Shown here in pieces: positions 1 through 61,306 of a DNA stretch of 61,306 bases. The translations under genes and the position numbers were made by a program. Within the stretch, counting starts at the first letter, position 1; each line of letters starts with the position of its first letter. Below the pieces are notes generated by a model. That model was not told the DNA's origin. It was given only the letters and a program-made list of their open reading frames with translations, and made no database searches. Source of the DNA: an uncultured Verrucomicrobiota bacterium (GTDB lineage: Bacteria > Verrucomicrobiota > Verrucomicrobiia > Limisphaerales > UBA9464); the NCBI GenBank assembly GCA_903907925.1, contig CAIVQB010000016.1:1-61306 (forward strand), given 5' to 3'.

Positions 1-1
1 C

Positions 2-112
2 CGTGGCTTTCGTACCGTCGAGTACTTCACCGCCATGATCTACCTCGTAGCCTCTCATCTGAAGTTCAACCTCCCAGACCCGCTACCAACTACCCACACA
101 AAGTCATATTGA
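2..112 (+). mobile_element. C-terminal remnant of a probable DDE transposase
   Basis: An open frame enters from the left edge and ends at a TGA at 110-112, giving 36 residues that begin RGFRTVEYFTAMIYLVASHL and finish LPTTHTKSY. The pattern of an RGFR turn, then an AMIYLVA helix, then a short Pro-rich tail resembles the C-terminal end of IS transposases with a DDE fold. Only the tail is in the window, so the IS family cannot be named. The insertion lies head-to-head against the broken gene at 104-463. The identification is inferred from a short segment and could be wrong. Confidence 0.4.
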
Positions 113-463
113 GGCACAAAAGGACACAATGACCGGGTTCTCACTCGTGTTGGCGGCCAGCGTCGGACCGCTCGCCGGGTGATACCACCCCTGAAGATCC
201 GGTGAACCGGCGGCACTGTTAATGTGTTCGGAGGGGGAGTCAAAGAGCGTAAGGTTCGTGCTGGCGATCGCCGACTCCAACCTGTAGCCGTAGCTCCATT
301 CCGGAACCGTCGGATTCGGGTTCATCGACTCCTGCGGAGCACCGAGGAGTTCATTCCGTTTGAGGTCGAGCGCCGCGTTCCAGTCGGCAGCGGCAACACC
401 GGGTCGGACGACTGCGGCCACCAGGATCCAGGCGAACAACGAGGGGATTTTGAAAAGCGACAT
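104..463 (-). pseudogene. exported hypothetical protein, probably truncated
   Basis: This 119-residue frame starts with a clear signal peptide (MSLFKIPSLFAWILVAAVV, then an AAA-type cleavage region). It continues with a WSYGYR segment and a 'SPDLQGWYHPASGPTLAAN' segment, which look like the N-terminal part of a longer secreted verrucomicrobial protein. It stops abruptly at 104, where the opposite strand reads as the end of a transposase. The likely explanation is that an IS insertion removed the rest of the gene. No enzymatic motif is visible. A short complete exported protein is the alternative. Confidence 0.45.
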
Positions 464-493
464 GATCGTCCGTGGTTGAGTATTCAGAAGTAT

Positions 494-670
494 TCAGAAC
501 GGCTTCTTCGAATCGGTCCCCGGTGGCAGGTACTGATAGTAGTTGAGGGAACCAGCACGCCCTTGTGGAGTGGAGTGGATTGGCGTCGGCGGCAAGAGTG
601 GCCGTTCCAACGCCCGAATGTCCATCCGAGAATCACCCACGCGAAACCCGTAATAACCGGGAGGTAACAC
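494..670 (-). CDS. possible small ORF downstream of gltX
   Basis: Reading the minus strand downstream of gltX, one frame gives a protein-like segment with VLPPGYYGFRVGDSRMDIR near its start and LNYYQYLPPGTDSKKPF before a TGA at 494-496. The first usable start in frame is a GTG at 670, giving 58 residues; the frame stays open further upstream without a good start. It may be the tail of a decayed gene or a short protein of unknown function. A competing frame covers the same stretch, so confidence is low. No other gene was seen between 464 and 747. Confidence 0.22.
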   Translation of the reverse strand: MLPPGYYGFRVGDSRMDIRALERPLLPPTPIHSTPQGRAGSLNYYQYLPPGTDSKKPF

Positions 671-747
671 GCACCCGCCACCTCGATCCTCCCCCGCCCG
701 GAGGATCCCACCGCCAGCGACGATGTTTTCTGGCGAAGCAACCCGAC

Positions 748-2109
748 CTACGAGCCCGAAACCATCCGCGCACGTTCCAGTCGCCGGGCCACTTTCTCCC
801 GTCCCAATACCTCCAACAAATGATACAAACTGGGTCCCACCAACCGACCGGTGCAGGCCACCCGGCAGGGCGGTATCAGCGCTCCCACCTTCATACCCAG
901 TTCAGCGGCAAGGCCTTTCAATGAAACCTCCAGAGCGGCAGCCGTGAACTCGGGCAACGCGGCGAACCGCGCGGCAAGTTGAGACACGATCGGCACCGCG
1001 GCCGGGATCAACGCCTTGGCTTTCGCCTCCGCCTCATAGGCCACCGCGTCGTCGAGTGCGAAATAGAAGTCGGTCCAGACCGGCAATTCCTTGAACAACT
1101 TCCCTTTCTCCTGCGCGGTCAGCAGCGCCGCCCGGACGTAGGCTGGATCGAATCCCGCCGTCTCGATGCCGGCCTTCCGCAGTGCTTCCACTCCATTTTC
1201 GACAAACCGATCCGGACTTAGCCGACGGGTGTGTTCGAAATGGAAATGCTCCAGCTTTTTCAGGTCGAACCGCGCGTTGCTCCGGTTGATGTCAGGCAGG
1301 TCGAACAGCGGGGCGATTTCCGCGGCGGTGAACAGTTCGGTGGCCGTCTTGGACGACCAACCGAGCAGGCTCAGGTAGTTTATGACCGCCTCGGGCAGGT
1401 ACCCATCGTCGATGTAGCTCTGCACGCTGGCACCCTGATCCCGCTTGCTCATCTTGGATCCGTCGAGATTCAAGATCAGCGGAATATGAGCATAGCGCGG
1501 GGGCTCAACACCGAAGGCTTCGAACAGGGCAATATGCTTGGCGGTGTTGCTCAAATGATCTTCGCCACGAATCACGTGGGTGATGCCCATTTCGAGATCG
1601 TCGACCACATTGACGAAGTGGAACACCGGCACGCCATCGCTGCGGATGAGAACCCAATCGGGATCCAGCGCTTCGCGATCGGTCAGCGGCCGCACCACAT
1701 CACCGACCACCAGATCGGGAATGGTCACCGGATCACGGGTCATCCGAAAGAACAGCGCGCCGTCCTTTTCATACGCCAACCCCTTTGCCTTCAATTCCTC
1801 TGCCCGACGCCGATAAATCTCCCCGCGCCGGCTCTGAAAATAGGGCCCGAAGTCGCCACGAACCGGTCCGTCGGCATCGCCGGTCAGGGGACCTTCGTCC
1901 CAATCCAAACCCAGCCAGCGCAGTCCAGACAGAATGACATCCACCGCCTCCTGCGAATTGCGCGCATTGTCGGTGTCTTCAATGCGGAGGACGAACGTCC
2001 CGCCGGTATGACGGGCGTAGAGCCAGTTAAACAACGCCGTCCGCGCACCGCCGACGTGGAGGTAGCCGGTGGGTGACGGGGCAAAACGAACGCGAACAGG
2101 TGCCGACAT
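748..2109 (-). CDS. gltX: glutamate--tRNA ligase
   Basis: Class I aminoacyl-tRNA synthetase charging tRNA(Glu) with glutamate in the cytoplasm. The 453-residue protein begins MSAPVRVRFAPSPTGYLHVG, which contains the HIGH-type motif (YLHVGG, residues 16-21). The KMSKS-type loop is GSKMSKRDQ (K219-R223). An IEDTDNAR block near residue 43 and the GEDHLSNTAKH block near 182 are typical of GluRS. The C-terminal anticodon-binding part ends with the usual VACTGRLVGPSLYHLLEVLG helix region, so the enzyme is complete although slightly short for the family. It is transcribed away from the palindrome at 2215-2245 and appears monocistronic or the last gene after the PhzF homologue. Confidence 0.97.
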   Translation of the reverse strand: MSAPVRVRFAPSPTGYLHVGGARTALFNWLYARHTGGTFVLRIEDTDNARNSQEAVDVILSGLRWLGLDWDEGPLTGDADGPVRGDFGPYFQSRRGEIYRRRAEELKAKGLAYEKDGALFFRMTRDPVTIPDLVVGDVVRPLTDREALDPDWVLIRSDGVPVFHFVNVVDDLEMGITHVIRGEDHLSNTAKHIALFEAFGVEPPRYAHIPLILNLDGSKMSKRDQGASVQSYIDDGYLPEAVINYLSLLGWSSKTATELFTAAEIAPLFDLPDINRSNARFDLKKLEHFHFEHTRRLSPDRFVENGVEALRKAGIETAGFDPAYVRAALLTAQEKGKLFKELPVWTDFYFALDDAVAYEAEAKAKALIPAAVPIVSQLAARFAALPEFTAAALEVSLKGLAAELGMKVGALIPPCRVACTGRLVGPSLYHLLEVLGREKVARRLERARMVSGS

Positions 2110-2214
2110 GGGATGGGGAATTTAGCGGGAACGACGGAGTCAAATCCAGCTTTGGAACGTGTTTTGAAGCGGCGATGTTTCGAAGTGGGCTCCACCTCTC
2201 CCGCCCTACTGGCA

Positions 2215-2245
2215 CCCTCCCCTCCATTCGGAATGGAGGGGAGGG
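2215..2245. terminator. perfect 14-bp hairpin between phzF-like gene and gltX
   Basis: The arms ccctcccctccatt and aatggaggggaggg are exact reverse complements around a 3-nt loop (cgg). The hairpin lies 100 bp downstream of the PhzF-family gene on the minus strand and about 105 bp upstream of gltX. No T-run follows on either strand, so it may be a Rho-independent-like end without a U tract, or a palindromic intergenic repeat. The rest of the 2110-2344 gap shows nothing recognisable. Confidence 0.45.
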
Positions 2246-2344
2246 ACGGGGAGAGGCGGCGCTTCACGGCCGCTGGGAGGTGCCCGGTGTCCGACCTCGC
2301 ATTGACTCAAATGGCGAGGCACGCGCCGGCCGATTCGAGCGAAG

Positions 2345-3142
2345 TCAAACCAGTTCACCCTTCCACACCGTGACTGCGTCACCCAGCAATTGAACGCGGT
2401 CGCCCGACGCGGAGAGGCGCATCACGACCTCCCCGCCCCGCGCACTGGCCTGCCATCCGCGCAGCAACCGTTTACCGAGGCGGGCGCTCCAGTACGGCGC
2501 CAGAGTGCAATGCGCCGAGCCGGTAACCGGATCCTCGGGCACTCCCACCGCTGGAGCAAAGAACCGCGATACAATGTCGTAGTCCGCCCCACCGGCACGG
2601 GCGGTCACGATGACGCCTCGGACCGGGAGCAACGACAGTCGCACCAGATCGGGTTTCAGCCTCCGCACCGCTGCTTCATCGGGCAATTCGCACAGGAAAT
2701 CGTCCGTGCTCTTCCCGGTCCAAAGGGGTCGCTCGCCGAGCCCGGCGATCAGTTCATCCGGCGGCTCGACGGCGGTCGCCGGTCGCGAAGGAAAATCCAT
2801 CGCGATGGCCGGGCCGGCCCGTTCGCAGGTCAGAAGCCCGCTGTGCAACGTTTGAAATCGGGCAGATTGATCGGACCGCAGCCGTCCCGACTCCCACAAC
2901 GCATGCGCGGCCGCCAGCGTCGCGTGGCCGCACAACGCCACTTCAGCAGCCGGCGTGAACCACCGCAGTTCCCACTCGTCTCCCCGCGCCACCACGAAGG
3001 CGGTCTCGGACAGATTCATCTCGGCGGCCACACGCTGCATCCAGTCGGCCCCCACCGGGCCGGCTGGAAAACAGACCGCAGCCGGATTGCCGCGAAACGG
3101 TTCGGCGGTGAAAGCGTCGATGACACAAATGGGTGCGCGCAT
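2345..3142 (-). CDS. PhzF family isomerase/epimerase-like protein
   Basis: This 265-residue protein has the diaminopimelate-epimerase-like fold of the PhzF family. It starts MRAPICVIDAFTAEPFRGNP, which carries the family's VDAFT..F.GNPAAV signature. The SETAFV motif holds the catalytic glutamate (about E46), CGHATL follows near residue 75, and EDPVTGSAHC lies in the C-terminal half. The frame stays open far upstream, but family alignment places the start at the ATG at 3142, preceded by a purine-rich gagggtaggg. The substrate cannot be inferred; only some family members act in phenazine synthesis, and no phenazine genes are present here. It diverges from the cytochrome c gene at 3251. Confidence 0.9.
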   Translation of the reverse strand: MRAPICVIDAFTAEPFRGNPAAVCFPAGPVGADWMQRVAAEMNLSETAFVVARGDEWELRWFTPAAEVALCGHATLAAAHALWESGRLRSDQSARFQTLHSGLLTCERAGPAIAMDFPSRPATAVEPPDELIAGLGERPLWTGKSTDDFLCELPDEAAVRRLKPDLVRLSLLPVRGVIVTARAGGADYDIVSRFFAPAVGVPEDPVTGSAHCTLAPYWSARLGKRLLRGWQASARGGEVVMRLSASGDRVQLLGDAVTVWKGELV

Positions 3143-3250
3143 TCGATCCCTACCCTCGAAGCATGCGTCATCGGTTCCAAGGCGGAATTCGGTGGAATCG
3201 GAAGAGCGCCCGCCCGTTGACTTGGCCGGCCCGGTCCATAACGTCCGCGG

Positions 3251-4936
3251 ATGCCTGTTCCCCAACCCTCGTGGCGCACGATCGTCTGGCTTCTTCTCCT
3301 TGGTGGCAGCCTCGTCACCGGTCAGGCGCAAACGGCACCCGACCTCGCCGCCTCGATTTCCCGCGGCCGGGTTCTCTTCGCCGCCGATTGTGTCCTCTGC
3401 CATCAGGTGACCGGCCGCGGAACCCCGGGTGTATATCCACCGCTGGCAGGATCCGACTGGCTGGCGCCGAACCGCCGGAGCGCGATCGAAGCGGTGGTGG
3501 CCGGATTGAATCGCGAACTCACCGTTCTCGGGCGGGCCTATCACGGTCAAATGCCGGCGCAGATATTGAACGACGCTCAAGTCGCCGACGTGCTGACCTT
3601 TGTCTACAATTCCTGGAGCAATCCCGGTGGCACCTTCACCGCCGCCGAAGTCGCCGGGGTCCGGTCGACCACCGGTTTCAAAACGTTTGAAGCCCTCAAG
3701 AAGGCCAGCGGCTTCCAACCCCTGCCCCACGCGCCCGAGGGATTCGTGCTGTCCGAGGTTGCGCACCTTCCGGATTTTGCCACCCGCCTCGCGAGCGACG
3801 GGACCGGTCATCACCTCTACGTCCTCGGCCAGGCCGGCGCGGTGTGGCGACTCGATCTCAGCACGCATCAATTCCGGCAAATCCTCTGGCCGTCGAATTA
3901 TCCCGGCCTGCACGGGGCGGAATTCCAAACCCTGGGAATGACCCTCGACGCGCAGAAACACCTGTGGATCACCTTCAATCAGCGGGTGGATTCGCGTCCG
4001 CTGGTGACCAACGAAGTCGGCATCTTCCGGACTGCGGCCTTCGACAAACAAGGCGACCCGGTCCAGCCCGAACTGTGGTTCCGCACCCACTATCCCTACG
4101 GCATCGGACCCTACAATCACGGCATCTCCGATATCCGATTCGGGCCCGACGGACAGTTGTACGTCAGCAGCGGATCGCGAACCGACGGCGGCGAAGCCGG
4201 CACGGCACCCAATCTCGGCACGATGGGCGAAGTGGACATCACCGCGACGGTCTGGCGCTTTGATCCCAAGTCGACGGCACCCCGAATCGAAATCGTGGCC
4301 CGTGGCATTCGCAATGCCTACAGCCTCGGTTGGGATGGATCCGGACACCTCTTCACGGTGAGCAACGGGCCCGACGCTCATGCCGGTGAGGAGATGGACA
4401 TGGTGACGCCCCCGGTGGCCGGTGCGGAACCCGAGCATCACGGCTTCCCGTTTCAACTCGGTGACACACCGGCCGGAAAGAAGTGGTATCCCTACACGCC
4501 GGTCGCAGCGGACGGGATGAAGTTTGTGATGCCCGTATTGAATCAGGGACCGGCCGGACTTCTGGATGGAAAACCCACCGCGACCTTCAGCCCGCATAGT
4601 TCTCCGGCCGGACTTCTCTGGCTCGGCGACGACTGGCCGGCCGGATTCCGGAACAGCTTTCTGATGGGACGATTTGGCAATCTGATCGGGACCGGCAATG
4701 GTCAGGATTCCGGATTCGACCTCCTGAAAGTAACCCCGGAACGACATCCCGACGGATCCTGGACCGCGACCACCACCACCGTCCTGTCGCCGTTGGCCCG
4801 ACCAATCGACATTCATCCCGCCGGACGCGGCCGCCTCTTCATCCTCGAATACACCCGTCCAACCGACTTCAAGGGCCAATTGGGTTGGCTGCCGGGTCGG
4901 ATCCTCGAACTGCGCGCGGTTTCAGCGGCGCGATGA
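3251..4936 (+). CDS. secreted cytochrome c / sorbosone dehydrogenase-like protein
   Basis: The 561-residue protein has an N-terminal signal peptide (IVWLLLLGGSLVTGQAQ). A small class I cytochrome c domain follows, with the haem-binding CVLCH at residues 47-51 and a possible axial Met in YHGQMP near residue 101. From about residue 160 the sequence looks like a beta-propeller of the glucose/sorbosone dehydrogenase type (SDIRFGPDGQLYVSSGS, GIRNAYSLGWD, NGPDAHAGEEMD). The protein is expected to be a periplasmic redox enzyme oxidising a sugar or alcohol and passing electrons to the fused haem. Whether PQQ is the cofactor and what the substrate is cannot be read from sequence. It is divergent to the PhzF gene and stands alone. 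Confidence 0.8.
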   Translation: MPVPQPSWRTIVWLLLLGGSLVTGQAQTAPDLAASISRGRVLFAADCVLCHQVTGRGTPGVYPPLAGSDWLAPNRRSAIEAVVAGLNRELTVLGRAYHGQMPAQILNDAQVADVLTFVYNSWSNPGGTFTAAEVAGVRSTTGFKTFEALKKASGFQPLPHAPEGFVLSEVAHLPDFATRLASDGTGHHLYVLGQAGAVWRLDLSTHQFRQILWPSNYPGLHGAEFQTLGMTLDAQKHLWITFNQRVDSRPLVTNEVGIFRTAAFDKQGDPVQPELWFRTHYPYGIGPYNHGISDIRFGPDGQLYVSSGSRTDGGEAGTAPNLGTMGEVDITATVWRFDPKSTAPRIEIVARGIRNAYSLGWDGSGHLFTVSNGPDAHAGEEMDMVTPPVAGAEPEHHGFPFQLGDTPAGKKWYPYTPVAADGMKFVMPVLNQGPAGLLDGKPTATFSPHSSPAGLLWLGDDWPAGFRNSFLMGRFGNLIGTGNGQDSGFDLLKVTPERHPDGSWTATTTTVLSPLARPIDIHPAGRGRLFILEYTRPTDFKGQLGWLPGRILELRAVSAAR

Positions 4937-5043
4937 GCCCCGTCCGCAGCAACTCTCTCGCCCCTGACCTCTCACCCCTCGCCCCTCGCCTCGATTTTCC
5001 GGTTTTCCCTGTTCTGTCTCCAGACCAGTGCTAGCTTCAGTCC

Positions 5044-5913
5044 GTGAGCGGTTCGTGCGTCAACCCACCCGCGCAGTTCACTGAGTCGCAACTGGCAGCA
5101 ATGCTTGTTCTGCTGGCCGACGACGACCCTGCGGTTCACGGAGCCATCCGTGCCCTGCTCACCTCCGGTGGCGAACCGGTCATCCGATTCCTCGAGCAAA
5201 ATCGACTCCACCGGACTCCGGCCATCCGCCTGCGCATCCGCGAACTGCTCAATGACCGGGCGGTCCAGCGTTACGACAACGAATTCCTCGGATTCATCCT
5301 CAGTCGCGGCGAGCAATTCGATCTGGAGGAGGCGATCTGGGCGCTCACCCTGACTCGTTTTCCCGAGGCCAATATCAGCGCGTTCAAGGCCCAGCTCGAT
5401 GCCTGGGCCGACCGGGTCCGGAGCCGGTTGCTGACCATCGCCACCGGCCAGGAAACCCTGCTCGCGCTGAATCACGTGCTGTTTGAGGAACTCGGGTTCC
5501 ACGGTGCCGAGGCCGACTATTACAACCCGGCCAACAGCTACATGAACTGCGTGATGGACAGTCGGCGTGGCATTCCGATTTCACTGAGCGCAATCTACCT
5601 TTGCGTCGCCCGCCGACTGAGCCTGCCCGTCGCCGGAATCGGAATGCCGGGCCACTTCCTGTGCCGTTACCAAACCCCGCGGGAAGAGTTCTACGTTGAT
5701 CCCTTTCACCGAGGAAAACTGCTGACCCGGATCGATTGCAAACGCCGGATCGCCCAACTGGCGGTGGAGTACGACGACAGCCAGCTCGCACCCGTCAGCA
5801 GCCGCCGGATGGTCCAACGAATGATCGCCAACCTGCACCTGATCCATAAGGAACGAAAACAGCGAGCCGAAGCCGAACGCCTGCAACGCTACCTAATCGC
5901 GTTGTCACGGTAG
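5044..5913 (+). CDS. SirB1-family transglutaminase-like protein
   Basis: The 289-residue protein matches the SirB1/transglutaminase-core-2 family. An N-terminal helical part precedes a core containing NHVLFEELGFHGAEADYYNP, then SRRGIPISLSAIYLCVARRL, then GMPGHFLCRY and FYVDPFHRG. Such proteins are cytoplasmic, conserved and of unproven biochemical role, and some neighbour peptide-chain release factor genes. The annotated start is a GTG at 5044; an in-frame ATG at 5101 would give a protein lacking 19 residues. The preceding gap (4937-5043) holds a pyrimidine-rich run of cctctcaccc-type units and no gene. Confidence 0.85.
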   Translation: MSGSCVNPPAQFTESQLAAMLVLLADDDPAVHGAIRALLTSGGEPVIRFLEQNRLHRTPAIRLRIRELLNDRAVQRYDNEFLGFILSRGEQFDLEEAIWALTLTRFPEANISAFKAQLDAWADRVRSRLLTIATGQETLLALNHVLFEELGFHGAEADYYNPANSYMNCVMDSRRGIPISLSAIYLCVARRLSLPVAGIGMPGHFLCRYQTPREEFYVDPFHRGKLLTRIDCKRRIAQLAVEYDDSQLAPVSSRRMVQRMIANLHLIHKERKQRAEAERLQRYLIALSR

Positions 5914-6043
5914 GGGGCGCAGAAGAAGCAAAATGCGCGGTCTCACGCCGCCGCGCGGACGTTCCCGGTTCGTCGAGCGCCCTCGCGGGGAAGTAAACAA
6001 ACGGCTACATGGGCAAGCCCCCATTGCTTTCCGTCTGTTACAT

Positions 6044-6142
6044 GGCGGCGTGGCGCTTCGCTTCCCGCCGCGCTCCATATTCCACCTGCAACCCCTCATG
6101 GAGTGCGCCGGCAAAGCGCAGCGTCGACGGCGCTATGGAACC
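6044..6142. repeat. REP-like inverted pair, units B and A
   Basis: Two short units sit in the 351-bp gap after the SirB1-like gene. Unit B (6044-6079) ends cgccgcgctccata; unit A (6098-6142) starts atggagtgcgccggca and ends ggcgctatggaacc. The reverse complement of B aligns with A (TGGAG-C/T-GCG-C/G-CGG then AAGCG then CGCCGC/GGCGC), so the two are diverged inverted copies of one palindromic unit. The same A and B units occur twice more at 37602-37957. The remainder of 5914-6264 holds no recognisable gene. Confidence 0.75.
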
Positions 6143-6264
6143 GGGAAGCATCGAAACGAACGGGCCCAAGGGCACTCCACTCGACTGCCAGACCGCCCGA
6201 AACTGGAATTGTGAACTTCCCTCCCAGGTGTCAGGCAATTGGACGTTTCTCATCCTTTGACACT

Positions 6265-6840
6265 TTAGACCCTGAGCGAACCACGGAACCCCCGGCCGGC
6301 ATAGTAGGACTGCGCACCGTTGTGGCCCACAAAGACGCGGCCGTAGCGACGATCACCATAGATCGCGCCGCCGAGTTCTCGAACATCAGCAGGCGTTGCA
6401 ATCCAACTCGACGACTTGGTGTCGAACTCACCCAATTTTTGCAGTTCGAAATATTGTTCCTCGGTCAAAAGCTCAATTCCCGTGGCCCCGGCCATCTCCA
6501 TGGCGCTGCCAATCGGTTTGTGTTCCTTCCGCGAATCCAGTGCCTCCCGGTCGTAACACAGGCTGGTTCGGCCGGCGGGGCTCTGCTCGGAACAATCAAA
6601 GAAAACGTATTCGCCGGACTTCTTGTCCTGGCCCACCACATCCGGTTCACCGCCGGTGCGTTCCATTTCCTGAAGCGTCCACAGCTTCTCTGGATTAGCC
6701 TTCAACCGGGCCTCCACCTTGATCCACTCCAGCCCCTGATGCCGGCTCAGGTTTTTCTCAAACCGGGCTTTCAATCCGCTGAGCAGTTCTTCCCGCAGTT
6801 TTGGGGACAACTCCCTCTTCGCCTTCTTCATGGTGGTCAT
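6265..6840 (-). CDS. DUF4256 family protein
   Basis: This cytoplasmic protein of about 190 residues has the features of the DUF4256 family: GLKARFEKNLSRHQGLEWIK near the start, TLQEMERTGGEPDVVGQD, then YVFFDCSEQSPAGRTSLCYD and a C-terminal YGDRRYGRVFVGHNGAQSYY. The function of this family is unknown. The frame extends to 6915, but conserved sequence begins only at MKKAKRELSPKLR, so the start is at 6840 or the ATG at 6831. No clear Shine-Dalgarno sequence is visible. It lies between the REP-like pair and the MFS gene, both on its strand, with a 231-bp gap upstream containing tandem ttcaact-type units (about 7022-7070). Confidence 0.85.
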   Translation of the reverse strand: MTTMKKAKRELSPKLREELLSGLKARFEKNLSRHQGLEWIKVEARLKANPEKLWTLQEMERTGGEPDVVGQDKKSGEYVFFDCSEQSPAGRTSLCYDREALDSRKEHKPIGSAMEMAGATGIELLTEEQYFELQKLGEFDTKSSSWIATPADVRELGGAIYGDRRYGRVFVGHNGAQSYYAGRGFRGSLRV

Positions 6841-7071
6841 GGTCTGGACGGTCGTCAGCGCAGGTATTCCAATTTGATATTCCGTCAAACAACTGGCCGC
6901 AAATGAGATCATCAAGTGTCGAATTGGACCCCTTGGAACGGGCCTTCAGCCTTCCACGGACTCTCCAGCCCGCATCCTTGACCTTTGCCCATGGCTGGTC
7001 TGGATCGCGCCGTTGGCGCTGAACTCTTCATCCTTCAACTCTTCAACCTTTTCACCCTTCAACTGGTCCAC

Positions 7072-8355
7072 CTACACCCCCGCCGCGGCCGCGCTGACCC
7101 GCGCGTGCAACACATCGCCGCGGACCAGTTTCTTCCAGGCAATCGCTCCAGTGAGCAGGGCCAGCAACGAGCAGACGACGTAGGGCCAGCTCGGGTGACG
7201 GTCGTACATCCATCCGGCGAACAACGGTCCGATGATCCGGGCCAGACTGGCGCCGGATTGCGCCACACCGAAAGTCAGTCCGCGCTCAGTTTCCGGAGCG
7301 AGTCGTTGCAGCAGGGCAAAGAGCGGCGGCCGGGTCAGGCCGGATCCGATGGCAATCAAGGCCACGAAGAAAAACAGCAGACGCCATGAGCCGCCCTGCG
7401 CCGAAAACATGGTGCTCCAGGCGAGGGGTTCATTGCCCCGCAGCCAGGGCATCGGCAGCAAACCGGCCGCGAAGATCAGCAGGCTGATGGCGACGAGTTT
7501 CGGTTCGCCGACTTTCTTGATGATCTTGCCAATCGGCCCGCCCTGGACAAACGCGCCGATGATTCCGGCAAACGAAAACAGAACGGCACCGACCTTCCGA
7601 GCGGACGGATCGTCGAGATTGAAATTGCGGGTCACCAGGATCGCCAGGTTGCTCTCGAAGCAGGTGAAACCGAAGGTCGCCAGGAAGAACACCACCACCA
7701 GGAATCCCAGGATTGGCGTGCCCATCACGTGGATCACCCCTTCCCGGCGGTTCCGTTCGACGGCCGGCTTCAAGCCCGGCCGCCAGCTTTCCGGCAGATT
7801 GGTGAAGGCGAAGAGGAAGTTGGCCGCGCAAATCGTCGCCGCCAGCCATCCCGGCCCACTGGGCCCGATCAACGCCTGGCCGGCCAGTGCCACCAGCGGT
7901 CCGATGATGAATCCGAGTCCGAACGCCATGCCGATCAAACCCATGCGTTTGCCGCTCTCCTCCGGCGGCGTGATGTCGGCGATGTAGGCTTGCGCCACCG
8001 TGATGTTGGCGCCGCAAATGCCCGCGAAGATCCGCGACAGGAAGATCACCCATAGCGCCGTCGAACCCGTCAACGTCGAGCCGAAGGCAAAGAGCGCATA
8101 GCTGCCGGCGGCGCCGGCGGTGCTGATCAGCAGGACCGGACGGCGCCCGACCCGATCGCTCCACGCCCCCCAGGCCGGTGCGAACAGGAATTGCATCGCC
8201 GAATACGCCGCCATGATCGTGCCCACCATCAAGCCACTGGCGTGCAAGCCGTGCGCGTAGGTGGGCAGCAACGGAAGGACAATTCCGAACCCGATCAGGT
8301 CGATGAAAACGGTCAGGAAAATGATCACCAACGGTGACCTCTGCGATTTGCTCAT
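7072..8355 (-). CDS. MFS transporter, TetA/multidrug-like
   Basis: The 427-residue protein has about twelve membrane segments and belongs to the major facilitator superfamily. It opens MSKSQRSPLVIIFLTVFIDL followed by IGFGIVLPLLPTYA, typical of TetA-like drug/H+ antiporters. The motif-A loop is WGAWSDRVGRRPVLL, and the motif-C region of TM5 is GFGLGFIIGPLVA (family knowledge). It probably exports a small molecule across the inner membrane; the substrate is unknown. The frame continues upstream to 8601, but homology supports the ATG at 8355. No regulator is adjacent. The 258-bp gap to the divergent gene at 8614 presumably holds both promoters, but none was recognised. Confidence 0.88.
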   Translation of the reverse strand: MSKSQRSPLVIIFLTVFIDLIGFGIVLPLLPTYAHGLHASGLMVGTIMAAYSAMQFLFAPAWGAWSDRVGRRPVLLISTAGAAGSYALFAFGSTLTGSTALWVIFLSRIFAGICGANITVAQAYIADITPPEESGKRMGLIGMAFGLGFIIGPLVALAGQALIGPSGPGWLAATICAANFLFAFTNLPESWRPGLKPAVERNRREGVIHVMGTPILGFLVVVFFLATFGFTCFESNLAILVTRNFNLDDPSARKVGAVLFSFAGIIGAFVQGGPIGKIIKKVGEPKLVAISLLIFAAGLLPMPWLRGNEPLAWSTMFSAQGGSWRLLFFFVALIAIGSGLTRPPLFALLQRLAPETERGLTFGVAQSGASLARIIGPLFAGWMYDRHPSWPYVVCSLLALLTGAIAWKKLVRGDVLHARVSAAAAGV

Positions 8356-8613
8356 GTCTGCCGAAAGGCTGGAGGGCGTCCCCCGATCGCGCAAGGGCGA
8401 GTCGGCAGCGCCTTCGAACGGTTCCACCCAACAGACAGAGAAAGGTTTCCACCACTCCTCCGACAGACCCGTTCTCAACTGCTCGGTCTGCCGCACGCTT
8501 CGGACCTCCCAGCCGCCACGTGAAAGGTTGAATTCGGGCCAGTTGACCGTGACAAGAACAAGCGCCAAAACCGCAAAAGACGCACAACCGGGTCCGCACA
8601 AAACGAATCATCC

Positions 8614-10527
8614 GTGTCCTGCCGTCACCTCAAACTGCTGTTCCTGTGGCAAGCCTTCGCTTACGCCGTGTTCATCCTAACCAGCACCGGGATCATCACC
8701 GAGTGGGGCCGCTGGTATTCGTCCAATCCTCACTACCGACAACAAGTCGAGGCCTTTCTGAGAGGCGAACTCGCGCTCAGCCACAATCCAGTCGAGGCAA
8801 TCCACGATCTCACCTGGTCCTGTGGCGGGGTGCATCAGGTTTGGGGTCTGGGTATTCCACTTTGGAGATTGCCGTTTGAGGCCATGGCCCGCCTCTCCGG
8901 GCAGAGCTCATTTCCGGATCATTTCACGTTCGGAATTGCGTTGGTGCTGTGGGCATTCGTGGTACTGCGCGCCTTCCTCGCCGTGCCGCGTGAATCGGAT
9001 GACTCTCGCTGCGGCCTCGGGTTCGGGCGCGGACTGTTGTCGGTCATCCTAATCTTGTTGTGCCCCATTTTTCTCTCAACTTGTTCGGCCCGCTTCCAAG
9101 TCTACGAGGAGGCGGTGGCCTACGAGTTCATCTTTGCCATCGGACTACTGGCCGGCCTTGTTCGATTGTGGCGACGCCCGACGTGGCGCGGTTGCCATTG
9201 GCTCTGCGCAATTGCGGGATGCGGGGCATTGATACGTCCAACATTGTTGTTTTACGGCGGAGCAACGTGGATCGGAGCTCTGTGGATCATGACTCCGGAA
9301 GGACGCAGCCCGAAATGGGGACGAATCGCCATCTCCACCGCAGTCTTCGCCGCGGGGGGAGGGACCTTATTCGTGACCAACCGGGCCCGTTTCGGGTCCG
9401 GTTTTGAGTTCGGACACCGACTCAACCTGCAGACGCTCTTCGGCTCGGTGTATGCCACACGATTCGATCACCCATTCGCCCACGAATCGCTCTTTCCGGC
9501 GATTGGCGAACTCCTCGGACTCTTGTTTCGGGTCGGGTTCTTGAATGGCGGCGACTACTACTGCGAACGCTTCTTCCCCGGCCAATCGGCAACCGTCCGC
9601 TGGAGGGAATTGTATTTCACCACCTACGATCTGAGTTGGTTGCCACTCATTCTGGGCGGATGGGGGCTGGGACTGTACGCGGTCGGACGCTCGCTTCGAG
9701 TGCAGTCTCCGTTCCGCAAATCAACACCCATCGCTCCGCAACTAACTTCCACGACCCTCAACCGGTCCACCGTTCCCCTGCCCGGCATCGCCGCCGTCTG
9801 GTCGATCATTCCGGCAACGCTCCTTTGCGCCTTCTACCTACGTAATTGCGTCGTCTCGTCACGCTACCTCGCCGATCTCGGACCGGCTTTTTGCGCCGCG
9901 ATTGTTGCGCTCGTTTGGGGATGGCCCGTCGGCAACGCTGAAACTCGATGCGGAGGATCGGCGGCGGTAGCGCTTTTGGGTTGGCTGGGATTCCAGATCT
10001 TGACAGTCCGAAACTGCTACGGTCCACCGTCCGCTTTGACCGTTTCGGAAGTTGAAGCGCACCGTGTAAGGCCCGTTCTTTCGCCGGAGGCCATCGGTGA
10101 TCGATACGCTCTCCAAAATCTCACAACTCAAGGCGCAGCGGCGGCGGCGCAAGCTCCATACAAACAGCCGTGGGCCAGTATTCGCTACAACGGCGTGGGC
10201 TGGAATCATTACGACGGCTTCACCAAACCAGTGGTTATCGCCTTCGTAAATGACGCCCGATTCCTCGAACTAGATGTCCAAATCCGCCCGGGTGCCACGT
10301 CAACCGAATCGGACTGGCAATCGATTCAAGCGAAGATCGGCCTCGACCTCCTGACGCTGGAGTCCAACACCAACTTGACCAACGGGACTCGACGACTCCG
10401 CTTTGCCGTCTCAAAACCGGAACGCTATCAGCCAGGACTCCAAGTCGCGTTTTTGGCCTTCGGCTCTCCGGACCACTTGTCTGCAAATCTCAGTCCATTT
10501 CGCTTGCTCCAAATCCGTTGGAAATAG
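8614..10527 (+). CDS. large multi-pass membrane protein, unknown function
   Basis: The 637-residue protein starts with a membrane segment (LLFLWQAFAYAVFILTSTG) and has roughly ten predicted hydrophobic segments, the last near residue 440. A polar, probably extracytoplasmic C-terminal domain of about 190 residues follows. The early loop SCGGVHQVWGLGIPLWRLPF is distinctive. The layout resembles GT-C type glycosyltransferases or polyprenyl-phosphate-dependent mannosyltransferases, but no acidic DxD-type loop was identified, so this is a guess. The start is a GTG at 8614. It is the first gene of a run of same-strand genes leading to the GT2 and pseudopilin genes. Confidence 0.7.
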   Translation: MSCRHLKLLFLWQAFAYAVFILTSTGIITEWGRWYSSNPHYRQQVEAFLRGELALSHNPVEAIHDLTWSCGGVHQVWGLGIPLWRLPFEAMARLSGQSSFPDHFTFGIALVLWAFVVLRAFLAVPRESDDSRCGLGFGRGLLSVILILLCPIFLSTCSARFQVYEEAVAYEFIFAIGLLAGLVRLWRRPTWRGCHWLCAIAGCGALIRPTLLFYGGATWIGALWIMTPEGRSPKWGRIAISTAVFAAGGGTLFVTNRARFGSGFEFGHRLNLQTLFGSVYATRFDHPFAHESLFPAIGELLGLLFRVGFLNGGDYYCERFFPGQSATVRWRELYFTTYDLSWLPLILGGWGLGLYAVGRSLRVQSPFRKSTPIAPQLTSTTLNRSTVPLPGIAAVWSIIPATLLCAFYLRNCVVSSRYLADLGPAFCAAIVALVWGWPVGNAETRCGGSAAVALLGWLGFQILTVRNCYGPPSALTVSEVEAHRVRPVLSPEAIGDRYALQNLTTQGAAAAAQAPYKQPWASIRYNGVGWNHYDGFTKPVVIAFVNDARFLELDVQIRPGATSTESDWQSIQAKIGLDLLTLESNTNLTNGTRRLRFAVSKPERYQPGLQVAFLAFGSPDHLSANLSPFRLLQIRWK

Positions 10528-10685
10528 CGCCTCAACCAATGAAACGAAGGCTCAAGTCATTGTGTGCCCAAGACGAACAGTTGACGGCTAGTCGTTGAAT
10601 CTGCGACGTGAGATTGATTGCGCATGGAGGTGCCAAGATTCCAGTTCCCGGAAATAGCCAGAATTCCGGATGCCATTCCGATCCG

Positions 10686-11297
10686 ATGAGACCGCCCATT
10701 CCCGACACTCTTGGCGCGTGGCGACGGTTAGCCTGTTGCGGTGGTTTTAATGAACAACGAATGGCCGCTCGACTCCAGGTCACCACACGCACGCTCCAAC
10801 GCCACTGGCGGCGAATGCTACCGTGTTTGCTGGAGTCATGGCTGCAGGAACAGCGGCTGATCCAGGCCGTGCACTGGCTTGAATTGACGGGATCAGTAAA
10901 AGAGGCGGCATTCGAAGCCGGCTATTCGGATTCCGCGCAGTTTTGCCGGAAGTTTAAGCAATGGCATGGGGTGACTCCGGGCCAGCATTTTCGCCGTTTC
11001 AGCAGTCAGTGTTCACTGTGGTCGAACAGGCAACTCCATTCCTCCCTTGTGCGACTCCAAACCGAGGCCCGTCAGTTCGCCGAAGACATCCGGAAAAACC
11101 TCACTCGACGTATCAAAGTGACCGACGTGCCATCAAAGGCCCCTCGGATCAATCGCTGGCAATTCTCATCCGATCAGCCGCATTCCCTCCCACGATCCGA
11201 TCAAACGATTGCTGGGTCTTGCCCGACAGCAGGTCGGGAACGAAGCCGTCTCGCGGATAGCCCCAATCCACCGCTTTCACACCAGATTTCGCCCTAG
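10686..11297 (+). CDS. stand-alone AraC-type HTH protein
   Basis: Residues around 20-105 form a two-helix-turn-helix AraC/XylS DNA-binding domain. The first HTH is AARLQVTTRTLQRHWRRML, the linker LLESWLQEQRLIQAVHWLEL, and the second HTH VKEAAFEAGYSDSAQFCRKF followed by KQWHGVTPGQHFRRF. There is no room for a ligand-binding domain. The C-terminal tail of about 90 residues is unlike known domains, and its last codons overlap the direct repeat at 11265-11391. The frame is open from 10608; the ATG at 10686 is preferred. It is likely a transcription regulator for the downstream exported-protein block. Confidence 0.7.
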   Translation: MRPPIPDTLGAWRRLACCGGFNEQRMAARLQVTTRTLQRHWRRMLPCLLESWLQEQRLIQAVHWLELTGSVKEAAFEAGYSDSAQFCRKFKQWHGVTPGQHFRRFSSQCSLWSNRQLHSSLVRLQTEARQFAEDIRKNLTRRIKVTDVPSKAPRINRWQFSSDQPHSLPRSDQTIAGSCPTAGRERSRLADSPNPPLSHQISP

Positions 11298-11391
11298 GTC
11301 AATTAGCCGGTCTTCCGTTCCCGCTTCGATCGAATTAGAAAGAACACTGTCGCCAATAGAGGTGGGCTCCTGCCCGGTGTGGAGAATCGTC
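11265..11391 (+). repeat. direct repeat, copy 1
   Basis: About 127 bp here aligns almost without gaps to 15859-15984. Shared landmarks in order are aatcc-ccgc, agatttcgc, ggtcaat, cggt-ttcc, tcgaatta, gtcgccaat-gaggt and gaatcgtc, with overall identity of roughly 70-75% by eye. Copy 1 overlaps the 3' end of the AraC-type gene and precedes the MauE/DoxX-like gene by 95 bp; copy 2 follows the pseudopilin. It could be a mobile-module boundary, a duplicated regulatory region or an intergenic repeat family. Confidence 0.65.
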
Positions 11392-11485
11392 TGTATCGCA
11401 ACTGAATCTAACAGACCCATTGCCAGGCCGCGGGCACCTACCGAGTACATCGCTCTATTCGCCGTCGGAAACCGCTTGATATATC

Positions 11486-11941
11486 ATGTCTGCAAAGATC
11501 AAAGAAGCCTATTTCCGGCTGTCAGCTGTTCTCCTCCTCGCAACCGGAGTCGTCAAGGTTGTCAGCGCGTTTTCGGACTCACGGCTGCTACAGCAACTCA
11601 ACCCAATATTTGGGATATCCAACGGCTGGGTATTTGCATTCATTGGGACAATAGAGATCTACATCGCCAGTGCCGTCGCCTTTTCACGCAACTCTCTTCT
11701 TCGGACGTCGCTGCTTGCTCTTCTTGTAACCGGATTTCTCGCTTACCGATCGGCCCTCGTCGTCTTGCACATTCCGGGTCCCTGCAAATGCCTCGGAGCA
11801 GCCACCGAATGGATCCCTGTACTGGCCGTCTACGAAACACCGCTGATGAACGCCACGCTCGGATTCTTGGCGCTCAGCTATGGATTCCTACTGATGGCCG
11901 CACTCAGACCAAGGAAACCGAAACCGTCGGTATCGACTTAA
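11486..11941 (+). CDS. MauE/DoxX-like four-TM membrane protein with CxC motif
   Basis: The 151-residue protein has four hydrophobic segments: LSAVLLLATGVVKVV, WVFAFIGTIEIYIASAVAF, LLALLVTGFLAYRSALVVL and a C-terminal LGFLALSYGFLLMAAL. A GPCKCLG motif lies between TM3 and TM4, with two cysteines spaced CxC. This layout matches redox-associated MauE/DoxX membrane proteins, whose founding member helps disulfide formation in methylamine dehydrogenase (family knowledge). The next gene encodes an exported protein with 16 mature cysteines, so a role in its oxidative folding is a reasonable inference. The genes are separated by only 34 bp. Confidence 0.6.
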   Translation: MSAKIKEAYFRLSAVLLLATGVVKVVSAFSDSRLLQQLNPIFGISNGWVFAFIGTIEIYIASAVAFSRNSLLRTSLLALLVTGFLAYRSALVVLHIPGPCKCLGAATEWIPVLAVYETPLMNATLGFLALSYGFLLMAALRPRKPKPSVST

Positions 11942-11975
11942 TATCACCATCCACAGCTCACAACAAACACACAAT

Positions 11976-12494
11976 ATGAAGAACCTACTCACCTCGCTCT
12001 GCATTCTGATAACGCTCCTCTGCATCGGGCCGGGAGCTCCCAGCACTGTCCTGGCAAGTGGCGCTTGCTACGGCATCACATGGATACCGGCCAAACAGGC
12101 CGCCTGCCAATGCAATGGGTTCACTCTCGGTGCCTGCAATTCCACGTCAACATCAGTCTCGCAGGGACACTACGTCTGCACCACTTCTGGCAATTTCGAC
12201 CACTGTATCAACGTCGGGCAAGACAGAGGAGGCCTTTTCAAATGCGATCAAAGCTACAACTGGAGAGTAATTCTCACCTGCTCTTTGGGTGCGGTGGGTT
12301 GTGCCGCTGCCTGCCTCGCCGCAGAAACTGGCATTGGTCTCGCGGCCTGCCTCGCATGCGTTGCGGCGATCAGTCCCGCCTGCCAAGGCTGCGCGATTCT
12401 CTCCTGCGATCTAAATCCGATCGCAATTGGTCAAAACGTTCAGCCCGTCGCGATTGACTACGGCGGGAGCTGCACCTTGTTGACCGCTCTCTGA
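11976..12494 (+). CDS. exported cysteine-rich protein, possible halocin C8-like peptide precursor
   Basis: The 172-residue protein has a signal peptide (MKNLLTSLCILITLLCIGPG to about residue 30). The mature part carries 16 cysteines. A polar Cys-containing middle segment is followed by a hydrophobic Cys/Ala/Gly-rich stretch at about residues 107-147 (TCSLGAVGCAAACLAA, then ACLACVAAISPACQGC and AILSCD). The stretch resembles the C-terminal cores of halocin C8-type peptides and other hydrophobic disulfide-rich antimicrobials; the resemblance is by eye only. A structural envelope protein is an equally open alternative. The upstream MauE-like gene suggests disulfide bonding. Confidence 0.6.
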   Translation: MKNLLTSLCILITLLCIGPGAPSTVLASGACYGITWIPAKQAACQCNGFTLGACNSTSTSVSQGHYVCTTSGNFDHCINVGQDRGGLFKCDQSYNWRVILTCSLGAVGCAAACLAAETGIGLAACLACVAAISPACQGCAILSCDLNPIAIGQNVQPVAIDYGGSCTLLTAL

Positions 12495-12611
12495 CGCCGT
12501 CAGCACGAGATCTCTCCCCACCGCAGAACTTGAACCCGCTTACCAGCAAACCCCCGAGCGATTTCCACCGAAATGATTCGTCGCATCCGACGGGACCAAC
12601 CTTCTCATCCC

Positions 12612-13912
12612 ATGACACAATCGTCGTCCAAATATTCGATGATCGAATTGCGGAGCTCAAGAATCATCCTCATCCTGTTGGGATTCATCTTGGTTCCTTT
12701 CTTCGCAGCAAAAGCTGACAATACTACGCCACAAGATATTGCATTGCTCTACGGCTTCCTGACGAAGCCCCTTCCGGACGAGTTTACGCTTACGGCAGTG
12801 GTTTGCTTGGAAGAATTGCCTTGGACCGAGGATCAAGTCCAAAAAGAGGTGAAAAGCCAGGAGCAGGCTTTCCGGGAAACGGATAGACTCGTCAGTCCGG
12901 AAACACAAAAGGAACTCCACCTTTTGCGGACGGCGGGCATTCGTCGCGCACACACTGGGAAGCGGTGGATGCTGTGGCGGGAATACCGTTCCAGGGGGGC
13001 CTACCGTTTGGATTCGACGGAATTGTGGGACAAGGCCCCAACGGCGGCGATCACCAACGATGTGGAACAGATCCAATTCGAGGAACGCCGGGTTAATACG
13101 GAGAAGCACTCGAAGGAATTCCTTGCCGGCATCAACGTGTTCACGATCTCAGACGTCCATCATACTGCGATGGCAAGCATGAACGCCGGATCCAGATGGG
13201 CCGAGACAGAAATGTGGCAATCCATTTCGATTGAACCACAATTCGCACTACCCGTTGTCGCCGCCCTTATGGAACGGCCCGATCCACGGGTCGCCGATCG
13301 ATTGAAAGGAATCAACGGATCTTTTGCCGGGCTTGCTCCGGACCTCGACAAAGTGAACATCATGGCATCCGGAAAGGATCCGAACTGGACGGTAAACAAA
13401 TCGACCTCCGCTTTGAGTGGCTCCAACGGGGTGAGCTTCACTCTTCGGGAACAAAATGCGCACCAGGAGCCTCCATCACCTATGCATTTGATTCCGACGC
13501 GTTGACCAACCTGAGGCTTTACACGGCAGAGTCGGCCAAGGGATCCCGAATTCGGGTGGAACGGACAGGATTCAAAGCTCCCGGGGTTCCCTCCCAGTGG
13601 ATTACCGACAAATGGAACGACAAAGGGGAGCACTCTCGCAGTACGTTCGAAATCCTCGAATACACCCCCTCGATCCCGGGCACCCGCGAAGCAATCTTCG
13701 GCTTCAACTATCCGACAAACTACGTCGTCACTAAGAGCTTTCCCGACGGGAGAAACGAGTTCGTCCAAAATCCAATGGGAGTGAAGATGTACCAGCCTGC
13801 CGCCGGCACTGACGTATCCAGGAGGCTGGGTTGGCCCTTCCTCCTGTTTTGCGTCCTGTCGGCGCCTCCGGTCGCGATAGCCTGTTTCAAGCTGCGAACC
13901 CGGAGAGGTTAG
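12612..13912 (+). pseudogene. exported C-terminally anchored hypothetical protein, frameshifted
   Basis: Two overlapping frames together read as one protein of about 433 residues. The first half starts at 12612 (or 12639) with a signal peptide (IILILLGFILVPFFAAKADN) and is convincing up to about 13350. From about 13375 the sense-bearing frame is one nucleotide back: it reads GSELDGKQIDLRFEWLQRGE, then ASITYAFDSDALTNLRLYT, and runs to 13912. It ends with a hydrophobic anchor (WPFLLFCVLSAPPVAIACF) and basic residues. The apparent -1 shift lies at about 13350-13380. It may be a sequencing indel, an inactivating mutation or, less likely, programmed frameshifting. No catalytic motif is recognised. 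Confidence 0.6.
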
Positions 13913-13969
13913 CCTCCACATCGCAGACATTTTCGGCCCAAAGCCCGGAACGGGACCAGGCTAGAGACT

Positions 13970-14854
13970 ATGAACCTCCCTTCAAATCCGAGTGTCTTGG
14001 ATTCCAAGGTGGAGGGTCTCCATTCGATGGGATCACTCGCCGTTCTCATTCCCGTGTTCAATGAGGCACCAACAATCCGGGAGATCATCGGTCGGGTTTT
14101 GGCAAAGAGCTTTGTCTCAGAGGTGGTCGTCGTCGACGACGGATCAACTGACGGAGTCTACGACCTTCTAACCACCCAAGGAACTCGGAATGAACGTGTT
14201 AAGATTATAAAGCACATCGGGAATCGTGGGAAGGGCGCGGCGATCCGAACGGCTCTTTCCCATTCGGATTCGGCGTTGGTCCTGATTCAGGATGCGGATT
14301 TGGAATACGATCCTGTCGACTACAAAAAGCTTGTCGAATGCATGCAACATTCCACAACGGCTATCGTTTACGGCTCCCGATTCATGAGGGAATCCCATGT
14401 CACCGCCTCTTCAAGCTGGCAGAATTCGGGCAATCGACTGCTGACACGGTTCGGGAACTGGGTGACGGGCCAAACTCTCACTGACGAGGCCACCTGCTAT
14501 AAGCTGTTTCGGCGGGAGATTCTGGAACAAATGAACCTGCAGGAGGACGGCTTTGGATTTTGTCCCGAGGTGACAGCAAAGGCTGGTCGCTTGGGCATCA
14601 GAATACTGGAGGTTCCGATCAGCTATCGCCCTCGCAATAGGCGCGAGGGAAAGAAGATCCGCATCTGGCACGGGTTCGAGGCTTTGTGGTGCCTGCTGAA
14701 GTACACCTGGTTTGACCGTAGTTTGGTCGCGGAAACGCCCCACCGAGTGAATGCAGTTAGACGCCGATACTGTGAGTTACCCAGACCGATGTATCCCGGC
14801 CCGAGCGAGGCGAATACCCGGCTTCGGAGCGCGGGCGAAGGAGATTCCAAATGA
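13970..14854 (+). CDS. family 2 glycosyltransferase (dolichyl-phosphate sugar transferase-like)
   Basis: The 294-residue protein is a GT-A fold GT2 enzyme. [18 protein letters not shown] and [10 protein letters not shown] form the nucleotide-binding start, [13 protein letters not shown] follows, and QDADLEYDP supplies the DxD-type metal site. SRFMRES and the late [12 protein letters not shown] motif resemble DPM1/GtrB-type enzymes that load sugars onto polyprenyl phosphate. It lacks long membrane segments, so it is probably membrane-associated. An internal ATG at residue 20 ([10 protein letters not shown]) could be the true start. It overlaps the pseudopilin gene by 4 nt (ATGA), indicating translational coupling and suggesting a role in glycosylating exported proteins of this block. 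Confidence 0.88.
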
Positions 14855-15684
14855 ATCCCATTGATCGAAGCCGGTTGGGGCGATTTGTTTCAGGATTCAC
14901 ACTCATCGAGTTGGTCGTGGTGATGGGAATCATCGCCATTCTCGCCGGGTTGTTGCTTCCCGCACTCGCTACGGCTCAGGGAACCGGAAGACGGATCGCC
15001 TGCATCAGCAACCATCGTCAGCTTGCGCTCGCGTGGCAGCAGTACGCCTCCGATAACAGTCAGGCATTGGTTTGGACGGTCGATGATGGAGACAATGTCC
15101 GTTTCACAAATTGGGTCGCCGGTCACCTCGGACGGGCCGATGAAGCAACGAATACCACCCTGCTGGCTGACCGTCGGCGTTCGTTGTTCGCGGCGTACAT
15201 CCCGACACCGGGAATCTACCGATGTCCGGCCGATCCCAGCCGATTCTGTCGAAGCGTGTCGATGAACAATCGCCTCAATCCCGTGCGCGTCGTGGGTTCC
15301 GTTCTCGCGGTGGGCGGCTACGGCACCAACTTTTCCATCTACCGGAAGCTTCCCGAAATCAACAATGCCGCAGGAATCTTTGTCATCCTGGACGAACGGT
15401 ACGACAGCATCAACGAAGCCAATTTCGCGTCGGATCTCAGCAATACCGGCACGCTAAGTGGGGATGGTGTTCCGTCGCCGTTTTGGTGGTTGGACACCCC
15501 TGCCGGCTACCATCGAAAGGCGATCAATCTAAGCTTTGCCGATGGCCACGTCGAATCTCACACATGGCAACGGGCGACGACACTGGGTCCGATCGGGAAG
15601 ACTGGTTTTCGTCACACCACTGCCGATGATCCGGACTGCGCTTGGTTGCAGCGGCGCGCTTCCGAACGGGTGAGGGTTCATTAG
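14851..15684 (+). CDS. prepilin-type pseudopilin with H-X9-DG motif
   Basis: The 277-residue protein has a type IV prepilin leader cut between G15 and F16, with the conserved Glu at position +5 (E20) in [19 protein letters not shown]. The segment [20 protein letters not shown] follows the N-terminal helix. The C-terminal part contains H-X9-DG ([13 protein letters not shown]). This architecture is characteristic of Planctomycetota/Verrucomicrobiota pseudopilin-like proteins that occur in many copies per genome. It should be processed by a prepilin peptidase that is not encoded here. Its start codon overlaps the GT2 stop. Confidence 0.9.
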
Positions 15685-15858
15685 GGTGTCGAATTTCGAA
15701 TCAGCGATTCAACTTCGGCAGCGACCCGATTGCCCCTTACTCGGTCCGGCCCGTCGCCGAAAACCGAGCCAGGACACCCACTCTCCCTGGCTTTTAGGAA
15801 CGGTAAATCCCGGCAGTCGGGCCATCCGTCGGGTCAAAGACCGGACCTCACAACGACA

Positions 15859-15984
15859 AATCCTCCGCATCCACAGCAGATTTCGCTCTGGGTCAATCGA
15901 ACGGTGTTCCACCCGGGTGTCGCTCGAATTATAACAAACGAGTCGCCAATGGAGGTCGATCGGGGCCCGGAGTCGCGAATCGTC
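15859..15984 (+). repeat. direct repeat, copy 2, in a 638-bp gene-free gap
   Basis: This is the partner of 11265-11391, in the same orientation. Conserved blocks include agatttcgctctgggtcaat, tcgaatta and gtcgccaatggaggt. Weaker similarity may continue to about 16050 (ccgggcaccca here, gcgggcaccta in copy 1). The rest of 15685-16322 contains no convincing gene. It has a run of eight or more G at about 16081 and a tandem cccactca-type tract at 16235-16297. Confidence 0.65.
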
Positions 15985-16234
15985 GATCGCGGAGATTTAC
16001 ACATGAGTCTGCGTGATTTACGCGTTCCCGATTCCGGGCACCCATCGTATAAATCCTGCCAGACGGCGTTAAATCCAAAGGGGGGGGGTCAGCGGTGAAC
16101 GAAGCGCGCGGGTTGGCGGGCTCGGGGACCGCGTGAACGCAGAACTCCGCGGGGGCGGGCGCAAATCGTTGGCGATGCCCAGGGCTGGTATGGGACGGCC
16201 CTTTGACCCTGAGGCCAGGCAGACGGGCCGTTCT

Positions 16235-16297
16235 CACCTACTCACCCACTCACCCACTCGCCCACTGGCTCACTCGCCCACTCCCCCACTCACCTTC
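16235..16297. repeat. short tandem repeat, cccactca-type
   Basis: About seven imperfect 8-12-nt units built on 'ctcaccca / cgcccact' follow one another just downstream of the TolC-type gene (minus strand). The tract is likely a replication-slippage product; no regulatory role is evident. Confidence 0.6.
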
Positions 16298-16322
16298 CCA
16301 TCTTCTCGTCTTCGTTGTTCCT

Positions 16323-17759
16323 CTACTTGTCCGCGCGGAGTTGCGTCGCGGCACCCATGGCGCGCTCGAGGCGGGCCCACGCGACGGCGTCGTCGCGGGA
16401 GCCCTGGGCGTAGGTGGAGCGGGATTCGGTCAGCGCGGTTTGGGCGCTCAACACTTCGAGTTGAGTGCCGCTGCCGGCTTCGGCGCGGGCGTTCGCCAAT
16501 CGCAGGGCTTCCTCGGCCTGTTCGATCACTTTGGCCTGGGATTCCAAGACTTCGCGGGCTTCGCGGAAGCTGGAATGCGCGGTTCGCACTTCGAGTTCGA
16601 TCTTGCGGGAGATGTCGTCGGTTTCGATCCGCGCTTTTTGCCGACGGGCTTTCGCGGCGTCGATGTTGCCGCGGGTCAACCCGCCGTCCCAGATCGCCCA
16701 ATCCACCCGGGCACCCACGGTCCAGCCGTCGACGTAGGAACTGAAATCCTCGACGAAGGTCCGGCTCTGCCATCCCCAGCCGCCACCGACCGACACCACC
16801 GGCAACCGGCCGGCCTTGGCCTGGACGATGTCCTCGTTCCGCAGCGATTCCTGGGCGCGCAAGGCGGTCAACTCCGGTCGATTGGCCAATGCCCGACCGA
16901 TGGCCTGAATCAGGCTGACGTCGGCCGCGCGCGTCTCCAGTTTGCCGGAAAGCTGCAACGGAATGTCTTCCACGCCATCGTTGGGAATGTTCCAGCCCAA
17001 CTGGGTCGCGAGTGTGTTCTTGGCGATCCGATGCGAATTCCGCGCGCGAATCAGCCGGGGCTTGGCATTCGCCAGTTCGACCTCGGCACGCAGAACGTTG
17101 AAACGAGGAACGGTCCCCGCCTCGTACCGACGCCGCGCATCGGTGAGTTCCTGTTCCAACAGGTGAACCGAGGCTTCCTGGGTCTTGATCAATTCGGCGG
17201 CGAGCAGGACATCATCGTAGGCAATGCGGACATTCAGCAGGGTTTCCTCGACCAATGCCTGGTAGTTCGCGAGCGCGGCCTCGCGAGTCCATTTCATGCT
17301 GCGCAGCGAGGACGCGATCTTGCCGCCAGCGTAGATCGGTTGGGTGACCTGGATGGTGGTGTTCCAATTCTTGTCGCTCTGGAACTTGAGGCCCGGGGTG
17401 CCCGCGAACGGCACCGATTCGATCCGACCGCCGTCCAATGAATTCACCGCTCCACCAGCCGTCAATCGAGGCAGGGCGGCAGCACGCAATTGCACCGCGA
17501 CGCCAAGACTTTCTTCAATGTCCTGCTTGCCCTTGAGAATGGCCGGACTTTGTTGCAACGCCTTTTCCAAGGCATCCTGCAGGCTCAACGGCGTGCTGGG
17601 CCAGGCCACGGCGGGCTTGGATGCAGACATCGTCGGGGCAGAAGCGGCTGCGGGTGCCGGGGCTCCGGACATCCGACTGGGAAGTGCGGCGGCGGCCAGC
17701 AGGGTGCCGAACGCGAGTGCGGCGGGAATTCGGGCGGACGACGACGAAATGTGTCTCAT
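16323..17759 (-). CDS. TolC family outer membrane efflux protein
   Basis: The 478-residue protein from the ATG at 17759 has a signal-peptide-like start (MRHISSSSARIPAALAFGTL). Two outer-membrane-efflux repeats follow, with typical helices such as LSLQDALEKALQQSPAILKG, QVTQPIYAGGKIASSLRSMK and ARRRYEAGTVPRFNVLRAEV. It is predicted to be the trimeric outer-membrane channel for the exporter encoded just upstream. It is the last gene of the operon tetR-permease-ferredoxin-ATPase-adaptor-tolC, with a 68-bp gap to the adaptor. The frame is open to 17831, but the extra 24 residues do not look like a signal sequence. Confidence 0.9.
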   Translation of the reverse strand: MRHISSSSARIPAALAFGTLLAAAALPSRMSGAPAPAAASAPTMSASKPAVAWPSTPLSLQDALEKALQQSPAILKGKQDIEESLGVAVQLRAAALPRLTAGGAVNSLDGGRIESVPFAGTPGLKFQSDKNWNTTIQVTQPIYAGGKIASSLRSMKWTREAALANYQALVEETLLNVRIAYDDVLLAAELIKTQEASVHLLEQELTDARRRYEAGTVPRFNVLRAEVELANAKPRLIRARNSHRIAKNTLATQLGWNIPNDGVEDIPLQLSGKLETRAADVSLIQAIGRALANRPELTALRAQESLRNEDIVQAKAGRLPVVSVGGGWGWQSRTFVEDFSSYVDGWTVGARVDWAIWDGGLTRGNIDAAKARRQKARIETDDISRKIELEVRTAHSSFREAREVLESQAKVIEQAEEALRLANARAEAGSGTQLEVLSAQTALTESRSTYAQGSRDDAVAWARLERAMGAATQLRADK

Positions 17760-17827
17760 TGAAGTGGCAAGTTGGAGGCCGGGCGGGATGGGGTCAAATC
17801 GGACTTCGAAGCAGGATTTGCGTTGAA

Positions 17828-18826
17828 TCAACGGGTTGCGGCGGACTTGGGCAAACTGACCGCAGGATTTTCACCCGGGGCAATTCCACCGCCGGCCGCC
17901 CGCGCGATGAACACGTCCACCTGCTGACCGACATAGACCGCAAACGCGGGGCGATCGAACTCGAAGACAATCTGGAGAACGCGCGTATCCACCCGCTCCA
18001 GACTGTCACCGGTCAGACTACGCTTCGGCACGACATAGGGTTCGATCCGCACGAAGCGGAGCGGCATGCGGAGATCGGCATGGCCTTTGAGCGATGCCTG
18101 GGCCGGCTGATGGGCGTCCACCAGGATGGCGTTCTGTTCGTCCACCTCGGCGCGGACCTGGAGGTGATCGACATCACCCAGCAGCATCAACGGATCGCCG
18201 GTCATGGCCGCGGCGGGAGCAAATTCACCTTCGCGAACATTGACCTGCAGCAGTTGTCCGTCGCGCGGCGCCTTCACGCTGAGGATTTCGAGATCCGTTC
18301 GGGCCTGATCCAACTGGCGACGGGCGCTTGCAATGGACGCGCGGGTGGAGTTGAGCCGGGCCTTGGATCCCTGGAGATTGAACTGGCGCCGTTTCAACTC
18401 ATCCTCAGTAGCGACCTTGTCCCGTTCCAATTTGCTGAAGCGATCCACCTGATCGGTCCAGTCCGCGGTCGTCACTTCTTCCACCGCCAGATTGGCCTGC
18501 ATCAATTCCAACTGGGCTTCCATCGCTGCCACCCGGGCACGGGTTTCCCGATCGTCGAGTTTGAACAGGAGATCACCGGACTTCACCCGATCGCCCACAT
18601 GGACAGCCACCTGGGTGACCAATCCGCTGCGGGGCGAAGCGATCTTGACGTTTTCGCGCGCGGCTTCGACGAGACCGGTGGCGGCGACGGTGTCGTCGTA
18701 CGGCGAACGGGCGGGCGGCGATTCCGGGCCCGGGCTGGGTGGACGCTGCTTCATGCGATGCACGAGAAGCAGGGCGGCGACCACGCCGGCGACGGCGAGA
18801 TAAAAGGAGAGCTTTCGAAAGATCAT
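17828..18826 (-). CDS. HlyD/MacA-like periplasmic adaptor (DevB-type)
   Basis: The 332-residue membrane fusion protein has one N-terminal membrane anchor (LSFYLAVAGVVAALLLVHRM). A lipoyl-like half-motif, ATGLVEAARENVKIASPRSG, precedes a coiled-coil hairpin at about residues 90-180 (AAMEAQLELMQANLAVEEV to ASARRQLDQARTDLEIL). The second lipoyl half, LSVKAPRDGQLLQVNVREGE, and a beta-barrel follow. Such adaptors couple ABC transporters of the DevBCA/MacAB kind to TolC. It lies between the ATPase and tolC genes on the same strand. Confidence 0.88.
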   Translation of the reverse strand: MIFRKLSFYLAVAGVVAALLLVHRMKQRPPSPGPESPPARSPYDDTVAATGLVEAARENVKIASPRSGLVTQVAVHVGDRVKSGDLLFKLDDRETRARVAAMEAQLELMQANLAVEEVTTADWTDQVDRFSKLERDKVATEDELKRRQFNLQGSKARLNSTRASIASARRQLDQARTDLEILSVKAPRDGQLLQVNVREGEFAPAAAMTGDPLMLLGDVDHLQVRAEVDEQNAILVDAHQPAQASLKGHADLRMPLRFVRIEPYVVPKRSLTGDSLERVDTRVLQIVFEFDRPAFAVYVGQQVDVFIARAAGGGIAPGENPAVSLPKSAATR

Positions 18827-18895
18827 GGCGAGGCTCGAAGGAGGGGCGGTTGAAAAATCAAATCGGGCGAAACATTCAAGGGCGTGGCGATGAGT

Positions 18896-19654
18896 TCAGG
18901 AATGAGCTTCGATAAATTGACGCAGATCGCCGCCTTCCATCACCCGACGGACCCGGCCGTCTTCCATCTCGGTGATGCGGTCGGCATAGCCATAGGTGCG
19001 CGGATCGTGAGTGACAATGATCACACAACGTCCGGGAGCCCGGGCGGCGGTGCTGAGGAGATCCATGATGTGATGACCCGTCTCGCGATCGAGCGCGCTG
19101 GTCGGCTCATCGCAAATGATGAGCCGGGGTTCATGACTGAGTGCACGGGCGATGGCGACGCGCTGCTGTTGGCCACCGGAGAGTTCGGTGGGCCGTTTGG
19201 CACCTTTGTCGCCGAGTCCTACCCGGGAGAGGAGTTCCGCCGCCTTCGCCTCCGCCGGCCGGCGATGAACGCCGTTCAACAGGAGTGGCACGCTGACATT
19301 TTCAATGCAGGTCAGCGTGGGGATGAGGTTGAACTGTTGGAAAATAAAGCCGATGTGGCGTCCGCGGAAGGCGGTGATGGCCGACTTTTTCAATCCGTTG
19401 AGGCGGGTGCCGAGGACTTCGATTTCGCCGGCCTCCCATTCGAGCGTACCGGCGACGACGCTGAGGAGGGTGGTCTTGCCGCATCCGCTCGGACCGACGA
19501 CGAGATGCAGCTCCCCTTCCCGGGTTTCGAAATCGGCGGCCTTCAACGCCACCGTCCGACTGTCACCGACGCCGAAGGTTTTCGTCACGCCGCGGACGCG
19601 GACGGCCGTCTTCAGAGTTCCAGTTCCCGATGCGGGTATGCCGTCGGCAATCAT
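18896..19654 (-). CDS. ABC transporter ATP-binding protein (DevA/MacB/LolD-like)
   Basis: The 252-residue ATPase has Walker A (GPSGCGKTT), Q-loop (IGFIFQQFNLIPTLT), ABC signature (LSGGQQQRVAIARAL), Walker B (RLIICDEPTSALD) and H-loop (IIVTHDPRT). The FNLIPTLT.IENV pattern is typical of the MacB/LolD/DevA subgroup working with FtsX-type permeases. The ATG at 19654 overlaps the ferredoxin stop (ATGA), so translation is probably coupled. The cargo is unknown. Confidence 0.93.
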   Translation of the reverse strand: MIADGIPASGTGTLKTAVRVRGVTKTFGVGDSRTVALKAADFETREGELHLVVGPSGCGKTTLLSVVAGTLEWEAGEIEVLGTRLNGLKKSAITAFRGRHIGFIFQQFNLIPTLTCIENVSVPLLLNGVHRRPAEAKAAELLSRVGLGDKGAKRPTELSGGQQQRVAIARALSHEPRLIICDEPTSALDRETGHHIMDLLSTAARAPGRCVIIVTHDPRTYGYADRITEMEDGRVRRVMEGGDLRQFIEAHS

Positions 19655-19977
19655 GTCGGGAGTGGGCAAAACGGTTTGGGAACCAGCCGCAGTTGTATTG
19701 CCTTCTCCGGGCAGGCGGTGACGCAGAGTCCGCAGCCGTGGCAGGATTCCGGGCGCGCGACGAATGCCTGTTTTCCGGCGTGGATCCACACCTTCATCCG
19801 GATATGAAACGGCAGCGCGGCGCGATCGGCAGGTGCGAGCGGACGAATTTCGAGAACGTCATAAGGACAGACCTCGACGCAGGGGCCCTTGTTCTCGCAC
19901 CGGCGCGGATCCACGACCGGATAGACCCGGCCGGGGCGTTCATCGCAGGTTGGATTTGCTGGAGGAGACGAGTTCAT
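19651..19977 (-). CDS. 2x[4Fe-4S] ferredoxin-type protein inside an ABC exporter operon
   Basis: The 108-residue protein has two cysteine clusters. The first is CENKGPCVEVCPYDVLEI (C-x5-C-x3-CP); the second is CHGCGLCVTACPEKAIQL (classical C-x2-C-x2-C-x3-CP). This is consistent with a bacterial ferredoxin carrying two iron-sulfur clusters, the first binding loop being variant. There is no signal peptide, so it should be cytoplasmic. It lies 25 bp after the permease gene and overlaps the ATPase gene by 4 nt. An electron carrier is not a known part of DevBCA/MacAB exporters, so its role here is unexplained. Confidence 0.88.
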   Translation of the reverse strand: MNSSPPANPTCDERPGRVYPVVDPRRCENKGPCVEVCPYDVLEIRPLAPADRAALPFHIRMKVWIHAGKQAFVARPESCHGCGLCVTACPEKAIQLRLVPKPFCPLPT

Positions 19978-20002
19978 GCGCGACGGATCAACAGTCCTGG
20001 CG

Positions 20003-21142
20003 TCATCCCCGGAAGACGATGGCGGGCTCCAACCGGGCGACCTTTCGGATCCCGAGCGCGGCGGAAAAACAGCACATGATGACGATGGCCACCGCGGTTT
20101 TAATCATCGATCCCGCCTCCAGCAGGAAGGGCGGCTGGCCGCCGGGGAGGACGGCGAAACCGAACAGGGCCGCGAGGCCGACACCGATGCCGTAACCGAT
20201 GCTGCCCACCGTGAACGCCTGTAGTAGGAGCATTTTTGCAAGGGTCCAAGTGCTGGCCCCCATGGCCTTGAGCGCTCCGAGATGACGGAGGTTCTCGAGG
20301 ACGAACGAATAGAACGTCTGGCCTGAAACCGCGATTCCCACGATGAAACCGAGAATGATGGTCGTCATGAAGGACATGGGAATTCCCGTATTCCTCCAGA
20401 TGTAAGCGACGGTGACCTTGGTGAATTCGTCGCTGGTATAGGCCTTGAGACCGGTGTCGGCGGCGATGTTGCGGGCGACTTCGGCCGCTGTGACACCGGG
20501 CTTCGGCTCCACCAGGATCACCGACAACATCTTGCGCTGACGCGGCGCGTATTGAAGCGCCTGATCGTAGCTGCTGAACACGTAGGGATAGCCAAAGAAG
20601 TGACGTTCCGTCCGGCAGATTCCCACAATACGCGCCTCACGATCGTTGATCTCGAAGGTGTCGCCGATTTGGACCGGAGTTTTTCGCCCGGCGGAAAGCC
20701 GCTGCACGCCGAGTTCGTCGATGACAACGGTGTTCGGCAGACGCAGCCGTTGCAGGCTGCCGGACAACATCTGCGGGGGACGTCCGAACAACGTGGCTGC
20801 ATGCAGGCCGATCAACATCACCTGCTTGTCGGAGCCATCCGCGGCCTTGGCCTTGAGGATGCCCTGATACATCGGGACTGCGAAATCCACGCCCTTCACG
20901 CTGCGGACCCGATTGACGTCGGTATCCCGGAGCGGCTTGGTTTCATTGGCATAATCGACGTGCGCTTCGACCACCCAGATCGAGGCGCGCATGTTGCGCA
21001 GATGACTGGTGGTCCAGGAGAGCAGGCCCTGAAACACGGCGTTCTGCTGGGTCATCAACAGGGAGGCAAAGGTGAGGCCGCCGACCAGCATGATGTATTT
21101 GGCACGGTCACCCATCAGCATTTTCAAGGCAAGTCGGAGCAT
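20003..21142 (-). CDS. FtsX-type ABC transporter permease (DevC/MacB-like)
   Basis: The 379-residue protein has one N-terminal membrane segment (IMLVGGLTFASLLMTQQN) and a large periplasmic domain at about residues 45-250. Three C-terminal segments follow (FMTTIILGFIVGIAVSGQTF, LLLQAFTVGSIGYGIGVGL, IKTAVAIVIMCCFSAALGI). The LGALKAMGAS coupling-helix motif and closing RKVARLEPAIVFRG are standard for FtsX/DevC permeases. The ATG at 21142 (MLRLALKMLMGDRAKYIM) is chosen over upstream starts because earlier sequence overlaps the tetR gene and lacks conservation. It works with the ATPase and adaptor downstream. Confidence 0.9.
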   Translation of the reverse strand: MLRLALKMLMGDRAKYIMLVGGLTFASLLMTQQNAVFQGLLSWTTSHLRNMRASIWVVEAHVDYANETKPLRDTDVNRVRSVKGVDFAVPMYQGILKAKAADGSDKQVMLIGLHAATLFGRPPQMLSGSLQRLRLPNTVVIDELGVQRLSAGRKTPVQIGDTFEINDREARIVGICRTERHFFGYPYVFSSYDQALQYAPRQRKMLSVILVEPKPGVTAAEVARNIAADTGLKAYTSDEFTKVTVAYIWRNTGIPMSFMTTIILGFIVGIAVSGQTFYSFVLENLRHLGALKAMGASTWTLAKMLLLQAFTVGSIGYGIGVGLAALFGFAVLPGGQPPFLLEAGSMIKTAVAIVIMCCFSAALGIRKVARLEPAIVFRG

Positions 21143-21164
21143 GGAAAGTCGGGGTGAGACGAAT

Positions 21165-21899
21165 TCAGGAACGGCGACGCCGACCGGCGGGCGGCGAAGG
21201 TGTCTTCGGACGACGCGGGACGCGGGCGGGCGCAACGGGTGGTTGGGACAGGCCACGAACCGCGGCGAGGCTGAAGGCGGTGATATGAAGCGTCAGCGTG
21301 TCGAGTCGTTCGGCGTTGAACGGCATTCCCGGAAACAGGCGGATCAAAACCGGCTGACAATGGCAGTAGAACAGGATCTGCCCGACCACGCTCATCCCCA
21401 ACAACCGCAGGGTTTCCTCGGAAGGCCCCGGGCCGACGAGATCCCGCAGGATGACAGAGAGGGCGGCGGATTGGGGGCGGATGGATTCGGCGACCAGGCG
21501 ATCCAGGGCGCGGGTGGGCTCCACCATTTCGCGGGCCATCATCCGGCCGTGCCGGGCGCTGAGTTCGGCGGAGAGCACCCGTTGGAGAAAGGCGCGGATG
21601 AAGTCTTCCAGCCGTTGGGCGGGCGTGGTGTCCGGACCGGCGGCGGGCAACGGATGAAGCGCCATCGCCAGCCGGCTTTGTTCCGCCAGCACCTCGGCGT
21701 AGAGGGTTTCCTTGTCGCCGAAATGATAGTTCACCGCCGCGACATTGGCCCCGGCGCGCCGGCAGATATCGCGGACCGTGGCGTGATGAAAGCCCACCTC
21801 GGCAAACACGTCGGCACCCGCGTCGAGCAGGGCCCGGCGGGTCGCATCGTGCGCGCCACCGGGCGCGGAACGGGTTTGGGGATGGAATTTGTCGGGCAC
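21165..21899 (-). CDS. TetR family regulator with CerR/DUF1956-like C-terminal domain
   Basis: The 244-residue regulator has an N-terminal TetR HTH (ATRRALLDAGADVFAEVGFH, VRDICRRAGANVAAVNYHFG, DKETLYAEVL). The ligand-binding domain includes LPLPAAGPDTTPAQRLEDFI-like sequence and VGQILFYCHCQPVLIRLFPG, which fit the CerR/YbiH group that often precedes DevBCA/MacAB-type exporters. It is the first gene of the operon, 22 bp upstream of the permease. A candidate promoter overlapped by an inverted repeat lies just upstream (21921-21958), suggesting autoregulation. Confidence 0.9.
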   Translation of the reverse strand: MPDKFHPQTRSAPGGAHDATRRALLDAGADVFAEVGFHHATVRDICRRAGANVAAVNYHFGDKETLYAEVLAEQSRLAMALHPLPAAGPDTTPAQRLEDFIRAFLQRVLSAELSARHGRMMAREMVEPTRALDRLVAESIRPQSAALSVILRDLVGPGPSEETLRLLGMSVVGQILFYCHCQPVLIRLFPGMPFNAERLDTLTLHITAFSLAAVRGLSQPPVAPARVPRRPKTPSPPAGRRRRS

Positions 21900-21920
21900 G
21901 GCTGCTCGGACTGAACTGTC

Positions 21921-21958
21921 TCAAGCAGCAGTTTGAAACAGGTGTTTGATTCTGTCAA
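21921..21958 (-). promoter_or_regulatory. candidate sigma70-type promoter with overlapping operator for the tetR/ABC operon
   Basis: On the minus strand, TTGACA (21953-21958) is followed after 17 nt by CAAACT (21930-21935), a weak -10. An imperfect inverted repeat, tcaagca (21921-21927) with tgtttga (21943-21949), covers the -10 and spacer, as expected for a TetR-family operator. The predicted transcript start lies about 24 nt before the tetR ATG. Confidence 0.45.
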
Positions 21959-21996
21959 CTGCCCGACCGAAAACCGAACCGCGAACGCACCCGGGA

Positions 21997-23304
21997 TCAG
22001 GCGCGGGACGGTAGGGATCCGAGTTCTCCCCGGGCGCGGGCGCTGGAGCCGTAGACCCATTCGAAGACCGGCGAGGCGAGGAGGGTGGTGACGACGGCCA
22101 TGACCACCATGATCGAGAAGAGCTGGGGGGTGATGAGGCCGCGTTCGAGACCGATGTTGAGGATGATTAACTCCATCAGTCCCCGGGCGTTCATCAGGGT
22201 GCCCACGGCGAGGGCGGTACGATTGTCCTCGCCATGCAGGCGGGCGGCGGCCCAACAGGCACCGCCCTTTCCGATGCAGGCGGCGGCCAGTGCGATTCCT
22301 GCGATGAGCCACAACTTCGGGGTGTCCACCAAGTCGAGCCGGGTGTTAAGGCCGGAATAGGTGAAAAAGGTCGGGAGGAGAAACACCACCAGCAGGGGTT
22401 CCAATTGTCGGGTCAGTTCGGCGGAAAACCGGCCGCGGGGCATGGCCAAGCCCAGAATAAAGGCACCGAACACCGCGTAGATCCCGACGGCATCGGTGAA
22501 CCAGGAGCCCAGCATCACCGCCATCAGAGTGAAGGCCAGCATCGGCTGGGTGACTGTTCCGTGCTGGACGGCGAGGGTTTCCATTCGCCGAAAGAGGCGC
22601 TTTCCCAGGGTCAGTACGATGACGGCATAGGCCAATCCCCCGCCGATGGCCCAAGCGGCGATGTGCCAGTCGGCCTTGAAGCTCGCGAGGACAACCGCCA
22701 GCACGCACCAGGCGGCGGCGTCATCCATCGCACCGGCGGCGAGAGCAAGCGTGCCGAGGCTGGTGCCGGAAAGGCCGCGTTCCACGATGATCCGCGCCAG
22801 CATGGGAAAGGCGGTGATGCACATCGACGCGCCGAGGAAGAGGACCGCCTCCCACCGGTCGACCTTCGGACTGAAGAATCCGGCCTGGCCGACGAGCCAC
22901 ACCGCCAGGGCGCCGCCGAGGACAAACGGCGTCAACATGCCGGCCAGCGAAATCGATGCGGCACTGCGAATCCGGGATTGGAAGAGATCGGTGCGGAATT
23001 CGACGCCGACCAGGAACATGTACAGAGCGATGCCAATCTGACTGACGGCAAAAAAGATTGCCTTGGACTCCTTGGGGAAAAGCCAGGCCTGAAGGTCGAG
23101 CGGAACCATTCCGGCGGCAAATACCTTGGTGGAAAGCAACCCGAACACCGACGGCCCCAACAAAACCCCGGTGATCATTTCAGCCACCACCTGCGGTTGG
23201 CCGATTCTCCGTGCGACCAGACCGACACCACGACACGCCGCCAGTACAACCGCCAGTTGAAGGAAAAAGCGAACGGAGATGTCGAACGCAGACATGATAC
23301 GCAC
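21997..23304 (-). CDS. CPA2 family cation/proton antiporter
   Basis: The 435-residue protein has 12-13 membrane segments of the Na+/H+ exchanger fold. IGQPQVVAEMITGVLLGPSV, EFRTDLF and the GAMDDAAAWCVLA segment (an acidic pair in the transport core) are typical of CPA2 antiporters of the KefB/NhaS3 type. The late segment LAVGTLMNARGLMELIILNI is another family hallmark. It has no RCK/TrkA-N domain, so it is the membrane unit only. It probably exchanges Na+ or K+ for H+ in the inner membrane. It is divergent to the hydrolase gene and 98 bp from tetR. Confidence 0.9.
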   Translation of the reverse strand: MRIMSAFDISVRFFLQLAVVLAACRGVGLVARRIGQPQVVAEMITGVLLGPSVFGLLSTKVFAAGMVPLDLQAWLFPKESKAIFFAVSQIGIALYMFLVGVEFRTDLFQSRIRSAASISLAGMLTPFVLGGALAVWLVGQAGFFSPKVDRWEAVLFLGASMCITAFPMLARIIVERGLSGTSLGTLALAAGAMDDAAAWCVLAVVLASFKADWHIAAWAIGGGLAYAVIVLTLGKRLFRRMETLAVQHGTVTQPMLAFTLMAVMLGSWFTDAVGIYAVFGAFILGLAMPRGRFSAELTRQLEPLLVVFLLPTFFTYSGLNTRLDLVDTPKLWLIAGIALAAACIGKGGACWAAARLHGEDNRTALAVGTLMNARGLMELIILNIGLERGLITPQLFSIMVVMAVVTTLLASPVFEWVYGSSARARGELGSLPSRA

Positions 23305-23443
23305 ACGTAATATATCGAAGCCCGATGAGCGTCAACCGGCCGGTTTGAAATTGGGGCGAGTTGCCACCGCGGTCCTTGTCCGGTCATCGGATCTGTTCCG
23401 GTTTGGGTGGAGTACCGACAGGAACTCCGTCACGCTGCTCCTC

Positions 23444-24541
23444 ATGCGCCTGCCCGCCCGTTCCGCGCTTGCCTCCGCGCTCATCCTCATCACCACTCGC
23501 GTCGTGGCCGATTCCACAGTCCCCGATCAAGCCCACTGGCTTCGGGTCAGTCCCACCCCACCGCCGCTAACCGTTCCCGCGACACCAGAAGCATGGGCGG
23601 TGGAACGGACACGCCTGCGGAGCCGGTTGGAACAATTGTTGGGCGATCTTCCACCGCGTCCGACGGTCCCTGCGGTTCAGATTCTATCCCGCGAGGATCA
23701 CGGAACCTATCAGGTCGAACGTTTCACCTTCGACAACGGCATGGGTGAGGCGGTGCCGGGTGTTTTCGTCCTACCCACTCACCGTAGCGGCCGCCTCCCT
23801 GCCCTTCTCTACTGCCATTGGCACGGCGGAGAATATCAGGGCGGAAAATCCGAGCTCTTCGAAAGCCACCACACGCCGGAGGTACCCGCCTCCGCCCTGG
23901 CTGCCCGCGGCTATGCCGTTCTGGCGATCGACGCGCCGTGCTTCGGGGAACGCAACGGCCGCGGCCCGGATGGAATCCGTGACGCCGCCGGTGAACAATC
24001 GGCTTCCAAATACCACCTCTGGTACGGCCGTTCGCTCTGGGGTGCGCTCCTGCGCGATGATCGGATGGCCCTCGACTACCTGCTCTCCCGGCCGGAGATC
24101 GATCCCACCCGCGTGGGCGTGACCGGGATCAGCATGGGCGCGACGCGCAGTTGGTGGCTGATGGCCCTCGACGAACGGATCCGGGCCGGCGTCGCGGTGG
24201 CCTGCCTGACCCGTTATCAGGACCTGATCGCCACGGGCGGACTCAGGCATCACGGGATTTACTATTTCGTCCCGGGAATGTTGCGCCAGTTCGACACGGA
24301 ATCGGTGATCGCCTTGGCCGCACCCCGTCCGTTGCTCTGTCTGACGGGCGGCCAGGACGGAGGGTCGCCGACGGCCGGGATTCACCAGATTGAAGCGGCA
24401 GTCCGTCCGATCTGGCATCTGACCGGGCGCGATGGTGGATTCGAGTCGGTGATCTATCCCGAGCTGGGCCATGTCTACACCCCGGAAATGTGGCGGCGCA
24501 TGCTGGCCTGGTTCGACGCCGAACTGCATCCGCAGCCCTGA
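23444..24541 (+). CDS. exported alpha/beta hydrolase (acetyl xylan esterase/dienelactone hydrolase-like)
   Basis: From the ATG at 23444 the protein has 365 residues and a signal peptide (LASALILITTRVVADS). The hydrolase core shows LPALLYCHWHGGEYQGGKSE as the oxyanion region, the nucleophile elbow GISMGA (Ser), LCLTGGQDGGSP containing a likely Asp and ELGHVYTP with the catalytic His. Secreted family relatives are carbohydrate esterases or unassigned hydrolases; the substrate is not predictable. The frame is open upstream to 23279 across the antiporter start, but those residues lack conservation. Confidence 0.85.
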   Translation: MRLPARSALASALILITTRVVADSTVPDQAHWLRVSPTPPPLTVPATPEAWAVERTRLRSRLEQLLGDLPPRPTVPAVQILSREDHGTYQVERFTFDNGMGEAVPGVFVLPTHRSGRLPALLYCHWHGGEYQGGKSELFESHHTPEVPASALAARGYAVLAIDAPCFGERNGRGPDGIRDAAGEQSASKYHLWYGRSLWGALLRDDRMALDYLLSRPEIDPTRVGVTGISMGATRSWWLMALDERIRAGVAVACLTRYQDLIATGGLRHHGIYYFVPGMLRQFDTESVIALAAPRPLLCLTGGQDGGSPTAGIHQIEAAVRPIWHLTGRDGGFESVIYPELGHVYTPEMWRRMLAWFDAELHPQP

Positions 24542-24735
24542 AAACGCCAGTTTTTCAGGTCCGGCGATCCCATCGAATCCAAAACGAGGGCTTGCCTCCC
24601 GCTCGCAATCGGTTATTCCCAACGCCCCGCCACGGTTCCGGCGACGGAATCGTTTCGTTTTCCGCGGGTCATTGTGACCCACGGACGCGGAGTCCACACC
24701 GTGGAACCGCGCCGAGGAAAGGACGTGAACGTGAT

Positions 24736-24933
24736 TTGAGCGAAGTTAAACTTAAAAAAGGTGAGCCGATTGATCGTGCCCTGCGACGCCTGAAAAAGAA
24801 GGTGGACCGCGAGAGCATCATCAAGGATGTCCGCATGAAGCGGCATTATGAGAAGCCCAGCGAGCGGCGCCGCCGCAAGCTGAAGGTGGCCCGTTTCTCT
24901 GCCATGCTGTCTGCCCGTTACGCCGACACCTGA
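24736..24933 (+). CDS. rpsU: 30S ribosomal protein bS21
   Basis: A 65-residue basic protein starting at TTG 24736 (SEVKLKKGEPIDRALRRLKK) with the bS21 body VDRESIIKDVRMKRHYEKPS and an Arg/Lys-rich tail (ERRRRKLKVARFS). bS21 binds the 30S platform near the anti-Shine-Dalgarno region of 16S rRNA. A purine-rich gaggaaagg lies 13-20 nt upstream. The open frame extends to 24490, but the upstream residues are unrelated. The gene is followed by a strong intrinsic terminator. Confidence 0.93.
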   Translation: MSEVKLKKGEPIDRALRRLKKKVDRESIIKDVRMKRHYEKPSERRRRKLKVARFSAMLSARYADT

Positions 24934-24977
24934 TCGGCCCTCAGAAAATCCTGCGCTGCGGGATTGAACCGGATTCA

Positions 24978-25017
24978 ACCGGATGCTGTCCTAACGGAAC
25001 GCATCCGGTGTTTTTTT
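24978..25017 (+). terminator. Rho-independent terminator after rpsU
   Basis: Arms accggatgc (24978-24986) and gcatccggt (25001-25009) form a 9-bp stem, followed by a run of seven T (25011-25017). It lies 44 bp after the rpsU stop and just before the next gene. Confidence 0.9.
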
Positions 25018-25024
25018 AACTTTC

Positions 25025-25945
25025 ATGTACTCGCTGTCTACCTGTTGGAACTCGGGCCGTCACACCGACGGCCGGGTCATGCTCCGCGAAATCCGTGATC
25101 TCGGCTTCGAATACGCCGAGCTCAGTCACGGCATCCGCATCAGCCTGGTCCCGGGCATCATCGAAGCCGTCGAGGCTGGGGAAATCAAGATCTCCACCCT
25201 CCACAACTTCTGCCCGTTGCCGATCGGCATCGATCATCCAGCACCCAACCTGTTTAAGTTCTCGTCTTCCGACCGGCGGGAACGCGAATACGCCTGGAAA
25301 CACTCGCTCAAGACCGTCGAAATGGCCGAGCGGGTCGGCGCCAAACTGATCGTCCTTCACTCCGGGCAGGTCGACATCAAGGACTACCAGGACCGCCTCG
25401 AGCAGATGGTGCTGGCCGGCGAAAAGGATTCGCCCAAATACCGCAAACTGATGGAGGAGGTGGAAACAAAGCGCGAGAAGAAGAAGGAGGATCCGATGCG
25501 GCTCTCCCTGGAAATGATCGCCGCGCTGGCCCCGATTGCCGCGGAGCGGGGATTGCTGCTGGGAGTGGAAAACCGCGAGGGCGTGGAGGAGATTCCCTTC
25601 GATCACGACCTGACCTATTTTCTCGAATCGCTGCCCGAGAACGTTCGCTACTGGCACGACTGCGGTCATGCGCAGATCAAGCAGGATCTCGGATTCATCG
25701 ACCACCGGATGCACCTGGAAAGCCTGGCGCCCCGGTTGGGGGGCCTGCACATCCACGACGTGGTGGTCAGCCCGGAAGGCATCCACGATCATTGCCCGCC
25801 GGGATGCGGTGAAATCGACTACGCCGCCTTGAAGCCGTTCGTAAACGCTACCCACATCAAGGTCATCGAACTTTCGCCCGGAGTGCCTCCCGAGGATGTG
25901 GCCCGCGGGTTCGAGCACATCAAGTCCGTCTGGGGCGACCAGTGA
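25025..25945 (+). CDS. sugar phosphate isomerase/epimerase, xylose isomerase-like TIM barrel
   Basis: The 306-residue protein begins MYSLSTCWNSGRHTDGRVML and has the AP-endonuclease-2/xylose-isomerase-like barrel. Expected metal-site elements are VENREGVEE, YWHDCGHAQIK, LHIHDVVV and KVIELSPG near the C-terminal ends of strands. Such enzymes isomerise or epimerise sugars or inositols in the cytosol; the exact substrate is open. It starts 8 nt after the rpsU terminator T-run, so it has its own very short leader or depends on read-through. Confidence 0.85.
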   Translation: MYSLSTCWNSGRHTDGRVMLREIRDLGFEYAELSHGIRISLVPGIIEAVEAGEIKISTLHNFCPLPIGIDHPAPNLFKFSSSDRREREYAWKHSLKTVEMAERVGAKLIVLHSGQVDIKDYQDRLEQMVLAGEKDSPKYRKLMEEVETKREKKKEDPMRLSLEMIAALAPIAAERGLLLGVENREGVEEIPFDHDLTYFLESLPENVRYWHDCGHAQIKQDLGFIDHRMHLESLAPRLGGLHIHDVVVSPEGIHDHCPPGCGEIDYAALKPFVNATHIKVIELSPGVPPEDVARGFEHIKSVWGDQ

Positions 25946-25961
25946 CGCCGGGACTGATGCT

Positions 25962-27074
25962 GTGAGGCGGTCACGTGTCATCAGCGGGGTTCGAATCGCC
26001 GTCTGCGGCCTGCTGCTGGCGGTCATCTTCCACATCATTTTCTGCAATGAGGTGCAGTTGACCTCCGCTCCGGGAGAATGGCAGTCGTTGTCACCCTGGA
26101 AACAGCGGCAGCGGGCCTGGACCGAGGGTCCGCGCGCCCTGTGGGAAACGGCCCAACAGGTGCGTCCGGTTCAGTTGGGCATTTCCTTCGGTGCCTGCGG
26201 ACTGGTAATCCTCATCGGGGGATTGCGCTGGCGTCAGGTCCTCCGGGCGCAAGGCCTCGATCTTCCGCTGGTGGCGGTGGTTCGCATCTCCCTCGTCGCC
26301 CAGTTCTTCAACGCCTTCCTGCTGGGCACCGCCGGTGGCGACGTGGTCAAGGCCTGGTACGCGGCCCGATCCGTGCCCGAAAAAAAGCCGGAAGCGGCCC
26401 TGACCGTCTTCGCCGACCGCCTCCTCGGCATGGTCGCGCTGCTGCTCTTTTCCGCCGCAATGCTCGTGCCGAACCTGTCGCTGGTCTTCCGCTTTCAACG
26501 TCATGCGGCCGTCGCGCTGATCCTGATCGCGATGCTCGCGGTTTCCGGTTCGCTGATCCTGCTGGGGTTTTATTCGGACCTGTTGCAACACGACGGATGG
26601 ATTCCGCGCATGGTCCGGCGTTTGCCCAAGGGCGAATCGTTCAGCCGGGCCCTGGTGGCCTGCCGGCAGTTCGGTCATCAACCGGGATTCATGACCCGGA
26701 TGGCCCTCTGGTCGTTGCTGGTCAACGTTTGCGTTGTGGTCGCCTTCGTCGCCCTCGCCGCCGGCTTGGGAATTCATCCCCCGGACATCGACTGGGCCGG
26801 ACTGCACCTTCCCGGACAGGTGACGTTGTGGTACGTGATTCCGGCGGTGGTTTGCGTCGCCGCCCTTCCAGTAACCCCGGCCGGGCTCGGCGTGCGGGAG
26901 CATCTCTTTGTCTGGCTGCTCGCCATCCCGGCCCTCGGCGTAAAGCCCGGTGCCGCCTTGTCGCTGTCGCTCCTGGGATACACGGTCAACCTGCTGTGGA
27001 GTGTGATTGGTGGCTTCGTGTACCTCGTGACTCCCGACCGCGCCGCGATTGCCGCCGCGGGATCGGCCGGTTGA
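25962..27074 (+). CDS. lysylphosphatidylglycerol synthase TM-region/UPF0104-like membrane protein
   Basis: The 370-residue protein has about eight membrane segments. GLRWRQVLRAQGLDLPLVA then FFNAFLLGTAGGDVVKAWYA, and the later PAVVCVAALPVTPAGLGVRE, are the two family blocks of the flippase-like (AglD/LPG synthase TM) superfamily. No cytoplasmic aminoacyl-transferase domain is attached. The likely role is lipid or lipid-linked sugar flipping in the inner membrane. A GTG at 25962 is preferred because the open-frame ATG at 25896 would overlap the isomerase gene by 50 bp with unrelated residues. Confidence 0.85.
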   Translation: MRRSRVISGVRIAVCGLLLAVIFHIIFCNEVQLTSAPGEWQSLSPWKQRQRAWTEGPRALWETAQQVRPVQLGISFGACGLVILIGGLRWRQVLRAQGLDLPLVAVVRISLVAQFFNAFLLGTAGGDVVKAWYAARSVPEKKPEAALTVFADRLLGMVALLLFSAAMLVPNLSLVFRFQRHAAVALILIAMLAVSGSLILLGFYSDLLQHDGWIPRMVRRLPKGESFSRALVACRQFGHQPGFMTRMALWSLLVNVCVVVAFVALAAGLGIHPPDIDWAGLHLPGQVTLWYVIPAVVCVAALPVTPAGLGVREHLFVWLLAIPALGVKPGAALSLSLLGYTVNLLWSVIGGFVYLVTPDRAAIAAAGSAG

Positions 27075-27104
27075 TCCAGATTTACCCACGGACCAGCCCG
27101 GGAT

Positions 27105-28025
27105 TCAACGCTCTCCCGCCGCGGCTATGAGCGATTTCACCAACTCGTCGACGGTCCACTCATTCCCGGGAAAGACCTCGTGAACCCGCCCACCGGCATT
27201 GATCACAACAGTGCGCAGATTGTGATTCTGGCCGGCCACGGTGGCACCGCGCGCGAAATACTGGCCGAAGTGTCCCGCAAGCCGCTCGATGGAATCGTAG
27301 TCACCCGACGCCAGCCACCAGCGGTCAGGGTCACCTTTGAACCTGCGGCCATAGGCTCCCAAGACCTCCGGCGTGTCGAATTCCGGATCGATGGTCAATG
27401 ACAACAGGCGCCAGTGGGTCGGCGCATCCGGGGTCGCCTTCAACAATCGCTGTGCCTGGGCCAGGTTGTCCGTCATCCGGGGACAAAAATTCGGAAACGG
27501 GCAGCGGGTGAAGATGAAGGTGAACGCATAGGCGTCGCCGCGGAATTCCGAAAGCCGGAACGCACGGCCGAACTGATTGGTGAAACCGTAGTCGGGCAGA
27601 AGGTCACCCACCTTGAGCACGGGAACGTCCGGAAGAAGATGAATCGCCGAACCGGCATTCGTAGCCCGCCTGGCCTGCGTGGACTCGGCAGCGGCCGATC
27701 GAACCTGGTCGATCCAACCTTCCTTCTCGGCCACGCGGAGACGAAATTCGACGGTCGCACCCGGTGCCAGGCCGCGGAGTTCGTTGGTGTCCCGGACCTC
27801 GAACGGCATGGTCATGGCCGGCATGTAGCCGACGACTTCCTCATGTTTGATGACCACCAATCGCCGGTCGGGATGCACCGCCTGAACAATTCCGCGGGCG
27901 GGATAATTGGTAATGCTCCCTTCCGTGACCGGCGGAGCCACGGAATCACCGGGTGACGGCTTGCAACCGGCCGACCACACGAGCAGCAGACCGGTCAACG
28001 GGGCAATCCAGAACGGCGGTTTCAT
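27105..28025 (-). CDS. CusF-like copper domain fused to SCO1/SenC lipoprotein
   Basis: The 306-residue protein has a lipobox (LVWSAGC, Cys 21). Residues about 40-105 form a CusF-type copper-binding barrel with KHEEVVGYMPAMTMPFEV; a His and Mets are present but the usual Trp is absent. From about residue 140 a thioredoxin-like SCO1/SenC domain has TRCPFPNFCPRM, where the two Cys are spaced further apart (CPxPxxCP) than in classical CxxxC Sco, plus the later His region. It probably delivers copper to cytochrome oxidase or protects against copper in the periplasm. It is convergent with the flippase-like gene. Confidence 0.85.
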   Translation of the reverse strand: MKPPFWIAPLTGLLLVWSAGCKPSPGDSVAPPVTEGSITNYPARGIVQAVHPDRRLVVIKHEEVVGYMPAMTMPFEVRDTNELRGLAPGATVEFRLRVAEKEGWIDQVRSAAAESTQARRATNAGSAIHLLPDVPVLKVGDLLPDYGFTNQFGRAFRLSEFRGDAYAFTFIFTRCPFPNFCPRMTDNLAQAQRLLKATPDAPTHWRLLSLTIDPEFDTPEVLGAYGRRFKGDPDRWWLASGDYDSIERLAGHFGQYFARGATVAGQNHNLRTVVINAGGRVHEVFPGNEWTVDELVKSLIAAAGER

Positions 28026-28123
28026 CAGCGAAGCCAGTCTAGTCGAGAGTCAAATACCTGCCAATGCTCCACCGCTCATCTGCGCTCGGATACGCCAGTG
28101 GTTGCGGTTGAGCGGGCTTCTAC

Positions 28124-28157
28124 AAAACAGCCGCGGCTCCGTTTCGGGAACCGCGGC
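28124..28157 (-). terminator. intrinsic terminator for the Gly/Pro-rich protein gene
   Basis: On the minus strand, gccgcggttcc and ggagccgcggc form a 10-of-11-bp stem with a short loop, followed by tgttttgtag. It lies about 50 bp beyond the stop at 28207 and ends that transcript before the Sco1 gene. The rest of 28026-28206 holds no gene. Confidence 0.7.
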
Positions 28158-28206
28158 GGTTATGAATTCAAGAGGATCTCGGCGTACTGCCCAGATCCCG
28201 AAGGGC

Positions 28207-29916
28207 TCAACCGAGAAGATTAGGCTCCACCGCCGGCACCGGCAGGAGACCGATCTGGGATTCTCCGGTCCGGGGCGGTTTGGCCGCCTTGGGTGCCTTT
28301 TCAGGGCGCGGGGCGGGCTCAGGTTTGGCCACCGGCTTCTTCGCCGTCTCGAGCTTGCCATTGGCGAACTCGATCACGTGTCCCTGGTGGACCAACCAGT
28401 GCAGATCGGTCAGGAGCGCCTGCTGTTCCTTGGAAACCTTCACTTCCGCGACAGGCGCGGGTGCAGGTGTCGGAGCAACGGTAGCGGCGGCGGCACCGGT
28501 TGTGGCGTCCACCGATTCCGCGGTCTGTTCGGCCGGCGTGGGGGCGGGGGCGGCGACGGGAACCACGGGAATCGCCGGTGCCGCAGGGGTCGGAGCCAGA
28601 GCTTCGACCAGTTTCTTGCGGGTCGGGTTCGGGGTCGAATCGATGAACTCGATGATCCGCTGAACGGTGGTCGAGACCTTGTTCGTGGTGATGTCGAGGT
28701 AGTGCGGCCGGGCGACCGAAACATGCACCACCGTCTTGTCGCGCTTGAAGAACTGCAGACCGCCCTGCGCAAAGGCCGCGCTGAGGGCGGTCATGGTTCG
28801 GATCGGGAACTTGCGTTCGCGTTCCAGCGTGACCCGCAGCAGGCGGTGCAGCGGTTCGGGGAGGCGCGGACCGGACTGCTCGCGGCGGAGCTGCCAGGAC
28901 TCGACCGACTTCACCAGCGTCGGCGCGTGAGTTTCGCGGAAGTGGGCTTCCACCTCGGCCTGCGTCGCAAAGGTGCGCGATTCGGCGACGTTCAATGCCG
29001 TGTATTCGAGACGCGAGCTCTGGCCTTCGATCCACTGTTTCACGACCGCCTCTTCCTTCACGAAGCGGACCTTGCTCTTGAACACATCGAACGGGAGGCG
29101 GGGTGCACGCTGGGCGTGGATTTCGCGGAGTTTCTCCTGATAGCCGTGGTAATTTGGCGGGCCGAGGATGATTTCATCGAACTGCGCCACCAGCGTCCAG
29201 ACGCCCTTGGGCGGGTCGCAGGGCTGACGGTTGGTCTGGTAGAAGGTGTCGAAGTGGGCCTTCAACGCATGACGAATGGCTTCCGCCTCGGACAGCCACA
29301 CGCTGTCGTCCAGCGAGCAGACGAAAAGGGGCTGCAGCGTTTTGCCGTCCGCGCCTTTCTTGACCCGAAAGGTGGTTTCGTAGCGGTCCGGCTTTTGGAT
29401 GACCAGCGCGGCGACCTCCAGCAGGGGATAGGCACGACCGCTCAGCTTGATCTGGCGTCCGAGTGAGGCGACTCCCGCGGGTTCCGGCCGCATCTCAACG
29501 TCGAGCGGCACCAGAGGTTCCGGCTCGAAGGCGCGTCGATCATCGCGACGCGGTCCGCGCGCACCGGCTCCACCGGTGGCGGGATCCCATTTGAGGCCCG
29601 GAGATCCGGGACCGCCAGGGCCACCCGGTCCGCCGGGTCCACCAGGCCGTGGGCCGCGAAATCCTCCAGGTCCACCGGGACCGCCCGGCCCATCGCGACG
29701 GGGCGGCGGCCGATTGCCAAACGAGGGGCGTCCGCCAAAACCGGGACGACCGCCGGCTCCACCGGGGCCATCGCGGCGGGGTCCGCGACGTTCACCGCGG
29801 CCCTCCCCTTCTGTGCCCTGGTACTTGGCATACCGGGTCGCGTCGTTGGGTTGTTGTGCCCAAGCGGGCAGAAAGGCCTTTTCGAGGTCGAGGTTTAGAT
29901 CCAGCGGTTCGCTCAT
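28207..29916 (-). CDS. Gly/Pro/Arg-rich protein with conserved C-terminal domain, unknown function
   Basis: The 569-residue protein starts MSEPLDLNLDLEKAFLPAWA. Residues about 34-115 are low complexity, rich in RGERRGPRRDGPGG and collagen-like GPGGPGG steps. A folded part from about residue 150 to 440 follows (LSGRAYPLLEVAALVIQKPD, VCSLDDSVWLSEAEAIRHAL, TALNVAESRTFATQAEV). Ala/Pro-rich linker (about 440-500) and a final segment with LLTDLHWLVHQGHVIEFANG, resembling a winged-helix end, complete it. There is no signal peptide, so it is cytoplasmic. RG/GPG-rich tracts often bind RNA, but this is inference. The frame continues to 30900, which is unsupported. Confidence 0.75.
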   Translation of the reverse strand: MSEPLDLNLDLEKAFLPAWAQQPNDATRYAKYQGTEGEGRGERRGPRRDGPGGAGGRPGFGGRPSFGNRPPPRRDGPGGPGGPGGFRGPRPGGPGGPGGPGGPGSPGLKWDPATGGAGARGPRRDDRRAFEPEPLVPLDVEMRPEPAGVASLGRQIKLSGRAYPLLEVAALVIQKPDRYETTFRVKKGADGKTLQPLFVCSLDDSVWLSEAEAIRHALKAHFDTFYQTNRQPCDPPKGVWTLVAQFDEIILGPPNYHGYQEKLREIHAQRAPRLPFDVFKSKVRFVKEEAVVKQWIEGQSSRLEYTALNVAESRTFATQAEVEAHFRETHAPTLVKSVESWQLRREQSGPRLPEPLHRLLRVTLERERKFPIRTMTALSAAFAQGGLQFFKRDKTVVHVSVARPHYLDITTNKVSTTVQRIIEFIDSTPNPTRKKLVEALAPTPAAPAIPVVPVAAPAPTPAEQTAESVDATTGAAAATVAPTPAPAPVAEVKVSKEQQALLTDLHWLVHQGHVIEFANGKLETAKKPVAKPEPAPRPEKAPKAAKPPRTGESQIGLLPVPAVEPNLLG

Positions 29917-30147
29917 AGATGAAAGGCCCCGCGACAGGCGCGGGGTTCGTGCTAAAAATGCGGGCGGACGATGCGGGGCGGGTTTTGGAAAAGCAAGTGC
30001 CGCGAACGACCGGGCGGGACGCCCTGTTGCCTCAAAAGTGATGACACCGGGGCGGGTTGGCTTGGAGTGGCTGGAGAAGGAGGTTGCCTCAACGACCTCC
30101 ACACTTCCGTCTTGCCGAGAGTGCGGCCGGTTCCGGAAGCTCGCTGC

Positions 30148-30909
30148 GTGGATTCCCCTTCCCCGTCCCCTGCAAAACCTCCATCCGAAGGCGGCTGGCA
30201 CCAGTTCATGGCCATTCCGGAAGTGCCCCGTGCCCTTCCCTTTGCGCTCTTCCTCATCATCGGTTCGTTCCAAAGCAAGGGGTTCGCCGGATCCGAATAC
30301 TGGCTCTATGCGGCGAAAACCCTGCTGATCGGGGCCATGCTGTGGGTCATCCGCGGCTATCTCCCGGAAATGCGCTGGTCGTTCAAGGTCGAGGCTGTCG
30401 TGGTCGGACTGGTGATCGCCGGGTTGTGGATCGGTCTGGACGGTCGGATTCCCAGCCTGGGGGATCTGTGGGATCTCGGACGAAAATGGATCACCGGCAA
30501 GGCGCCGGAGCCGACCAAACCGGAAATCCCCTGGAATCCGGTCGAATTCTTCAGCGGGGCGCCGATATTGGGATGGGGATTCGTGGGCATCAGGGTGCTC
30601 GGTCGTTCGCTGGTGGTTCCGCCTCTTGAGGAAGTCTTCTACCGATCGTTCATCTACCGTTACATGGTCCAGTCCAAGTTCGACGCCCTTCCCATCGGCG
30701 TTTGGAACCCGACCGCCTTCATCGTCACCAGCCTGCTGTTTGGATTCTCGCATCCCGGTCAGTGGCTGCCGGCGGTGTTGTGCGGTGCGGCCTATCAGGC
30801 GCTGGTCATTCGTAATCGCCGGATCGGCGATGCCATGCTGGCCCATGCCACCACCAATCTCGTGATCAGCGTCTACGCCATCGTCACCCGCCAATGGCAA
30901 TTCACCTGA
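30148..30909 (+). CDS. CPBP family intramembrane metalloprotease (CAAX-related)
   Basis: The protein (about 253 residues from the GTG at 30148, or shorter from the ATG at 30208) has several membrane segments and the CPBP motifs: PPLEEVFYRSFIYR (EExxxR), FGFSHPGQWLPA (conserved His) and the late LAHATTN. These form the metal-dependent glutamate protease site of Rce1-like enzymes. Related verrucomicrobial genes have a W-x-F-P-RALPFALF start, supporting inclusion of residues before the ATG. It probably cleaves or modifies membrane-exposed peptides; no partner gene is adjacent. It is followed after 25 bp by the fused RNA-modification gene. Confidence 0.85.
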   Translation: MDSPSPSPAKPPSEGGWHQFMAIPEVPRALPFALFLIIGSFQSKGFAGSEYWLYAAKTLLIGAMLWVIRGYLPEMRWSFKVEAVVVGLVIAGLWIGLDGRIPSLGDLWDLGRKWITGKAPEPTKPEIPWNPVEFFSGAPILGWGFVGIRVLGRSLVVPPLEEVFYRSFIYRYMVQSKFDALPIGVWNPTAFIVTSLLFGFSHPGQWLPAVLCGAAYQALVIRNRRIGDAMLAHATTNLVISVYAIVTRQWQFT

Positions 30910-30934
30910 TCCGGTCCGACACCGGTCGCCGCGC

Positions 30935-32596
30935 GTGAATCCGGTCAGCCCTCAACCGCCATCCCCGCTCCGGCTTCCACCCTGTGTGGTGTTCGAGGAC
31001 GACTCGGTTCTGGTGGTCAACAAACCGCCGGGATGGAACACCCACGCCCCGGCACCGTATGCCGGCGAGGGCATTTACGACTGGCTCCGTCATCGCGAAC
31101 CCCGTTGGGCATCGCTGGCCATCCTGCACCGACTCGACAAGGAAACCAGCGGCCTGATGGTCTTCGGCAAAACGCCAACGGCGAACCGCTCACTGACCGC
31201 GCAATTCACCGCTCGAACCGTCCTCAAGCAGTACGAACTCGTCACTGACCGACCAGTGGCGCTGGATTCCTTCACGGTGGAGACTCACATCGTGCGCGAT
31301 GGCTCCCGTTACGCCGCGGTTGCAGGATCTCCGGTGGGTGAACCCGCCGAAACCCGGTTCCGCGTGTTGCGCCGGGAGGGCGACCGGACGTGGCTGGAAG
31401 CGTCACCATTAACCGGTCGGACCCATCAGATCCGGGTACACGCCGCCAGCCGGGGCCTGCCGATTCTCGGAGATGTTCTCTATGGCGGAACCCCTTCCGG
31501 GCGACTGCACCTGCACGCGCGACGGTTGGCGTTTGAACATCCGGTTTCCGGAACCGTGGTCGAATTCGATTCTGCGCCGGACCCGGCACCCGCCGCGGCA
31601 TTGCTCCGCGGCGCCTGCGTGGATCCGGATGAAACCGATGCCTTCCGCCTCTGCCACGGGGCCGCCGACGGTCATCCGGGAGTCTATGCGGATCGACTCG
31701 GTGACTGGCTGTTGGTGCAGGCTGAATCCGAGGACGCAGCGCGGGAATGGCTGGCGCAGGAACGGGGCGGCGGACGGACTCCGGGTTCGATCGGGAACTC
31801 GGCCACGAGCTGGCACCCGGTCCGAGGCATCTATTTCAAGCGCCTCGACCGCCACGTTCGCGCGTCCACACCGGCTCAAGCCTGCCCCATCCACCTTGAA
31901 GGCGAAACGGCTCCAGCATCGGTTCACGTGCGGGAAAACGGACTTCAGTTTGAGTTGAGCTTCACCGAGGGCTACTCGGTCGGCCTTTTCCTCGATCAAC
32001 GAGACAATCGACGCCGCTGCCTGACCCAACACGTAGGAGCCGGTTTTCCTCTGTTCGAAAGCGGCACGACCGGCCACCAGTTGCTCAATTGCTTCGCCTA
32101 CACCTGCGGCTTCAGCGTTGCGGCGGCCGCGGGTGGCGTGAAAACCACCAGCCTGGATCTCTCCCGGAAATACCTCGACTGGGGGCGACGGAATTTCGCG
32201 TTGAACGGACTCGATCCCGCCAATCACGATTTTATTTTTGGCGATGTGTTCGACTGGCTTCGGCGGCTGGCGAAAAAAGGGCGGAAATTTGACGCGGTGC
32301 TGCTGGATCCACCGACGTTTTCCCGTTCAAAGGAGCATGGCGACTTCCGGGCGGAATCGGACTACGGCGAATTGGTCACCGCAGCTCTGCGCGTCCTGCT
32401 TCCAGGAGGTGTCCTGCTCGCGTCCACCAACGCTGCCCGGATGGAACCAGAACGGTTTTTGTCGGTGGTTTCCACAGCAGTGACCTCCGAACGTCGCCGG
32501 GTCGCTCCACAGTTCTACGCACCGCAATCGCCCGATTTTCCGGTGAACCGCGAGGAACCGGCCCATCTCAAGACCGCCTGGTTCCGGGTGGATTGA
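30935..32596 (+). CDS. fused RluA-type pseudouridine synthase and RlmI-type SAM methyltransferase
   Basis: The 553-residue protein joins two RNA-modifying domains. Residues about 15-225 are an RluA-family pseudouridine synthase (VVNKPPGWNTHAP, the catalytic-loop HRLDKETSGLMVFGK with its Asp, and SPLTGRTHQIRVHAA). Residues about 235-553 are a class I SAM-dependent methyltransferase of the RlmI/RlmK type: ADGHPGVYADRLGDWLLVQ in the N-terminal part, FLDQRDNRR, LLNCFAYTCGFSVAAAAGG, FDAVLLDPPTFSRSK. No stop or frame break occurs between them, so the predicted product is bifunctional, acting on rRNA or tRNA. Start is a GTG at 30935. Confidence 0.88.
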   Translation: MNPVSPQPPSPLRLPPCVVFEDDSVLVVNKPPGWNTHAPAPYAGEGIYDWLRHREPRWASLAILHRLDKETSGLMVFGKTPTANRSLTAQFTARTVLKQYELVTDRPVALDSFTVETHIVRDGSRYAAVAGSPVGEPAETRFRVLRREGDRTWLEASPLTGRTHQIRVHAASRGLPILGDVLYGGTPSGRLHLHARRLAFEHPVSGTVVEFDSAPDPAPAAALLRGACVDPDETDAFRLCHGAADGHPGVYADRLGDWLLVQAESEDAAREWLAQERGGGRTPGSIGNSATSWHPVRGIYFKRLDRHVRASTPAQACPIHLEGETAPASVHVRENGLQFELSFTEGYSVGLFLDQRDNRRRCLTQHVGAGFPLFESGTTGHQLLNCFAYTCGFSVAAAAGGVKTTSLDLSRKYLDWGRRNFALNGLDPANHDFIFGDVFDWLRRLAKKGRKFDAVLLDPPTFSRSKEHGDFRAESDYGELVTAALRVLLPGGVLLASTNAARMEPERFLSVVSTAVTSERRRVAPQFYAPQSPDFPVNREEPAHLKTAWFRVD

Positions 32597-32670
32597 ACGG
32601 AACAACGGCCGGAATCACCCGGCCAGCGCAGGATTGAACCCGACCCGCCGGCGGCCCATGCTGCCGCCAC

Positions 32671-33912
32671 GTGGATTTACCCCTGGCCATCGTGCTGCCG
32701 CTCCTGGCGATGCTCGCGTCGGCCAGTTTCTTCTTCGCCGCCTCGGAGACCGCCCTGTTTTCGCTCGGCCTCTGGCGCGCCCGCCGCCTGTCGGACGGCA
32801 AAGACCCGCGCGGCCAGGTGGTGCAGGACCTCCTCAGCCGGCCCGATGACCTTCTCGCGACCCTGGTCCTCGGAAACGCCTCCGCCAACGCCCTGCTTGC
32901 CGCCGTCGCCCTGCTCGCTGCCCTCCACGGCACGGTTCCACTCCCAGCGGTGATTCTGGGTCTGTTCGCCGGTTTGCTGTTGTTGTGTGAAGTGACTCCG
33001 AAAGCCCTCGCCGTCCGTCAACCCGAGGCTTGGGCCCTGCGGGTGGCCCGTCCGATGCGCCTCTTCGTTCGGATCACCCGGCCGGTCCGGCGAATCGCGC
33101 AGGGCTGGATCGATGCCGTGCTCCGCGCTCTGACGGTGAAGAAGAACCGGCCGGCGCTCCAGGTGTCGGACGAGGAATACGCCGACCTCGTGGAACTCGC
33201 ACATCAACAGGGCGCGTTGGGCGCCTCGGAGAAGGAGCTCATTCTCCAAATCCTTTCGCTCGATCAAAGGGCCGCACGCGACGTCATGCGTCCGCGGGCC
33301 CAGATGGTCAGTCTGCCCGACGACCTGCCCCCGGAGCAATTGGTCGCCGAAGCGCGAAAAGCCCGGCACCACCGGATCCCGCTCTACGACGAAACTCCGG
33401 ATACGATCGTCGCCGTCTTAAACACCCGAACCCTGCTGCTGGATCCCGCAGGCGGCCTCGACGAGGCGTTGGAGTTTCCTTCGTTCGTTCCGGAAAGCAT
33501 GAACCTGCTGACGCTGTTCCAGTCGCTGCAACTCCAACAGCGCGGATTGGCCATCGTGCTGGATGAATTCGGTGGAACCGCGGGTTTGACCACGCTTGAA
33601 GACATTCTCGAAGCGGTCGTCGGTCCCATTCGCAGCGAAGGCGAGGCGGAGGGCTGGGTGATGGAAACCCTCGGAAACCGGCGCTGGCGCGCCAACGGCC
33701 TTATGCGGATCGATGATTTCCGTCGTGCCTGCCCTTCACTCGCGCCGGTGGAAGGGGTGGACACTCTGGGCGGATTGATCGTGAAACTGGCCGAGGTGGT
33801 CCCGGTGGTCGGCGAGTCGGTCAGCTTCAGTGGACTCCGCTGGACCGTCCAGGCGGCCGACGAACGCCGCGTCCGAGAGCTGTTGATCGAGGCAGAAGGA
33901 GTGGCCGGATGA
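32671..33912 (+). CDS. CNNM/HlyC-CorC family protein, copy 1
   Basis: The 413-residue protein has a DUF21 membrane domain with about four segments (IVLPLLAMLASASFFFAASE, LLAAVALLAALHG, VILGLFAGLLLLCEVTPKAL). Two CBS domains (about residues 200-320; VMRPRAQMVSLPD, VLDEFGGTAGLTTLEDILEA) and a C-terminal CorC/HlyC transporter-associated domain (WRANGLMRIDDFRRACP) follow. Family members mediate or regulate Mg2+/Co2+ efflux. The start is a GTG at 32671. Its stop overlaps the next paralogue by 4 nt (ATGA). Confidence 0.9.
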   Translation: MDLPLAIVLPLLAMLASASFFFAASETALFSLGLWRARRLSDGKDPRGQVVQDLLSRPDDLLATLVLGNASANALLAAVALLAALHGTVPLPAVILGLFAGLLLLCEVTPKALAVRQPEAWALRVARPMRLFVRITRPVRRIAQGWIDAVLRALTVKKNRPALQVSDEEYADLVELAHQQGALGASEKELILQILSLDQRAARDVMRPRAQMVSLPDDLPPEQLVAEARKARHHRIPLYDETPDTIVAVLNTRTLLLDPAGGLDEALEFPSFVPESMNLLTLFQSLQLQQRGLAIVLDEFGGTAGLTTLEDILEAVVGPIRSEGEAEGWVMETLGNRRWRANGLMRIDDFRRACPSLAPVEGVDTLGGLIVKLAEVVPVVGESVSFSGLRWTVQAADERRVRELLIEAEGVAG

Positions 33913-34898
33913 GCCACTGGATGTTTCATTGGTGCGGACTGACGCTGTGGCTGGCGTTGTCGTTTTTCATGTCCGGCATGGAAGCCGGTGTCATGGCCCT
34001 GAGCCGATTGCGCATCCGCCAATGGGTTCGCGAAGGCCGAAAACAGGCACCGATTCTCCTCGGCTACCTGGAGCATCCGGAGAATTTCCTCTGGACCATC
34101 CTGGTCGGCAACACGCTGTCCAATTTCGCCGCCGTGGTGCTGATGGTTACCGATCTACACGCGGTCGCCGGAGAAACACCCCTGTTGTTCTGGCCAGCAT
34201 TCGCAGTGGTTATCGCGATGATTTACGTACTCGGCGAACTGCTGCCCAAGACCTTGTTCCGGATGTTCCCGAACCGGCTCTGCCTCCGCCTGGTCGGGCC
34301 GTTCCGTTTGATCCATTTCACCCTTTCGCCGCTGGTCCGCTTGATTGAAGGCTTCGCCGCCTTCCTGCTCCGACTCACCCGAGGCCAGGCCCTGACGGCG
34401 CATCTCTTTGGCAATCGCGAGGAATTCAGGGCGTTGATGCAGGAGTCCGGCGCGGCCCTGAAACCCGAGGAACGCACGCTCATTAACCGGGTGCTGGATC
34501 TTCAGACCGTGACCCTCGGTCATGTCGCGACCCCGCTGGATCACGCCGATACCGTCGCGGCTTCGACACCGCTCACCGAGCTCCTGGCCTTGTGTCGTCG
34601 CAACCAGCACACGCGGCTCCCGGTCTGGAGCGAAGGCGCTGGCAGCCGTCGGATTTTGGGCGTCGTGAGCCTCAAGAACATCCTCTACTCGGAGCCCGAT
34701 CCGCTGCGCCAGGCCGCCCGGGATTATCTTCGACCAGCGCTGTTCCTCGATGCCGGTATGCGGCTCGAGGATGCGCTCCAGCGTCTCCAGCGCAGCGGCG
34801 AACACCTCGCCATCGTGGTCGACTCCGATCGCAACGAAATCGGACTGGTCACCCTGGCAGACATGCTCCGGGTGCTCTTTGGAAAGGTCCCTTTGTGA
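33909..34898 (+). CDS. CNNM/HlyC-CorC family protein, copy 2 (short)
   Basis: This 329-residue paralogue has the DUF21 membrane part (FFMSGMEAGVMALSRLRIRQ, ILVGNTLSNFAAVVLMVTD, VLGELLPKTLFRMFPN) and a CBS pair (VATPLDHADTVAASTPLTEL, IVVDSDRNEIGLVTLADMLR). It ends right after the CBS region and lacks the C-terminal CorC/HlyC domain of its neighbours. The MEAGVMALS motif replaces the more common SETAL/AELAL. It is translationally coupled to copy 1 and probably forms heterodimers with a neighbour; that is inference. Confidence 0.88.
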   Translation: MSHWMFHWCGLTLWLALSFFMSGMEAGVMALSRLRIRQWVREGRKQAPILLGYLEHPENFLWTILVGNTLSNFAAVVLMVTDLHAVAGETPLLFWPAFAVVIAMIYVLGELLPKTLFRMFPNRLCLRLVGPFRLIHFTLSPLVRLIEGFAAFLLRLTRGQALTAHLFGNREEFRALMQESGAALKPEERTLINRVLDLQTVTLGHVATPLDHADTVAASTPLTELLALCRRNQHTRLPVWSEGAGSRRILGVVSLKNILYSEPDPLRQAARDYLRPALFLDAGMRLEDALQRLQRSGEHLAIVVDSDRNEIGLVTLADMLRVLFGKVPL

Positions 34899-34926
34899 CG
34901 GTCCGCCCGGTCCGTCCCACCTCACG

Positions 34927-36324
34927 ATGAACGTCGATCTGCTCATTTCGGTGGCTGCCAAGATCGGCCTCGCGGCCCTGCTGGTGCTGTTGAACGGCTT
35001 CTTCGTCGCCGCGGAGCTCGCGCTGGTGAAGATCCGCGAGGCTCAACTCGACGCGTTGGTGGCCCGTGGACGCCGGGGTTCGCGCATCGCCCGCGCCCTC
35101 AAGTCCAACATCAACACCGCGATCAGCGCCACCCAGCTCGGCGTCACCGTCGTCAGCCTGGCTTTGGGACGGTTCGTCGAGCCCGTCGCTGAACAGGCCG
35201 CCGCACCACTGCTCGGGCGCCTCGGCCTGGCCCATCATGTCTGGCTCTTCGACGTGGTTTCGTGGCTGGCGTTTCTCACCACCACCTTTGTCCTGATCAT
35301 CGCCGGTGAAATGGTGCCCAAGGCCATTGCTCTCCGGAAAACGGAAGCGGTGACCCTCGGCGTCGCGCTCCCGTTGAAATTGTTCCTGAGGGCCACTCAC
35401 CCGCTGATCTCGTTGATCGACACCACGGCCCGGTGGCTGCTCCACGTGCTGGGGATCGATGCGGGGCTGGGCGAAGGCGCGCATTCTGAGGAGGAACTGC
35501 GGCTGATGTTCCTGTCCGGTCGACGCACGGGTGCCAGCCCGGGTCCGAGTTCCGGTCCGTCCGGGAGCGCGGATCTCGGCCGGGAGTTGGTGCTGAACGC
35601 GCTGGATCTCCGACGCCGGGTCGTCGCCGAAGTGATGCGCCCGCGCCGGGAGATCACCTGCCTCAGCACCACCTTCAGTCTCGCCGAATGCCTCGAACTG
35701 GCGGAACGCACTCGCTACAGCCGCTTTCCGCTGTGTGAAGACGGCAACCTCGACCGGACGCTGGGCATTGTTCATTTCAAGGACCTGTTCGCCCTTCGAC
35801 ATCAGGCGAAAACCGGCGCCGATCTGAAGTCCGTGGCGCGTCCGCTGATCTATCTGCCCGAAACCGCGCGCCTTGAAAAACTCCTGCAGCGGTTTCTCGA
35901 CCGCAAACTGCACTTTGCATTGGTGGTCGATGAATACGGGGGGACGACCGGCATGGTGACACTGGAAAACGTCCTCGAGGAACTCGTGGGACAGATCCAG
36001 GACGAGTTCGATCACGAGAAACCCCGGATCCTGGTTCGAGGTGAAGCGGAATGGGAACTCGACGGCACCCTGCCGCTTTTTGAACTGGAGGAACTCTCGG
36101 GCGAATCGCTCGCCGCACCCGACATCACCACCGTCAGCGGCTGGGTGACCCGGCAATTGAACGGCTTTCCGCGCCGCAGCGATCGGGTTCCGGTGGGCGA
36201 GTTCGATTTGATCGTCGAGGAACTCGATGGACTCCGCGTCTCGCGACTGCGCCTGGTCCGACGTCCGCCGCCCACACGCCCGCCGGATTCAACCGGTAAC
36301 GTCGAGCCGGTCAATCCGGGTTGA
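34927..36324 (+). CDS. CNNM/HlyC-CorC family protein, copy 3
   Basis: The 465-residue paralogue starts MNVDLLISVAAKIGLAALLV, with the classical LNGFFVAAELALVKIRE segment of DUF21. CBS domains contain VMRPRREITCLSTTFSL and VVDEYGGTTGMVTLENVLEE; the C-terminal HlyC/CorC domain has WELDGTLPLFELEEL. A Gly/Ser/Pro insertion (TGASPGPSSGPSGSADLG, about residue 200) lies before the first CBS. It follows copy 2 by 28 bp. Its stop overlaps the convergent DUF422 gene by 14 bp. Confidence 0.9.
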   Translation: MNVDLLISVAAKIGLAALLVLLNGFFVAAELALVKIREAQLDALVARGRRGSRIARALKSNINTAISATQLGVTVVSLALGRFVEPVAEQAAAPLLGRLGLAHHVWLFDVVSWLAFLTTTFVLIIAGEMVPKAIALRKTEAVTLGVALPLKLFLRATHPLISLIDTTARWLLHVLGIDAGLGEGAHSEEELRLMFLSGRRTGASPGPSSGPSGSADLGRELVLNALDLRRRVVAEVMRPRREITCLSTTFSLAECLELAERTRYSRFPLCEDGNLDRTLGIVHFKDLFALRHQAKTGADLKSVARPLIYLPETARLEKLLQRFLDRKLHFALVVDEYGGTTGMVTLENVLEELVGQIQDEFDHEKPRILVRGEAEWELDGTLPLFELEELSGESLAAPDITTVSGWVTRQLNGFPRRSDRVPVGEFDLIVEELDGLRVSRLRLVRRPPPTRPPDSTGNVEPVNPG

Positions 36325-37246
36325 GCACGTCCGGGTCTGATCCCGATTGGGAAGAAGTCACGCCCGTCGACAGCGGCTCCGGTACAGTTCGACGGGCGCC
36401 ACGGACCGAAACCAGGGCCAGGACCAGCCCGCCCACGACCAAACACACCGCCACCCCAACAGAACCCTCACCCACTGCAGTTCCGGCGAGTTGCAGGAGC
36501 AGAAGAAGGTTCAACACCAGGGGATGCCAGTCGGTCGGCTGTCGGATCGGTTGTTTGTTGAGCAACCAGGGCGTGGTGAAGCCGTAGAGAATCAACGAGG
36601 TCAGGCCCCATCCCAGAAACGTCACCCACGGCGCTCCCGCCCAGACCACGGTGCCGGGCTGCGATTCCCACCGCCACCACTGACGCGATTGGGCCACTGA
36701 TTCAATGGCCACCGCCCACAGCAGGGTGAAACCGGTCGCCAGAGCCATCACCCACAGGCCATAGAACGGGTTGCGCCGCAGAGATCGGAGCATCAATCGG
36801 GCAATGCCGCGACAGGTCGGGGTAAGCGTGACCCAAACACAAACCAATCCCCACGGAACTCCTCCCGGCAGTTGGAATCCAAAAAACGGACTAAATCCTC
36901 GGCGCCCAAAGGGAATATCGGTCATCGCACCGATCCACAGGATGAGCCAGGAAACCCCGGCCGAAATCCCCGCCACCGCGACGACGTTCTGAAAGGGCAA
37001 CCGGCGGGCCAGACCGATCAGCGCACTGGCGGCAGCGAACCACCAGACCAAGGCATCGATGCCCGGCAGCACGAGGCTACGAGGAAGGCGCAGGAAACCG
37101 GAAACGCAGGAAACCGCGACCGCGGCCACCACGAGTCCAAGAGCCGGCTTGTGCCATCGGTCGAACGCCGGATTGCGCCAGCCCAGAGTTTCACCGGTAT
37201 GGAATTCTCCCGCCACGACACGGATGAAACCATACCCGAACCGCAT
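36311..37246 (-). CDS. DUF422/CruF-like carotenoid biosynthesis membrane protein
   Basis: The protein has about 311 residues and eight membrane segments. Segments WLILWIGAMTDIPFGRRGFS, then PWGLVCVWVTLTP, and the later WWRWESQPGTVVWAGAPWVT followed by FLGWGLTSLILYGF resemble the DUF422 family (P-x-W-x-W, Y-x-x-x-P, NF/FLGW pattern). CruF in that family is a carotenoid 1',2'-hydratase. No other carotenoid gene is present, so the substrate is uncertain. The chosen start is the ATG at 37246 (MRFGYGF). The alternative at 37264 adds six residues. Confidence 0.6.
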   Translation of the reverse strand: MRFGYGFIRVVAGEFHTGETLGWRNPAFDRWHKPALGLVVAAVAVSCVSGFLRLPRSLVLPGIDALVWWFAAASALIGLARRLPFQNVVAVAGISAGVSWLILWIGAMTDIPFGRRGFSPFFGFQLPGGVPWGLVCVWVTLTPTCRGIARLMLRSLRRNPFYGLWVMALATGFTLLWAVAIESVAQSRQWWRWESQPGTVVWAGAPWVTFLGWGLTSLILYGFTTPWLLNKQPIRQPTDWHPLVLNLLLLLQLAGTAVGEGSVGVAVCLVVGGLVLALVSVRGARRTVPEPLSTGVTSSQSGSDPDVLNPD

Positions 37247-37321
37247 TGGACAATTCCGGCGCACTTCGCGTTCTTTCTCCCGGATTTACGACGAGACCCC
37301 TTGAGCTATGCTGGATCCACA

Positions 37322-37600
37322 ATGAAATCCGCCTACGAACTCGCCATGGAGCGGCTGAGCCAGTCCGCCCCGTCCAAAAGCCTCACCAAGGACCAGAAGA
37401 CCCAGATGGCCGAGGTGGAGTCCGTTTACAAAGCGCGGATCGCCGAACGGGAACTGGCGGCACAGGACGAAGTCACCGCCGCCCAGGCCGCCGGCGATTT
37501 CCGGAAGGCGGAAAAAATCCGCCAACAATTCGTCGACGACCGCCACCGCCTCGAAACCGAACGCGACGCAAAGAAAGACCGAATCCGCAGCGAAGGATGA
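37322..37600 (+). CDS. small conserved coiled-coil protein
   Basis: The 92-residue charged protein starts MKSAYELAMERLSQSAPSKS and continues with helical heptads (DQKTQMAEVESVYKARIAER, AAGDFRKAEKIRQQFVDDRH) rich in Lys, Arg and Glu. No signal peptide or membrane segment is present. Similar short proteins beginning MKTAYELAMERL occur in Planctomycetota and Verrucomicrobiota, from memory, with no known function. Its stop codon is directly followed by the tandem repeat at 37602. Confidence 0.75.
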   Translation: MKSAYELAMERLSQSAPSKSLTKDQKTQMAEVESVYKARIAERELAAQDEVTAAQAAGDFRKAEKIRQQFVDDRHRLETERDAKKDRIRSEG

Positions 37601-37601
37601 A

Positions 37602-37770
37602 TGTGGAGTGCGCCGGCAGAGCGCAGCGTCGACGGCGCTATGGAACCGAGCACGGAATCAAATCGCCCGACAACCACCGAACATCGCAAATACCGCTGCT
37701 CTCACCTGCCTGGGAACACGGTGACCCGTTTCACAGCGGCGTGGCGCTTCGCTTCCCGCCGCGCTCCATA
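37602..37770. repeat. REP-like composite repeat, copy 1
   Basis: A 169-bp copy contains unit A (37602-37647) and the inverted unit B (37733-37770), joined by a spacer reading aatcaaatcgcccgacaacc. It repeats at 37789-37957 with only a handful of differences, offset 187 bp, the copies being separated by 18 bp. Unit B is a diverged inverted copy of unit A. Confidence 0.85.
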
Positions 37771-37788
37771 GTCCGCGCGCCACCCCAT

Positions 37789-37957
37789 TGTGGAGTGCGC
37801 CGGCAAAGCGCAGCGTCGACGGCGCTATGGAACCGGGCTCGGAATCAAATCGCCCGACAACCGCCGAACATCGCAAGTACCGCTGCTCCCACCTGCCTGG
37901 GAACACGGTGACCCGTTTCACAGCGGCGTGGCGCTTCGCTTCCCGCCGCGCTCCATA
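37789..37957. repeat. REP-like composite repeat, copy 2
   Basis: This second copy has unit A (37789-37834) and B (37920-37957). Its last 40 bp encode the C-terminal 'MERGGKRSATPL' of the NUDIX gene on the minus strand, so the repeat supplies that gene's stop codon. Confidence 0.85.
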
Positions 37958-38739
37958 GATTGGTTCAGGAAGTGGGATAGGGCGGCCACGACGAGGGCGT
38001 GGCGGATCCGGCCGCTCGCCATGAGGGCGGGAACTTCAGTCACCGGGATCAACCGTGTGACGACGTCTTCGGCGGCGTCGAGTTCGACCGGATGACGGAG
38101 TTCGCAGTTCTCGACGAGCACGGTGTAACAGGTGTTCGTCTGGATGGCCGGATTGGGATAGACGCTGCCGATGAGCCGGGCCGAGTCGCCTTCGTAGCCG
38201 GTTTCTTCACGAAGTTCGCGCAGTCCGGCAGCCACTGGATCCGATTCGTCGGCATCCATCATTCCTCCCGGGATCTCCAACTCGACGGTGTTGGTGCCAT
38301 GTCGGAACTGGTCGATCATCACCAACTGGCCGTCGCGGGTCAGGGCCACCACGTTGACCCAATTCACGCATTCGATGGCGAGCAGATCGTGTTCCGTGCC
38401 GGTCCGCGGATTGATCTTTCGATCCGAACGAATCCGAAAAATCCGATGATCGGCGATCGGCGTCGATGCGATGGTTTTCCACGGACGCACTGTGGAACCC
38501 GCAAACGAAGACTCCGGAACAATCGTTGGCGCAGGAGCCGAAACCCCAAGTCCCGCGGCCTGAGCAGCCCAACCGCCTGCCATGAGGCGCAGCAAATGAG
38601 TCAGTGCCTCATCGTACGACCGGCCCTTGGTGTCGGCCAGTTGATGCGCCCGCCGATCCAACTGGCGGGCCATTTCGAGGGATCCCTGCGGCGGGCAACC
38701 GAGTCGGATCAGCAGCGGGGCGATCTCCTCCGGCGTCAT
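37918..38739 (-). CDS. NUDIX hydrolase with repeat-derived C-terminus
   Basis: The 273-residue protein has an N-terminal helical region (about 1-70) and a NUDIX domain from about residue 85. The NUDIX box reads GGMMDADESDPVAAGLRELR then EETGYEG, matching GX5EX7REUXEEXGU. VVALTRDGQLVMIDQFRHGT before it resembles ADP-ribose/ADP-sugar pyrophosphatases. These enzymes hydrolyse nucleoside diphosphates linked to other groups. The last dozen residues (MERGGKRSATPL) are encoded in the REP-like unit at 37920-37957; the original gene end was probably near LSHFLNQS. Confidence 0.9.
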   Translation of the reverse strand: MTPEEIAPLLIRLGCPPQGSLEMARQLDRRAHQLADTKGRSYDEALTHLLRLMAGGWAAQAAGLGVSAPAPTIVPESSFAGSTVRPWKTIASTPIADHRIFRIRSDRKINPRTGTEHDLLAIECVNWVNVVALTRDGQLVMIDQFRHGTNTVELEIPGGMMDADESDPVAAGLRELREETGYEGDSARLIGSVYPNPAIQTNTCYTVLVENCELRHPVELDAAEDVVTRLIPVTEVPALMASGRIRHALVVAALSHFLNQSMERGGKRSATPL

Positions 38740-38761
38740 GGCGTTGGAGCGAAAGCCTGCC

Positions 38762-39295
38762 TCAGGCGATCGTCGCGCGATCCACGATGCGGACCGATTC
38801 CACGCCCTGGCGTTGGACGGGCCGGCTGCGTTCCCCGCCGCCTGCGACCCGCGTTTCCACCGAACCCAGCGCCTTCAACACCTCGTCACCCTTGATGAGG
38901 CGTCCGAAGGCGGTGTACTGGCGGTCGAGGAAGGTGGCGTCACCGAGGCAGATGAAGAACTGGCTGCCGGCGGAATCGGGACTCGCCGACCGGGCCATGG
39001 AAATGACGCCAAACTGGTGCGACTTGGCGTTAAACTCGGCCTTGATCTTGTACCCGGGATCGCCGGTGCCCCAGCGGGCTTCCGACTTGGCATCCTTGGT
39101 CAGTGGATCCCCGCCCTGGACCATGAATCCCTTCACGATCCGGTGGAACGCGGTCCCGTCATAGAACCCTTCCTTGGCGAGTTTCTTGAAGTTTTCGACG
39201 GTCTTGGGGGCCACATCGGACCAGAACTCAAGAACCAGATCGCCGAGGGCGGTCTTGAGGATGGCGACTTCGGCGGCGGGGGCGGGGGCACTCAT
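38762..39295 (-). CDS. cyclophilin-type peptidyl-prolyl isomerase, cytoplasmic
   Basis: The 177-residue enzyme has the cyclophilin fold: ILKTALGDLVLEFWSDVAPK, GFYDGTAFHRIVKGFMVQGG with the catalytic FHRIVKGFM region, then QFGVISMARSASPDSAGSQF and FICLGD. It accelerates cis-trans isomerisation of X-Pro bonds during folding. No signal peptide is present. It is 45 bp downstream of a second, exported cyclophilin on the same strand and 23 bp upstream of the NUDIX gene. Confidence 0.93.
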   Translation of the reverse strand: MSAPAPAAEVAILKTALGDLVLEFWSDVAPKTVENFKKLAKEGFYDGTAFHRIVKGFMVQGGDPLTKDAKSEARWGTGDPGYKIKAEFNAKSHQFGVISMARSASPDSAGSQFFICLGDATFLDRQYTAFGRLIKGDEVLKALGSVETRVAGGGERSRPVQRQGVESVRIVDRATIA

Positions 39296-39339
39296 GAAGG
39301 CAAAAGGGGACGGTTGAAGAATCGGGAATGAAGGCGGGT

Positions 39340-39942
39340 TTACTTGAGGCTGCTCAGGGGGACGATCTTGATGGATTCGACTGAGACGCGGGTGATCGGC
39401 TTGCTGCCGTTGACCGGTGCTTTTTCGAGTTTGTCCAAGACGTCGTCGCCTTTGATCAGCTTGCCAAAGGTTGTGTACTGGCCGTCCAAATGGGGCTTCG
39501 TGGAGAAACAGATGAAGAACTGGCTGCCGGCGGAATCCACATCCCGCGAGCGCGCCATCGAAGCCACACCGCGGACATGCTTCCGTTCGTTGAACTCGGC
39601 CTTGATCTTGTAGCCCGGATCGCCGCTGCCCCAGCGGGCTTCCATGGTCGGATCCTTGGTCAGCGGATCGCCCAGTTGGATCATGAAGTCGGGAATGAGG
39701 CGATGGGACGCCGTACCGTCATAGAAACCCTGGCGGGCGAGCTTCTTGAAGTTCTCGACCGTGTTGGGGGCCACTTCGGGCCAGAATTCGAGGACGATCT
39801 GCCCCAAATCCTTGAAGGTGATGACGGCAACTTCGGCGTCCGGCTTGGCGGCTTTGGCATCCTTGGCCGGGGCATCGGCCGCGGAGGCGGTCATGCCGGC
39901 GAGGCCGAGGCACAAGAGGGTGGCGAGAATCAATCGTTTCAT
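39340..39942 (-). CDS. cyclophilin-type peptidyl-prolyl isomerase, exported
   Basis: From the ATG at 39942 the protein has 200 residues with a signal peptide (MKRLILATLLCLGLAGMTAS, cut near ASAA). The linker KDAKAAKPDAEV precedes a cyclophilin domain with FYDGTASHRLIPDFMIQLGD (FHR is SHR here), SMARSRDVDSAGSQFFICF. It would act in the periplasm. It is paralogous to the next gene; the pair may have arisen by duplication, one gaining export. The frame extends to 40023, but upstream residues are not signal-like. Confidence 0.92.
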   Translation of the reverse strand: MKRLILATLLCLGLAGMTASAADAPAKDAKAAKPDAEVAVITFKDLGQIVLEFWPEVAPNTVENFKKLARQGFYDGTASHRLIPDFMIQLGDPLTKDPTMEARWGSGDPGYKIKAEFNERKHVRGVASMARSRDVDSAGSQFFICFSTKPHLDGQYTTFGKLIKGDDVLDKLEKAPVNGSKPITRVSVESIKIVPLSSLK

Positions 39943-40088
39943 GGCGGGCGGAAGAAGCCACAGGCCCGGTTCCGTGTCACGCCCGGAGTTGTGTCCCACC
40001 CACCACGCCCGCTTCCCCATCACCGCGGATGATTTGGTCCGGTGCCAATTTTCCTGCCTCCTGCCGATTCAATGCTATCCTCCGCGGG

Positions 40089-40559
40089 ATGAATTTCAGG
40101 AACCGGTGTCGCCCGCTCCGCCTGCTGCTGGGCGTTCTCGCGATCGGGGGCATTGTCCTGGGCTGTCGCATGCAACACCCTCTACACACGCCACCCGTGT
40201 CCGGAATTCTCGCCCCCTGTCCCTCGTCGCCGAACTGCGTTTGCAGCCAGGATCCTGATTCCGATCACCAGATCGCACCGCTCGCGTTCACGGACTCACC
40301 GGATGCAGCCTGGATCCGGTTGAAGCGCGTCGTGGGCGAATTCCCTCGAACGCGGATCGTCGAGGAGCGACCCGACTACCTCCGCGCGGAATTCACCACG
40401 GCGATTCTGCGGTTCGTGGACGATGTCGAATTCCTCATGGACGGACCCGGCCGCCGCATTCAAGTCCGATCGGCCTCGCGGGTCGGACATTCCGATCTCG
40501 GCGCCAACCGCGAGCGGGTGGAGCAACTGCGGGCCGCATTTGAAACGCAGGGGCGGTGA
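40089..40559 (+). CDS. DUF1499 lipoprotein
   Basis: The 156-residue protein begins with an N-terminal signal and lipobox (LLLGVLAIGGIVLGC). The DUF1499 motif CPSSPNCVCSQ lies near residue 45, and the family body ends with EFLMDGPGRRIQVRSASRVG. Its function is unknown; it would sit in the membrane of the periplasm. The ATG at 40089 is used, since upstream residues (to 40029) are unconserved. It diverges from the cyclophilin genes. Confidence 0.85.
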   Translation: MNFRNRCRPLRLLLGVLAIGGIVLGCRMQHPLHTPPVSGILAPCPSSPNCVCSQDPDSDHQIAPLAFTDSPDAAWIRLKRVVGEFPRTRIVEERPDYLRAEFTTAILRFVDDVEFLMDGPGRRIQVRSASRVGHSDLGANRERVEQLRAAFETQGR

Positions 40560-40562
40560 CCT

Positions 40563-40669
40563 GGTAGGGCGAAGCTCCTGCCGAGCCGAGTGCGGAGTAC
40601 GACATGGTACGCCCCCAAGTGTGGTGGAATCCGTCCGTCCACCCGGCTCACTCGGAAGTTCGCCCTACC
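40563..40669. repeat. palindromic intergenic element
   Basis: Arms ggtagggcgaa (40563-40573) and ttcgccctacc (40659-40669) are exact reverse complements. Inner parts (gccgagccgagtg and cacccggctcactcgg) are also partly complementary. It lies between the DUF1499 gene and the RND pump, both ending here (convergent), so it may act as a bidirectional end or be a REP-like element. The remaining gap to 40754 holds no gene. Confidence 0.7.
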
Positions 40670-40754
40670 GGGTCGGAGTTCAGCGTTTACGCGGTTCGGG
40701 GAGCCACGTCGATCCCGTCTGAATCCCACCCCGCCTCCGCCCCACCCCTCCGGT

Positions 40755-43700
40755 TTAGGCGTGGTGGGGCTTCAATGGAGCTCCAGTCGGCGCCCGGGTC
40801 CCGGAGCGCGAGCTTCCCGCGTCCCGATTGAGCAGGAGATAGAAGGTGGGCAGCACGAGCAGGGTCAACGGTGTCGCGCTGAGCAGGCCGCCGATGATGA
40901 CCAACGCCAGCGGACGCTGCGTCTCAGAGCCAATGCCGTGGCTGAGCGCCATCGGCAGCAACCCCAGCATCGCCAGCATGGCGGTCATCAACACCGTCCG
41001 GAGCCGGACCATCGCCCCATGACGCACCGCCTCCAGGGCGCTGGAGCCTTCTTCCACCAATTGATTGAAACAACTCACCATGACCACTCCGTTCAACACC
41101 GCCTGACCGAACAGGGCGATGAATCCGATGGCCGCGCTCACGCTGAGCGGAATTCCAGTGACCCACAGCATCACGATCCCGCCCACCACGGCGAAGGGCA
41201 CGTTCAGCAGGATGAGGATCGCGCTCTTGACCGATTGAAAGGTGTTGAAGAGGAGCAGGAAGATGAGGAACACGCTGATGGGAATAATCAGGATGAGCCG
41301 TTTCATCGCCCGCTGCTGATTTTCAAATTCCCCGCTCCAGGTCACGAGGTACCCGTCAGGCAGTTTCAGCCCGGCCACCCGTGCCTGCATGTCGGCCACC
41401 ACGCTCCCCATGTCGCGTCCGTGGATGAACACGCCGACCGCCTTCACCCGGGTTCCATTTTCGCGGCTGATGTTCATCGCCCCGCTGGTGATCTTGAACT
41501 CCGCCAATTGCGACAACGGCACGTGCGATCCGTTCGGCGTATCGACGAGCACCCCTCGCAAATGATCGAGCGCCCGTTCCGGTTCGGCCAGTCGGAGAAC
41601 CACCTTGAAGTGTTTTTCACCCTCCCACAATTCGGTCGCCGCCTTGCCGCCGAGCGCGGTTTCGATCACGTCCTCGACATCCATCACGTTCAGTCCGTAA
41701 CGGCCGGCGGCCGCCCGGTCGACGTCGATGACCGTCTGAGGCACCTCACCCGCGCGATCGACAAAGGCACGCGCCACTCCCGGCACGTCCGAGATTTTCC
41801 GAATGATGGTGTCGACCTGCTGTTGGAGAATCGTCGAATCCTCGCCGAACACCTTGATCACCACCTGACCATCAATCTGGGAAATACTCTCCAGAACATT
41901 GTCGCGGATCGGTTGGGAGAAGCTGGTTTCCAGGCCGGGCAGCGAATCGAGTGCCCGATCGAGTTGTTCCAGGATTTTTTCCTTGGTCATTCCCGGCCGC
42001 CATTGGTCGGCGGGTTTCATGTCGACGAAGCATTCGAGCATGTTGATGGGCTTCGGATCCGTTCCGTCCTCCGGCCGGCCCGCCTTGGAAATCACCGTGT
42101 TGATCTCGGGCACGGTGCGGATAAGCCGGCGCATCTGGGCGCATCGCACCCGTGCTTCCTCGACCGAAACACCGGCGGGCAGGGTCGTGTTGACCCAGAT
42201 CGTTCCCTCGTTGAGTTCGGGGAGGAATTCCGTCCCCAGTTGCGTCGCCAATGCGAGCGCCCCGATGAGACCCAACCCGGCAATGCCCAACACCGGCCGC
42301 CAATGGATCAGGCTCCATTCGAGGATCGGTCGGTAGGCCGCCTTGGCCGTCCGGACCAGCCGGTTGTCCTCATGCGGAAGCGGCTTGCGCAGCAGGAAAT
42401 AACAGAGCAACGGCACGACGGTCAGGGAGAAGATCAGCGATCCCACCAGGGCGCTGGTCACCGTCCAGGCCATCGGCGCGAAGATGCGTCCCTCATGGCG
42501 TTGCAGGGTGAAAATCGGCAGATGCGACGCGATGATGATCAGCATCGAAAAGAACGTGGGCTTCCCCACCTCGGAGGCCGCCCTTTGGATCGCCTCACGA
42601 AACCGGGCCGGTGAACTGCGATACTCGGTCCGGCTTTCGCTCAAATGACGGAAGATGTTTTCCACCACGATCACCGCGCCATCGACGATGATGCCGAAAT
42701 CAATGGCGCCGAGGGACAGCAGGTTGGCCGGGATGCCGCGCCAGGTCAGTCCGATGAAGGTGGCCAGGAGCGACAGCGGAATCATCAACGCCACGATCAG
42801 CGCGGCGCGAAGGTTTCCCAGGAACAACAAAAGCACCGCGGTCACCAGGAATGCCCCCTCCAGCAGATTGTGGAACACCGTGTGGAGGGTGGTGTCGATC
42901 AGCCAGGTCCGGTCGTAGTAAGGAACCACCTGAACGCCCTTGGGCAGAATCCGCGAATTCAACAACGCCACCCGCTCCTTCAACGCCGTCAACACATCGG
43001 ACGGATTCTCCCCTTTTCGCATCAGGACAATGCCGGATACGATGTCATCCACACCATCCTGCCCCACGATTCCCTCTCGTGGGATGGCCGCCACCGCGAC
43101 CTTCGCGACGTCCTTCACCCGGACTGGCGTCCCGTTTTTGGCCGAGACCACAATGTCCCCGATGTCCTCCATCGACCGCAGCAGGCCGACGCCGCGGATC
43201 AGGTACTGCTGGGCACCCCGGTCAACTTTGCTGCCGCCAACGTTGGCGTTGCCGCGGCCCAACGCGGTGAACAATTGTTGCAGCGGAATCTCGTAAAACC
43301 GGAGCCGGGCGAGGTCGGGGTTCACCTCGTAGGTCTTGATCAGGCCGCCCAGGCTGACGATGTCCGCCACGCCGGGAACCATCCGCAACTGCCGCTCGAC
43401 CACCCAATCCTGGAGACTCCGGAGATCCCGCGGCGACTGGGCATCGCCGCGCAGCCGGAACCGGTAGATCTCACCAATCGCCGTCGACAACGGACCCAAC
43501 TGCGGCTGAACCCCCACCGGCAAATCGGCTCCCTGGAGGCGTTCCAGAACCTGTTGCCGGGCGAAATAGTCGGTCACCTTCTCGTCAAAGGTGAGCATCA
43601 TGAAACACAGCCCGGATTGGGTGTGGGAAAACAGCCGGACCTGGTGGGGCAATCCGCTCAGCGCGATCTCGAGCGGGATCGTCACCTGTTTCTCCACTTC

Positions 43701-43877
43701 CTCCGGGGCGCGGCCGGGATAGAGGGCGATGACGTTGACCTGGATGTCCGAGACGTCGGGGAACGCCTCGATCGGCAGGGATTTGAAGGCGGCAACTCCA
43801 CCAGCCACGAACAACGTCGCAAGGAGCAACGTCAGCAATGGCTGGTGCAGCGAAAACGCAATGAGCTTACGGATCAT
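40755..43877 (-). CDS. heavy-metal-type RND efflux pump, second copy (CzcA/CusA-like)
   Basis: The 1040-residue inner-membrane pump starts MIRKLIAFSLHQPLLTLLLA. It has two periplasmic domain sets and 12 membrane segments. The HME proton-relay motif in TM4 is AIDFGIIVDGAVIVVENIF. SLPIEAFPDVSDIQVNVIAL at the N-terminus is the standard CzcA/CusA feature. It exports metal cations through the adaptor and TolC-type channel. It is the last gene of the operon and follows its paralogue by 182 bp; the frame is open to 44018 without conserved residues. Confidence 0.92.
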   Translation of the reverse strand: MIRKLIAFSLHQPLLTLLLATLFVAGGVAAFKSLPIEAFPDVSDIQVNVIALYPGRAPEEVEKQVTIPLEIALSGLPHQVRLFSHTQSGLCFMMLTFDEKVTDYFARQQVLERLQGADLPVGVQPQLGPLSTAIGEIYRFRLRGDAQSPRDLRSLQDWVVERQLRMVPGVADIVSLGGLIKTYEVNPDLARLRFYEIPLQQLFTALGRGNANVGGSKVDRGAQQYLIRGVGLLRSMEDIGDIVVSAKNGTPVRVKDVAKVAVAAIPREGIVGQDGVDDIVSGIVLMRKGENPSDVLTALKERVALLNSRILPKGVQVVPYYDRTWLIDTTLHTVFHNLLEGAFLVTAVLLLFLGNLRAALIVALMIPLSLLATFIGLTWRGIPANLLSLGAIDFGIIVDGAVIVVENIFRHLSESRTEYRSSPARFREAIQRAASEVGKPTFFSMLIIIASHLPIFTLQRHEGRIFAPMAWTVTSALVGSLIFSLTVVPLLCYFLLRKPLPHEDNRLVRTAKAAYRPILEWSLIHWRPVLGIAGLGLIGALALATQLGTEFLPELNEGTIWVNTTLPAGVSVEEARVRCAQMRRLIRTVPEINTVISKAGRPEDGTDPKPINMLECFVDMKPADQWRPGMTKEKILEQLDRALDSLPGLETSFSQPIRDNVLESISQIDGQVVIKVFGEDSTILQQQVDTIIRKISDVPGVARAFVDRAGEVPQTVIDVDRAAAGRYGLNVMDVEDVIETALGGKAATELWEGEKHFKVVLRLAEPERALDHLRGVLVDTPNGSHVPLSQLAEFKITSGAMNISRENGTRVKAVGVFIHGRDMGSVVADMQARVAGLKLPDGYLVTWSGEFENQQRAMKRLILIIPISVFLIFLLLFNTFQSVKSAILILLNVPFAVVGGIVMLWVTGIPLSVSAAIGFIALFGQAVLNGVVMVSCFNQLVEEGSSALEAVRHGAMVRLRTVLMTAMLAMLGLLPMALSHGIGSETQRPLALVIIGGLLSATPLTLLVLPTFYLLLNRDAGSSRSGTRAPTGAPLKPHHA

Positions 43878-44059
43878 GTGATGGGGGCTCCCTGCAGCGG
43901 GTAGGCAGGCAGGGAGACGGCCAGCGTATCCGCGCTGACCGTTCCGGGCGGCCCGTGATGGGGATACGGGCCGGGTCCAGAGTGACGGGAGAAGACTCGG
44001 GCCGGAGCCCGATTTCAATGCATTTCCACTGGAACCCGCGGCGACGGGTGCCGCCCGGG

Positions 44060-47000
44060 TCAGGACGGGTGCGTTGAGAGCGCTGCGCCCACCGATTTCG
44101 CCGTCTCCGCGTCAGCCCGCTCCTCGAACCACGGATAGAGGATCGGCAGGATGAACAGGGTCAGGACCGTTGCCGTCACGAGTCCACCAATAATCACCAC
44201 CGCAAACGGACGCGACGTCTCTGCACCGACTGCATGGGACAATCCCGCCGGGAGCAGGCCGAGGGCGGCCATCGAGGCAGTCATGACCACCGGCCGGACG
44301 CGTGACAGCGCCCCGTTCCGAATGGCATCCGCCAACGCGACGCCCTCGCGACGCAATTCGCGGATCCGTTCCACCAGCAGGACGCCATTCTGAACCGAGA
44401 CCCCGAAGAGGGCGATGAATCCAACCAGGGCCGAAACCGACAGGCTGAGGTCGGCGATCGGCAGCACCACCAATCCGCCCACGGCCGCAAACGGGACGTT
44501 CAGAAGAATGAGGAACGCCAGTCGGGCGGAATCGAAGGCGGTGAACAACAGGAAGAAGATCACCACCATGGTCAGCGGGACGATCAGTGCCAGGCGCTTG
44601 ACGGCCCGCTGCTGGTTTTCAAAGGAGCCGGTCCATTCCAGGCGGTAACCGACCGGCAGCTTGACCGCCGCATCCACCCGCTGGCGGGCATCGGCCACCA
44701 GCGATCCCAGGTCACGACCCCGCACCGACAACTTCACCGCGATCCGGCGGGCATTCTCCTCCCGATAAATCCGAGCAAATCCGGGACGGACCGCCACCTC
44801 GGCAACCGCACCCAGAGTGAGACGTTCCCCGTTCCCACCAAAGACCGGGATGTGACGGATCGCATCCAGATCGGCGATGAATTCCGGCGCCAGTTTCACG
44901 GCGAGATCAAAGGTCCGTTCCCCCTCCAACACCTGGGTCGCCACCGATCCGCCCAGCGCGGTTTCAATGACCGACTGGACATCCGCGATGCTGAGTCCAT
45001 AACGGCTGATCGCCGACCGGTCGATGGCGATCTGCACCTGGGGCTGGCCGAGCAATTGTTCGCTGCCGACATCCGCGGCACCCGGAACCCCTTTCAGCGT
45101 CCCGACAATCTGATCGGCGATCGATTGCAGCCGGTCGGGATCGTTCCCGAAAATCTTGATGCCCAACTCGCCCTTGATGCCCGACACCGCCTCGTTGACG
45201 TTGTCCTCGATGACCTGGCTGAACTGGACATCCAGGCCGGGAATGACCGACAGGGCACGGTTCATCGCCGCGACAAGACTTTCCCGATCCGTTGCTGTCT
45301 TCCAGTGATCCCGGGCAATCAGATCCACAAACAGCTCGGCGGTGTCGAATCCGTTGACATCGGTGCCGTCATCCGGCCGACCGATTTGTGAAACAATCGT
45401 CCGGACCTCGGGAAATGCCGCCAGCGTCGTCCGGACCCGCGCCGTCAACGCCGCCGAATCCGCCGGGGAAATGGATTGCGGATAGTGAACCCGGACCCAA
45501 AGCGATCCTTCATCGAGTTTGGGAAGGAATTCTGACCCGATGAATCCGAGGAGAATGGCTGCTCCCACCAGGCTGGACACCGCGGCGCCGAGAACCCAGA
45601 TCCTTGCAGACAGGGCCCGGTCCAGAAGCGGTCGATAGATCCCGATCAGTCGCCGCACCAGCCATGATTCCTTTTCAGCGATCCGGTTGCGGACCGCGAC
45701 GCTGGCCATGACCGGAACCAGGGTGAGCGCCAGGAGGGTTCCCATGATCAGGGCAAAGGTCAGCGTCAGCGCCATCGGCCGGAAGATCTTCCCTTCCACC
45801 CGCTGCAGCGTGTAGAGCGGGATGAAGGCGGTCAGGAGAATGGCCTTTGAAAAGAGGATCGGACGCCCCATTTGCCGGACGGCCTCGACGATCAATGCGG
45901 ACAGCGGTTGCTTCCGATTCTTCCGATGTTCCAACAGGTGAAGCAGGTTCTCGATGATGACCACGGCGGAATCGACGATGATGCCGAAATCAATCGCCCC
46001 CATGGAAATGAGGTTGGCGGGAATGCCGCGCAGATCGAGCAACAGAAAGGCACCGAGCAGCGAGAGCGGCACCACGGCGGCCACCACCAAGGCTGAGCGC
46101 CAGTTGCCGAGCCCGAGAAACAGGATGAGCACCACCAACACCAGGACAATGCCCTCGATCATGTTATGCCGGACCGTGCCGAGGGTCCGCTGGATCAACT
46201 CCGTCCGGTTGTAGTGCGGCACCACCTTCACCCCGGCGGGAAGATCGTTGGCATTGATCTCATCCACCTTGGCGAGGACCCGCGACAGGACATCGAGCGC
46301 GTTTTCCCCCTTTCGCAAAAGCACGATGCCCTGGACGACATCGTCCTGATCCGGTTCGCCCGGAATGATCTTGCCGACGCGACCGAGCCGCGTGGCATTT
46401 CCGATCACGACCTGACCGACGTCGGAAATTCGGATCGGCGTTCCATTGCGCGTATCGACGGCGATGGCCGCGATGTCGGCGGGATCGCGGATGAAGCCGA
46501 GACCGCGGACCACGTACATTTCCGAACCGTGCTCGATGTAGGAGCCTCCGGCGTTCCGATTTCCGTTGGCCAGGGCGGTGAACACCTGCTGCAGGGTCAC
46601 GTTGTAGGACTTGAGTTTCACCGGATCGACCCGCACCTGATATTGTTTGGTCGGACCGCCGAATCCCACGATGTCCACCACGCCCGGCACCGTACGGATC
46701 TTCCGCTCCACCACCCAATCCTGGAGCGCCTTCAATTCCACCGGCGAAAATCCGGCGGGTGCCTTGAGCGTGTACCGATAGATCTCACCGACCGGGGTCG
46801 CATCCGGTGACAGGCTGCCCTGCGCACCCGGTGGGAGAGAGACCGCGGACAGGTGCTGGAAGGCCTGGTTCCGGACAAAATCACTCTGGGCTTCGTCATC
46901 AAACACCAGGGTGACCACCGAAAGTCCGAACAGGGAGATCGAGCGCATCGACACGCGCTTGGGAATCCCGTTCATCTCGTTTTCAACCGGGATGGTGATC

Positions 47001-47191
47001 AGCTTCTCGACCTCCTCGGCGGCGTGCCCCGGGAACAGGGTGATGATCTGAATCTGGACGTTGGTGACGTCGGGGTACGCCTCCACCGGAAGACGTTGAA
47101 AGGCGTTCAGGCCGGCGAAGACGAAGAGCACCAGCAGCGCCATCACCATCATGCGATGACGCAGCGAATAGTGGGTAAGAGAACCGATCAT
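44060..47191 (-). CDS. heavy-metal-type RND efflux pump, first copy (CzcA/CusA-like)
   Basis: The 1043-residue pump starts MIGSLTHYSLRHRMMVMALL, then LPVEAYPDVTNVQIQIITLF. TM4 carries GAIDFGIIVDSAVVIIENLL. The late ADLSLSVSALVGFIALFGVS region and ILPILYPWFE end fit HME pumps. It is paralogous to the next gene, both being full length. Its presence next to one adaptor and one outer-membrane channel suggests that both pumps share these partners. The metal cannot be assigned by eye. Confidence 0.92.
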   Translation of the reverse strand: MIGSLTHYSLRHRMMVMALLVLFVFAGLNAFQRLPVEAYPDVTNVQIQIITLFPGHAAEEVEKLITIPVENEMNGIPKRVSMRSISLFGLSVVTLVFDDEAQSDFVRNQAFQHLSAVSLPPGAQGSLSPDATPVGEIYRYTLKAPAGFSPVELKALQDWVVERKIRTVPGVVDIVGFGGPTKQYQVRVDPVKLKSYNVTLQQVFTALANGNRNAGGSYIEHGSEMYVVRGLGFIRDPADIAAIAVDTRNGTPIRISDVGQVVIGNATRLGRVGKIIPGEPDQDDVVQGIVLLRKGENALDVLSRVLAKVDEINANDLPAGVKVVPHYNRTELIQRTLGTVRHNMIEGIVLVLVVLILFLGLGNWRSALVVAAVVPLSLLGAFLLLDLRGIPANLISMGAIDFGIIVDSAVVIIENLLHLLEHRKNRKQPLSALIVEAVRQMGRPILFSKAILLTAFIPLYTLQRVEGKIFRPMALTLTFALIMGTLLALTLVPVMASVAVRNRIAEKESWLVRRLIGIYRPLLDRALSARIWVLGAAVSSLVGAAILLGFIGSEFLPKLDEGSLWVRVHYPQSISPADSAALTARVRTTLAAFPEVRTIVSQIGRPDDGTDVNGFDTAELFVDLIARDHWKTATDRESLVAAMNRALSVIPGLDVQFSQVIEDNVNEAVSGIKGELGIKIFGNDPDRLQSIADQIVGTLKGVPGAADVGSEQLLGQPQVQIAIDRSAISRYGLSIADVQSVIETALGGSVATQVLEGERTFDLAVKLAPEFIADLDAIRHIPVFGGNGERLTLGAVAEVAVRPGFARIYREENARRIAVKLSVRGRDLGSLVADARQRVDAAVKLPVGYRLEWTGSFENQQRAVKRLALIVPLTMVVIFFLLFTAFDSARLAFLILLNVPFAAVGGLVVLPIADLSLSVSALVGFIALFGVSVQNGVLLVERIRELRREGVALADAIRNGALSRVRPVVMTASMAALGLLPAGLSHAVGAETSRPFAVVIIGGLVTATVLTLFILPILYPWFEERADAETAKSVGAALSTHPS

Positions 47192-47317
47192 GATGAAGAT
47201 CCCGGCAACAAATAATTGTACACGCCGCCTCCCAACGGCCGTCCGGATCGCCCCGGACTCTCGATTGACGTACCGGGCGCCGTTGCGCGCCGGTCCGCGT
47301 CCGACCCAGCAACGACC

Positions 47318-48469
47318 TCAGCCCCCTTCCGGACTTTGAAGCAATTGTTCCAACAGGAGCGACCCGTCAGTCACCACCCGCTGACCTGGCTGAACGCCCT
47401 CCAGAACGAGTATCTTGCCGTTGTGTTCCGGACCCGCCTTGACCTCGCGGCGGGAAAACTCCCCGCGGCCCTCCTCGACAAACACGAAGTGACGTTCGCC
47501 CTTCAGGAAAACCGCCCGCGCCGAAACATCCGCGCCGGCTGTTCCACCATCGGCGGCCATATCGGCGGTCACAAACATCTCCGCCTTCAAAAGCCGCCCG
47601 GTGTTGTCGACACTTCCGCGGACCTTCACCGTCCGGCTCGCCGGATCAAGGAAGTCTGAAATCTGCTCAATGCGGCCGGTAAAATCATGGCCGGTGACGG
47701 TGCGGGATCTCAGGACAAACTCCTGCCCCATCCGGAGCAGCGGCAGATCCGATTCATTGGCATCCAGAAGAATCCAGAGATGCGAGGGATCGGTCACGGT
47801 GAACAACGGCGCCGCCTGACGATCGGTTCCCGCCAGCATCTGATCGGGTCGAATCTCCTGTCCGGGATTCAGATTTTTTTCCACCACCACGCCGTCCAAC
47901 GGACTGCGCAGAGTGTACACCTGATCGACGGTGTTGGTGTTGCCGTCGTAAAACGCAAGGCGCGACGAGGCGCGCTGCAGTTCCGACTGGGTCCGTGAAA
48001 AATCAGCCTCCGCGGCCTCAAGGTCCTTCTGCGGTGCCGCCCCGTGTTCCAGCAACTCGCGCACGCGCCGGCGGGTCCGCTCGGCCAGTGCGAAATCACC
48101 GGCCGCTTTCCGGGCCTCAGCCTGGGCCTGCCCGTAGTCCGCCGAGGCCACCGTGGCCAGCGGATCCCCCTTTTTCACCGGCTGTCCCGGCTCCGCAAGA
48201 ATCTTGATCACCCGGCCGGCGAACGGGGTGAACACGCGAACCGTCACCGTGTCGTCCCAGACCAGCCGGCCATTCAGGCGCACCGCGGCACCCTTCGTGG
48301 CCTCGGCGGATTCGACGGACACCGAGGCCAGCTTCGGACTCTGCGGCTGGATGGTGACACGGCCGGGCGAGATTTTGACATCGGTCGCCGCGTCTTCGGC
48401 GGGTTTTTCACGATGACATCCGGCCGCAATCAAAAGACCGGAGAGCAGGGTCAGGCGGAAGAGGTTCAT
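47318..48469 (-). CDS. RND periplasmic adaptor lipoprotein (CzcB/CusB-like)
   Basis: The 383-residue protein has a lipobox (LLSGLLIAAGC). Lipoyl halves (FAGRVIKILAEPGQPVKKGD, LRSPLDGVVVEKNLNPGQEI) flank a coiled-coil hairpin (AQAEARKAAGDFALAERTRR to SELQRASSRLAFYDG). The C-terminal part includes VFLKGERHFVFVEEG and KILVLEGVQPGQRVVTDGS. It bridges the RND pump and the outer-membrane channel. It overlaps the upstream outer-membrane gene by 4 nt (ATGA). Confidence 0.92.
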   Translation of the reverse strand: MNLFRLTLLSGLLIAAGCHREKPAEDAATDVKISPGRVTIQPQSPKLASVSVESAEATKGAAVRLNGRLVWDDTVTVRVFTPFAGRVIKILAEPGQPVKKGDPLATVASADYGQAQAEARKAAGDFALAERTRRRVRELLEHGAAPQKDLEAAEADFSRTQSELQRASSRLAFYDGNTNTVDQVYTLRSPLDGVVVEKNLNPGQEIRPDQMLAGTDRQAAPLFTVTDPSHLWILLDANESDLPLLRMGQEFVLRSRTVTGHDFTGRIEQISDFLDPASRTVKVRGSVDNTGRLLKAEMFVTADMAADGGTAGADVSARAVFLKGERHFVFVEEGRGEFSRREVKAGPEHNGKILVLEGVQPGQRVVTDGSLLLEQLLQSPEGG

Positions 48470-49830
48470 GGCTTTAACACTGGGGAAAGGGCTGACGAAT
48501 CAAGTGACTCCGCGGCTTCGACGGCGGCGGCGGTTTGTGCGGCCTCGGCGGCGGCCTGGGCCGCGGCGAGGCGGACCTCGTTGTCCGTGCGTTCGGCGGT
48601 CAACAAATCAAGAAGCGATGCGCCGCCCTTTTCGTAGGCGAACCGCACCGTGCGGGCAATTTCGGCGGAACGGGGGGTGATCTGCTCGAGATACCGCTGG
48701 CGTCGTTCGCGGGCGGCCTCCCACGCGGTCCGCGCCGACACTACTTCGGCGGCGGCCGCTGCTTCGCCCTGGCGAACGCGGACACCGGCCTGGTCGCGCG
48801 CGGCGGTGGCCGCTGCGATGGCACCGCGGTTGCGATTCCACAACGGCAGGGGAAAGGAGAAACCGAACCCCACCGTGTTCGGCTGGTCGGCGGGCTGCCG
48901 CTCGTACTGAACCAGGAAGGTCGGGTCGGGAATGCGCTGGGCCTGCTGGAGCCGGAGATCGGCGCCGGCCTTCCGTTCATCGGCACGCAGAGCGAGCACG
49001 TCAGCCCGTCGCGCAACAATCGCATCCACCGCGGTCTCCGCCGGAACCGCCCGCGCGGCGAGTTGATCCAGACTCTCGGCCAGCACCACCGCACCCCGGG
49101 CCGCCGGTTCGCCCAGCAGAATCTCGAGTTGGATGCGTGCGGAGCGCGCGTCCGCTTCACCACGACGCGCGTCCAAGTCGAGGCGGTCCGCGGTGATGGC
49201 GATCTGATCGCGGTCGGCACGGGAAATGTCCCCCGCCTTGAGCCGGACTTCCGCGAGCGAAAGTTCCTGCCGCAAGGATGCGGCCGATGCATTCAAAATG
49301 CGGACCTGATCCGCGGCGAGAACCGCCGCCGAATAGGCGCGGGCGACCGCGAGATCCAACTGGCGTCGGGCATCCGAAAACCGGGCCCGAGCACCGGCGA
49401 CACCCGCCGTGGCCGAAGCCCGCCGCGCGCCCCGTTTTCCACCGATCTCCACCAACTGATTGAAGGCGGCGATGGAGTCGTAGTTGCGGTGAACCAGGCT
49501 GTTGCCCAACACGGTGGAAGCCGGACGCCCGTCGGTGTTGATCTTGGTAACCGTGAGTCCGACGACCGGATTGGGAAACTCGCCGGCCACCCACACCTGC
49601 GCCTGGGCGATGTCCACATCCGCGCGGGACGCGAGCAGGTCCCAATTCCGGCGAAACGCGAGCTGACGTGCCTCCGCCAGCGTCAACGCGTTGGTGGAAG
49701 ATCCGGGCACCGGCACCCCCTCGGCGGCGGCGGCGGCACCGCAGCAAAGCATCATCCACGCCGCCAGTCGTCCCAGAACCCCCGGGGCGAGGCGTCGATA
49801 CGATCGTTCAAACGGTAAGGCTCGGAACAT
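48466..49830 (-). CDS. RND outer membrane channel (CzcC/CusC-like TolC family)
   Basis: The 454-residue protein from the ATG at 49830 has a signal sequence (LGRLAAWMMLCCGAAAAAEG). Two OEP repeats follow: LTLAEARQLAFRRNWDLLAS, VAGEFPNPVVGLTVTK, and the second YERQPADQPNTVGFGFSFPL, RQGEAAAAAEVVSARTAWEA. It forms the outer-membrane channel for the two RND pumps. It is the first gene of the operon. An alternative start at 49887 adds 19 residues without altering the signal peptide. Confidence 0.9.
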   Translation of the reverse strand: MFRALPFERSYRRLAPGVLGRLAAWMMLCCGAAAAAEGVPVPGSSTNALTLAEARQLAFRRNWDLLASRADVDIAQAQVWVAGEFPNPVVGLTVTKINTDGRPASTVLGNSLVHRNYDSIAAFNQLVEIGGKRGARRASATAGVAGARARFSDARRQLDLAVARAYSAAVLAADQVRILNASAASLRQELSLAEVRLKAGDISRADRDQIAITADRLDLDARRGEADARSARIQLEILLGEPAARGAVVLAESLDQLAARAVPAETAVDAIVARRADVLALRADERKAGADLRLQQAQRIPDPTFLVQYERQPADQPNTVGFGFSFPLPLWNRNRGAIAAATAARDQAGVRVRQGEAAAAAEVVSARTAWEAARERRQRYLEQITPRSAEIARTVRFAYEKGGASLLDLLTAERTDNEVRLAAAQAAAEAAQTAAAVEAAESLDSSALSPVLKP

Positions 49831-50567
49831 GGCACTTCTAACTAACATCCGAATCGTCCGAATCCCGGACGACACGACTTCCATCATTATTCCAACAAAA
49901 TGACCCCGGGTTCTCTAGTGGTTCGCCGGGCGGGAACGACCCCATCGCCGTTCCCGCCCGAACCGGTGCCCGCGCGTGGGGGATGTCCACCGTCCTACCC
50001 GGACGGCAAACCGCACGAGAACCTAAAATCAAACCCCAAAATCCATTCGCAGCATTCCCAACGCAACACTCTCAGCCCAACCAGAAGCTGCACCCGGTCT
50101 TTTCACCCCGCTGCCGCGCGATCGACGGCGGCATCGAAATCGGGCGGATCCAGGAAAGCCGGAGTTGTGTCGTCATTTCACCACTCCCGAACCGAGTCTC
50201 AGCGGTCCGGTTCCATAAAACGAACTCACTCAACGAGCTCACCTACTTCTGCCACCACCGATCACTTCGAACCCGGTTCTCTCGTTCCTCGTCTGCTCGT
50301 GACCGATGGCCGGCTCCGTTCATCCACCGGACTCGACCCGGAACCGCCCGATGAAGGCCCTCCTGCGAGATCCATGCCAAGTCGCTCCGATCCGGGATTT
50401 TCCAACTTTGCCCCCATTTCATGCGCTCCCGATCGAAAGCTATGGAAGGCGTCCTGCAAAAGATGGTCAGAAACCTGACAGCGGTGGAAAGAAACTGTCC
50501 GCGGCCTGGACTGGCATGAACCGGCCGGAGATGGCACGGTGAGCTCTGGCACCGCTCCCTTCGCTTC
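49831..50567. other. 737-bp gap between divergent RND operon and two-component system
   Basis: No gene with plausible codon use was found; frames in both directions are Arg/Ser/Pro-rich and match no family. I looked for sigma54-type promoters (GG-N10-GC), since the adjacent regulator is NtrC-like, and found no convincing one. The gap presumably holds the operon's regulatory region. Confidence 0.6.
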
Positions 50568-51986
50568 ATGACTCAACTCGTCCAACGACGTCTTGCAGGA
50601 TTTGTCCTGGCCATTGCGGTGGCCGCAGGTCTCCTCGGCTGGGCAGGGCATACCGCACTCGGACGCGGAGCTGCACTCAGTGCAACCTTGCTGCGGGAAC
50701 AGCGGGAGAACTTCCGCATCGCCGATCAGTTCGAAAGTGAACTGCATCGACTCCGCACGTTGCTGACCCGGTTCGAGATTCATCATGCCACCGCGGATTG
50801 GCGACAGTTTCAGGAGGAGCAGAAGGCGCTCGATGCCTGGCTCGACGAACGCCGTCTGCGGGTCAATACCCGCGTCGAACGCGAAGTGCTGGTGGAAATC
50901 GATTCGGCCTACGAAGACTACTTTGCCGCCGCCCGGACGCTCGAGGCTGAAATCGTCCAGGGCGCCCCATGGCCCGAAATGGCCGACAGCATCGAACGAA
51001 CGGCTATCCAGTTCGAGCGACTCGGTCAGCTCGCGGGAAAGTTGTTGAAGGCGCACCAGAGCAATCTTGAGGATCACCTTTCGATCGCCCAAAGCGAGTT
51101 GAAGGCGGTCCGCGGGCTTCTCTTCGGCGCTCTGGCCGCCCTGCTCGCGCTCGGTGCGCTGCTGGCGATCGTCGTGTGGCGGGACATGATCCAACCCCTC
51201 CGCATGAAGCTGGTGGAAAGCGAAGACATCATCGCACGCCAGGAAAAGCTGGCCTCCCTCGGCGTCCTCGCGGCGGGAGTCGCCCATGAAATCCGAAATC
51301 CGCTCACGGCCATCAAGGCGCGCCTGTTCACCCAGCGCAAACAACTGACCCCGGGTTCTCCGGCGGCGCAGGACGCCGAAGTCATCAGCGGCGAGATCCA
51401 CCGGTTGGAACGGATCGTCCGCGAATTCCTCGCCTTCGCCCGTCCCGGCCAACCGGAGTTCACCGAAGTGACTGCGGCGGCCTTGCTGAATTCAGTCCGC
51501 GAATTACTGCAACCTCAGCTCGATCGCGAGGAAATCCGACTCACGCTCGAGGCACCGCCGGCGCTCACCGTCCGGGCCGATCCCGCGCAGTTGAAACAGG
51601 TGCTCATCAATCTCGTGCAAAACGCCGCCGATGCCTCAGGGCGCAACGGAACGCTTCATCTCCGCGCCCGCAGCGCGACCCAACGTCTCCGCACCGCCCT
51701 GGTCCCGGTCATCATTCTTGAAGTTGCCGATTCCGGTCCCGGCATTCCCGCCGAGATTCAGGACCGCCTCTTCGATCCGTTTTTCACCACGAAGGAAAAG
51801 GGCACCGGTCTCGGACTGGCGATCGCCCTGCGCATCGTTGAAAAGCACGGAGGCGCGCTGGAGTTCCAAACCCATCCCGGCCGCGGCACGGTCTTTGGAG
51901 TGGTGCTGCCCTCGGTGACGTCACCCGTCGGAGCCGAGGTGGAAAGCCCGGCACCTACGGCGGGGCACCTTCTCTCCGCATCATGA
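50568..51986 (+). CDS. sensor histidine kinase, NtrB/ZraS-like
   Basis: The 472-residue kinase has TM1 (FVLAIAVAAGLLGWAGHTAL), a helical periplasmic part of about 130 residues (ENFRIADQFESELHRLRTLL) and TM2 (LLFGALAALLALGALLAIVV). The H-box is GVLAAGVAHEIRNPLTAIKA with the phosphorylated His. N-box (NLVQNAADAS), G1 (VADSGPGIP) and G2 (KGTGLGLAI) follow. It should sense an envelope or metal signal and phosphorylate the downstream NtrC-type regulator, with which it overlaps by 4 nt. It is divergent to the RND operon. Confidence 0.93.
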   Translation: MTQLVQRRLAGFVLAIAVAAGLLGWAGHTALGRGAALSATLLREQRENFRIADQFESELHRLRTLLTRFEIHHATADWRQFQEEQKALDAWLDERRLRVNTRVEREVLVEIDSAYEDYFAAARTLEAEIVQGAPWPEMADSIERTAIQFERLGQLAGKLLKAHQSNLEDHLSIAQSELKAVRGLLFGALAALLALGALLAIVVWRDMIQPLRMKLVESEDIIARQEKLASLGVLAAGVAHEIRNPLTAIKARLFTQRKQLTPGSPAAQDAEVISGEIHRLERIVREFLAFARPGQPEFTEVTAAALLNSVRELLQPQLDREEIRLTLEAPPALTVRADPAQLKQVLINLVQNAADASGRNGTLHLRARSATQRLRTALVPVIILEVADSGPGIPAEIQDRLFDPFFTTKEKGTGLGLAIALRIVEKHGGALEFQTHPGRGTVFGVVLPSVTSPVGAEVESPAPTAGHLLSAS

Positions 51987-53425
51987 GCACCCGCGCCCGC
52001 ATTCTGCTGATTGAGGACGACCCGGGCCTGGCCGGGGGACTGATCTCCGTGCTGTCCGCCGAGGGCCATTTCATTCAGCACGCCAAACGAGGCGACGAAG
52101 GATTGCAGTTGGGCGAAACGGGCGGATTCGACTGTGTGTTGACCGATCTCCGGCTTCCCGGACTGGGCGGACTCGATCTGGTTCGGCGTCTGCACGCCAC
52201 CCGACCCCGGCTGCCCATCGTGTTGATGACCGCGCACGGCACCACTGAGACGGCCATCGAAGCCACCAAACTCGGGGCCTACGATTATCTCCTCAAGCCG
52301 TTCGAAATGGAGGAGTTGATTGATCTCGTCGCCCAGGCTGTGGCCAGCGGACGACAGGCGGCGGAAGTGGTGGAACTCGGCGCATCGCGTCCCGGCCGCG
52401 ACTCCATCGTGGGCCGTGGACGCGCGATGCAGGCCATCTACAAGGAACTCGGCCGCATCGCCGCCCAACCGGTCAACGTCCTCATCCGCGGTGAAACCGG
52501 CACTGGAAAGGAACTCATCGCGCGGGCCATCTACCAGCACAGCAACCGCGCCGCCGGCCCGTTGATCGCAGTGAATTGCGCCGCCATTCCGGAAACGCTG
52601 CTGGAAAGCGAACTCTTCGGCCACGAACGCGGGGCCTTCACCGGTGCGGTGGAACGTCGGATCGGAAGGTTCGAACAGGCCGATGGTGGAACGCTGTTCC
52701 TCGACGAGATCGGCGAGATGGGTGCAAGCACGCAGGCCAAACTTCTCCGGGTCCTCCAGGAACGGGTCATCCAGCGGGTCGGCGGACGCGACATCATCCC
52801 GGTGGACGTCCGGATCATCGCCGCCACCCACGTCGCCCTCGAGGAAGCCATCGCTTCCCGCCTGTTTCGCGAAGACCTCTTCTATCGGCTGAACCAGGTC
52901 ACCATCGCGCTTCCGGCCCTCCGCGAACGCATCGAGGATCTGCCCGAACTGGTGCAACATTTCGTCGCCCTGCATGCGTCGACGCTCGGCATCGCCTCGC
53001 CGTCGCTGCTGCCGGAAGCGCTGGAAGTTCTACGCCATCACACCTGGCCGGGAAATGTCCGCGAGCTTGAGAACGTCATCCGCCTGGCCCTGCTGCGCGC
53101 CCGGAATTATCCGGTCAACGCCGCGATGGTGCGCGACGCCATGGCGGGACAACCGGCGGCTCAGCGGGATCGGAAGGGAATTTCCGAACTGGTCAGCTCC
53201 GAACTGACCGCCGCGCAAGCCACTGATGGAGGCGAGGCGTTCCGTAGGGTGATCGAAGTCGTCGAACGCGAGCTGTTCAGCCAGGCGATTACGTTAGCCG
53301 CCGGCAACCAGGCGCGGGCCGCCCGCTGGTTGGGAGTGTCGCGGGTGACCCTGCGGGAAAAACTCCGTCAACACGGCCTCAAGGCGGCGGCGGAATCGGA
53401 CGGTCCTGCCGGTGAGCGTGTCTGA
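51983..53425 (+). CDS. NtrC-type sigma54-dependent response regulator
   Basis: The 480-residue regulator has a receiver domain (ILLIEDDPGLAGG, phospho-Asp in CVLTDLRLPG, LMTAHGTTET, YDYLLKPF). The AAA+ domain has Walker A (RGETGTGKELIARAI), the sigma54-binding ERGAFTGA loop, DGGTLFLDEIGEM and an R-finger segment (RLFREDLFYRL). A C-terminal Fis-type HTH (NQARAARWLGVSRVTLREKL) completes it. It activates sigma54 promoters; the adjacent metal efflux operon is the obvious candidate target. Confidence 0.95.
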   Translation: MSTRARILLIEDDPGLAGGLISVLSAEGHFIQHAKRGDEGLQLGETGGFDCVLTDLRLPGLGGLDLVRRLHATRPRLPIVLMTAHGTTETAIEATKLGAYDYLLKPFEMEELIDLVAQAVASGRQAAEVVELGASRPGRDSIVGRGRAMQAIYKELGRIAAQPVNVLIRGETGTGKELIARAIYQHSNRAAGPLIAVNCAAIPETLLESELFGHERGAFTGAVERRIGRFEQADGGTLFLDEIGEMGASTQAKLLRVLQERVIQRVGGRDIIPVDVRIIAATHVALEEAIASRLFREDLFYRLNQVTIALPALRERIEDLPELVQHFVALHASTLGIASPSLLPEALEVLRHHTWPGNVRELENVIRLALLRARNYPVNAAMVRDAMAGQPAAQRDRKGISELVSSELTAAQATDGGEAFRRVIEVVERELFSQAITLAAGNQARAARWLGVSRVTLREKLRQHGLKAAAESDGPAGERV

Positions 53426-53497
53426 TTCCAGACCCGAAGCGTTTCGGTTCGCGCCCCCGCTTGCCGTACCGATCCCTGCCGCTACGCTCCCGCCCGA

Positions 53498-54694
53498 ATG
53501 AGTTTTGCCGCCGAGCTGAAATCCATCCCCTTCGCGGAGCTTCTCCAGCGGAGCCGGGACGCCTCGCCCGCCGACGTGCGTCGACGGATTTCAGAAGGAT
53601 CCCCTTCCCTTGCCGATTTTGCCGCCCTGATTTCACCCGCCGCCAGCGGTGAATTGGAAGCGATGTGCCGGGCCTCCCAGGAGCTGACGCGCCGCCGGTT
53701 CGGACGGGTCATCCGGCTGTTCGCCCCACTCTACCTGAGCAACGAGTGCATCAATAACTGCACCTACTGCGGGTTTTCCCGCGACAACCAAATTCTCCGG
53801 GTCACGTTGGGTCGCGATGAAGTGGTCCGGGAGGCGCAGGAACTCACCTCCCAGGGATTTCGCAATCTGCTCCTGGTGGCCGGCGAGCACCCGAAGTTCG
53901 TGTCCAACGGCTACATGGCCGAGTGCGTCGCCGCTCTTCATCCGCTGGTTCCCTCGATCTCACTCGAAATCGGCCCCATGGAAACGGCGGACTACCTGCC
54001 CATCGTTCGATCCGGTGCCGACGGACTGGTCGTATACCAGGAAACCTACGATCGCGCGGTCTACGAAACGCTCCACACCGCCGGCCCGAAACGGAACTTC
54101 GACTGGCGACTCGACTGTCCGGAACGCGCCTATGCCGCGGGCTTCCGACGACTTGGAATCGGCGCACTCCACGGACTGGCCGACTGGCGCTACGAAGCGT
54201 TGGCGACCGCGGCCCATGCGGCTTACCTGCTCCGCCATTGTTGGAAGGCGATGGTGACGGTTTCACTGCCGCGGATTCGTCCCTGCGCCGGCGAGTTTCA
54301 ACCGATCACGCAGTTCGGCGATCGGGAACTCGTCCAATTGGTCGCCGCCTTCCGCCTGTTTCTTCCCGACGTCGGACTGGTTCTTTCCACCCGCGAACCG
54401 GGACCGTTGCGCGACGGGTTGCTGCCCCTCGGCATCACCCACGCCAGCGCCGGCAGCCACACCGAACCCGGCGGCTACACCGGAGCCGGTCGGGAACGCC
54501 TGCATCACACCATCCGCGGCCGGATGCAGGACCTCCCGGCAGGTTCCACACCCGCACCCGTGGGACGCAGCTCGGGAGCCACCGGTCAGTTCGAAATCGC
54601 CGATCACCGCAGCGCCGCAGAAATGGCCGCCGTCATCCGTGGGCTCGGATACGAACCAGTGTGGAAGGATTGGGATTCCGCACTGACGGCTTAA
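53498..54694 (+). CDS. thiH: 2-iminoacetate synthase (radical SAM)
   Basis: The 398-residue enzyme has the radical SAM cluster NECINNCTYCGF (C-x3-C-x2-C), followed by GFRNLLLVAGEHPK and IGALHGLADWRYEALATAAH. ThiH cleaves tyrosine to dehydroglycine and p-cresol for thiazole synthesis in anaerobic-type thiamine biosynthesis. A Gly/Ser/Pro stretch (AGSHTEPGGYTGAGR to PAPVGRSSGATGQ) lies near the C-terminus, as in ThiH rather than HydG or CofH. No other thiamine gene is adjacent. The residue pattern is full length. Confidence 0.9.
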   Translation: MSFAAELKSIPFAELLQRSRDASPADVRRRISEGSPSLADFAALISPAASGELEAMCRASQELTRRRFGRVIRLFAPLYLSNECINNCTYCGFSRDNQILRVTLGRDEVVREAQELTSQGFRNLLLVAGEHPKFVSNGYMAECVAALHPLVPSISLEIGPMETADYLPIVRSGADGLVVYQETYDRAVYETLHTAGPKRNFDWRLDCPERAYAAGFRRLGIGALHGLADWRYEALATAAHAAYLLRHCWKAMVTVSLPRIRPCAGEFQPITQFGDRELVQLVAAFRLFLPDVGLVLSTREPGPLRDGLLPLGITHASAGSHTEPGGYTGAGRERLHHTIRGRMQDLPAGSTPAPVGRSSGATGQFEIADHRSAAEMAAVIRGLGYEPVWKDWDSALTA

Positions 54695-54724
54695 CGGATC
54701 TGCTGGGCCAGCGATTAGGCGCCT

Positions 54725-55174
54725 ATGACCGCTCCACGAGATCTCGCACAACAAATGGCTGAGAAGTCCGATCAGGACCTTCTTGCAATGTTCGCATCTC
54801 CGGACGATTGGACCGCCGAGGCGCTCGATGCCTCGAAGACGGAGCTACAAAAGCGGGGAATAGATAGCCATTGCGAGCGTCCGCCGTCCGGCCATCCTCC
54901 GGAAATAGATGGGCACGATGACCGTCCGGACGTTTACGAGTTCTTTGGCACGTACCCGAACGAAGATGCACGATTACTGCTAGATGCCTTCGTGAGTGAT
55001 GGCGTCAGTTTTACTCTGGATGCAAACAAAATGGGGGTGGCAGATTTGCCACCCATTCAGGCCGCCAATGGCGGGACATTCGGAGCAGGAGTTAGAATCG
55101 CGGTTGGAGTGCATATCGACGACTTCGACAGAGCAATGGAGATTCGCCAGCGCGTCTTTAAGATCTTACCGTGA
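54725..55174 (+). CDS. hypothetical cytoplasmic protein, possible signal-transducing PII-like fold
   Basis: The 149-residue acidic protein starts MTAPRDLAQQMAEKSDQDLL, with helical N-terminal part ASPDDWTAEALDASKTELQK and a C-terminal part with alternating strands (SFTLDANKMGVADLPPIQAA, VRIAVGVHIDDFDRAMEIRQ). The latter resembles a ferredoxin-like or DUF2007-type fold, from which function cannot be inferred. There is no signal peptide. It follows thiH by 30 bp and has lower GC than it. In the following gap, a caccgc/gcggtg hairpin lies at 55227-55247. Confidence 0.6.
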   Translation: MTAPRDLAQQMAEKSDQDLLAMFASPDDWTAEALDASKTELQKRGIDSHCERPPSGHPPEIDGHDDRPDVYEFFGTYPNEDARLLLDAFVSDGVSFTLDANKMGVADLPPIQAANGGTFGAGVRIAVGVHIDDFDRAMEIRQRVFKILP

Positions 55175-55279
55175 AATCGCCGAACATCGGTTCGAGCCAG
55201 ACGCCATGAGCCCGCAGTTTCCAATCCACCGCTGACGGCAGGCGGTGTCTCACCCGCGGCGCGCAGAAAAAAGCATGTA

Positions 55280-55345
55280 GGACACTGATTTCACGGATTC
55301 CTGAAGAGGCGATCGGATTCTGTTCATTCAGTTCATTCTGTCTCC
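55280..55345. repeat. inverted repeat, left arm, flanking the lipid kinase gene
   Basis: Begins ggacactgatttcacggatt, then ctgaagaggcgatcggattc and tgttcattc. It is the reverse complement of 56338-56403 apart from small gaps and a few mismatches. The arms lie just outside the diacylglycerol kinase-like gene. Confidence 0.85.
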
Positions 55346-55353
55346 AACTTCAT

Positions 55354-56283
55354 TCAGTCCTGAAAACGGCGACGGGTCAGGATTCGCAAAGATCGGTGGG
55401 CGATTTCAAACCGCGCCGGAGTGGTTCCCAAAAGATCGCCGTCGATCGCCACCGGAACGGGCCGATCAGTTTCGACCGTCATGTCTTCCGCCTCGAAATA
55501 GATCACCCGCGGATCCTTCAGATGAGTTCCCCGGAGCAGCGCGGGAAACTGGCGCAGCGCGCCGAGCCGGCCGACCTGGCGAATGATGCTCATATTGAGC
55601 CGTCCGTCCGCGAGTCGCGCGCCCGGTGCCAATTGCATCGCCCCACCGCCGGCGTGCGGCGCATTGGCAGCGCAGGCCAGGAGCAGCGGCCCCGATTCGC
55701 TTCGACCACCGCTCCGGACCGTCACCTGCGGCGGCTGATAACTGGCCACCGCGCGTAGGAATCCGACGGAGTAACACCAGCGCGGACCAAACCAGCGCAC
55801 CACCCGGGGCGTGGTTTGACGCAGGAGTTCACCGGCAAATCCGACCGCACCGAAGAGAAGCCCGGTGTGAGTCGCCAGCGTCCCGTCAGGACGGCTGACT
55901 GAAATCCTGAGGGTATCCATCACATCAGTGTCACCGTGGCGGACGGTTTCCAGGAACTCGGCAACGGTGGCGGTTCCCACCAGGCGGGCAACATCGTTTC
56001 CCGTTCCCAGCGGAAGAATTCCCAGGACGGCGCGGGAACCCGATCGGATCAGGCCAGCGGCGGTTTCGCGCACCGTTCCGTCACCGCCCGCGGCAATCAC
56101 GGCATCGAATGTCATCCCATATTGGCTGGCAAGTTCGGTGGCCGAACCGCGTCCGGAGGTGGTCTTCACCGTGGCGGTAAAGCCGGCGGATTCCAGGGCA
56201 GCGACGATTCGAGCGAGGCGGATGTCCTGATTCCGGCCACCGGACGAAGCCGGATTGCGGATGAAAAGAAATCGCCGGGACAC
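55354..56283 (-). CDS. diacylglycerol kinase family lipid kinase (YegS/DagK-like)
   Basis: The 309-residue protein starts MSRRFLFIRNPASSGGRNQD with the FIRNPASSGG nucleotide-binding loop. GGDGTVRE is the catalytic-core glycine motif and LGILPLGTGNDVAR a family hallmark. The C-terminal region has a DGDLLGTTP motif and a lipid-binding sandwich. It would phosphorylate diacylglycerol or a related lipid at the inner membrane. Inverted repeats of about 66 bp lie on both sides. Confidence 0.92.
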   Translation of the reverse strand: MSRRFLFIRNPASSGGRNQDIRLARIVAALESAGFTATVKTTSGRGSATELASQYGMTFDAVIAAGGDGTVRETAAGLIRSGSRAVLGILPLGTGNDVARLVGTATVAEFLETVRHGDTDVMDTLRISVSRPDGTLATHTGLLFGAVGFAGELLRQTTPRVVRWFGPRWCYSVGFLRAVASYQPPQVTVRSGGRSESGPLLLACAANAPHAGGGAMQLAPGARLADGRLNMSIIRQVGRLGALRQFPALLRGTHLKDPRVIYFEAEDMTVETDRPVPVAIDGDLLGTTPARFEIAHRSLRILTRRRFQD

Positions 56284-56337
56284 GACGCCAGCTAGACCGT
56301 TTTTCGGGCGGCTGGCAATTCCGCGAGGACAGAGATT

Positions 56338-56403
56338 GAGACGGAATGAACAGAATCCGATTGCCGCTTCAGGAATCCGTGTGAATCCGTGAAATCAGTG
56401 TCC
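56338..56403. repeat. inverted repeat, right arm, flanking the lipid kinase gene
   Basis: Reads gagacggaatgaacagaatc, then cgattgccgcttcaggaatc and ends gaaatcagtgtcc. It pairs with 55280-55345. It carries an extra gtgaatccg-like duplication relative to the left arm. Confidence 0.85.
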
Positions 56404-56430
56404 TCGGTGAATTCTGCTGACCGGTCTAGA

Positions 56431-57405
56431 TCAGTTCGCCCGTCGCCGCATCCGACGGTAGCCGCTCGCGAGAATCATCGCAGCCATGGCGGCACCGGCG
56501 GCGTAGGTCGAGGGCTCGGGAAGGCTGGTGGCACCCGACCAACCGGGAAGGTGCACCTCACCCTGAAGACTGGCGTTGAAGGCCGCGAGTGAACCGTCGA
56601 GGTCACCGGTGGAGCTGACCGTCGCGTCGGGGGCCAGGATGGATCCCTTCCAACCGGCGCCGTAGCTCACCGTTCCCGCGCCGGAGAAATTCCACAGCGT
56701 CTTCTGGTACCAGGAGAGCGTGGTGAAATTGCCGACGAAATTGGCGCCGCCGGGCCGGTTGAAGGCATACGCCCCGGAACCGGTCACGTTGATGATGATC
56801 GAGGCCGGACTCTTTCCGTTCAGGTTGAGATCGTACTGGGAGAGACCACCGTTTCCGAGCGTCCCGGCATCCACCGAAAACACCGCAGTGCCACCGGTCG
56901 TCGGAAGAGTGGCCCCGACGTTGAAAGTCAGGAGATTCCCGGACAAGAGCGTGGTGCTGTTGGCGGTCAGGGCCGCATAGGTGGTCGATTCGGTCGAGAT
57001 GCCGTTGAAAACAGAGTTGAAGTTGAACGAGGAATTGAGGTGAACGGAATTGCCGCCCTGATTGAAACTGATCGTCCGGCTGGGTGCGGAGCTGCCGCCG
57101 AAGGCCAGGCTTCCGTATTGCATCATCAGCGCCGAACCACCGCTGATGCTGGTTTGGATGAACGTGGTGTCCGTACCCGCGGTCGTAGAGGACAAATCCT
57201 GGGCGAACGGCCCGCCGGCGCTTCCGGTGTAGTTGCCGGCGACCACCATCCCGCGGACGTCAGTCGTCGTGCTAAAATTGTTTTTGACGATGACGTCGTA
57301 GGTCGTCAGGAGGCTGTCCGCGCCCACGCGGAGCAGGCCGAGGACGGTAAACACCAACCCGACGGCCATCCGCATCGGTCGTTTTAGTTTTTGAAGTGCA
57401 GGCAT
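56431..57405 (-). CDS. PEP-CTERM protein with choice-of-anchor-A-like domain
   Basis: From the ATG at 57405 the protein has 324 residues and a signal peptide (MRMAVGLVFTVLGLLRVGAD). The Ser/Thr/Gly-rich body has repeated beta-type segments (YDVIVKNNFSTTTDVRGMVV, WNFSGAGTVSYGAGWKGSIL), a choice-of-anchor-A pattern. The C-terminus has PEPSTY, a hydrophobic helix (AAGAAMAAMILASGY) and basic RRMRRR, the exosortase sorting signal. It is expected to be exported and processed by an exosortase not encoded here. It is divergent to the GDSL esterase gene (213-bp gap). Confidence 0.9.
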   Translation of the reverse strand: MPALQKLKRPMRMAVGLVFTVLGLLRVGADSLLTTYDVIVKNNFSTTTDVRGMVVAGNYTGSAGGPFAQDLSSTTAGTDTTFIQTSISGGSALMMQYGSLAFGGSSAPSRTISFNQGGNSVHLNSSFNFNSVFNGISTESTTYAALTANSTTLLSGNLLTFNVGATLPTTGGTAVFSVDAGTLGNGGLSQYDLNLNGKSPASIIINVTGSGAYAFNRPGGANFVGNFTTLSWYQKTLWNFSGAGTVSYGAGWKGSILAPDATVSSTGDLDGSLAAFNASLQGEVHLPGWSGATSLPEPSTYAAGAAMAAMILASGYRRMRRRAN

Positions 57406-57618
57406 CAGGTTGTTGATTTGACCGAGCGGACGAGCCCGTCTCGAATCAACATCCAAGCCTATAGGTTCGAAACGAATTCTCCACAACCTCATGCAACTCT
57501 AGGGATTTTACTGACCGGGTTGCGATTTCCACGTACGGACCCGACCCTTGTGCACTCTCATCACTGAATCAAATCAGAGTCGGATTGACCCCGACGGTTG
57601 GACCCGCTTGGTTGGGGC

Positions 57619-58308
57619 ATGCGGTTTCCTCGATGGCAATGGATCGGAGCAAGTCGACTCTTCGCGACGATGGGATTGGCGCTGTGGGCGTGGGTGAATG
57701 TGATGACGACCCGTGGCAGTGCGGACGTTGCCCCCGATCCCGGAACCATCGTCGTTTTCGGCGACAGCCTGGCGGCCGGATACGGCATTGATCCGGCCGC
57801 GGCGTTTCCGGCACTGATCGAGCAACGCATCCGCGCGGCGGGACTCAACTTCCGGGTCGTCAACGCCGGGCTCAGTGGCGACACCACCGCCGGAGGCGTG
57901 CGGCGTCTGGACTGGATCCTCAAACGCCCGATCGACGTGTTGATTCTCGAGTTGGGCGGCAATGACGGCCTTCGCGGATTCTCCGTCGCCCAGACCCGGA
58001 CCAATCTTGTCACGATGATCCAGAAAGCCCGCGCCGCGCGGCCTTCCATCCGGATTCTCATCGCCGGCATGCAAATGCCCGCCAATCTCGGCCCCGATTA
58101 CACCCGCGAATTCCGCGACCTCTTCCCGGAAATCGCCCGCACCCAGTCCGTAACCCTGATCCCGTTCCTGTTGGAAGGCGTTGGTGGAATCGCGAGTCTG
58201 AACCAGGCGGATCAGATCCATCCCACCGCCGAAGGTCACCGCCGGGTCGCCACCAACGTTTGGAACGTCCTCGAAGGCGTGCTCAAGGGTCCGCCGCCGC
58301 CCCGGTGA
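57619..58308 (+). CDS. exported GDSL/SGNH hydrolase (arylesterase/TesA-like)
   Basis: From the ATG at 57619 the protein has 229 residues with a signal-like N-terminus (LFATMGLALWAWVNVMTTRG). SGNH blocks are VVFGDSLAAGYG (Ser nucleophile), GLSGDTTAGG (Gly), LELGGNDGLR (Asn) and QIHPTAEGHRRVA (Asp-x-x-His). This matches arylesterase/acyl-CoA thioesterase I-type enzymes of the periplasm, which hydrolyse ester bonds of varied substrates. The frame extends to 57598 with a TTG start, less plausible. Confidence 0.9.
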   Translation: MRFPRWQWIGASRLFATMGLALWAWVNVMTTRGSADVAPDPGTIVVFGDSLAAGYGIDPAAAFPALIEQRIRAAGLNFRVVNAGLSGDTTAGGVRRLDWILKRPIDVLILELGGNDGLRGFSVAQTRTNLVTMIQKARAARPSIRILIAGMQMPANLGPDYTREFRDLFPEIARTQSVTLIPFLLEGVGGIASLNQADQIHPTAEGHRRVATNVWNVLEGVLKGPPPPR

Positions 58309-58330
58309 ACTTGGACTGTCGCGACCCGAT

Positions 58331-58352
58331 TGCCTTTCCCCGAGGGGAGGCA
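58331..58352. terminator. hairpin between convergent genes
   Basis: The sequence tgcctttcccc - ga - ggggaggca forms a stem with a two-base bulge exactly between the convergent esterase (ends 58308) and membrane protein (ends 58353) genes. No T-run follows. It is a plausible bidirectional terminator. Confidence 0.4.
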
Positions 58353-59720
58353 TCAGCGGTAGCCGAACACGGGCGGGAAGACGGTGACCACCAGTGCCGC
58401 CCATACGGAGTACACGGGCAGGTAAACGATTTGCCATCGTTCGAGGGCGGCAAACGAACCCCGGTGGCGCAGGAAGCGCGCATAGAGCCACGCCGACCAC
58501 ACCAGGTTGACGAGCAGAATGAGATTCTCGCCCAGAGCCGCCACCCGGTTCGGAGTGAAGCCAAACTCGGAGATGCGGGTCGCGATCGACGCAAGCGCCA
58601 CCCCATCGACCACCAGCGCACTGACCACAAGCAACAGTTGCAGGCCATCGAAGAAATCGGCCGGTGCCTCCGGGTCACGCGCGGAAGTGGCGTAGAGCAC
58701 CAGCCCGACGACCAGCACCAGCAGCAAATCGAAGCCGATCAGCACCTCCCGCTTCACGCTGATGAGGCTGCCGGTCCACACCATCGTGGCCAGAAACACC
58801 AGTAGCAGAACTGTGAACAGCGGTGTGAACAGCCGGGTCAGCACCGGTGCCATGTTCTCGATGACACTTTGCTTCGCCTCCACGAGCCAGGATCCGATGA
58901 TGACGGCCCCCGCCGCCCCGCACGGGATCAGCCAGCCGCCAACGAACCACCCGGCGTCCATCCCGATGGATTTGAACATCATCATCGTGAAGCCGGTGAG
59001 GACGCCTCCGCCGAGCGCGATGAGCACGTAGTAGATCGCCAGCTCGCCCGAGAATCGGACGAAGTTCATGCGCCCCCCGTCGTCGAAGTGCCGGCCCCGG
59101 ACGTACGCGAAGCCGACGGCCATCCAAAGGGCGATTGGCAGGTGTAGAATGGTCAGCACCTCAGTTTCGCTGCCCTTGGGGAAGGAGAAGATGTTGGCGA
59201 AAACGGCCCCGACCGCGAAGGGCAGCGCGAGCCGGAGACCGCCTGCAACACCCGAACCACGCTTCCATACGAAATAGGCCGCGAGCAGTGGAAACACGAA
59301 CAGGCTGGCGTTCCGGAAGTAGAACATCTCTTCCCCGGTGTCGATCGGAAGACCGAACAGCGCCGCCACCTTGACGGCCAACGCCGCGGCGACGGCAAGG
59401 CTGAGGACGACAAGAATCTCGGAACGTCCGGTGTGGGCCGGCTTCTCGGCGTCGGGCGTCATGACCAACTGCTTCCACAACCGCTCGGAATGCGCGTGTG
59501 CGAACTCGCGTGACAGCGCATCCAGGCCGCCCATGCGCTTAACCGCGACCAGGAACGCCTCCTCTCCTGACAGACCCGCCTCAGTGAGCGCCAGCAACTG
59601 GTCGCGCAGATGTCCCTCGAGCTCTTCCACGTCGGGACCGTGAACCCCATTGCGGCGGCGTAAGTACGCCCGCCACTGCGCGATTTGCTCCTCAAGCGGT
59701 TGATCGGTGAAGGTCCTCAT
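58353..59720 (-). CDS. multi-pass membrane protein with permease-prefix-like N-terminus
   Basis: The 455-residue protein has a soluble N-terminal region of about 90 residues (EEQIAQWRAYLRRRNGVHGP, VEELEGHLRDQLLALTEAGL) resembling the permease prefix domain found beside PadR regulators. About ten hydrophobic segments follow, such as ILVVLSLAVAAALAVKVAAL and LAIYYVLIALGGGVLTGFTM. Such domains often occur in ABC permeases of the FtsX type, but no FtsX domain is apparent; a DUF4153-like membrane part is possible. Its ATG at 59720 overlaps the padR stop (ATGA). Confidence 0.8.
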   Translation of the reverse strand: MRTFTDQPLEEQIAQWRAYLRRRNGVHGPDVEELEGHLRDQLLALTEAGLSGEEAFLVAVKRMGGLDALSREFAHAHSERLWKQLVMTPDAEKPAHTGRSEILVVLSLAVAAALAVKVAALFGLPIDTGEEMFYFRNASLFVFPLLAAYFVWKRGSGVAGGLRLALPFAVGAVFANIFSFPKGSETEVLTILHLPIALWMAVGFAYVRGRHFDDGGRMNFVRFSGELAIYYVLIALGGGVLTGFTMMMFKSIGMDAGWFVGGWLIPCGAAGAVIIGSWLVEAKQSVIENMAPVLTRLFTPLFTVLLLVFLATMVWTGSLISVKREVLIGFDLLLVLVVGLVLYATSARDPEAPADFFDGLQLLLVVSALVVDGVALASIATRISEFGFTPNRVAALGENLILLVNLVWSAWLYARFLRHRGSFAALERWQIVYLPVYSVWAALVVTVFPPVFGYR

Positions 59721-60055
59721 GTTGTGCATGCCTGCATCCAGATCCCCCGCAGGGTGCCGTCCACGGCCTTCCATTGCTGCTGACGCTCCGCCAACTGCGC
59801 CCGGCCTTCTTTCGTGATCCGGTAATACTTGCGCCGGCGTCCGGTTTCAGACGCGGACCACTTCGCCGCGACATAACCCTGACGCTCAAGCCGGTGCAGC
59901 ACCGGATAGAGCATGCCGTCGGTCCACCGGAGTTGCCCGCCTGACAACTCGGTCACTCGCTTGATGATGGCGTAGCCGTAACTGTCGCCTTCCGCGAGGA
60001 TGGCGAGCACGAGCGGCGTGGCAGAAGCAGCAACCAGGTCCTTACTCACGTCCAT
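59717..60055 (-). CDS. PadR family transcription regulator
   Basis: The 112-residue protein has the PadR winged helix: TPLVLAILAEGDSYGYAIIK, LSGGQLRWTDGMLYPVLHRL, ERQGYVAAKWSASETGRRRK, YYRITKEGRAQLAERQQQW. The short C-terminal helix is typical of subfamily 2 PadR. It is coupled to the membrane protein gene, a frequent pair, and presumably represses the two-gene operon in response to an unknown ligand. A promoter/operator candidate lies right upstream. Confidence 0.95.
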   Translation of the reverse strand: MDVSKDLVAASATPLVLAILAEGDSYGYAIIKRVTELSGGQLRWTDGMLYPVLHRLERQGYVAAKWSASETGRRRKYYRITKEGRAQLAERQQQWKAVDGTLRGIWMQACTT

Positions 60056-60065
60056 ACGTAGAGGT

Positions 60066-60094
60066 TATGTACATTGTTGTTCTATGTATGTCAA
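60066..60094 (-). promoter_or_regulatory. candidate padR promoter with PadR-type inverted repeat
   Basis: On the minus strand, TTGACA (60089-60094) and TACATA (60066-60071) are 17 nt apart. Between them lie inverted arms TACAT and ATGTA with 9 nt between, spanning 60070-60088, close to a PadR operator. The predicted transcript start is only about 4 nt before the padR ATG at 60055, so the mRNA would be almost leaderless, or translation starts at a later codon. Confidence 0.5.
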
Positions 60095-60223
60095 CAATCG
60101 CAGAAAAGGATGGGTCGCGAGGGCATTGGGGTCGCATTCAATCCGTCGACGTTTCATCACGTCGGATATCGAACAGATCTGTCTCGGTCTGGTTTTCGAC
60201 GTGTCCATCGCAGCCGGGCCTTG

Positions 60224-60793
60224 TCACTGATTTCTCACCTCGTAACAAAGGGCCACCATTCCGCTTTTGTAGCCTTTGACCTCCGTCAGATGAAGGGCGA
60301 CATCTTTGTCGAGTTTTTCGAAGAAGCGGATCCCGTCTCCGATCAAGACCGGCAGGATCGAATACCGCACTTCGTCGGCCAGCCCGAGGCGGAGGCAGTC
60401 ACCAGATACGACCCCTCCTCCAACAAACCAGATGCTGCGAAACGCCGGTCGCAGACGTTCATTCACGAACTGAACGAGATCGCCGGAGTAGAATTCGACG
60501 GTATCCCGGGTTTTCGGAAGCTTGCGACGGGTGAGCACGAAAACCGGTTTATCACCGTACGCCCACCCGAATCCCCTGGATTCAAAATTCAACGCTGTCT
60601 CATAGGTTCTCGAACCCATGACGTAACAATCGATCGACTTGAGGAAGGCTTCGACGAATCCAGGATCCATCGTGGCACCGCCCTCGAATTCGTCCGAGGT
60701 TTCGAGCCAGTCCACCCGCCCATCCTTTCGAGCGATGAAGCCGTCCAGGCTCGCCGCCATGTGAATCGTCACCCGCGAATCAGTGTTTGCCAT
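60224..60793 (-). CDS. dihydrofolate reductase/RibD C-terminal domain-like protein
   Basis: The 189-residue protein begins MANTDSRVTIHMAASLDGFI, the N-terminal strand/loop of the RibD-C/DHFR-like superfamily. Further motifs are VMGSRTYETAL and SIWFVGGGVVSGDCLRLGLA with the NADPH-loop-like GGG. Small stand-alone members (YwjB/YyaP) are NADPH-dependent reductases of unknown substrate. A GTG codon directly precedes the ATG at 60793. It is separated from padR by 168 bp of no recognised content. Confidence 0.85.
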   Translation of the reverse strand: MANTDSRVTIHMAASLDGFIARKDGRVDWLETSDEFEGGATMDPGFVEAFLKSIDCYVMGSRTYETALNFESRGFGWAYGDKPVFVLTRRKLPKTRDTVEFYSGDLVQFVNERLRPAFRSIWFVGGGVVSGDCLRLGLADEVRYSILPVLIGDGIRFFEKLDKDVALHLTEVKGYKSGMVALCYEVRNQ

Positions 60794-60913
60794 CACATCT
60801 AGTTTTTGCCGAACGCACCAAACTCAGCGACCCCGCCAGCGGGACGCGTGGGTTGCACACCAGGACGTCATGTCGGGTTCGCGGCAGCGCAGGGTTCGGA
60901 ATTCGAGTGGTAA

Positions 60914-61186
60914 TCACAACGTGCCGCCGACCGCCGCAGCTGCGTTTGCGGCAATGTCAAAAAGAACAAGCTCGTCGGGCTGCGGCACAAGCTTCCGCGA
61001 CTCTCGATTCCAATTCGCGAGCGCGTCAAAATGAGGACGGAATGCATCAAAGAAAGCCCGCCGCTTTTCTGGCGAAGCCGCCGCAATATAACCATCAAGC
61101 TCGACATCATCGCTGATGCTCCACTCTCTCGCCAGCGGTAGAAGGTGAGCGGCCGTAAGGATCTTTCTGTAAATTGCTTTACTTGT
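60914..61186 (-). pseudogene. coding fragment without start codon
   Basis: On the minus strand one frame is open from 61186 to a TGA at 60914-60916. It reads LTAAHLLPLAREWSISDDVE, then GYIAAASPEKRRAFFDAFRP, and LVPQPDELVLFDIAANAAAA to the end. Composition and residue pattern are protein-like, while the overlapping 108-residue frame in another phase is not. No ATG/GTG/TTG start is in frame before an upstream stop, and just beyond is a palindromic element at 61194. It looks like the 3' part of a gene disrupted by that element or by a frameshift. No family was recognised. Confidence 0.5.
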
Positions 61187-61193
61187 TTATCCA

Positions 61194-61267
61194 CCCAACC
61201 ACTGAGGGGGAGGTGGAGCGTAGGCGAGCGTAGCGAGCCTAGCGGAACCGAACCCTCAGGGGTTGGG
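61194..61267. repeat. palindromic element at the right edge
   Basis: Arms cccaaccactgaggg (61194-61208) and ccctcaggggttggg (61253-61267) match at 14 of 15 positions. Inside is a smaller palindrome (taggc with gccta, separated by gagcgtagcga). The element abuts the 5' end of the coding fragment at 60914-61186. The final 39 bp contain nothing recognisable. Confidence 0.75.
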
Positions 61268-61306
61268 AACTGTAACTCGGTTGTCGTAGGTGGGCCAAGA
61301 GGGGCC

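Follow-up and report, generated by a model that had tools for sequence, protein, structure and literature searches.

A recurring gene set around MauE-like proteins in Verrucomicrobiota: a candidate cassette for the maturation and export of disulfide-rich polypeptides

Introduction

In the mau operon, MauE, together with MauD, is needed for MauA, the disulfide-rich small subunit of methylamine dehydrogenase. The locus described here resembles this operon in that a MauE-family membrane protein adjoins a small exported cysteine-rich protein, which we refer to as the cargo. In contrast to the mau operon, the dehydrogenase subunits MauB and MauA, as well as MauD, are absent by Pfam and NCBIfam searches from the eight proteins encoded at 8614-15684 of the window (the whole 61,306-nucleotide stretch that was analysed); the cargo is mostly unrelated between modules; there are extra genes for an anchored protein (ANC), a glycosyltransferase and a pseudopilin; and some MauE-like proteins are fused to ANC. 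No MauD-like thioredoxin was found among the annotated neighbours. A mauBEDA-moxG operon is described for Methylacidiphilum infernorum (PMC2474590).

Glycocin clusters, for example that of sublancin, also bring together a cysteine-rich peptide, thiol-disulfide oxidoreductases and a glycosyltransferase, and share a C39 peptidase domain with the planctomycete form of the module; the glycocin leader is cut by a peptidase-ABC transporter, whereas the module cargo carries a Sec-type signal sequence instead (PMC12457901). No peptidase-containing ABC transporter was found by Pfam or NCBIfam among the eight window proteins. The module further differs from glycocin clusters in its membrane GT-C-like and GtrA genes, in the replacement of thioredoxin-like enzymes by MauE, and in its precursors of 68-182 amino acids. 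Among the titles and abstract openings of the matches listed in a search of open-licence PMC text, no paper on such a module was found.

Results

The preliminary description had proposed that a stand-alone AraC-type protein is followed by a same-strand run of genes with short gaps or overlaps, and every gene that it named is present on the forward strand. Signal peptides, anchors and genes were called with simple rules made for the present analysis; a codon-based gene caller missed both the MauE and the cysteine-rich gene.

8614-10527, + strand: large membrane protein, presumably GT-C-like; outside the span first described
10686-11297, + strand: stand-alone AraC-type HTH protein (HTH_18, E 4.9e-17)
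11486-11941, + strand: MauE-like membrane redox protein with C-x-C-L-G (PCKCLG; Pfam MauE, E 7.7e-6, 26.7 bits)
11976-12494, + strand: secreted cysteine-rich cargo, 172 amino acids, 18 cysteines, 16 in the mature part
12573-13912, + strand: ANC, exported and C-terminally anchored, frameshifted (profile A4 match across two frames)
13970-14854, + strand: GT2, polyprenyl-phosphate-sugar-synthase-like (Glycos_transf_2, E 1.4e-29)
14851-15684, + strand: H-X9-DG pseudopilin (N_methyl 1.6e-5, DUF1559 1.1e-5)

The genes from AraC to GT2 (10686-14854) are separated by 188, 34, 78 and 57 bases, and GT2 and the pseudopilin overlap by four. The region had been thought more AT-rich than its flanks, and this holds for base composition in 1-kb bins, where the G+C content is 0.54-0.58 from 10 to 16 kb and at least 0.60 in most other bins. 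GC3 is 0.59-0.68 for these genes and, on the side of the flanks, 0.67 for the gene at 8614-10527. The lowered G+C content is what would be seen if these genes were chance neighbours in a low-G+C accessory region, as is the result of a single-sequence search that found no relative of the cysteine-rich protein among 57 related genomes.

The window MauE-like protein scores 26.7 bits against Pfam PF07291, just under the curated cut-off of 27, and carries the proposed C-x-C pair in its CKCLG motif. Other members score higher, with 29.0 bits for the relative at locus L108 and 49.4-78.6 bits for planctomycete proteins. An alignment of 11 MauE-like sequences has L17, K24, E57, Y87, C100, C102 and G104 invariant. 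The C-x-C motif is, we assume, typical of redox-active members of the MauE family. A search of solved structures with the MauE-like protein returned one row, at chance level.

We collected 83 MauE genes from 35 genomes, defined as profile matches above 30 bits in the fetched stretches; two weaker matches (L103, L116) were dropped, and other weaker or fragmentary places lie outside this count. C-x-C-x-G is found in 73 of the 83 and is absent from 10. A small secreted cysteine-rich ORF lies on the same strand within 2.5 kb of 58 of the 83 genes (31 of 35 genomes), and on the opposite strand beside none; 6 of 65 ORFs of this cysteine class had been struck as MauE overlaps or spurious. The association holds for 45 of 62 genes in loci that were uninspected when the rule was set, and for 56 of 81 once two redundant rows are removed. 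Control stretches, placed by hand at round coordinates in 15 of the 35 genomes, gave 4 cysteine-rich ORFs over 506 kb and both strands, none of them convincing. ANC lies near MauE on the same strand in 28 cases and on the opposite strand in none; it is adjacent or fused in 38 of 83, and accompanied by cargo in 30 of 83. The gene set thus recurs within the order of the window, and the neighbourhood, whose non-conservation had been named in advance as grounds for discarding the proposal, is conserved against these controls. The set is not uniform: 25 of the 83 MauE genes have no cargo by our rule, some near contig ends and several not; a pseudopilin or sugar gene is absent near many; and 4 of 6 newly found cargo loci (see below) have no MauE within the fetched stretch. 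The genes are also joined within single ORFs, with ten MauE-ANC fusions (two of these, L048 and L113, being one gene in two genomes), two MauE-GT-C-like fusions and one MauE-pseudopilin fusion (L087), whose MauE part lacks C-x-C-x-G.

The cargo of the window was correctly described as secreted with 16 cysteines: it has 18 in total, 16 of them past the guessed signal-peptide cut, and its signal sequence is of the Sec type by a simple rule. The protein has no Pfam or NCBIfam match at E 1 and no PADLOC match; the PADLOC profiles of known anti-phage defence proteins matched no family in any of the five proteins scanned (four from the window, one from a relative). A profile built on this cargo matches 9 of 320 genomes of the order at E 0.01. 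This search gave eight new places, of which the two weakest, with in-frame stops, failed to be recognised a second time and were dropped, leaving the six loci above. Fourteen cysteines are invariant across three relatives and nine across seven. Cargo sequences are highly diverse and can differ completely beside similar machinery. The mature cysteine number is even in 42 of 58 distinct proteins (p 0.0009). The predicted cargo fold (mean pLDDT 42) was not used, and three weak matches to solved structures (best E 0.0038) were taken as matches of cysteine pattern.

Such small, secreted and very diverse proteins, unrelated beside 2 of 4 distinct MauE pairs of more than 60% identity, raise the possibility that the cargo is a bacteriocin or toxin that MauE oxidizes, with ANC as the membrane-anchored immunity protein. 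At each of the five untruncated new cargo loci, the next gene after the cargo is of the ANC type (broken in L177 and with no in-frame anchor in L178), modules occur several to a genome and in arrays, and the C-terminus of the window cargo subfamily is hydrophobic and cysteine-rich, presumably resembling halocin C8. A C39-like domain, of the type that cuts bacteriocin leaders, exceeds its Pfam cut-off in one of four planctomycete partner proteins. Against this, a dedicated ABC exporter is not among the annotated neighbours, and some ORFs for ECF sigma factors, with no convincing cargo adjoining them, contain an ANC-type domain as well. We regard an antibacterial cargo as possible, if rather unlikely.

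In the window, ANC is present as proposed, but not as a single open frame. Its first frame spans 12573-13505 and the second ends at 13912; the first matches profile A4 over positions 1-262 and the second over 255-379, so that the copy is frameshifted, either genuinely or by an assembly error. ANC has no Pfam match. By sequence, the ANC proteins of the order divide into three groups; the hhalign probabilities of 1, 48 and 8 per cent do not support a single family for all copies. The structural model is weak (mean pLDDT 53); LolB, LolA3, two LolA-superfamily entries and V. cholerae LolB rank at the top, with best VIA Z values of 8.3, 8.3, 8.0 and 7.5 that all fall in the LolA/LolB/RseB superfamily, a Z of about 8 sometimes reflecting only a common arrangement. 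Foldseek's own ranking for the same model puts other folds first, none with an E better than 0.007. ANC may share a fold with this superfamily, from which it differs in its C-terminal transmembrane anchor, its ectodomain of about 300 residues and its lack of a Pfam match.

RseB regulates a sigma factor. Six ANC-profile matches (L189-L194) lie in ORFs of 625-660 amino acids; the four inspected all start like an ECF sigma factor, two of them confirmed by Pfam. Together with the weakly predicted LolA/RseB-like fold, this would fit a peptide signalling system, in which the cargo is a secreted disulfide-rich signal that ANC-type domains bind and that sigma-joined ANC proteins read out. However, no convincing cargo gene is found at these six loci, within about 1.5 kb on each side, and none of their genomes is among the nine that match the window cargo profile. 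Signalling is a decidedly unlikely role.

The assignment of a polyprenyl-phosphate-type GT2 agrees with its Glycos_transf_2 match, while the NCBIfam models AglJ (116.9 bits) and PpgS (65.9 bits) stay below their cut-offs. Of the 83 MauE genes, 14 have a GT2 within 5 kb on their own strand and one has a GT2 on the opposite strand. The membrane protein at 8614-10527 has no Pfam or NCBIfam match. In L039, from another family of the order, a relative (E 6.3e-114) is encoded upstream of the genes for MauE, GT2 and a pseudopilin; the protein family occurs within 5 kb on the same strand at 4 of 83 MauE genes, the window included, with none on the opposite strand or in the 506 kb of control. This gene probably belongs to the module. 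At least one of eight glycosylation-type families is found within 5 kb of MauE on the same strand in 53 cases, against 3 on the opposite strand and none in the control, a comparison that leans upward because the eight were picked by ranking same-strand counts; taken singly, GtrA gives 23 against 2 and GT-C type a 22 against 0.

The pseudopilin was recognized correctly by its N-terminus: N_methyl scores 24.7 bits (cut-off 21.2), as expected for an N-terminal methylation motif, and DUF1559 matches. A C-terminal H-X9-DG can be read directly from the sequence, but TIGR04294 reaches 13.2 bits against a cut-off of 19. The methylation motif, and tentatively the H-X9-DG stretch, are features of H-X9-DG/DUF1559 pseudopilins generally. 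A relative occurs in L039 (E 3e-114). Within 4 kb, a pseudopilin gene accompanies 36 of the 83 MauE genes in the same orientation and 5 in the opposite one (17 against 1 under a stricter rule at 2.5 kb). As a seed for the module the pseudopilin was rejected, with MauE at 0 of 19 pseudopilin-seeded loci. These strand biases, for pseudopilins and glycosylation-type genes alike, and the MauE-pseudopilin ORF are compatible with a structural or adhesive cargo, that is a cross-linked, glycosylated part of a pseudopilus, matrix or envelope. Yet the diversity of the cargo is high for a structural part, and pseudopilins elsewhere stand without an adjoining MauE in the inspected loci, being an optional part of the module; we think a structural role unlikely.

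The AraC gene, which the preliminary description had included, is not supported as a module part: similar genes stand near five MauE genes, three on the same and two on the opposite strand, with one match in the control.

One of the 19 pseudopilin-seeded loci, from Singulisphaera sp. GP187, has a cysteine-rich and an anchored gene nearby, and a second order was therefore searched. A related gene set is present in Singulisphaera and its relatives. GP187 has seven MauE-profile matches: a single one carries CGCFG, with cargo and ANC genes less than 4 kb upstream of it, and the six without this motif have neither convincingly near. A profile of the rhodanese protein with a C39-like domain found in this order gave no match at E 0.01 in the window or in L030-L049 and L084-L143 of its own order. 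The strand-specific counts with their controls, the fusions and this similar set in a second order already contradict a chance neighbourhood, which we hold to be highly improbable.

Discussion

We consider it likely that these genes form a modular cassette for the maturation and export of secreted disulfide-rich polypeptides; the chemistry and the function of the product are inferred. The cargo would reach the periplasm via Sec, where the C-x-C pair of the MauE-like protein could pass oxidizing equivalents into it. ANC, anchored in the inner membrane and possibly of a LolA/LolB/RseB-like fold, may bind, hold or present the cargo. GT2 would make a polyprenyl-phosphate sugar; GtrA- and GT-C-type neighbours might then flip this sugar and attach it to the cargo or to its partner, and the pseudopilin could connect the product with a type II-like machinery for export. 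The rhodanese protein with a C39-like domain that is added in the order of Singulisphaera could trim the cargo and help to oxidize it. Many unrelated cysteine-rich proteins occupy the cargo slot.

A bolder reading, and a doubtful one, is an undescribed secretion system, probably of two phyla, in which a conserved machine for redox chemistry, anchoring and glycosylation serves interchangeable and very diverse disulfide-rich cargo for cell-to-cell competition or signalling. ANC-type domains would then be the cognate receptors or immunity proteins, and some of them would be wired directly to ECF sigma factors.

The module supplies a context for a branch of MauE without adjoining methylamine genes, for H-X9-DG pseudopilins, and for anchored and cysteine-rich families without a Pfam model. 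It also poses a testable general question, namely whether one kind of membrane oxidant serves many unrelated cargo folds. Should the cargo have an antibacterial or signalling role, these bacteria would possess a large and so far unexplored reservoir of secreted disulfide-rich proteins, which the adjoining MauE gene would make it possible to find.

Gene content of the module region in the window

The module lies on the forward strand, and the preliminary description, which had noted more AT-rich codon use, agrees with our data in that the G+C content of the module is below that of its flanks. Every gene in that description was found at the position assigned to it; together with a large membrane protein gene upstream of the span it covered, the genes are arranged as follows:

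8614-10527, +, large membrane protein
10686-11297, +, AraC-type HTH protein
11486-11941, +, MauE-like membrane redox protein (MauE) with a PCKCLG motif
11976-12494, +, secreted Cys-rich protein (cargo)
12573-13912, +, exported anchored protein, frame broken
13970-14854, +, GT2
14851-15684, +, pseudopilin with an H-X9-DG stretch

The anchored gene is present as described, but not as a single intact frame: the family profile runs on from a first frame into a second, with a frameshift at 13340-13505 that may be an assembly error or mark a true pseudogene. The structural model of the protein is weak (pLDDT 53), and its best VIA likeness is to LolA/LolB/RseB proteins (Z up to 8.3). By sequence, the anchored proteins of the window's order divide into three or more groups, and we found no connection between these. 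Six profile matches, at loci fetched from other genomes (L numbers; coordinates count within each locus), sit at the C-terminus of ORFs of 625-660 aa (L189:1447-3360, L190:688-2571; also L191-L194). All four of the long ORFs that were read have an ECF-sigma-factor-like start, two of them by Pfam, so these proteins may be sigma factors that carry an exported sensor domain.

Distribution and conserved neighbours of MauE

A single-sequence search of 57 related genomes found no relative of the window cargo, but MauE relatives were found in 15 of 58 genomes. A profile built from 11 MauE proteins, in which L17, K24, E57, Y87, C100, C102 and G104 are invariant, was run against 385 genomes from the class and matches 38 of them (E 0.001), with all matches below 1e-8 falling within the window's order; in a phylum-wide sample of 288 genomes, it recovers the window and one other (E 1e-6). 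Some genomes carry several module copies, in places as arrays.

Neighbourhoods were compared for 83 MauE genes (>30 bits, 35 genomes) in fetched stretches, 73 of which encode C-x-C-x-G. The conserved co-occurrence of MauE and Cys-rich genes, proposed earlier as a check, is borne out: a small secreted Cys-rich ORF lies within 2.5 kb on the same strand in 58/83 cases and on the opposite strand in none. It is also found beside 45 of the 62 genes whose surroundings were unseen when the rule was set. Control stretches placed by hand at round coordinates (506 kb, 15 of the 35 genomes) hold four Cys-class ORFs, none judged convincing. Anchored proteins occur near MauE in 28/83 cases on the same strand and never on the opposite one (38/83 counting fusions), and pseudopilins within 4 kb in 36 v 5. 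At least one of eight glycosylation-type families lies within 5 kb in 53 v 3 cases (control 0), a total that leans upward because the families were chosen from the ranking by same-strand count. Pfam names fit three of the eight (GtrA, GT2, GT87), one more is Wzy_C-transglutaminase, and the GT-C label on the remaining four is our own.

The membrane protein at L106:8933-11383 combines Wzy_C with a transglutaminase core, and members of its family neighbour 9-10 of the 83 MauE genes, always in the same orientation. MauE-like proteins at L095:2717-3388 and L110:3091-3789 lack C-x-C-x-G and have C-terminal CPxC-type motifs of zinc-ribbon-like look.

Gene fusions link parts of the module to each other. 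MauE shares an ORF with a C-terminally anchored domain in ten cases (two being one gene in two genomes) and with a GT-C-like protein in two. One further ORF, at L087, is made up of a MauE-like part that lacks C-x-C-x-G together with a zinc-ribbon-like stretch and a pseudopilin.

Diversity of the cargo proteins

The 58 Cys-rich proteins are 68-182 aa long including the signal sequence, and 42 of 58 have an even count of Cys in the mature part. A Pfam scan gave one match, an oxidoreductase fragment that is not true cargo, and NCBIfam one weak match; in an all-against-all comparison the majority are singletons at E 0.01. Relatives of the window cargo share 14 invariant Cys across three sequences from two families, and nine across seven sequences. 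Its profile matches 9 of 320 genomes, giving six usable new loci, one of them truncated where its contig ends. Each of the five others has an anchored-type gene after the cargo gene; the rule flags it in L175, L176 and L179, whereas the L177 copy is broken and the L178 copy has no in-frame anchor. MauE is present at two of the six, and L176 reads pseudopilin, cargo, anchored protein, MauE, membrane protein, GT2.

Using the nearest cargo per MauE and excluding identical-cargo pairs (e.g. L048/L113), four distinct MauE pairs are more than 60% identical; their cargo is unrelated in L039/L088 and L085/L106 and related in L108/L109 and L124/L130. Above 35% identity, 4 of 62 pairs have related cargo, and mean MauE similarity is 0.34 for related-cargo pairs v 0.24 for unrelated ones. 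By this comparison the cargo is turned over or swapped faster than the machine, yet with some inheritance.

A related arrangement in Singulisphaera

Singulisphaera sp. GP187 (Planctomycetota, Isosphaerales), which entered through a pseudopilin-seeded scan, has seven MauE-profile matches. Only the one bearing CGCFG has a same-strand Cys-rich ORF (~3.3 kb) and anchored protein (~1.7 kb) upstream; a rhodanese protein lies between this pair and MauE, and a GT2 behind MauE. Of the remaining six, one is accompanied by a pseudopilin and by a Cys-class ORF on the opposite strand; another has a Cys-class ORF on its own strand ~4 kb off, but that ORF is doubtful. Close relatives of the CGCFG MauE occur in 4 of 45 genomes of the order to which GP187 belongs, GP187 included, at five places. 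At L244, a 6-kb contig, no partner genes were found beside MauE.

Loci with a rhodanese protein adjoining MauE; coordinates are those of the rhodanese protein, which has a C39-like N-terminal part.
L229 (GP187): cargo, anchored protein, rhodanese protein (4724-6061), MauE, GT2
L242: anchored protein, rhodanese protein (4807-6093), MauE, Cys-rich protein (recognised by eye, not by rule)
L243: cargo, anchored protein, rhodanese protein (5103-6236), MauE, pseudopilin
L245: unflagged gene in the anchored-protein slot, rhodanese protein (6706-7791), MauE, pseudopilin; no cargo gene found in the fetched locus

The C39-like part exceeds the Pfam cut-off in L245, is weak in L229 and L242 and unscored in L243, and a YCG motif was read in all four. 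In the cargo of L242 and L243, GG precedes the Cys-rich part, as would fit cleavage by a C39 peptidase; the C39-like and rhodanese domain pair could both cut a peptide and oxidise it.

Proposed function

In its proposed working the module resembles the mau and glycocin maturation clusters, yet it lacks defining features of both: the scanned window proteins include neither a dehydrogenase nor MauD, and no peptidase-containing ABC transporter. Among the matches listed in open-licence PMC literature we found no description of such a module.

Most economically, the module can be read as an assembly line in the periplasm. The cargo would be exported by Sec and oxidised through MauE, a step proposed because of the conserved C-x-C and the part MauE has in methylamine dehydrogenase maturation. 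The anchored protein would then handle the cargo, sugars might optionally be added, and a pseudopilin-dependent route would release or display the product, for which a toxin with immunity, a signal and a surface material are rival explanations.
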